Of a stretch of 24,368 bases of DNA, positions 1-24,368 are shown piece by piece. The stretch is from a virus. Numbering within the stretch: the stretch's first letter is position 1; every line of letters begins with the position of its first letter. Where the stretch lies: IMG/VR virus record IMGVR_UViG_3300022226_000020, positions 1-24,368 of that record; one strand, 5' to 3'. A model generated the notes under the pieces. That model was not told the DNA's origin and searched no databases. It saw only the letters and a list, made by a program, of their open reading frames with translations. The translations under genes and the position numbers were made by a program.

Positions 1-2
1 CT

Positions 3-1670
3 GCGCTTAATCAACGCAATAATATTCGCGGCGAAGGGAATACGGGGCGCTGGAAAATGCTCGGTAAAAGTCCGAAAGATGGGATGGGAATCGGGTTCGA
101 TTACTGGGAAAGACTTCTTATTGATCCCAGTGTAGTCGATCTAGGTAACGTAGTCAGTGAAACCGTATTCAATGTTGTTATTCGCAATACCTTTCGACGT
201 GATAATAAATCTATCACGTCCATTGACAATAACGCAGGCGCTGGCATAACATTGAGCGGAGCAACTCCGCCGGCAAATCTGGCTCCATTGGCTAACAAGG
301 TTTACGTGCTCACCGTTTCAACGCTAGGTCCTCCCAACATAGACGGAACGATAGACTTCATCACGAATGTTTCTACACTTTCATTGACACTCACTGGCAC
401 AAGAATAATAATATTTCCTTATCCGCCCCAACGTGGAATATCTGAAAATATGGAATGGCTCACAGACGTGATCCGTTCAGCAGATGGAACTGAACAGCGT
501 CATTCTTTACGAGCTAATCCACGCCAAAGTGTCGTGTATGATATCGTCGTGGATGACCTTTCGGACATTAACAATATTAGAAATCTTTTCGCTGATTGGA
601 CAACTCGAATCTTTGGTGTTCCAGTTTGGTGGTATGAACAAGCCCTGCGAGCTGACGTCGCAACCAATGATACGACCATTTATCTTAGACCTGGGGCCTT
701 TGATAATTCAGATTTTCGAGTTGGCGGTCTTGCGATGGTTTACCAAGAGGATGAAAATGGCATCCGAACGATTGACACGTTAGAAATTGCCACGATAGTC
801 GGTTCCGTTGCAAGTCCAGAAAGCACCCAAGATTCTATCACATTTGCTACGGCAATCCAAAATAATTACGATGGAAATATTGCGACGGTAGTCCCAGTCA
901 TTCCCGGTATACTCGCAGATGGGGCGCAGCAAAATACCCCCCAAGCTGGTGATAGTTCAAAATACAGTGTGGACTTTGAGTTTTTAGACAATGAAAATTT
1001 ATTGTTACCTGGAGTTAAAAATACGTGGTATAATGAATTGGACGATTTTGAGGGGCGACCAACTTTAATAATTGAAGACGTCAATTTCATTCCAAACGGT
1101 GGTCTCAGTGAGAAATTTGAGCAAATCGCACAACGCATTGATTTTGATACTGGTAAATTTCAACAACTGACACAAGAATTGAAAGCGCGTCGCAATACCC
1201 CATTCATATGGAATATTGAAAATGCGTCTTTTGAATGGCAGATTCGTTCGTTACTTTATTATCTCAAAGGAAAATTGCGGAATGCGTGGATACCAACCTG
1301 GCGAAAAGATTTCATAGTGAACACCAATGTCGGTAACGGAGCGAATTCCATTGATGTTGAAAATCACGGATACGCCAGATATATAAATGGCCAAACACCT
1401 TGGGCCGGTTTGCGAATTCTGAAGACTGACGGAAGTTACAGTTACCATCGGATAACTGGGGCCGTAGAAATAGATTCCATAACTGAAAGAATGAATATTG
1501 ACCCAGTGACTGCATTTGCGGCCACTGTGGCAGAAGTAGAACGCGTTGATTTGATGATACTTGCTCGTCAAAATACTGATTCAATCAAAATGACGCATAA
1601 TTGGATGGATGCCGAGAGCGACGCAGTGGATACTGAAGTCATAACTGGGTTCGTAGGAGATGTGCAGTAA
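3..1670 (+). CDS. Phage distal tail / baseplate protein (5'-partial)
   Basis: Late structural protein, probably at the tail tip. The frame is open to the left edge of the window. The first ATG is at 57 and lacks a good ribosome binding site, so the gene most likely starts upstream. Counting from that ATG, residues about 22-120 resemble an immunoglobulin-like ASH-type domain (short beta-strand and Gly/Pro-rich phrases such as TVSTLGPPNIDG). This is followed by a segment around EWLTDVIRSADGTEQRHSLR, a phrase I associate with phage tail proteins next to DUF2163 genes. The stop overlaps the next ATG by one base (TAATG), and the two downstream genes are tail-tip genes, which supports the role. The exact family is not certain; a DUF2460-like (GTA gp12-type) distal tail function is inferred mainly from gene order. 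Confidence 0.75.
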   Translation, partial: ALNQRNNIRGEGNTGRWKMLGKSPKDGMGIGFDYWERLLIDPSVVDLGNVVSETVFNVVIRNTFRRDNKSITSIDNNAGAGITLSGATPPANLAPLANKVYVLTVSTLGPPNIDGTIDFITNVSTLSLTLTGTRIIIFPYPPQRGISENMEWLTDVIRSADGTEQRHSLRANPRQSVVYDIVVDDLSDINNIRNLFADWTTRIFGVPVWWYEQALRADVATNDTTIYLRPGAFDNSDFRVGGLAMVYQEDENGIRTIDTLEIATIVGSVASPESTQDSITFATAIQNNYDGNIATVVPVIPGILADGAQQNTPQAGDSSKYSVDFEFLDNENLLLPGVKNTWYNELDDFEGRPTLIIEDVNFIPNGGLSEKFEQIAQRIDFDTGKFQQLTQELKARRNTPFIWNIENASFEWQIRSLLYYLKGKLRNAWIPTWRKDFIVNTNVGNGANSIDVENHGYARYINGQTPWAGLRILKTDGSYSYHRITGAVEIDSITERMNIDPVTAFAATVAEVERVDLMILARQNTDSIKMTHNWMDAESDAVDTEVITGFVGDVQ

Positions 1671-2518
1671 TGCCAACTTTCGCAGAACTTGAAGGCGGAC
1701 GGTATAGCAGTCCTGTTGATATTTATCGTTTCGATTACGGCGCTGAGATATTTTTCTTCACCAGCGCGGCGGAAACTATCACGTTTGGTGGTGGAACTTA
1801 TGAGCCGCTAGAAATTAAACGTAGCGCACCAACATTGAATCCCCGTGAACGTCGCAATACTAAATTGCAACTTGATGCTCCAGCAAGCACTCGTCCATTC
1901 AGCGATTTTCTAGGGATACAACCGGCGCTTCGTCTTGAGTGTCGCGTCACAAGAATTCAATTGGATGAGTCTGTTGATTCTTCACCAATTGGCTCACCAG
2001 TAGCGGTACCCATACCCACGACAGGTTTCGTCATATTTGAAGGATACGTGACTAGTATCGCGTTCAATGGTCGAACTTGCTCGATAGATATGAATCCCTT
2101 TAACGAGCAATTCTCAAGAGAGATTCCGCGGTACAAATATCAATCGTTGTGCAATCACGTTTTATATGATTCATTTTGTACGGTAGACCCAAACTCTTTT
2201 AAACAATCTGGAGTGGTGAATGGAGTGGCGGGTGATGCCATAACCGTAGGCGGTTTCACGGGAAGTGCGTTCACTGGCGGTTACGTTCAAAATCAAGCAG
2301 GAAATGATTACCGCATGATCATACAACATAGCGGTGATGCTTTTACATTGCTATTGCCATTCCGCAGTATACTCGGGGAAACGGTAACAGCGTTCCAGGG
2401 GTGTGATCATAGTGTCCAAACGTGCAAAACCAAATTCAATAATGTCGCGAACTTTGGCGGCTACCCTTTAGTGCCTGGAGTGAATCCTTTCAACCAGGGA
2501 CAATTTACGAAGACTTAA
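1670..2518 (+). CDS. Tail hub protein, DUF2163 / phage BR0599 family
   Basis: A 282-residue protein of the family that forms the ring joining the tail tube to the tip (equivalent to gene transfer agent gp13 and, more distantly, lambda L). The N-terminal half is the DUF2163 beta domain. The C-terminal half carries the BR0599 signature, with C161, C170, C245 and C252 and the ending NFGGYPLVPGVNPF (residues 261-274). In lambda L a C-terminal cysteine set binds an iron-sulfur cluster; the four cysteines here could do the same, by inference. The start overlaps the preceding stop (TAATG), with AGGAG about 10 nt upstream. In gene transfer agents an NlpC/P60 peptidase gene follows this one; here the tail-tip gene follows directly. 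Confidence 0.88.
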   Translation: MPTFAELEGGRYSSPVDIYRFDYGAEIFFFTSAAETITFGGGTYEPLEIKRSAPTLNPRERRNTKLQLDAPASTRPFSDFLGIQPALRLECRVTRIQLDESVDSSPIGSPVAVPIPTTGFVIFEGYVTSIAFNGRTCSIDMNPFNEQFSREIPRYKYQSLCNHVLYDSFCTVDPNSFKQSGVVNGVAGDAITVGGFTGSAFTGGYVQNQAGNDYRMIIQHSGDAFTLLLPFRSILGETVTAFQGCDHSVQTCKTKFNNVANFGGYPLVPGVNPFNQGQFTKT

Positions 2519-2519
2519 T

Positions 2520-5069
2520 ATGGGATTCTGGTTTACTCTTCTACTCTATGTTGGCACATTCCTGCTGTCAGAACTTCTGCGCCCTAAACCTAATATTGAA
2601 GGAGCCAAACCTGCGAGCCTTGGTGATTTTCAATTTCCAACGTCCGAGGAAGGTAGGGCGGTTCCAATCATATGGGGAACCGTAAGATTAAATGGACCTA
2701 ATGTCGGATGGTACGGAGACCTTCTCGCGGAGCCTATTACTGAAGAAGTTGACACTGGTTTATTCAGCTCTGAAAATGTCACGGTGGGGTACAAATATTA
2801 TCTTGGAATTGATTTGATGTTGTGCCGTGGTGAATTTGATGTGGCCAATACGGGACTAAGGCGAATTTGGGTTGACGATGAAATCCTTCGTCCATTGTCC
2901 GCAGGGTGGATACAGTCAGGAACAGTGTCGTTCAACTCACCGTCTTTTTTCGGTTCGGATAGCGGTGGAATCGTGGGTTCCGCAACATTGTTCGCTGGTT
3001 CCGCAGGGCAAGCCCAATCATCTTATATGGCTGGTGTTTCAGATATTGACGCAACTCTTCTTCCAAATTATCGCGGAACGGCGCACCTAGTTCTTGAACA
3101 ATTGTATATTGGCAATCAGCCCAATCTTCGTCCGTGGTCATTTGAACTACGTCGTATTCCTAATCCATTGAGCTTGGCGACTGGCGACGCAATTGTAAAC
3201 GGGCGTGACGCGAATCCTGCGAATGTCATATATGAGATAATGACAAATAGCGAATGGGGTCTTGGGCTAGCCAACATTGATGAGGCTCAGTTCATTACTG
3301 CGGCTCAGGTTTTGTCAACTGAAAATAACGGTTACGCAAGAATTTTAGATAGGCCGCAAGAAGCCGCTCAGTTGCTTGCTGAAATAGAACAACAAATAGA
3401 CGGCTTTTTAGTCCAGGATGTTATATCAAAGGAATGGCAAATTCGGTTGATACGTGAAACTGATTATCCAAGTCCAATTACATCTTTGCCGTTATTTGAT
3501 GAATCAAATTTGCTCTCGTTTGAATTCAGTCGGGGGTCATGGGTAGATACGACAAATCAAGTTAAGGTGCAGTTCACTGATTCTGAAAAGAATTTTAAAA
3601 ACACTTTCGCCGTCGCGCAGGATATGGCAAACAAGGTCATTCAGGGAGGGGTGGATGTCATTGCTTCGCAGGTATATCCTGGTGTGCAAGACAGGAGTTT
3701 AGCCAACGCACTAGCATGGAGAGATCTTCGTACCCTTTCGTATCCTCTTGCTAAAGGTAAAATGAAAGCTGACCGTAGTAACTACGCTGTATTACCCGGA
3801 GATCTTGTTCGGATTAATTGGCCACCTTTCAATATTGAAGAATTCTACGCTCGTATAAATCGGGTTTCTCTCGGATCTAACGACGCAAATGAAATAATTT
3901 ACGATTGGACGGAGGATGTTTTCAGAACTGAAACACCGAGTTTCTCTGATCCCACTGATTCGTTGTGGATACAGATTGATAGCAATCCAGTTGATGTAAT
4001 TGCAGCGAGAATTATAGCCTTACCTCTCGGTTACCAAGACGTCAGTGATTCGCAACAATATGGACTCCTTGCAGTTCGGGGTAATGGAGTGCAAACGTCC
4101 TACAATGTTTACATTTATGAAGACCCGTCACTTCCACCAACTGAAAATAGAACGCCAACGATTCTCGATGGAATAATCGCTCCTTTTACACCATCAGCTT
4201 TATTGGATGGTCCAATCGGTATTCAGAATGGGTCACCCAATAGCTACAATGATGATGTCATCACGATAAATGCGACGACTGATATAGCCTTAGTCAATCA
4301 GTCAGCCGTACTCGGTGATCTTGATAATGCGACGCCACCCAACTTGGCTCTCATTGATGATGAATGGGTTTTCTTTGAATCCATCACATCTTTGGGTGGT
4401 GGCCAATATCAAATGAATGGAGTCCATAGGGGTATGTTGGATTCAGCCCCAATTGCCCACGTAGACAATACACGAGTCTGGTTCGTTACTTATGGGATCG
4501 GGCGCGTGAATTTGACTCCTGGTCCAAGCACAGTAGCTTTAGTTTCATGGTTCCAGTCGAACGCGGGTGGCGGTCAACAAGGTGATCCAAACGGAAGCCC
4601 TGAAATTGGTGTCGCGGCGTCGACATTGATAAGTGATCGTTATCTCGGACCAGGTGCTCCAGTCAACGTTTCAATTGATGGTGTAAGACTTGGTGATGTT
4701 GTGACTCTGGGTGATACTTTCAATGTCAACTGGCGCTCAAGAGTACCATCTTTTACAGATCGTTCTAAAACGCAAGAAGATCCTCATGAAAGTGGTTCTG
4801 GGTATACCTACAATGTCAGGATTTACCACACTGGCGTAAGTCCTGAAGTTGAAGTTTATAATGTCACTGGAATCACCGCAGATGGTGGAACATCACCTGT
4901 TGGTGGAACTCATGCAGTGAGTGGTTACGCGGTTGACTTTTCGCCAATCACTAGTCCATGGCCATCACCACAACCCTTTGGGCAAACTTATCGTCTTGAA
5001 ATTGAAGCGCAGGACGGAAGTCCTGAGAAATTTAGTCAAAAATGGGAACATGAATTCACGAGGGCATGA
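2520..5069 (+). CDS. Tail tip / central baseplate protein (TipJ/gp15-like)
   Basis: An 849-residue protein at the very tip of the tail, functionally like lambda J or gene transfer agent gp15, which contacts the host and closes the tube. Residues 3-20 form a hydrophobic segment, typical of this family, followed by the recognisable phrase EEGRAVPIIWGTVRLNGPN (about residues 43-61), where 'phage tail protein, tip attachment' families begin. The middle part has many beta-strand motifs. The C-terminal 150 residues (from about APVNVSIDG) look like a fibronectin/Ig-like domain and may be the host-contacting part. It sits one base after the hub gene and overlaps the endolysin frame by a few bases, in the usual tail-to-lysis order. 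The receptor cannot be read from the sequence. Confidence 0.85.
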   Translation: MGFWFTLLLYVGTFLLSELLRPKPNIEGAKPASLGDFQFPTSEEGRAVPIIWGTVRLNGPNVGWYGDLLAEPITEEVDTGLFSSENVTVGYKYYLGIDLMLCRGEFDVANTGLRRIWVDDEILRPLSAGWIQSGTVSFNSPSFFGSDSGGIVGSATLFAGSAGQAQSSYMAGVSDIDATLLPNYRGTAHLVLEQLYIGNQPNLRPWSFELRRIPNPLSLATGDAIVNGRDANPANVIYEIMTNSEWGLGLANIDEAQFITAAQVLSTENNGYARILDRPQEAAQLLAEIEQQIDGFLVQDVISKEWQIRLIRETDYPSPITSLPLFDESNLLSFEFSRGSWVDTTNQVKVQFTDSEKNFKNTFAVAQDMANKVIQGGVDVIASQVYPGVQDRSLANALAWRDLRTLSYPLAKGKMKADRSNYAVLPGDLVRINWPPFNIEEFYARINRVSLGSNDANEIIYDWTEDVFRTETPSFSDPTDSLWIQIDSNPVDVIAARIIALPLGYQDVSDSQQYGLLAVRGNGVQTSYNVYIYEDPSLPPTENRTPTILDGIIAPFTPSALLDGPIGIQNGSPNSYNDDVITINATTDIALVNQSAVLGDLDNATPPNLALIDDEWVFFESITSLGGGQYQMNGVHRGMLDSAPIAHVDNTRVWFVTYGIGRVNLTPGPSTVALVSWFQSNAGGGQQGDPNGSPEIGVAASTLISDRYLGPGAPVNVSIDGVRLGDVVTLGDTFNVNWRSRVPSFTDRSKTQEDPHESGSGYTYNVRIYHTGVSPEVEVYNVTGITADGGTSPVGGTHAVSGYAVDFSPITSPWPSPQPFGQTYRLEIEAQDGSPEKFSQKWEHEFTRA

Positions 5070-5071
5070 TT

Positions 5072-5608
5072 ATGAAACCATACGCATGGGCGTACACGGT
5101 ATTGGCGCACCACGAAGGTGGTTTTGTCGACCACAGTTCAGATCCGGGTGGAGCAACCAACTACGGTGTTTCACTTCGCTTCCTGAGACAAGAGGGAATT
5201 GATATCGATAATGACGGTGATATTGATGCGGATGATATTCGTGCCATCACTCCTGAAAAATCGAAAACGATTTACAAGAAATATTTTTGGTTGCCTGCGC
5301 AATGCGACAAAATCCGAAGTCAGTTGATCGCTACCAAGGTATTTGACATGGCAGTCAATATGGGACAACGACAGGCTTATAAACTTGTGCAAAGAGCCAT
5401 CAATACATTACAATCTTCACAAGATCTTGTGGTTGATGGTATAGTTGGTCCGTCAACCATCAGTGCAATCAATTCATTAGAAAAGACGGATTACGAACTG
5501 ATAATTCATATACGCGTAGAACAAGCTCAATTTTATCTGGGCCTGATTGAGAGTAAACCGGAACTCGCTGATTTTCAGTTGGGATGGTTGCGGAGAGCTT
5601 ATTCATGA
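5072..5608 (+). CDS. Endolysin, GH108 N-acetylmuramidase with peptidoglycan-binding domain
   Basis: Cleaves the glycan backbone of host peptidoglycan at lysis. The N-terminal signature HHEGGFVDHSSDPGGATNYG holds the catalytic Glu (E15 from the start chosen here) and the family's DPGGxTxxG motif. The C-terminal part (about residues 85-175) matches the helical peptidoglycan-binding domain that accompanies GH108. There is no signal peptide, so release should depend on a holin. Residues 44-55 (DIDNDGDIDADD) form an EF-hand/dockerin-like calcium loop. An ATG at 5066 gives a two-residue longer product overlapping the previous stop (ATGA), but GAGGG at 5060-5064 is spaced properly (7 nt) only for the ATG at 5072. 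At 178 residues it has the usual length for the family. Confidence 0.93.
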   Translation: MKPYAWAYTVLAHHEGGFVDHSSDPGGATNYGVSLRFLRQEGIDIDNDGDIDADDIRAITPEKSKTIYKKYFWLPAQCDKIRSQLIATKVFDMAVNMGQRQAYKLVQRAINTLQSSQDLVVDGIVGPSTISAINSLEKTDYELIIHIRVEQAQFYLGLIESKPELADFQLGWLRRAYS

Positions 5609-5799
5609 TAGACAGCCCGCGAGTTCTGATGTTTGAAAGACACGCGCAAACCGTTCTAACCCTTCTGGTGTGCGCACTGCTAACATGGGTTGGTTACTCA
5701 ACGCATCAAAATCAAATACAATTGGCACAGCTCACAATCAGGATTGAATTCCTGCAACAACAAGTCATCGAATTGAAATATGAACAGTCCCAGGAATGA
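5605..5799 (+). CDS. Small single-pass membrane protein, holin/antiholin candidate
   Basis: A 64-residue protein with one strong transmembrane helix (TVLTLLVCALLTWVGYS, about residues 15-31) followed by a charged, Gln-rich helix likely to form a coiled coil. The ATG at 5605 overlaps the endolysin stop (ATGA) and has GGAGAG 8 nt upstream. An in-frame ATG at 5584 would add seven residues inside the endolysin gene and is less likely. Position and topology fit a type III holin, an antiholin or a holin-associated accessory protein; the sequence alone does not decide. It overlaps the next gene by 20 bases, so the two are probably translated together. Confidence 0.7.
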   Translation: MIDSPRVLMFERHAQTVLTLLVCALLTWVGYSTHQNQIQLAQLTIRIEFLQQQVIELKYEQSQE

Positions 5800-6091
5800 T
5801 CAAAGACGCGATGACGTGTGGCTCCGTTGGGCACATCGTCTCGATGCCATGCGCATCATTCCTCGTATTCTTATTTCAACCTATTATACCTTTTTCATGT
5901 ATGCCTGGTTTTACGTGGTTGATTGGTTCATCGTGTATGATTGGTCACAAGTTGAGAATCAAGCGGTCGCTCTCGCACTTGCAGGGTTTCCTACAGCGAT
6001 TTTGGGTGTCATAACTTTGGTGCTTGGTCAACTCACTAATAATTATTTCAGAACCGGAAGTGGGACAAGGCAGGGCGATCAGAACGAGTGA
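5780..6091 (+). CDS. Putative holin, two transmembrane helices
   Basis: A 103-residue protein with two hydrophobic segments: about residues 29-51 (aromatic-rich, ILISTYYTFFMYAWFYVVDW) and about 66-87 (ALALAGFPTAILGVITLVLG). Between them lies a short acidic loop, and the C-terminal tail is charged. The WFxxYDW and AGFPTAILGVITLVLG phrases resemble short phage holins of the 'hairpin' type, in which the second helix ends near a tail such as NNYF. It lies directly behind the endolysin, consistent with controlling lysis timing. Being the two-helix protein of the pair, it is the better holin candidate, with the 64-residue neighbour as possible antiholin. This assignment is inferred from topology and context. 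Confidence 0.75.
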   Translation: MNSPRNDQRRDDVWLRWAHRLDAMRIIPRILISTYYTFFMYAWFYVVDWFIVYDWSQVENQAVALALAGFPTAILGVITLVLGQLTNNYFRTGSGTRQGDQNE

Positions 6092-6094
6092 CAG

Positions 6095-6122
6095 TTGCAG
6101 AATGGACCGATTTGTTTAATAT
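6095..6122 (+). promoter_or_regulatory. Possible sigma70 promoter before the dNMP kinase gene
   Basis: TTGCAG (6095-6100), 16 nt, then TAATAT (6117-6122), in the short gap after the holin gene. It would start transcription about 20 nt before the kinase start codon. It is a modest match, and read-through from the late operon would also serve. Confidence 0.35.
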
Positions 6123-6145
6123 AAACAAAACGAAAGGAGTTTGAA

Positions 6146-6688
6146 ATGTTGATAGGTTTAACTGGTTTCGCTGGAGTTGGCAAAGATACGCTGGCGTATG
6201 AAATGATGATGCATGACGTTTACGAAAGGTATCGTTTTGCTGATCCAATCAAAAACATGCTGCGACAATTTCACATTCATGATGCGGTATGGGAAAATCG
6301 GGAAGCTAAAGAGAAACTGATACCATGGCTAGGCGTGTCACCACGATATCTTGCGCAGACGCTTGGAACGGAATGGGGCAGGGTTTGCATACGACCTGAC
6401 ATTTGGGTGGTACTCGCCAAAGGTCGTTGGCATCAGCTTAATGCGAATGGCGAAGGCAGGATGGTCATACCTGACGTGCGCTTTGATAATGAAGCTGAAT
6501 GGATTCGTGAGGCAGGTGGATTGGTAATCCAAATTGTTCGTCCCGATAAACTTGTCGCCGACAATCCAACCCATGCCAGTGAAAACGGAATATCTGAAAG
6601 ATTTATCGATGACGCAATCTTGAACGATGGCACCGTTGAAAAAATGTATAATACATTCTGGGAACGAGTTCACGTTTTGGTGCAATGA
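6146..6688 (+). CDS. Deoxynucleoside monophosphate kinase
   Basis: Phosphorylates dNMPs to dNDPs with ATP, recycling nucleotides for phage DNA synthesis in the cytoplasm. The protein starts with beta-strand plus P-loop LTGFAGVGKDT (Walker A, residues 5-15). This is followed by RFADPIKNM (lid/NMP region), LGTEWGR and VIPDVRFDNEAEWIREAGG, phrases typical of T4 gp1-like phage dNMP kinases. Its 180 residues are a little short of the T4 enzyme but common among other phages. The ribosome binding site AAAGGAG is strong and well spaced. The gene lies inside the lysis cassette, between holin and spanins, an odd place for a nucleotide-metabolism enzyme. It may have its own promoter. Confidence 0.9.
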   Translation: MLIGLTGFAGVGKDTLAYEMMMHDVYERYRFADPIKNMLRQFHIHDAVWENREAKEKLIPWLGVSPRYLAQTLGTEWGRVCIRPDIWVVLAKGRWHQLNANGEGRMVIPDVRFDNEAEWIREAGGLVIQIVRPDKLVADNPTHASENGISERFIDDAILNDGTVEKMYNTFWERVHVLVQ

Positions 6689-6689
6689 T

Positions 6690-7124
6690 ATGGGGATACA
6701 GACTTCAGCTATAATTGGAGCCGCAGCGATTGCAATCGGATTCGGTGGTGGATGGCAGGTCAATGGCTGGAGATTGAATTCGAAGATGGCCAAAATGCAG
6801 GTCGATACCATCAAGGTGTACGAAGAAAGACAAAAGGTTCTTAATCAGGAATTCGCAGAGCAGATTGAGAGAGATACGACCGCGAGAATGGCTCTCTCCC
6901 AAAGATTACAGCAAACCCGCACCAAGGCAGCGGGTATGGAGAGAGAATTGGAGACTCTGCGCTTGTCACCGACCTCGCCTAGGATCGAGACGGTATTGGT
7001 ACCTGGAGATTGCGATGCTGGACAAAAAGAAGTGGTTGTGGCCAATCCTTTTAGCGATGATTTCGTTCGGCTGTGGAACTCCTCAGCCACTGGTGCTATC
7101 GCCGGAGAAGCCCCCACGCCCTAA
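6690..7124 (+). CDS. Rz: i-spanin (Rz-like inner membrane subunit)
   Basis: A 144-residue protein with an N-terminal uncleaved membrane anchor (about residues 6-24, IIGAAAIAIGFGGGW), then a long periplasmic helix rich in Gln/Glu/Arg (about 30-92) that should form a coiled coil, and a C-terminal tail. This is the standard i-spanin design. Together with the overlapping outer-membrane lipoprotein it would fuse inner and outer membranes in the last lysis step. The frame is open back to 6627, but the ATG at 6690 places the membrane helix at the N-terminus and follows the kinase stop by one base. The last 110 bases also encode the start of the o-spanin in another frame, the classical Rz/Rz1 overlap. 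Confidence 0.82.
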   Translation: MGIQTSAIIGAAAIAIGFGGGWQVNGWRLNSKMAKMQVDTIKVYEERQKVLNQEFAEQIERDTTARMALSQRLQQTRTKAAGMERELETLRLSPTSPRIETVLVPGDCDAGQKEVVVANPFSDDFVRLWNSSATGAIAGEAPTP

Positions 7125-7302
7125 ACCTGTAGAGGCGATGGTAGATTGTGATTCGCTTCCATTGCTTCCTGAGGATTTGCCTTCGATGAAAACTGAAGAC
7201 GCACTTAAGGAAGTCATACGAAATAAACTGCGCGGAGATGAGGCTTATTGGGCTTGTGCATTAAAGCACAATGAGCTGATTCGTTGGATCAATGATGAGT
7301 AA
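7015..7302 (+). CDS. Rz1: o-spanin (Rz1-like outer membrane lipoprotein)
   Basis: A 95-residue lipoprotein. MLDKKKWLWPILLAMISFGC is a lysine-rich start plus hydrophobic stretch ending at a candidate lipidated cysteine (C20). The lipobox ISFGC is not canonical because Phe sits at -2. A proline-rich segment follows (PQPLVLSPEKPPRPKP), typical of Rz1-type o-spanins. It starts inside the i-spanin gene in another frame, with GGAG 6 nt before the ATG at 7015. The open frame reaches back to 6865, but those upstream residues have no signal sequence and no ribosome binding site. The C-terminus carries two further cysteines (CDSL and WAC) that could form disulfides. It is longer than the lambda protein, with an extended domain after the proline-rich linker. 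Confidence 0.82.
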   Translation: MLDKKKWLWPILLAMISFGCGTPQPLVLSPEKPPRPKPVEAMVDCDSLPLLPEDLPSMKTEDALKEVIRNKLRGDEAYWACALKHNELIRWINDE

Positions 7303-7537
7303 TATCTGCGTCGTGCTATATAGTAAACTGTAAAACGGCGACGATTTATCCAATTTTTTGGATCCGGCTCATATATTTCCAATTTACAGTTTACAAAGAT
7401 CGCATGAGATCGTAAGTCTCTGCGTCGTTTCTTGGGATCGCGAGTCAAAATGGGTTTGTATTTTGTGAATTATTGCTGTCGCCAAAAAAACAGTTTACTA
7501 TTGGGCGCCGCAGAGTTGCGGCTTAGGAAAGGATAAG
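7303..7537. promoter_or_regulatory. Intergenic control region with operator-like repeats
   Basis: A 235-base gap between lysis and replication genes. It contains three copies of a GTAAACTGTAAA-type motif: direct at 7323-7334, inverted at 7383-7394 and inverted (ACAGTTTACTAT) at 7490-7501. It also has a 6-bp hairpin ATCCAA-TTTT-TTGGAT (7348-7363). Two 14-mers, GCTATATAGTAAAC (7315-7328) and ATTTACAGTTTACA (7382-7395), recur exactly in the non-coding region near 19000. No credible gene is present. The role is likely control of the replication operon. Confidence 0.7.
7473..7501 (+). promoter_or_regulatory. Candidate promoter of the replication operon with overlapping operator
   Basis: TTGCTG (7473-7478), 17 nt, then TACTAT (7496-7501). 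The -10 lies inside the repeat copy ACAGTTTACTAT (7490-7501), so a protein bound to that repeat would block or modulate this promoter. The downstream SD (AGGAAAGG) precedes the helicase ATG. Confidence 0.45.
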
Positions 7538-9037
7538 ATGAGTACTGAAAGGCAAATCCAAAAAGAAGATTATTTGTGGAAGACAGAGCCATATGCCCAC
7601 CAGCGCGAAGTGTTCTTACGATCACGTGAACTGGAGGAGTTTGCTTTGCTTATGGGGATGGGCACTGGAAAAACGAAAGTGACTATTGACACCGCGGCCT
7701 ACAATTACGCCAAAGGCAATATCACCTGTTTGATAGTAATCGCACCCAATGGTGTTCACAGGAACTGGGTGACCAGAGAAATTCCGACCCACATGCCAGA
7801 TTGGACTAATTGCCGAGCAGCTATCTGGTCAAGTTATATGCGCAAAAAAGAAGGCCAGCTCGTAGAGTCATTATTTGATCCTGACTTCAAAGGACTGCGA
7901 GTGATATCTATGAATATTGAAGCTTTTAAAGATAGCACCACCTGCAAGTCGGCGAAAATAGTTCGTAAACTATGTAACTCTTTCAGAGTGATGATGGTTG
8001 TTGATGAATCATCCAAAATAAAAACACCGGGCGCCAAAAGAACAAAATCTCTTATCGTGCTCGGCAGGCAGGCGGTGATGCGAAGGATACTCACGGGTAC
8101 TCCAGTCACCAATGGCCCACTTGACATATTTTCGCAATTCAGGTTTCTTGGTAATGCGCTGGGGTTCGATAATTTTTATTCCTTCAAGCATTATTTTGCT
8201 GAATGGGAACAGGAACGAAATTTCAGGACTGGGGCGCGATACGAAGTTTGTAAAGGCTATCGAAATATTGATGAGCTAACCGCAATCATTGATGCCCACG
8301 GTTACCGGATAACGAAAGAAGAGTGTTTGGATCTTCCTGATAAAATATACCAAACCAGATATGTTGAATTAACTGCCAAACAGCGCAAGGCATACAATGA
8401 CATTGCTGAAAGATCGTTGATCGAATTGGCTGGTGGTGAAGAAATGTCAGTAGCCAATGTCCTGACAAAAGCCTTGCGACTTCAGCAGGTGGTAGGCGGA
8501 TTTTTGCCAAAAGAAGAATTTGCTCCGGCGCTTCCTATTGAAGATAAGAACCCCAGAATTGATTGTTTGCTTGATTTGCTCGAGGAAACTGAAGGGAAAA
8601 TCATTATATGGGCTCGGTTCCGGGCAGAGTTGGCCGCTATCGAAGATGCTATCAGGAAAGCTTATGGCAAAGAAACGGTGGTCAGTTATCATGGTGGAGT
8701 AAATAAAGAAGAACGAGAGGTTAACATGGATACCTTTCAGGATAAGGATAGCCCTGTTCGATTCTTTGTTGGCCAACCGCATAGCGGCGGATACGGTCTC
8801 ACCCTCCACGCAGCGACAACCGTCGTCTACTTCTCCAATGATTTTAGTCTGGAGGCTCGTCTACAGAGTGAGGATAGAGCACATCGAATTGGGCAGCACC
8901 ATCCAGTATTGTATGTGGACATTGAATGCCTAGGAACCATAGATACAAAGATTATCGAGGCCTTACACAGCAAGAAAAGTTTGGCCGATCTCATTACGCG
9001 AGATTCAGTTAGGCTATTACTTGCAAGGGCAGCCTAA
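7538..9037 (+). CDS. SNF2-family DNA helicase/translocase (SF2)
   Basis: An ATP-driven DNA translocase, probably acting in phage replication or recombination. The 499-residue protein carries the ordered SF2/SNF2 motifs: the Q-like region YAHQREV (residues 19-25), Walker A GMGTGKT (40-46), motif II DESSKIK (156-162, with DESS in place of DEAH), motif III LTGTP (185-189), a helicase C domain with IIWARF, and motif VI QSEDRAHRIGQ (443-453). This is the minimal two-lobe SNF2 core without accessory domains, the usual phage form. It is the first gene after a control region and has a clear SD. Conserved DNA-binding partners follow in the same operon. Confidence 0.93.
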   Translation: MSTERQIQKEDYLWKTEPYAHQREVFLRSRELEEFALLMGMGTGKTKVTIDTAAYNYAKGNITCLIVIAPNGVHRNWVTREIPTHMPDWTNCRAAIWSSYMRKKEGQLVESLFDPDFKGLRVISMNIEAFKDSTTCKSAKIVRKLCNSFRVMMVVDESSKIKTPGAKRTKSLIVLGRQAVMRRILTGTPVTNGPLDIFSQFRFLGNALGFDNFYSFKHYFAEWEQERNFRTGARYEVCKGYRNIDELTAIIDAHGYRITKEECLDLPDKIYQTRYVELTAKQRKAYNDIAERSLIELAGGEEMSVANVLTKALRLQQVVGGFLPKEEFAPALPIEDKNPRIDCLLDLLEETEGKIIIWARFRAELAAIEDAIRKAYGKETVVSYHGGVNKEEREVNMDTFQDKDSPVRFFVGQPHSGGYGLTLHAATTVVYFSNDFSLEARLQSEDRAHRIGQHHPVLYVDIECLGTIDTKIIEALHSKKSLADLITRDSVRLLLARAA

Positions 9038-9076
9038 ACCTTGTAAATTGCAAGTCTTGGAAAGGAGTTAAAATAA

Positions 9077-9418
9077 ATGGGCCGAGTATTTGTCGTTCAA
9101 ATTCCGCGGAAGCGTGATCCCCGAACTGGTGAATGGAATGAATATGACATCAGTGTCGCAAGTGTTTATGGCACGCTACAGCAACCTTTGTTTGATCGCA
9201 AAGGTGCCGAATTCACGACTGCCCCTGCCGTTGCGAAGATCCGCAGTGAGTTGAAAGACTACTGCGATGATGATTCTATATTAGCTTTGGGTGACCCGGC
9301 TGCGATAGCTGTCACCTGCACGATTGCCGCCAATAATAATCGCGGCAAGTTTTCAGTACTGCGCTGGGACGGCCGGACTAGACAGTATGTGAGAATCCAA
9401 TTTGACACTAAACCATAG
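9077..9418 (+). CDS. Conserved phage protein of unknown function
   Basis: A 113-residue soluble protein; family not recognised. MGRVFVVQIPRKRDPRTGEW is a beta-strand followed by a charged turn. The middle contains LALGDPAAIAVTCTIAANNN and the end KFSVLRWDGRTRQYVRIQFD looks like a beta-hairpin. It has a strong ribosome binding site (GGAAAGGAG) and sits directly after the SNF2 helicase, in the same operon as a four-cysteine mini-protein and two further DNA-metabolism candidates. A role with the helicase is plausible from position only. No catalytic motif is visible. Confidence 0.72.
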   Translation: MGRVFVVQIPRKRDPRTGEWNEYDISVASVYGTLQQPLFDRKGAEFTTAPAVAKIRSELKDYCDDDSILALGDPAAIAVTCTIAANNNRGKFSVLRWDGRTRQYVRIQFDTKP

Positions 9419-9432
9419 AAAGGAGATACAGA

Positions 9433-9576
9433 ATGGCAACCCAGATAGAATATTGTAAAGATTGCAAGTATTGGAAGCCCTACAAGAAAACAAAGACGGG
9501 CAATTGTCGGCGCTATCCAGTTCCAACTCCAACTAAATCGCACAAGTGGTGCGGCGAATTTAAGAAGGGGAACTGA
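9433..9576 (+). CDS. Four-cysteine mini-protein (zinc-ribbon-like, 47 aa)
   Basis: A 47-residue gene with a strong SD (AAAGGAG) 8 nt before the ATG; the stop lies one base before the next ATG. The cysteines lie in YCKDCKYW, GNCRRYP and KWCGEF, giving C8, C11, C25 and C40, the layout expected for one bound zinc ion. Short proteins with a CxxCxxW...GxCRRYP...WCGEF pattern occur widely in phages and their hosts, with unknown function. The high lysine/arginine content fits nucleic acid binding, but that is inference. Confidence 0.8.
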   Translation: MATQIEYCKDCKYWKPYKKTKTGNCRRYPVPTPTKSHKWCGEFKKGN

Positions 9577-9577
9577 C

Positions 9578-10132
9578 ATGGCTGACCTTGATTTATCCGA
9601 TTTAGACAAAATAGTAGCCCCCACAGACGAACAACTGGCTACGGTAAGCCAATTAGCTGATCAGCAATTAGCCCTGGAACGCGACATAGAGCAGCTTGAA
9701 GCTGAACTCCGTGCCAAGAAGAATACCTACATCAAGGTATCACAGGTAGATCTACCTGACGCGATGGCAGCGATCAATATGAGCTCTTTTAAATTAGAGA
9801 ATGGCGCGTCCATCGACATTAAAAAGGGCGTAGATGCGAGCATCAAAATCGACGACAAGGCCGACGCGTACAATTGGCTTCGTGAACATGGGCATGGCGC
9901 CATTATTAAGAACGAATTTAAGATTCCTTTCGGAGCTGGTGAAGATGAGTTAGCTTCGGAAGTCGGTGAGTATCTCTCAACCATCCACAAAGATTTCAAT
10001 GCCTCAATTTCTATACACGCGCAAACCCTGCGAGCATGGGCTAAAGCTCAATTAGAAGAAGGCAACGAAATTCCTGAAGTCATCAAGGTGTATGAATACT
10101 CGGTGGCTAAGGTAATCCCGCCGAGGGGCTGA
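9578..10132 (+). CDS. Conserved phage protein with N-terminal coiled coil
   Basis: A 184-residue protein of unknown function. Residues about 15-52 form a heptad-rich helix (LADQQLALERDIEQLEAEL). An alpha/beta domain follows with SSFKLENGASIDIKKGVDAS and the phrase AYNWLREHGHGAIIKNEF (about 98-115), then a helical region and a short beta-strand ending. I recognise this WLREHGHG...IKN family as common in replication regions of siphoviruses and podoviruses, where it is normally annotated hypothetical. Neighbours are the SNF2 helicase and a probable DNA-binding protein. It probably oligomerises through the coiled coil. Confidence 0.78.
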   Translation: MADLDLSDLDKIVAPTDEQLATVSQLADQQLALERDIEQLEAELRAKKNTYIKVSQVDLPDAMAAINMSSFKLENGASIDIKKGVDASIKIDDKADAYNWLREHGHGAIIKNEFKIPFGAGEDELASEVGEYLSTIHKDFNASISIHAQTLRAWAKAQLEEGNEIPEVIKVYEYSVAKVIPPRG

Positions 10133-10169
10133 CGGCGATAATTCAGTCCAACCAAAGAGGTTATTTATC

Positions 10170-10952
10170 ATGGCAACATCAAAAGCAGCGGTAGCAAAGA
10201 AAGCAGAACAAGGCCTGGCACTACCGGAAGATTTGAAACTTCCTGAAGGTGCTGGTTTAGAGGCGGCGGATGCGGATTCGTATGCAATTCCGTTTTTAAC
10301 CATTCTTCAGAAAACAAGCCCGCAGGCTGATTCAGATCATGAGGCGTATATCGAGGGTGCCAAGGCCGGCATGTTCCTTGACACCGTCGCGAATTCGTTA
10401 CTGGATGGTGACAAGGAAGATTTGAATATCATACCAGTTTTTTATCGGCGGGCGTTCATCGAATGGAAAACCCGTGACGATGGGGGTGGCTTCATCCAGG
10501 AGCATTCTGTCGCCGAGGCGAACGAGATGAAGTGGGAAAGAACCGACAAGGGTGACATCCTCCCCAATGGCCACCAGATAGTTGACACCAGGTATCATTA
10601 TGTGATACTGATACGCGGCGATGGCGCACTTCAGCCGATGGTCATAACGATGACCAGTACCCAGGTGAAAAAATCGAAACGGCTGGTCAGCGATTTAGAC
10701 CTGCAAATGAGAGCCCAGAATTTAAGGGCTACTTTTCAGACGAAGTACAAGATCTCGACGGTGGGCGAGAGTAATGAGCACGGTACGTGGCGGGGATGGA
10801 ATATCACTCGCAACGGCCTGGTTGATGACCAAGATCAATTGAACGCGGCCGTCAACTTCTACAAGGCGATCAAGTCCGGCAACGTCAAAGAAGCCACCGA
10901 TTCTCTTGACCAAGTCGGCGCCACTGGTGACGGAACAGATCCGTCGTTTTAA
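10170..10952 (+). CDS. Conserved replication-module protein, possible DNA-binding protein
   Basis: A 260-residue protein of a broad phage family that I recognise by its order of phrases: IPFLTILQKTSPQ (about residues 40-52), AGMFLDTVANSLLDG, IIPVFYRRAFIEW, ITMTSTQVKKSKRL and W-G-WNITRNG near the C-terminus. The N-terminal tail is Ala/Lys-rich. The C-terminus is disordered and acidic, ending DGTDPSF; a short acidic, aromatic-tipped tail is reminiscent of single-stranded DNA-binding proteins. Members are usually found next to helicase, primase or recombination genes, as here. A ssDNA-binding or annealing-related role is inference; no enzymatic motif is visible. Confidence 0.75.
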   Translation: MATSKAAVAKKAEQGLALPEDLKLPEGAGLEAADADSYAIPFLTILQKTSPQADSDHEAYIEGAKAGMFLDTVANSLLDGDKEDLNIIPVFYRRAFIEWKTRDDGGGFIQEHSVAEANEMKWERTDKGDILPNGHQIVDTRYHYVILIRGDGALQPMVITMTSTQVKKSKRLVSDLDLQMRAQNLRATFQTKYKISTVGESNEHGTWRGWNITRNGLVDDQDQLNAAVNFYKAIKSGNVKEATDSLDQVGATGDGTDPSF

Positions 10953-10966
10953 TCCAGTGGGTTCCA

Positions 10967-10993
10967 GGGGCCCCTGACGGGGCCCCGCTTTTT
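10967..10993 (+). terminator. Strong rho-independent terminator
   Basis: Perfect 8-bp stem GGGGCCCC (10967-10974 and 10979-10986) with a TGAC loop, then GC and five T residues. It separates the helicase/DNA-binding genes from the primase gene. Because no clear promoter follows before the primase start at 11008, expression of the primase must rely on read-through or antitermination. Confidence 0.85.
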
Positions 10994-11007
10994 AATTACG
11001 GTGGCTG

Positions 11008-12573
11008 ATGGTGAAATATGTAGAACAATTACAAGAGCTTTTCAGCGGGCTTGATCGTGTCCACGGAACAATAAAAATTGATGAAAGTCTCGAGGGCGAC
11101 AAGGTCCAGGGCAAGGCATACACGATTGCGAAACCTCCGACCACGGAGTTGTGGGAGGCCCACCTCAAAGGTGAAAGAAATTTAGGCATTGTCCCAATTA
11201 AAGAAGATGGGACGATTGTTTGGGCTTGTATTGACATTGATTCATACAAGGATGACGTTTGTAAGGCGACGGTGAAATTTTGTCGTGAATACTCGTTGCC
11301 GTTCGTAGTCTGCCGCAGTAAGAGTGGCGGCGCCCACGTGTTCGTTTTCTTCAAAGAACCAATCGCTGCGAAATTGGTCGTAAAGAAGCTTTCGCAGTTT
11401 GCCAAGGCGATGGGATTCGATGGCGCTGAGATATTTCCTAAGCAGGTCAGCATAGGACCAGAAGATTTTGGCAACTGGTTAAACATGCCATATTTTGATT
11501 GGGAGGTTAGCGTTCGCTATGCGTATGGTGATGAAGGCCAAAGGTTAGAGTTACCAGAATTTTTAGAATATGCTGAAAATAAGAAGCTGACTCTCGAGGT
11601 TTGGAAATCGTTATCCATCCCAGAATTAGAGCATCCATTCAATGATGGACCACCATGCTTACAGCAGATGGCGAAAGCGAAGATAGGCGAGGGCGGCCGC
11701 AATAATGCGCTGCTTCAATTCGGTGTCTATGCCAAATTAAAGTATGGTGAAAATGACTACCAAGACAAGGTAGCCGAATATAATTACCAATACTTCGTGC
11801 CGCCAGTTGCACAGCGCGAAATGACCGACACCATTTTCAAATCTTTGGATCGGCGTGATTATGGATACGTTTGCACTCAGCAACCCCAGGCGTCGTTCTG
11901 TAATAGAGCTGTCTGCCTACGGAGGCGTCATGGAATTGGAGGCGCAGCAGATGAAGAATTTGAAGCAACGATGGAGATGTACAACCTTCGAAAATTATTG
12001 TACTTGTCGCCAACCGGGCAACCCTTAGACGATGATCCGGAATGGGAATTGACAGTCCAAGGAAGAACAATACGGTTTACCACTAGTCAACTTCAAGTTC
12101 AAACTCAATTCGCAAGTCGCTGCATCAACAAATTAAATATCTGGCCACCACCCCTCCCCAACCCTCGCTGGCGTGAAATGATACAAAGTCACCTCAGCAA
12201 TTGTGAAGAAATAGAAATACCTTTTGAGACATCACCAGTGGCGCAGACGCTCGAAGAGTTGAAAGCCTACATCGCTAGAAATGCTCATGCAAAAAATAAC
12301 CTTGATTTGTTAAATGGTCTTGCATTGAAAAAGGATGACTGTTACCGTTTCCGTCTCGAATCACTTGTGGAATTCATGCGTGACAAATCCCGGACCACAG
12401 TCAACATCAAAACCGTCGCTGACCATCTCGAGTTACTCGGTTTGAACCGGAGCAAAACTACAGCAAGGCAAGGCGCAGATCATGTGGCCGTAGTATGCTG
12501 GGAAGTAGGCGTCAAGCAACTCGCAATCTACGAAGAAGATTTTCAACAGGAGCACAACGAGGCGGCGTTTTAA
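11008..12573 (+). CDS. Archaeo-eukaryotic-type primase (AEP / PrimPol superfamily)
   Basis: Makes primers, and possibly extends them, during phage replication. The N-terminal AEP catalytic core is clear: ACIDIDSY gives the metal-binding D76 and D78, SKSGGAH (residues 104-110) carries the catalytic histidine, and EIFPKQ and FGNWLNMPYF (about 154-163) match the TOTE/NCLDV-like clade. The C-terminal part has PPCLQ (C217) and a cluster C289, C298, C303 in CTQQPQASFCNRAVCLRRRHGIG, a metal-binding pattern found in viral primase C-terminal domains. At 521 residues it lacks a fused helicase. The next gene, a separate SF1 helicase, overlaps its stop by one base (TAATG). No DNA polymerase is seen in the window. 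Confidence 0.88.
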   Translation: MVKYVEQLQELFSGLDRVHGTIKIDESLEGDKVQGKAYTIAKPPTTELWEAHLKGERNLGIVPIKEDGTIVWACIDIDSYKDDVCKATVKFCREYSLPFVVCRSKSGGAHVFVFFKEPIAAKLVVKKLSQFAKAMGFDGAEIFPKQVSIGPEDFGNWLNMPYFDWEVSVRYAYGDEGQRLELPEFLEYAENKKLTLEVWKSLSIPELEHPFNDGPPCLQQMAKAKIGEGGRNNALLQFGVYAKLKYGENDYQDKVAEYNYQYFVPPVAQREMTDTIFKSLDRRDYGYVCTQQPQASFCNRAVCLRRRHGIGGAADEEFEATMEMYNLRKLLYLSPTGQPLDDDPEWELTVQGRTIRFTTSQLQVQTQFASRCINKLNIWPPPLPNPRWREMIQSHLSNCEEIEIPFETSPVAQTLEELKAYIARNAHAKNNLDLLNGLALKKDDCYRFRLESLVEFMRDKSRTTVNIKTVADHLELLGLNRSKTTARQGADHVAVVCWEVGVKQLAIYEEDFQQEHNEAAF

Positions 12574-14117
12574 TGGACAAGAAGTTGATATTGGGTCCGC
12601 CAGGAACAGGAAAGACGACCAAACTCATCAACATAGTCGCTGAGCTTTTAGAGAAAGGAATAAGACCACAACAGATAGCCTATGTCAGTTTCACCCGTAA
12701 GGCTGCAGAAGAAGCAATCGATCGAGCTCGCGAAAAATTCGACCTACCCAAATCATCTTTTCCACATTTCAGAACTCTACACAGTCTTGCTTTTCGTGAA
12801 CTCGGATTGAACTCTAGTGATGTCATGAATGAGAGCCACTGGGATGAGATTTCTGACATGACGGGCAAGAAACTTTCACCTCGTGGTTTTAACGATGGAG
12901 TAGGTCCAGACGAGATTGTGAGTTTTCATTTGCACCTTGCGAAAGCTATGTGTCGATCCTACGCCGAGCATTTCAGAATTGTTGCTGGTTCGCTATCAAA
13001 AAGAAAATATAACTTTGGAACCTTGCGACGCGGCGGCGGATTGGATGAATTTATTAAACTCGGTGATTTCATTGACCATTATAAATCAAACGCTGCCTTG
13101 CTAGATTTCAGTGACATGCTTTCGCAAGGTTGCCATTGCGATCCTTTGGAGGTGCGGTATGCAATCATTGATGAAGCTCAAGACCTGTCTCGTTTGCAAT
13201 GGAAGTTCTGCAAGTCAATTTTCTCAAGGTGTGAAACGGTTTGGGTCGCTGGGGATGACGACCAAGCAATTTATTCATGGGCTGGAGCGGATCTCTACAC
13301 ATTCCGGCACATGGACGCTGAAAGATCTGTGCTTGAACATTCGTGGCGATTGCCGAGGAGTATTTGGGAAGTCGCGGGCGGAATAGTCAACATGATTGAC
13401 GACCGGTATGAAAAGAAGTGGCGTCCTAAAGATGAAGAAGGTTCATTTAAAATGGTTTCAGATTTAAGTGAATGCCCTCTCGACAATGAAGAAAGTTGGT
13501 ACCTCTTGACACGGACTAAATCTCAGCAGCAGAACATGGTGCACTGGTTACGAGGTCATGGTTACACCTATACGCGTTTGGGGCGGCATTCTGTCAAAGC
13601 AGAACATCTATCTTTGGCAAGGGCCTGGACGCGTCTTACCAAGGGTGATTACGTCACCGCATCGCAGGTTCGTTCGTTGTATGAGAACATGCGGGACGAT
13701 CAAATAGAGCCGAATGCAATTGACAAGGTAAGTAATCTTGAGCCTGATCATAGGCTGCGAATGAACAATTTGATTAATGAATATGGTCTCAAAGTTGATC
13801 ATGGGTTATGGCATGAAGTTTTGACAATCGATTATATCGATAGCCAATACTATAAGGCTGTGAAAGATAGGTCAGGCGCGCAGGCACTCATTGAAAAACC
13901 GCGTATTGTGATCGACACGATCCATGGAGTGAAAGGAGGAGAGGCTGATAATGTTTATTTCAGTAATTCAATGGGCCAAAGGCCATACCGCAATTTTAAG
14001 GCGGGATATAACCGCGATGATGAGGCGCGTATTTTCTATGTGGCGGCAACTCGTGCAAAGAAAGGACTTTTCATAAAGCCGGCTCTACAATGCTCGTTTC
14101 CGTTGCCTAGGCTTTAA
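12573..14117 (+). CDS. UvrD/Rep-like SF1 DNA helicase
   Basis: An ATP-dependent 3'-5'-type helicase for replication or recombination. Motifs in order: Walker A GPPGTGKT (residues 8-15), motif Ia VSFTRKAA (38-45), FRTLHSLAF (66-74), Walker B IIDEAQDLS (198-206), motif III VAGDDDQAIYSWAGAD (225-240), motif V IHGVKGGEADNV (450-461) and motif VI YVAATRAKKGL (489-499). At 514 residues it is smaller than bacterial UvrD, as is normal for phage versions. The frame is open from 12495, but the ATG at 12573 overlaps the primase stop (TAATG) and places the P-loop at the N-terminus. Coupling with the primase suggests the two act together. Confidence 0.93.
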   Translation: MDKKLILGPPGTGKTTKLINIVAELLEKGIRPQQIAYVSFTRKAAEEAIDRAREKFDLPKSSFPHFRTLHSLAFRELGLNSSDVMNESHWDEISDMTGKKLSPRGFNDGVGPDEIVSFHLHLAKAMCRSYAEHFRIVAGSLSKRKYNFGTLRRGGGLDEFIKLGDFIDHYKSNAALLDFSDMLSQGCHCDPLEVRYAIIDEAQDLSRLQWKFCKSIFSRCETVWVAGDDDQAIYSWAGADLYTFRHMDAERSVLEHSWRLPRSIWEVAGGIVNMIDDRYEKKWRPKDEEGSFKMVSDLSECPLDNEESWYLLTRTKSQQQNMVHWLRGHGYTYTRLGRHSVKAEHLSLARAWTRLTKGDYVTASQVRSLYENMRDDQIEPNAIDKVSNLEPDHRLRMNNLINEYGLKVDHGLWHEVLTIDYIDSQYYKAVKDRSGAQALIEKPRIVIDTIHGVKGGEADNVYFSNSMGQRPYRNFKAGYNRDDEARIFYVAATRAKKGLFIKPALQCSFPLPRL

Positions 14118-14125
14118 TTCATTAC

Positions 14126-14153
14126 TTGCAGAACAATAACAATTTGCTATACT
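14126..14153 (+). promoter_or_regulatory. Extended -10 promoter before the accessory operon
   Basis: TTGCAG (14126-14131), 16 nt, then TATACT (14148-14153) preceded by TGC (extended -10). The 16-nt spacing and the TGC are the same as in the three promoters at 17457, 17779 and 18268, which supports it. It leads into a leader of about 55 nt and the methyltransferase-like gene. Confidence 0.55.
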
Positions 14154-14216
14154 CGTATAATACAAGCAATAGGTAGGCATGTGAAAATTAAATAGGGTGA
14201 ATAGAAAGGAAATGAA

Positions 14217-14852
14217 ATGAAATTATTACAAAAAACAGAAGTGCCCGAGCAAGAAATGAACGGTTGGGTAATCAAAAAGTTCACTGTTAATAAGGAAAAG
14301 GCTGATCATTTCAATATGATGCAGATTTTTTCTGGTAGTGGGTTCCAACGAAGTGTAACGCCCGGTGAATATACGAAGCTTGGCAAATCTCCTGGTTCCT
14401 TGTGGATGAGTGATACCCCCGCTGAAATCAGAGATCATTATGAACCTGCGCACCACGCAAAGGATCATTGTTTGATTGGCGGATTAGGTCTCGGTATCAT
14501 CGTTGAGGCTTGCCTGAGGAAACCAGAGGTATCATTCGTGACAGTGATTGAAATCGAGGAGGACATTATCAAAATGGTCGGCGACTATTTGTACGATAAA
14601 TGGGGTCGCGACAGGCTCGAAATCATACACGCTGATTTGTTCGAATGGCGACCACCGAAAGGACAACGGTATGGCATGGCATGGTTCGATGTGTGGCCGA
14701 CTATCTGCCAGGATAACTGGGATGAGATGAAACTCTTGCAGCGGCGTTACGGCAGTAAAGCTGACTGGAAAGGTTCGTGGGGTCGCAATGAGATAATGCA
14801 GATGAACAGACAAGACAGAGAAGACCGCACAAGGCGGTGGGGGTATTGGTAA
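14217..14852 (+). CDS. Class I SAM-dependent methyltransferase-like protein
   Basis: A Rossmann-fold protein of the methyltransferase/spermidine-synthase type. Residues 85-95 form motif I (CLIGGLGLGII), 108-114 the strand ending in the acidic residues (VTVIEIE), 136-144 the motif IIHADLFEW, and 155-161 AWFDVWP in place of a DPPY/NPPY motif. Target and reaction are unknown. The absence of NPPY argues against a standard adenine- or cytosine-N4 DNA methylase, and no PCQ motif of C5 methylases is visible. At 211 residues it is short, with an Arg-rich C-terminus (about 175-208). It has a strong SD (GAAAGGA), a probable promoter and leads an operon of small genes. DNA, protein or small-molecule modification are all open. 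Confidence 0.72.
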   Translation: MKLLQKTEVPEQEMNGWVIKKFTVNKEKADHFNMMQIFSGSGFQRSVTPGEYTKLGKSPGSLWMSDTPAEIRDHYEPAHHAKDHCLIGGLGLGIIVEACLRKPEVSFVTVIEIEEDIIKMVGDYLYDKWGRDRLEIIHADLFEWRPPKGQRYGMAWFDVWPTICQDNWDEMKLLQRRYGSKADWKGSWGRNEIMQMNRQDREDRTRRWGYW

Positions 14853-14974
14853 TGACCACATTTGAATTTATCTTGGGTTGGGCCCACATCATTTTCTTGC
14901 TAGGGTTTCCTTTCTTCGCAATCGGCTTCATGTCATATAAAGGGTATAAATGGCTCAATTTAAAAATCAGGTGA
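14852..14974 (+). CDS. Small single-pass membrane protein (40 aa)
   Basis: A 40-residue gene that overlaps the preceding stop by one base (TAATG). One hydrophobic helix covers about residues 5-27 (FILGWAHIIFLLGFPFFAIGF), with a positively charged C-terminal tail (SYKGYKWLNLKIR), so the N-terminus probably faces out. Family not recognised. The tight overlap and the following SD argue that it is real. Tiny phage membrane proteins of this type often act on the host membrane, but that cannot be shown here. Confidence 0.55.
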   Translation: MTTFEFILGWAHIIFLLGFPFFAIGFMSYKGYKWLNLKIR

Positions 14975-14992
14975 TAACCGCGGAGGATCCAA

Positions 14993-15376
14993 ATGTTCCA
15001 TGTACCGAATGATTATCGCATAACGAATGGTGAGCTTGGTAGCAATAGCAGCTACGGCAACAATGGCGCTTTCGCACTTGCTTTCAAACGACCACCTCGT
15101 TCAGTAGTGATTGGTATGCTGGTTATCGCAAGTGACGGTGAGGGGTGGGAACATGCGAGCGTTTCAATAAATAGAAAAAGGTGCCCGTATTGGGATGAAA
15201 TGTGCTTCGTAAAAAATTTATTTTGGGATGAAGATGATGCTGTGATACAAATTCATCCGCCCAAAAATGAATACGTCAGTCATCACCCCTATGCTCTCCA
15301 TTTGTGGCGAAAAGTTGGCACCAACGATTTTTATGAAAAACCGCCATGGTGGATGGTTGGTCCTATGCGCAATTGA
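14993..15376 (+). CDS. DUF7694-like conserved phage protein
   Basis: A 127-residue protein with a strong SD (CGGAGG). The centre, GWEHASVSINRKRCPYWDEMCFVKNLFW (about residues 51-78), and then VIQIHPPKNEYVSHHPYALHLWR match a family I know from many phages and bacteria as DUF7694-like, with conserved Trp, Cys and His residues. Function is unknown. The repeated His and the conserved Cys could bind metal, by inference. It lies in a run of small accessory genes and has no membrane segment. Confidence 0.75.
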   Translation: MFHVPNDYRITNGELGSNSSYGNNGAFALAFKRPPRSVVIGMLVIASDGEGWEHASVSINRKRCPYWDEMCFVKNLFWDEDDAVIQIHPPKNEYVSHHPYALHLWRKVGTNDFYEKPPWWMVGPMRN

Positions 15377-15402
15377 ACTCACCAAAAGCTGGAGACGCGA
15401 CG

Positions 15403-15645
15403 ATGGATAATATATTTCACATTAATAGCAATTGGTCCGCGCCCGAAGCCTTGCGCAATATTGCAGATGCGATAGAGCAGGGAGAATACGAAGACAACGA
15501 AGCAACCGTTATTATCGGGACCGATGTTTTCCACGTAGGCCAAAGCGACGACGCAAAAGCGGCTGAAAACGCTGTCTGGAATATGACATTTGGCATTCAC
15601 AAATTAATGAACATGGCAGTAAAAGTAGGAAACGACGATGGATAA
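15403..15645 (+). CDS. Conserved small phage protein, unknown function
   Basis: An 80-residue acidic protein. ATG 15403 is chosen over an in-frame ATG at 15346 because GGAG lies 8 nt upstream of it, while 15346 falls inside the previous gene. The family phrase is NWSAPEALRNIADAIEQGEY (residues about 8-27), then a beta-strand TVIIGTDVFHVG and the C-terminal helix AVWNMTFGIHKLMNMA. Homologues with 'LRNVADAIE' occur among small siphovirus genes of unknown function. The stop overlaps the next start by eight bases. Confidence 0.7.
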   Translation: MDNIFHINSNWSAPEALRNIADAIEQGEYEDNEATVIIGTDVFHVGQSDDAKAAENAVWNMTFGIHKLMNMAVKVGNDDG

Positions 15646-16075
15646 GGAATTGAAAAAACGTCTGATGTTTACGCTCAGCAACTGCATCATTACGCGTGGT
15701 GATAGTTTTGAAAGAAGTATCGCTGAAAAGCAATTTGCCGAAGCCATCACCGCGCTGGAAGCGGCAGAGGGGCGTATCGCGGAACTGGAAAAGCGCATTA
15801 ACGAACTGAAGTCAGTCATCGCATGGGCTAATAATTCTTTATACGGGTCACGTGGGTTTTTCTTATCGTTGAACGGAGGCGCTGATAACGAGCACCATCT
15901 AGATAATGGAATCGAAAAATTAAAAGCAAACTGCCGACGCCTCGATGCGGCTTTGGCTCAAGCAATAGCAACTGCTAATTTAGATAGAGAAGCTGGCTTC
16001 CATTCAGAATATTGTCCGCATGGTGCGGAATGGGGTCAATGCACATTATGTCCAGCGAGGGCGGGAGATGACTAG
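15638..16075 (+). CDS. Coiled-coil protein with C-terminal CPHG...CTLC motif
   Basis: A 145-residue protein of unrecognised family. Residues about 28-63 (EKQFAEAITALEAAEGRIAE and on) form a long helix with heptads, and a second helical segment covers about 90-115. The end carries YCPHGAEWGQCTLC, which could bind a metal ion through Cys-x2-His and Cys-x2-Cys. It overlaps the previous gene by 8 bases and the following lipoprotein gene by 8 bases, as part of one operon. Many phage ORFs combine this coiled coil and short cysteine tail; no function is known to me. Confidence 0.65.
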   Translation: MDKELKKRLMFTLSNCIITRGDSFERSIAEKQFAEAITALEAAEGRIAELEKRINELKSVIAWANNSLYGSRGFFLSLNGGADNEHHLDNGIEKLKANCRRLDAALAQAIATANLDREAGFHSEYCPHGAEWGQCTLCPARAGDD

Positions 16076-16199
16076 ACTATTCTATTTGGGGTTAATCCCC
16101 GCAATTTTATTCTGGATAGTCATCGCGTTGATTCTGGCAGGGTGCGCTACCGGCATCAAGTGCGAACTCGTTGATTACCTATACAGGTGTCCGACATGA
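16068..16199 (+). CDS. Small lipoprotein (43 aa)
   Basis: The signal peptide MTRLFYLGLIPAILFWIVIA continues into the near-canonical lipobox LAGC (C26). Only 18 residues remain after lipidation (CATGIKCELVDYLYRCPT), with two further cysteines that may form a disulfide. GAGG at 16057-16060 is well spaced from the ATG. It overlaps both neighbouring genes. The o-spanin is encoded elsewhere (7015-7302), so this is a different lipoprotein. A surface role such as receptor masking or superinfection exclusion is possible but unproven. Confidence 0.62.
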   Translation: MTRLFYLGLIPAILFWIVIALILAGCATGIKCELVDYLYRCPT

Positions 16200-16393
16200 T
16201 CGAATGCTATTTTAAATGGTGTCAGCATCATAACAAAGACGAACCTTTCTGCACTATGGATTCGTGTGTTGCTGACGAAAACGCGTTGAACGCGTTCGGG
16301 AAGCTACGCCGCATCGAGGAACTAGGTTGGACGGACGGAAAGCGAGCTATTGATATTTTATACGACATAAAGGAGTGTTTGCACGATGTCTGA
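16196..16393 (+). CDS. Small Cys/His-rich protein
   Basis: A 65-residue protein. The N-terminal half CYFKWCQHHNKDEPFCTMDSC (residues about 4-24) has four Cys and two adjacent His, a candidate zinc site. The rest is a charged helix. ATG 16196 overlaps the lipoprotein stop (ATGA), with AGGTG 6 nt before it; a GTG at 16187 is a less likely alternative. The phrase MIECYFKWC..H..DEPFC is shared by small phage proteins of unknown function. Confidence 0.68.
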   Translation: MIECYFKWCQHHNKDEPFCTMDSCVADENALNAFGKLRRIEELGWTDGKRAIDILYDIKECLHDV

Positions 16394-16811
16394 AAAATCA
16401 TTCTGGCGCACGTTGTCGATGAACATGGCGAAGTGTGACGGATGGCGCGAAGCAACGCGGCACGAAGACAAACTGCAACGCGGCATCGCGGACGTGTCAA
16501 TGGTGAATAACAGCGGGAATCATGGCTGGATAGAATTGAAAAAGCTTGGAGACTGGCCGAAGCGTGAATCGACGATCGTGCGGTTCCCGAATTACACGGA
16601 CGAACAACGTTTATGGCTGCGTCGCAAAGGTGAAGCCGGGGGCAACACGTGGCTTCTGGCAAAGGTCGCGCGTGATGTGCTATTATTCGATTATTACGCG
16701 GCGCAGTCTGTCGGGTATATGAATAAAGAAGAAATGCTAATATCTGCTACTGCGTCATGGATTGGTAAAATGAACTACGAAGAATTAGGCGAAAAATTAT
16801 GCGAAAGGTGA
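16386..16811 (+). CDS. PD-(D/E)XK family nuclease (VRR-NUC/resolvase-like)
   Basis: Probable DNA nuclease. The core motif is present: an N-terminal acidic residue in ATRHEDK (E27), D36 in RGIADVSMV, and E50-L-K52 in GWIELKK, i.e. D...(13)...ExK with an RG(I/V)AD-type approach loop. The segment after that (about residues 60-95) is helical with TDEQRLWLRRKGEAGG, and the strand TWLLAKV follows. Such proteins in phages include Holliday-junction-resolving and VRR-NUC enzymes. At 141 residues it is a single catalytic domain. It may act on replication or recombination intermediates; the substrate is not evident. Confidence 0.75.
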   Translation: MSEKSFWRTLSMNMAKCDGWREATRHEDKLQRGIADVSMVNNSGNHGWIELKKLGDWPKRESTIVRFPNYTDEQRLWLRRKGEAGGNTWLLAKVARDVLLFDYYAAQSVGYMNKEEMLISATASWIGKMNYEELGEKLCER

Positions 16812-17092
16812 AACAAATTGCGGTGACTGAGTCCGCCGAAACGGAGCTAATGCACTGGACGATAACAATTTTCGCGTTGTGTGAAGACGGGACAATCTGG
16901 CGGCGGGAAAACGAAACCGAAAAATGGATATTTATCGAAGGACCGCCGGAAGGGAAACCAGATTATCAGGAACCTACTCTTGAAGAAATGGCGGAACATC
17001 TTAGAAACAAGGGCGGGAATCAGACGTTCGTGGGACGCGGGCACCATTTAGCGCCGGGGAAACCCCGGGATGAAAAGGTAAATAAATTATGA
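16799..17092 (+). CDS. Hypothetical protein, conserved small phage gene
   Basis: A 97-residue protein with N-terminal beta-strands: TELMHWTITIFALCEDGTIWRR and KWIFIEGPPEGKPDY resemble the blade of a beta-propeller-like repeat, too short for a full propeller. The C-terminal half is charged and helical (TLEEMAEHLRNKGGN). It starts inside the nuclease gene (13-base overlap) and its stop overlaps the next ATG (ATGA). No function is recognised. Confidence 0.6.
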   Translation: MRKVKQIAVTESAETELMHWTITIFALCEDGTIWRRENETEKWIFIEGPPEGKPDYQEPTLEEMAEHLRNKGGNQTFVGRGHHLAPGKPRDEKVNKL

Positions 17093-17448
17093 AACTGTAT
17101 TCATACGAACACTTTGCGATTCAACGTCGGCGAAAAGGTAAATCACAAGATGATCTCGCGCACGAAGCCGGAGTTACTCAAGGGTTCATTGCCCAGATCG
17201 AAAACGGGCTGCGGAGCATACCGGAAGATATCCAGAAGATTTATCCTAAGAAGCTGACATCTGTCAAGCGTCATGAAATGTTCTGGCTATTGCTGCGCCG
17301 GGCAGGATTGAGGCATGAAGAAGCGAAAAAGCTTTTTAGTGTTACCGCCCGAGAATTTAACGACTGGATGCGGGGCGATACTAGGATTCCAGACTGGGCT
17401 TTTGATTACGCAGTAAAATGCGAGCCGCGGAACCGTAAAAAAGTTTAA
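17089..17448 (+). CDS. XRE-type DNA-binding regulator with a second HTH segment
   Basis: A 119-residue protein. Residues about 14-42 form a classical XRE/Cro helix-turn-helix (KSQDDLAHEAGVTQGFIAQIENG). A second region at about 70-102 (AGLRHEEAKKLFSVTAREFNDWMRGDTRIPD) reads as another helix-turn-helix with the 'W..G...IP' ending seen in such domains. It is thus like two DNA-binding domains in tandem, without an oligomerisation or protease domain. It is the last gene of the accessory operon, directly before the three early-type promoters, a good position for a switch protein. Its operators are unknown; the repeats near 7300-7500 and 19000 are candidates. Confidence 0.78.
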   Translation: MKLYSYEHFAIQRRRKGKSQDDLAHEAGVTQGFIAQIENGLRSIPEDIQKIYPKKLTSVKRHEMFWLLLRRAGLRHEEAKKLFSVTAREFNDWMRGDTRIPDWAFDYAVKCEPRNRKKV

Positions 17449-17456
17449 AAAAACGC

Positions 17457-17484
17457 TTGCCTTTTTGTAGTTTAGTGTTATAAT
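17457..17484 (+). promoter_or_regulatory. Early-type promoter P1 (extended -10)
   Basis: TTGCCT (17457-17462), 16 nt, TATAAT (17479-17484) preceded by TGT. An A-tract (TTTAAAAAAA) lies immediately upstream, like an UP element. The sequence downstream (TATAATTAAAACAGTTAA) is nearly identical to that of P2, and its first 12 bases also match P3. Confidence 0.85.
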
Positions 17485-17517
17485 TAAAACAGTTAAACAA
17501 ACAGAAAGGAAAACGAA

Positions 17518-17709
17518 ATGAGCAGGCTGGACCCGAAAGTACACGAAGAAAATCGTAAGGCAAATCAAAAACACGAAATTTACAACGCGCATCATCAGGC
17601 AGTGACGCAATGGCTTCTCGACAACCCACATATAGGATGGTTGAACGGCGGCAAATACTATAAGATCGTCGACGGGAAAAGCATCCCGGTTCCGGAATTT
17701 GGACAGTAA
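17518..17709 (+). CDS. Small early protein (63 aa), unknown
   Basis: A 63-residue basic/polar protein in its own transcription unit: promoter P1 upstream, strong SD (AGAAAGGA) and a rho-independent terminator right after. Features: a helix of charged residues (KVHEENRKANQKHEIYN, about 7-23), then WLLDNPHIGWLNGGKYYKIVDGKSIPVPEF, probably a beta-hairpin. Family not recognised. The strong promoter and isolated cassette suggest an early host-takeover protein, an inference from arrangement. Confidence 0.72.
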   Translation: MSRLDPKVHEENRKANQKHEIYNAHHQAVTQWLLDNPHIGWLNGGKYYKIVDGKSIPVPEFGQ

Positions 17710-17717
17710 TAAAATCA

Positions 17718-17740
17718 AGGCCCCCGAAAGGGGGCTTTTT
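17718..17740 (+). terminator. Rho-independent terminator after the 63-aa gene
   Basis: Stem GCCCCC (17720-17725), loop GAAA, GGGGGC (17730-17735), then TTTTT. The A-residues upstream pair with the T-run, so it may also work on the other strand. Confidence 0.85.
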
Positions 17741-17778
17741 ATTGCCTGAAAAAAGTTGTAATAAATGATTAAAAAAAC

Positions 17779-17806
17779 TTGACAGTTCTGGCAATAGTGC
17801 TATAAT
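17779..17806 (+). promoter_or_regulatory. Early-type promoter P2 (consensus -35, extended -10)
   Basis: Perfect TTGACA (17779-17784), 16 nt, perfect TATAAT (17801-17806) with TGC before the -10, and an A-tract (AAAAAAAC) just upstream. It should be very strong. Confidence 0.92.
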
Positions 17807-17847
17807 TAAAACAGTTAAGCAAATCAACCCAGAAAGGAAACAACGAA

Positions 17848-18096
17848 ATGAAAAAATATCTTGAAACTCTGATTACTGAAAAAGGCGTCGACCTTGATCA
17901 AGAAATTATTATCGAAGGTCACTTCGGACTGACTTATGAAATGCTGATTGACTACATCGACGGCGCGAAAGAATATCACGCGCAGATTAAGAAGACTCTG
18001 GTCATGATCGATTTCAAAAACGGCGACGTGTTTCATTATCTTAACTACTTAGCCGAAGGAATGATTAAGGCGCTAGGCTTGGATTGTTATTTGTAA
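17848..18096 (+). CDS. Small early protein (82 aa), conserved in phages
   Basis: An 82-residue acidic protein under promoter P2 with SD AGAAAGGA. Read as helix-strand-helix: KKYLETLITEKGVDLDQEIIIEGHFGLTYEMLIDYI, then KTLVMIDFKNGDVFHYLNYLAEGMIKAL. The phrase 'KYLxTLIxEKGxDLDxEIxxEG' and the ending 'xMIDFxNGDVxHYLxxLA' resemble a short protein widespread near early regions of phages and mobile elements, with no established function. Its isolated, strongly transcribed cassette fits early expression. Confidence 0.78.
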   Translation: MKKYLETLITEKGVDLDQEIIIEGHFGLTYEMLIDYIDGAKEYHAQIKKTLVMIDFKNGDVFHYLNYLAEGMIKALGLDCYL

Positions 18097-18103
18097 ACTA
18101 ACC

Positions 18104-18121
18104 GCCCCGGGAAACCGGGGC
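18104..18121 (+). terminator. GC-rich hairpin after the 82-aa gene
   Basis: Stem GCCCCGG (18104-18110), GAAA loop, CCGGGGC (18115-18121). It lacks a T-run on the + strand, so termination is uncertain. The same 7-bp arms recur at 18159-18187. Confidence 0.5.
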
Positions 18122-18158
18122 ATGTCGATGCTCGAAGAAATATAGACGCCATAAAAAA

Positions 18159-18187
18159 GCCCCGGCGTGTCGTAACATGACCGGGGC
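18159..18187 (-). terminator. Second GC hairpin, terminator-like on the minus strand
   Basis: GCCCCGG (18159-18165) and CCGGGGC (18181-18187) with a 15-nt loop. Read on the minus strand it is followed by TTTTTT (the A-run 18153-18158), a rho-independent terminator pattern. Confidence 0.45.
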
Positions 18188-18267
18188 AAACCTTGGCAGG
18201 GAGGAATCTACCTAGACGAAAATAGTAACAGACTCGAAAAATAATTGCAAAAAAACTTTAAAAAAGC

Positions 18268-18295
18268 TTGACAGTTTTGGTAATAGTGCTATAAT
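18268..18295 (+). promoter_or_regulatory. Early-type promoter P3 (consensus, extended -10)
   Basis: TTGACA (18268-18273), 16 nt, TATAAT (18290-18295) with TGC before it. The spacer differs from P2 at only two visible positions (TTCTGGC versus TTTTGGT), and the leader AAAGGAAACAACGAAATG is the same as behind P2. Confidence 0.92.
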
Positions 18296-18333
18296 TAAAA
18301 CATTGAAACAGCAACTAGAAAGGAAACAACGAA

Positions 18334-18771
18334 ATGAAAAACACTAGCAACCACGCAGCAGCAGCAAAAATGATCCGCGCAGAACTGAAGAAGAACGGCA
18401 TCAAAGCCAGCGTTCGCGCCAAGTCTTACAGCGGCGGCAGCAGCATCACCGTCGACATTCTGGAAGACATTACCCCGGCAGCGGTTAAAGAAATAAGCGC
18501 CTTTTGTGATCGTTTTGAAATGGGAAGCTTTAACGGCATGGAAGATATTTACGAGTACAACAATCGCAACGACGATCTTCCGCAAGTCAAATTTGTATTC
18601 GTCAACATGGATTACAGCGACGAGTTAAGAGCCGAAGCCCGCGCTTATGTCGAAGCTAACTATGCCGCAGACGATGAATATAGGCTTCAGGAAGAAACCA
18701 GAAACGTGATCAACGGCTACTGGGGGAACTTCTGGATCAATCGCAAGCCCCGCGTCAAGGTCGCGGCATAA
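18334..18771 (+). CDS. LPD29-domain small protein (early cassette)
   Basis: A 145-residue protein. Residues about 6-65 match the large polyvalent protein-associated domain LPD29: AAAKMIRAELKKNGIKASVRAKSYSGGSSITVDILED, i.e. helix, strand, the YSGGSSI hairpin and a strand. The rest (about 66-145) is acidic and helical, with SDELRAEARAYVEANY. LPD domains accompany multi-domain proteins that phages and conjugative elements deliver into or express early in the host; a stand-alone copy next to small early genes is in keeping with that. The precise activity of LPD29 is unknown. Strong promoter P3, matching leader and a terminator form an isolated unit. Confidence 0.75.
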   Translation: MKNTSNHAAAAKMIRAELKKNGIKASVRAKSYSGGSSITVDILEDITPAAVKEISAFCDRFEMGSFNGMEDIYEYNNRNDDLPQVKFVFVNMDYSDELRAEARAYVEANYAADDEYRLQEETRNVINGYWGNFWINRKPRVKVAA

Positions 18772-18782
18772 GACAAAACGAA

Positions 18783-18808
18783 CCCGGCGGAACATTGCCG
18801 GGTTTTTT
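18783..18808 (+). terminator. Rho-independent terminator after the LPD29 gene
   Basis: Stem CCCGGC (18783-18788) and GCCGGG (18797-18802) with an 8-nt loop, followed by six T residues. It ends the early cassettes before the non-coding region. Confidence 0.85.
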
Positions 18809-18862
18809 CTGGTTCCTGTAAAGATTATCGGAAACTTTTCAGTTCTGTTAATAAAAAAGTTT

Positions 18863-18978
18863 TCGTTTTGTTCTCGTTTTGTCGCTAACTGGTGACATTT
18901 CGAGGTTCTCGTTTTGTTCTCGTTTTCTGTTTAAAAGCTGTGGATAAGCCGTATTTTTTCTCGTTTTGTTCTCGTTTT
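18863..18978 (+). repeat. Three phased TCGTTTTGTTCTCGTTTT repeats
   Basis: The 18-mer TCGTTTTGTTCTCGTTTT occurs at 18863-18880, 18909-18926 and 18961-18978. Each holds two TCGTTTT half-sites 11 nt apart, one helical turn. An inverted partial copy (GAACAAAACGAGAAA) is at 19233-19247. Copy spacing is 46 and 52 nt. Confidence 0.9.
18939..18947 (-). promoter_or_regulatory. Perfect DnaA box (TTATCCACA on the minus strand)
   Basis: TGTGGATAA on the + strand is the exact complement of the consensus DnaA box TTATCCACA. It lies between the second and third TCGTTTT repeats. Confidence 0.7.
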
Positions 18979-19062
18979 TCGCTATATAGTAAACGGCGGA
19001 TTTGACAAAAAATCAGTTGAAGGTGTGTTTGAAACATAACAGCGTTTACATTTACAGTTTAC

Positions 19063-19098
19063 ATTTTTGTCAAATGTTGACAATTGTTTGACAAAAAT
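19063..19098. repeat. Perfect 12-bp inverted repeat with TTTGACA sites
   Basis: ATTTTTGTCAAA (19063-19074) and TTTGACAAAAAT (19087-19098) are perfect complements separated by 12 nt that contain another TTGACA (19077-19082). TTTGACA also occurs at 19001-19007 and TGTCAAA at 19098-19104. It could be a paired operator or iteron array, or could form a cruciform. Confidence 0.85.
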
Positions 19099-19293
19099 GT
19101 CAAACTTTCAAGAATCATGCCAGTTTTTGTGCAGAATATTAGCAAGGCTCTTAGAGGGCGCGCGCGCGCAGAAAGTCGATTTTGGTTTTCGAAAATTTCC
19201 TGCCGAAAATCCTGTTTACTTTATATGCGATTGAACAAAACGAGAAACTAGATTACTATCTGCGCAAGCGTGAAGCGAACAGCGGGAAGCCCG

Positions 19294-19935
19294 ATGGCAA
19301 AAGATGAAATTAAAATCGAAGACGATCTTCTAGACGACGAACTATTTTCTGTTCCAGATTTTACTATGCCGGAATTCCGCTGGACGGTTAAGCGTCAGGA
19401 ATTCGTTTATCATGTGGCCCGGCATGGTAACGGGTATCAAGCTGCACGCGATGCAGGCATGGCGGACAAGTCTTCCGAATGGCTGCTGAAACAACAAGCG
19501 GTCCGCGACGCGGTCCAAGAAGAAATCGCGAACCAGCTTGCGGCGTCGAAGGAATCGGAAGAGTCTGTTATCGCGCGCTGGGCAATGTGGGCTAAAGCGG
19601 ACGTTTGCAGTATTTTTAACGCAGACTGGACGCTGAAGTCTAAGGAGCAAATACCAGACGCGCAGCGCAAATGCATCAAAAAAATTAAAGTGACTCATTC
19701 TGCGCACGGTCGAAACATTGAAGTTGAAATGTTCGACGCGCATAAGGCTAACAATGATCTAGCGCAAATGATGGGATTATTAGGAAAGGGCGACAATGAC
19801 ACAACGCCGCCAGAAGAAACAGCGAAGCAACTTCAATCGGCTTTACAGGAAATGCGAATTTTAGATGGCGACTCCGTTCCAGTCGAAACGCCTTCGGGGT
19901 CTGGCAGCGAAGAAACAGGTAGGCGTCTTAACTAG
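19294..19935 (+). CDS. terS: Terminase small subunit (TerS)
   Basis: Recognises phage DNA for packaging and hands it to the large subunit. From ATG 19294 it is 213 residues. The acidic N-terminus is followed by RQEFVYHVARHGNGYQAARDAGMADKSSEWLLKQQAVRDAVQEE (about residues 34-77), the helix-turn-helix DNA-binding signature of the Terminase_2 family. Helical segments (AKADVCSIFNAD and on) and an acidic, Ser/Gly-rich tail follow. GGGAAG (19284-19289) supports ATG 19294; an in-frame GTG at 19270 would add eight residues without a ribosome binding site. It directly overlaps the TerL gene. Confidence 0.88.
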   Translation: MAKDEIKIEDDLLDDELFSVPDFTMPEFRWTVKRQEFVYHVARHGNGYQAARDAGMADKSSEWLLKQQAVRDAVQEEIANQLAASKESEESVIARWAMWAKADVCSIFNADWTLKSKEQIPDAQRKCIKKIKVTHSAHGRNIEVEMFDAHKANNDLAQMMGLLGKGDNDTTPPEETAKQLQSALQEMRILDGDSVPVETPSGSGSEETGRRLN

Positions 19936-21316
19936 TCGCTGGACCCCGCTTCGTTACCATCCCGAACAGCATCGATTAATCCACAGCCCAGCACGATTCA
20001 AAGTTGTGCCAGCGGGACGCCGTTCTGGTAAAACAGAACGCGGCAAGCGTCGACTTGTCCGCGCGTGTCTTTCGGCTGAATCGCAATTTCCTGATCCGAA
20101 TTATTTTGCCGCTGCCCCAACACGCGATCAAGCAAAACGGATTTACTGGGACGATCTGAAATCACTATCGCCCCGTCAATTCGTCTGGAAGACTAGCGAA
20201 ACAGAATTAACGATCTGGTACAAAACCGGCGCGAGTCTTTCTGTTATCGGCATGGACAAGCCGCAACGAATCGAGGGTTCGCCGTGGGACGGCGGAATTC
20301 TGGATGAATTCGCTAACATGAAGGAAATTGCATGGGGCGAAAATGTCCGCCCGGCATTATCTGACCGGAACGGCTGGGCTTGGTTGATCGGTGTTCCCGA
20401 AGGACGAAACCACTATTACGACGTTTTCAACAATGCACTAGGTCCGTGGAACATTTCGAACGGCGGAGAATGGGACGGCTTCACGTGGTTTAGTTCTGAT
20501 ATTCTGCCCGCTTCGGAAATTGAATCTGCCCGGGCAACGCTTGACCCGCTGACATTTCAGCAGGAATACGAAGCCAGTTTCGTCAACTTCGAAGGGCAGG
20601 CTTACTACCCGTTCGATCGTGTTACCCACTGCGGCGCGCTTCGTGATGAATACAACCCCCGGGCCGATCTTGTTTTCTGCATGGACTTTAACGTCGACCC
20701 CGGAACCGCAGTCGTTGCGCAGGAAGTTAACTTTCCCAGAAAGATCGCTATTGCTGATTCGGTTAACGTGAAGGGCGCGACATTTTTTGCAAACGCATCA
20801 GTCCCGGCAGTCAGCGGGACCGGCGTACTCGGTGAAGTCTACATTCCACGAAACAGCAACACGCCAGCAGTATGTAACAAACTTATAGCCGACTGGGGCG
20901 ATCATGCCGGGCGCATTATTCTGCACGGCGATGCAACAGGTGGGTCCCGTGGAACTGCACAGACGGAGGGGTCTGATTGGGATTTAGTAAAAAAAGCTAT
21001 GTATGCGCACTATGGCGTCGAACGGGTTCATTTCAGAGTCCCTTCCAGTAACCCGACTGAACGTGCTAGAATCAACGCCGTCAATACACGATTGAAGTCC
21101 GGCGACGGCGAAATTCACATGATGGTCGACCCCGTTCATGCTCCGCACGTCGTAAAAGATTTTGAAGGTGTTCGCTTGCTCGCGGGAGGCAGTGGCGAAC
21201 TTGACAAAAAAGCGGACCCGAAGTTAACGCATTTAACTGACGGTCTGGGTTATTATATCGCCGACGAATTCCCCGTGTTCAAGCGGGGAGCGGTAACGCA
21301 ACAGGTTTACTACTGA
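19865..21316 (+). CDS. terL: Terminase large subunit (TerL)
   Basis: The ATP-driven packaging motor and head-full/cos nuclease. ATPase domain: Walker A PAGRRSGKTE (residues 49-58), Walker B GGILDEFANM (143-152, catalytic E148), and a coupling region around VPEGRNHYYD. Nuclease domain (RNase H/RuvC-like): D274 and D278 in FCMDFNVDPG, D356 in LHGDATGG and D459 in LTDGLGYYIAD, the expected acidic metal set. At 483 residues it has the common length. It starts 71 bases inside TerS; no later start codon keeps the N-terminal region, so this overlap is probably real. The portal ATG overlaps its stop (TGATG). Confidence 0.95.
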   Translation: MATPFQSKRLRGLAAKKQVGVLTSRWTPLRYHPEQHRLIHSPARFKVVPAGRRSGKTERGKRRLVRACLSAESQFPDPNYFAAAPTRDQAKRIYWDDLKSLSPRQFVWKTSETELTIWYKTGASLSVIGMDKPQRIEGSPWDGGILDEFANMKEIAWGENVRPALSDRNGWAWLIGVPEGRNHYYDVFNNALGPWNISNGGEWDGFTWFSSDILPASEIESARATLDPLTFQQEYEASFVNFEGQAYYPFDRVTHCGALRDEYNPRADLVFCMDFNVDPGTAVVAQEVNFPRKIAIADSVNVKGATFFANASVPAVSGTGVLGEVYIPRNSNTPAVCNKLIADWGDHAGRIILHGDATGGSRGTAQTEGSDWDLVKKAMYAHYGVERVHFRVPSSNPTERARINAVNTRLKSGDGEIHMMVDPVHAPHVVKDFEGVRLLAGGSGELDKKADPKLTHLTDGLGYYIADEFPVFKRGAVTQQVYY

Positions 21317-23001
21317 TGCCAGACAAAAATCCCGTAGCCATCCCGTCGAAATACTGGGAATCGAAATTTGATACGTGGCAGATGGTCGACCATTTGACCC
21401 ACGGCACGCACGCGATGCGGTTAGCAGGAAAATCGTATCTACCACAAGAGCCGCGCGAACCCGAAGAAGCTTACAAAAACCGATTAGCTCGGTCCGTGTT
21501 AACGCCTTTATACGAAGATACAATTCGTAAAATGGTCGGTAAGATTATGAAGCAACCGGTCATTCTGGAAGAAGATGTTCCCGTCGCCATCAGTCGATAC
21601 GAAGATGACATCGATGCGGGCGGGACGGATATCAACGAATGGACCCGGCGAATTGCTTACTGGGCATTGAATCATGGCGTCACTTACATCCTTGTCGATT
21701 CCCCTAACATCCAGCGCCTTCAGCAAGACGGGCGCGAGATAAGCCGGGCCGATGTCAACCGTGGAACACTTCGACCTTATGCCGTGCATGTTAAGGCCCC
21801 GCAAATTCTCGGCTGGAAAACAGAAGTTATTGACGGGCAAATCGTTTTAACACAAGCCCGGATTTTGATGATTACGGAAGAAGATATTCCGGGCAATGAA
21901 TTCGGTCAACAGGAAATCGAGCGAATCCATGTATGGGAAATCGGTCGTCGTCGGATATACCGAAAGGATGTTGACGAAAATGGAAATGAAGAATGGATTC
22001 TTGAAGAAGACAACGTCGTCGATCTTCTTGTGATTCCACTGGTTCCGGTATACGGCGAGCATGTCGACTTCATGAAGGGCGAACCGCCTATGCTAGAAAT
22101 TGCACATCTGAACGTGACCCACTGGCAAAGCGATTCTGATCAACGACACATTTTGCACGTTGCACGCGTGCCGATTCTGTTCGGTTCTGGTCTGGGTGAT
22201 CCAGATCGCGGTGATTTTGAAATTCAAATCGGCGCAAATACCATGACCCGGGGTCCGCAAGGCAGCGATATGAAATACGTCGAGCATTCCGGGGCGGGTA
22301 TTTCAGCCGGGGCAAATGACCTTGAAGTTCTTGAACACAGAATAGCGAAGCTGGGTTTGAATATGATTTTGAAGCGTCCGACCGGCGATGTTACTGCGAC
22401 CGCCCGCGCGCTGGATCAGTCCGAAGCGGATTCTCCGCTAGGCATGTTCGCCCGGCATATAGAAAAACAGTTGGAAGCTATGCTTGATTTATTCGCGATG
22501 ATTTTGAACTTAGGTGAAGATGCTGGCGGAAGTGTTACCGTTTACAAGGATTTCAGCATAACGATGCGCGACGGCGAAGACATCAAGGCGCTGGCGGATA
22601 TGCGTGCGGCACGTGATATCAGTCAAGTCACTTACTGGGACGAATTGAAACGCCGCAATTTGTTGTCCGACGATTTCGACGCGGACAACGAAATCGATTT
22701 ACTTGATCTGGAATATCAAGACAGTCAGACAGGATTCACGGAAGCGGAAATCGACGCCGGGAATAAAGTCGGTGACGAAACTGGCGATGCTGAAGGACAT
22801 ACGCACGTTTTACAGTCGAACGGCTGGACAAATGAAGTTGACGGGCATCGCCATAAGTGGGAACCTACAGGCTCAGAAACTAGCGAAGCCGACGGGCATA
22901 CGCACCCATTAAGGGGAATTGCAGATGCGACTATTGAACGAAGCGCGCCACAAGGACAAGAAACGCCACAAGGACAAGCGGCGCAAACGGAGGTAATCTG
23001 A
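21316..23001 (+). CDS. Portal protein, DUF4055 family
   Basis: Forms the dodecameric ring at the head vertex through which DNA is packaged and ejected. At 561 residues it has the DUF4055 features: HGTHAMRLAGKSYLPQ...EEAYKNRLARSVLTPLYEDTIRKMVGKI near the start (about 29-79), RRIAYWALNHGVTYILVDSP (about 112-131), and the helical HWQSDSDQRHILHVARVPILFGSGL (about 272-296) portal region. The C-terminus is unusual: GHTH (494-497), DGHRH (509-513) and DGHTH (526-530), then a twice-repeated PQGQ phrase. It overlaps TerL by one base and the next ATG by one, in the usual TerL-portal order. Confidence 0.9.
   Translation: MPDKNPVAIPSKYWESKFDTWQMVDHLTHGTHAMRLAGKSYLPQEPREPEEAYKNRLARSVLTPLYEDTIRKMVGKIMKQPVILEEDVPVAISRYEDDIDAGGTDINEWTRRIAYWALNHGVTYILVDSPNIQRLQQDGREISRADVNRGTLRPYAVHVKAPQILGWKTEVIDGQIVLTQARILMITEEDIPGNEFGQQEIERIHVWEIGRRRIYRKDVDENGNEEWILEEDNVVDLLVIPLVPVYGEHVDFMKGEPPMLEIAHLNVTHWQSDSDQRHILHVARVPILFGSGLGDPDRGDFEIQIGANTMTRGPQGSDMKYVEHSGAGISAGANDLEVLEHRIAKLGLNMILKRPTGDVTATARALDQSEADSPLGMFARHIEKQLEAMLDLFAMILNLGEDAGGSVTVYKDFSITMRDGEDIKALADMRAARDISQVTYWDELKRRNLLSDDFDADNEIDLLDLEYQDSQTGFTEAEIDAGNKVGDETGDAEGHTHVLQSNGWTNEVDGHRHKWEPTGSETSEADGHTHPLRGIADATIERSAPQGQETPQGQAAQTEVI
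22946..22978 (+). repeat. 15-bp direct repeat in the portal gene tail
   Basis: CGCCACAAGGACAAG occurs at 22946-22960 and 22964-22978, an 18-nt period that keeps the frame. It encodes the Ala/Thr-Pro-Gln-Gly-Gln repeat, probably a recent slippage duplication in the disordered tail. Confidence 0.75.
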
Positions 23002-23345
23002 TGGATTTTTACACGAACTTGTTAGTCTGGTTAATCGAGAATCCGCTTTTGTCGATCCCGATAGTGATGGTCGAATTCGCGGTTTGTTACTGGCTCTATT
23101 ACAGACTCGGGGAGCATCCGATTTTAAAGATCATTTTCGGGGTGTGGTTTCAACCACAGAACTTCATTGTCAATACTGTTGCGATGTCGATTATCTGTCT
23201 TGATCCGCCCCGGGAAACTACCACTACCGCCAGACTGAAACGTTACAAATACATGGTGCCCGAAAACTGGCTTGATGAATGGCGGGTCACGGTAGCTGAT
23301 ACGATCGGGCATTTCCTGAACAGGTGGGACCCCGGACACTATTGA
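23001..23345 (+). CDS. Conserved membrane-associated protein after the portal gene
   Basis: A 114-residue protein with one or two hydrophobic segments (about residues 6-33: LLVWLIENPLLSIPIVMVEFAVCYWLYY; weaker about 44-66: FGVWFQPQNFIVNTVAMSIICL). These are followed by LDPPRETTTTARLKRY and a C-terminal DTIGHFLNRWDPGHY. The PPRExTxTARLxRY phrase and the 'DPGHY/C' ending belong to a small phage family I have seen beside packaging genes, with unknown role. Start and stop overlap or abut the neighbours. Confidence 0.7.
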   Translation: MDFYTNLLVWLIENPLLSIPIVMVEFAVCYWLYYRLGEHPILKIIFGVWFQPQNFIVNTVAMSIICLDPPRETTTTARLKRYKYMVPENWLDEWRVTVADTIGHFLNRWDPGHY

Positions 23346-23346
23346 C

Positions 23347-23484
23347 ATGCCCGTCGTACCTTGCCAGAAAAACGGGAAGTCGGGTTTTAAATACGGACGA
23401 CGTGGAAAGTGCTACACGGGCAAGGGCGGTAAGGCAAAAGCTGCCCGGCAAGGTAGAGCAATCCGCGCGCGCGGTGGTAAATAA
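23347..23484 (+). CDS. Small basic Gly/Lys/Arg-rich protein (45 aa)
   Basis: A 45-residue, strongly basic protein: two cysteines (C6, C22), Tyr-Gly-Arg-Arg and a run of Lys/Arg/Gly to the end. The stop overlaps the next ATG (TAATG) and the start lies a few bases after the previous stop. The pattern 'CxxNGKxGxKxGxxGKCYTGxGGxAKAxRQGRAI' is recurrent in tiny genes beside phage head genes; function unknown. It may bind DNA. Confidence 0.75.
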   Translation: MPVVPCQKNGKSGFKYGRRGKCYTGKGGKAKAARQGRAIRARGGK

Positions 23485-23990
23485 TGCCGAATATTTCACA
23501 AGGCGACGTAACAATTGATGTTATCCATCAACACATACACGACGGAAATCTTTTTTCTATCGATACCTATAATGGATCATTAGGGTCGAACGCTTTTATT
23601 GATTTGCTTGCTGTTACTAGTTCTATTACGCATCTTCGGTATATTGCCGGGTGCGGTGGGGATGGTTTGATAACGATCTACGAAGACACGACAAGCGTTC
23701 CGGCAAGCCCGGAAGACGTTCTTCCAAGCATCAACCGGAACCGGATTCGTGCCGCAAAAGTTACGTCATCAATATTAGTTTACCGGAATCCCGTGTTATC
23801 TAGCCCGTTAGGGATTTTGATTGCTGGGCCTGTTTTTGTACCCGGCGGACACGGCGGTTCTGCGCCCGGGGCACAATCGGAAGGCTGGGGCGAATTCATT
23901 CTGAAACCAAATTCGAATTATTTGTTTCGTATTCAAAACGTTTCAGGTGTCGCGGATGATTTTGGCGTTCAACTGGATTTCTATGAATGA
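23484..23990 (+). CDS. Structural protein, head-decoration/fibre-like family
   Basis: A 168-residue beta-rich protein: ITHLRYIAGCGGDGLITIYEDTTSVP, INRNRIRAAKVTSSILVYRNP and the C-terminal WGEFILKPNSNYLFRIQNVSG...VQLDFYE. The NRNR and 'xxxIxLKxNTxYxxRIxNxSGxxxxxxxxLxFYE' features match a family of small siphovirus proteins found after portal genes, which I believe to be virion decoration or head-fibre proteins. Location between portal and head genes agrees. Exact function is unproven. Confidence 0.75.
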   Translation: MPNISQGDVTIDVIHQHIHDGNLFSIDTYNGSLGSNAFIDLLAVTSSITHLRYIAGCGGDGLITIYEDTTSVPASPEDVLPSINRNRIRAAKVTSSILVYRNPVLSSPLGILIAGPVFVPGGHGGSAPGAQSEGWGEFILKPNSNYLFRIQNVSGVADDFGVQLDFYE

Positions 23991-24319
23991 CGGAAACAGT
24001 TGCACAACGAATAAGAAACGATATCATAGCGCAGGACATACGCTATCGCCGGGCCGATGCTGCTGTTCGGAATGATGTAGATGCACGACTCGATAAACTA
24101 GAAAAATCGATCGTCGCAATGATGCTGAAAATCGACGTTAACGGAACCAAGCAAGTCGCAGCAAGACAGCGACGGCTGAAGAAATTAAATTTCGAATTGG
24201 GCGTTCTTATCAGAACTGCGTATTCAGAAATAAACGGGTTGCTTCGCGCGGCTGGTCGACGTATCGCAAAAGTAGAAGCCCAGAATATTAACAAAATCGT
24301 CGCGGAGAATTTACCATGA
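23987..24319 (+). CDS. Head-region helical protein
   Basis: A 110-residue, almost fully helical, charged protein. It is Arg/Lys-rich (RIRNDIIAQDIRYRRADAAVRNDVDARLDKLEK) and followed by LKKLNFELGVLIRTAYSEINGLLRAAGRRI. This looks like the N-terminal helical part of a phage head-morphogenesis (Mu F/SPP1 gp7-like) protein, but it is much shorter than full members (several hundred residues) and the following frame begins at once (overlapping ATGA). It may be a split or shortened version. The start overlaps the previous gene by four bases. Confidence 0.6.
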   Translation: MTETVAQRIRNDIIAQDIRYRRADAAVRNDVDARLDKLEKSIVAMMLKIDVNGTKQVAARQRRLKKLNFELGVLIRTAYSEINGLLRAAGRRIAKVEAQNINKIVAENLP

Positions 24320-24368
24320 CAAAGAATTTAAAAAACGCTTTCGCCTTTATTGTTGGATTGCTGTTCGC
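24316..24368 (+). CDS. 3'-truncated gene at the window edge
   Basis: ATG at 24316 overlaps the preceding stop (ATGA). The 17 visible residues (MTKNLKNAFAFIVGLLF) look like the start of a membrane or head-associated protein; the window ends before anything diagnostic. Confidence 0.4.
   Translation, partial: MTKNLKNAFAFIVGLLF

Follow-up and report, generated by a model that had tools for sequence, protein, structure and literature searches.

Phased direct repeats upstream of a phage terminase operon are more likely protein-binding switches than a replication origin

The DNA upstream of the terminase genes in an environmental virus record contains 11-bp-phased direct repeats, and these are more likely protein-binding switches that control packaging genes than an origin of replication. 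The window analyzed here is the whole 24,368-base IMG/VR record, which is probably a fragment of a tailed-phage genome. Judged from its sequence, the gap between the early genes and the terminase genes may be an operator cluster for the terminase/late operon with host LexA as the single likeliest binder, a combined reading to which we give slightly less than an even chance. The claim that the gap is an operator cluster and not an origin is stronger than the claim for LexA.

Every gene identified in the window lies on the plus strand. Tail genes, lysis genes, and genes for a dNMP kinase, an SNF2 helicase, an AEP-type primase, and a UvrD-type helicase are followed by small early genes, an XRE-type regulator, an LPD29-domain protein, and then TerS, TerL, and the portal protein. 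The intrinsic terminator of the LPD29-domain gene and TerS, whose start was taken as the ATG at 19294, enclose a 488-nt gap that is the site of the repeats, a DnaA box, and a 12-bp inverted repeat. All of the letters reported for these three elements in a preliminary description of the locus are present. Its limits of 18863 to 19098 are correct as far as they go but leave out an inverted 15-nt copy of the repeat, which it missed together with an inverted GTAAAC/GTTTAC pair (18985/19214).

Table 1. Features of the TerS gap and related elements in the window
Feature	Position	Strand	Remarks
Second GTAAAC/GTTTAC module	7318..7502	+	Upstream of SNF2-type helicase gene at 7538; without 11-bp repeats
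XRE-type regulator	17089-17448		Two HTH
LPD29-domain ORF	18334-18771		Early gene
Intrinsic terminator of LPD29-domain ORF	18780..18805	+	11-pair stem, then T run
Direct repeat 1, GTTTTCGTTTTGTTCTCGTTTT	18859..18880	+	First half-site GTTT, one mismatch to GTTC-N7-GTTC
Direct repeat 2, GTTCTCGTTTTGTTCTCGTTTT	18905..18926	+	Full GTTC-N7-GTTC
DnaA box, TTATCCACA	18939..18947	-	Perfect, single copy; not conserved in relatives
Direct repeat 3, TTTCTCGTTTTGTTCTCGTTTT	18957..18978	+	First half-site TTTC
Left arm motif of inverted GTAAAC/GTTTAC pair, TATAGTAAAC	18985..18994	+	
12-bp inverted repeat, left arm, ATTTGACAAAAA	19000..19011	+	
12-bp inverted repeat, right arm, TTTTTGTCAAAT	19064..19075	+	Within TTGTCAA/TTGACA palindrome cluster 19058-19103
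Promoter-like site TTGACA-N16-AAGAAT	19088..19115	+	-35 within palindrome TTTGACAAAAATGTCAAA; consensus match only
Right arm motif of inverted GTAAAC/GTTTAC pair	19214..19223	-	
Fourth repeat copy, inverted, 15 nt, TTTCTCGTTTTGTTC	19233..19247	-	
Terminase small subunit (TerS)	19294..19935	+	First gene downstream of repeats; Pfam Terminase_2; PHROG 51

The 22-nt direct repeats are 91 to 100% identical, follow one another at spacings of 46 and 52 nt, and contain copies of TCGTTTTGTTCTCGTTTT at 18863, 18909, and 18961; their half-sites sit 11 nt apart, as had been described. An exact 18-mer is present three times in the gap, whereas none of 2,000 dinucleotide shuffles reached this (longest repeat, 14 nt), and the repeats are far beyond chance. 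In the window, the repeats are not followed by a strong sigma-70 promoter. The TerS gap also contains an alternating GC tract, GCGCGCGCGC (19157-19170), and similar tracts are found in the gap of a relative (L007) and upstream of the helicase of another (G008).

Relatives were gathered by TerL and TerS searches. These comprise a contig nearly identical to the window (L004/L005/L012) and the more distant L006, L007, L034, L110, L111, and phage MW202621. L110 is part of the 64-kb record G008, which carries much of the window gene set at roughly 40 to 85% amino acid identity and has a TerS 50% identical to that of the window. The TerS gap of G008 holds four copies of KTTCTCGTTTTGTTCTC, two of them with the full GTTC-N7-GTTC form, in diverged surroundings. 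Recurrence in the same gap of a relative at this level of TerS identity speaks for a genuine cis element that looks like a protein site, and since the trailing TCGTTTT of the window repeats is not kept in G008, the conserved unit is the 17-mer. A fifth exact copy of KTTCTCGTTTTGTTCTC in G008 falls within signal-peptide codons and was set aside.

The word is absent from L006, L007, L034, and L111. Three of these (L006, L034, and L111) have other repeats in the TerS gap, and several relatives seem to carry a repeat family of their own at this place; the TerL sequences of L006 and L034 are as close to the window as that of G008, yet both lack the repeats. For example, six CTTACAGACTGAAGCAGA-like repeats lie upstream of a GTTTAC cluster in L034 (3607-3800). 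A search of 754 bacterial genomes gave only one TerL relative above the cut, an alphaproteobacterial one at 56 to 60%, which would fit a host of that class; the region upstream of its TerS has no such repeat sites.

Other differences and likenesses between the window and G008 lie outside the gap. The two genomes differ by roughly 13 kb between the helicase and XRE genes, where the window has no polymerase or clamp and G008 (locus L135, 9697-12904) encodes a family A-like DNA polymerase and a sliding-clamp-like protein, as read from translations. Two perfect consensus sigma-70 promoters (TTGACA-N16-TATAAT with TG) stand ahead of small early genes in the window (17779-17806 and 18268-18295). Their counterparts in L110 have a 20-nt palindrome, AGTGCTATAATTATAACACT, over the -10, which is likely a repressor operator.

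A second conserved element accompanies the repeats. In the TerS gap of the window and of its relatives, TATAGTAAAC-like motifs form an inverted pair around 130 to 340 nt of sequence, and in the window the left motif and repeat 3 form a longer imperfect inverted repeat with 19212-19251. A GTAAAC/GTTTAC module also stands ahead of the helicase operon in both the window and G008, but only the copy at TerS is accompanied by the 11-bp repeats. In L034, L006, and the helicase module of the window, the right arm could serve as the -10 of TTGC[AT]G-N16-18-TACTAT. The element may be a phage promoter module that serves two operons. The helicase module of the window (7303-7537) is closer to the TerS-upstream modules of L006 and L034 than to the window's own TerS module.

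The LexA (SOS) box of Alphaproteobacteria is GTTC-N7-GTTC (PMC3323433, PMC12700426, PMC9578287), and GTTC-TCGTTTT-GTTC, complete in some of the repeats of the window and G008, has this form. Like these boxes, the gap sites are GTTC-type direct repeats with an 11-nt pitch and a T-rich spacer end, and they lie in a promoter region between genes, here between the terminator and terS. We found GTTCTYNTTTTGTTCT in 85 of 250 alphaproteobacterial genomes compared to 8 with a reversed control pattern (about tenfold), and in 35 of 299 Pseudomonadota genomes compared to 5 with the reversed pattern, the class of the scanned genomes being taken from genome-set grouping and repair-gene context. In the Pseudomonadota scan, it precedes imuA (four times), dnaE (twice), uvrA, ruvC, and Pol IV-type, O6-methylguanine methyltransferase (ogt-type), ribonucleotide reductase, and FAN1-type genes. 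Enrichment over the control together with these repair-gene neighbors shows that GTTCTYNTTTTGTTCT is a genuine SOS box form. We had considered the invariant spacer of the phage sites as a disproof of LexA; this objection was weakened by the status of GTTCTYNTTTTGTTCT and was kept only in part.

The phage sites also depart from genomic LexA boxes. The full GTTC-N7-GTTC is present in one of four window sites and two of four G008 sites, the others having one mismatch in the first half, so that the first half-site is degenerate in 5/8 sites. Alphaproteobacterial genomes show no clear excess of the TTTC variant (29 sites versus about 20 in the control). All eight sites have the spacer TCGTTTT, found in only one genomic box among those listed; TCG is the rarest genomic spacer, yet it is the sole spacer in the window phage and G008, which therefore do not show the host-type SOS-box spacer, a feature that is not strictly defining. 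In Caulobacter, about 97% of SOS promoters have a single box (PMC12700426), but here several copies share one gap. A phage precedent for adjacent canonical and degenerate LexA-type sites in a control region is promoter P1 of Bacillus phage GIL01, which is LexA controlled through dinBox1/dinBox1b (PMC4551915). However, GIL01 has a Gram-positive box type, and its P1 keeps lysogeny and works with the phage protein gp7 (PMC4551915), whereas the gene nearest to the window repeats is terS. Because of the degenerate first halves, the lack of clear TTTC enrichment, and the rarity of TCG in genomic boxes, LexA is only a candidate, although as a putative binder it is the most likely single one.

The word extends well beyond the window phage group. 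The exact 17-mer is present in at least 119 IMG/VR stretches. Among the 78 sites scored in newly fetched viral loci, 62 lie outside ORFs of 100 amino acids or more, although such ORFs make up 84% of the bases in these loci. The viral sites have 40 different downstream sequences, and 25 have a TTGAC[AT]..TAT promoter-like site downstream. Many carriers are marine contigs of T4-like type. There the word comes after a stop codon or hairpin and ahead of a TTGAC..TAT promoter-like site, in most cases 22 to 46 nt upstream of the -35 and not over it. Several of these contigs (e.g., L144, L151, and L159) have the 17-mer before promoter-like sites at several different genes, with 22, 37, 43, and 46 nt as the commonest distances to the -35. 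T4-type phages possess mobile promoter cassettes known as PeSLs, and the T4-like contigs similarly hold the word with a gene end or hairpin on one side and a sigma-70-like promoter on the other; the window phage, in contrast, is not T4-like, and the likeness seen here is one of placement. The closest match to the peptidase of the T4-like contigs, at 36%, is the peptidase of Pelagibacter phage Mosig. In Mosig, GTTCTTGTTTTGTTC lies upstream of this gene, the one that bears the site in related contigs. Other phages of Alphaproteobacteria also carry the form: HTVC008M has GTTCTCGTTTTGTTCTA between genes, beside a promoter-like site, and Rhizobium phage RHph_N28_2 has GTTCTCCTTTTGTTCTC between genes.

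The same 11-bp word forms an array in a bacterium, Pseudomonas carbonaria, where about ten tandem units of GTTCTCGTTTT (L024, 5305-5436) lie downstream of trfA, between the trfA (PF07042) replicon and a mobC-like mobilization gene. The exact 18-mer has six matches in GTDB genomes, which is about chance except for this array. A reading of the units as TrfA iterons was ruled out by separate TrfA-style 22-bp repeats, ATACCGTAGCGGTGGCTAGAAA, directly after trfA, and related trfA plasmids also carry iterons of this 22-bp kind. The 11-bp array is therefore something else, and could be a centromere-like or operator array.

Several other explanations for the repeats were weighed. A phage-coded or other host regulator might read the exact word KTTCTCGTTTTGTTCTC at operon boundaries in place of LexA, which we consider rather unlikely but keep as a serious alternative. 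The window phage has a candidate in its two-HTH XRE-type protein, conserved in G008 (41%), but L006 has an XRE-type protein and no repeats, and no such regulator was shown to be common to the T4-like contigs and the window phage. Neither TerS nor the XRE-type protein co-varied clearly with repeat type in an alignment whose out-of-frame L111 row was ignored. The TCG spacer fits such a regulator, being invariant in the two phages, hardly used by host SOS boxes, and found in 75 of 135 GTTC-N7-GTTC matches of the fetched viral loci, a dominance partly due to a search that used the TCG word and had the frequency of other spacers elsewhere outside its reach. Against this, Mosig has another spacer before the orthologous gene, as LexA recognition would allow. 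The tandem array in P. carbonaria also favors a different factor, since the LexA box of this gammaproteobacterium should differ; that of P. aeruginosa is CTGN2TN7CAG (PMC9578287). Sites 22 to 46 nt upstream of a -35, as in the T4-like contigs, would be unusual for a repressor, which speaks against the LexA reading. A related view, possible but doubtful, is that KTTCTCGTTTTGTTCTC is an undescribed operon-boundary element of unrelated environmental phage lineages (the window phage group and the T4-like marine phages) for a TCG-demanding factor, derived from, mimicking, or competing with the LexA box, in which case the phage copies would be switches or a sink for the SOS repressor.

Location directly upstream of TerS in both the window phage and G008 raises the alternative of a packaging site (cos/pac) bound by TerS, as in phages with such a site before or inside terS. 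The absence of the word at the helicase operon would fit one packaging site per genome, and other relatives have different repeats at the same place. However, unrelated phages also carry the word, and nothing akin to the window terminase, portal, or primase lies close to it there; contig ends do not cluster convincingly at the repeats (a slight excess of contig starts just upstream of TerS was judged too weak to mark packaging ends), and the GTAAAC/GTTTAC pair cannot be a packaging site because it is duplicated ahead of the helicase operon; we regard packaging as improbable. An RNA-level signal in the terminase transcript, for example a leader or a processing element, is extremely unlikely: the region 18840-19300 folds more stably than shuffles (z = -3.06), mainly through its inverted repeats, but DNA-level inverted repeats yield the same fold, and the 11-bp units are direct repeats. 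The preliminary description had proposed an origin or switch, with an origin recruiting host DnaA plus a phage-coded factor. Iteron plasmid origins of the pSC101 and RK2 (TrfA) type have short direct repeats, an inverted partial copy, and a nearby DnaA box, and the gap resembles these with its three 22-nt repeats, inverted partial copy, and one perfect DnaA box, the sole exact copy in the window. The box arises in only 6 of 2,000 shuffles of the gap and is improbable for a gap of this size, but with 0.2 copies expected across the whole window, a lone box is only weakly beyond chance. TTATCCACA is absent from the whole 64-kb G008 record, where the repeats are kept, and from the L034 record, and no copy lies close to the terminase genes in the other relatives. 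Neither the window nor G008 shows a change of GC skew at the locus, and no match to a TrfA-type initiator was found in G000, G008, G001, or G004, the window itself being a fragment. Iterons of the TrfA type, where examined, are built from a 22-bp unit of different sequence and form a separate array in P. carbonaria, and the phage word is spread between the operons of other, unrelated phages. An origin is therefore quite improbable and the DnaA box most likely incidental; the "switch" half of the proposal held, through recurrence of the repeats in the G008 gap.

Under the preferred reading, the gap would control transcription where the early genes give way to a terminase-led late operon, and the 11-bp-phased repeats would be direct-repeat operators, each a pair of GTTC-type half-sites separated by about one turn of the helix. 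With a dimeric repressor on several operators, the terminase/late operon would be held back until the repressor is removed. The predicted binder is the LexA of an alphaproteobacterial host, and if this is so, the late genes would be freed when the SOS response is induced or when replicating phage DNA titrates LexA away. What we infer here is the class of the host, binding by LexA, repression, and the time at which the late genes are released.

Whichever factor binds, one DnaA box beside repeats does not make an origin. Should the repeats prove to be LexA-type operators, the packaging genes of this phage group would be tied directly to the host DNA damage response, and the word could be used to trace such control by sequence in many uncultured alphaproteobacterial phages. 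Should a factor other than LexA bind, the word may mark a widespread phage regulator that has so far gone unnoticed.
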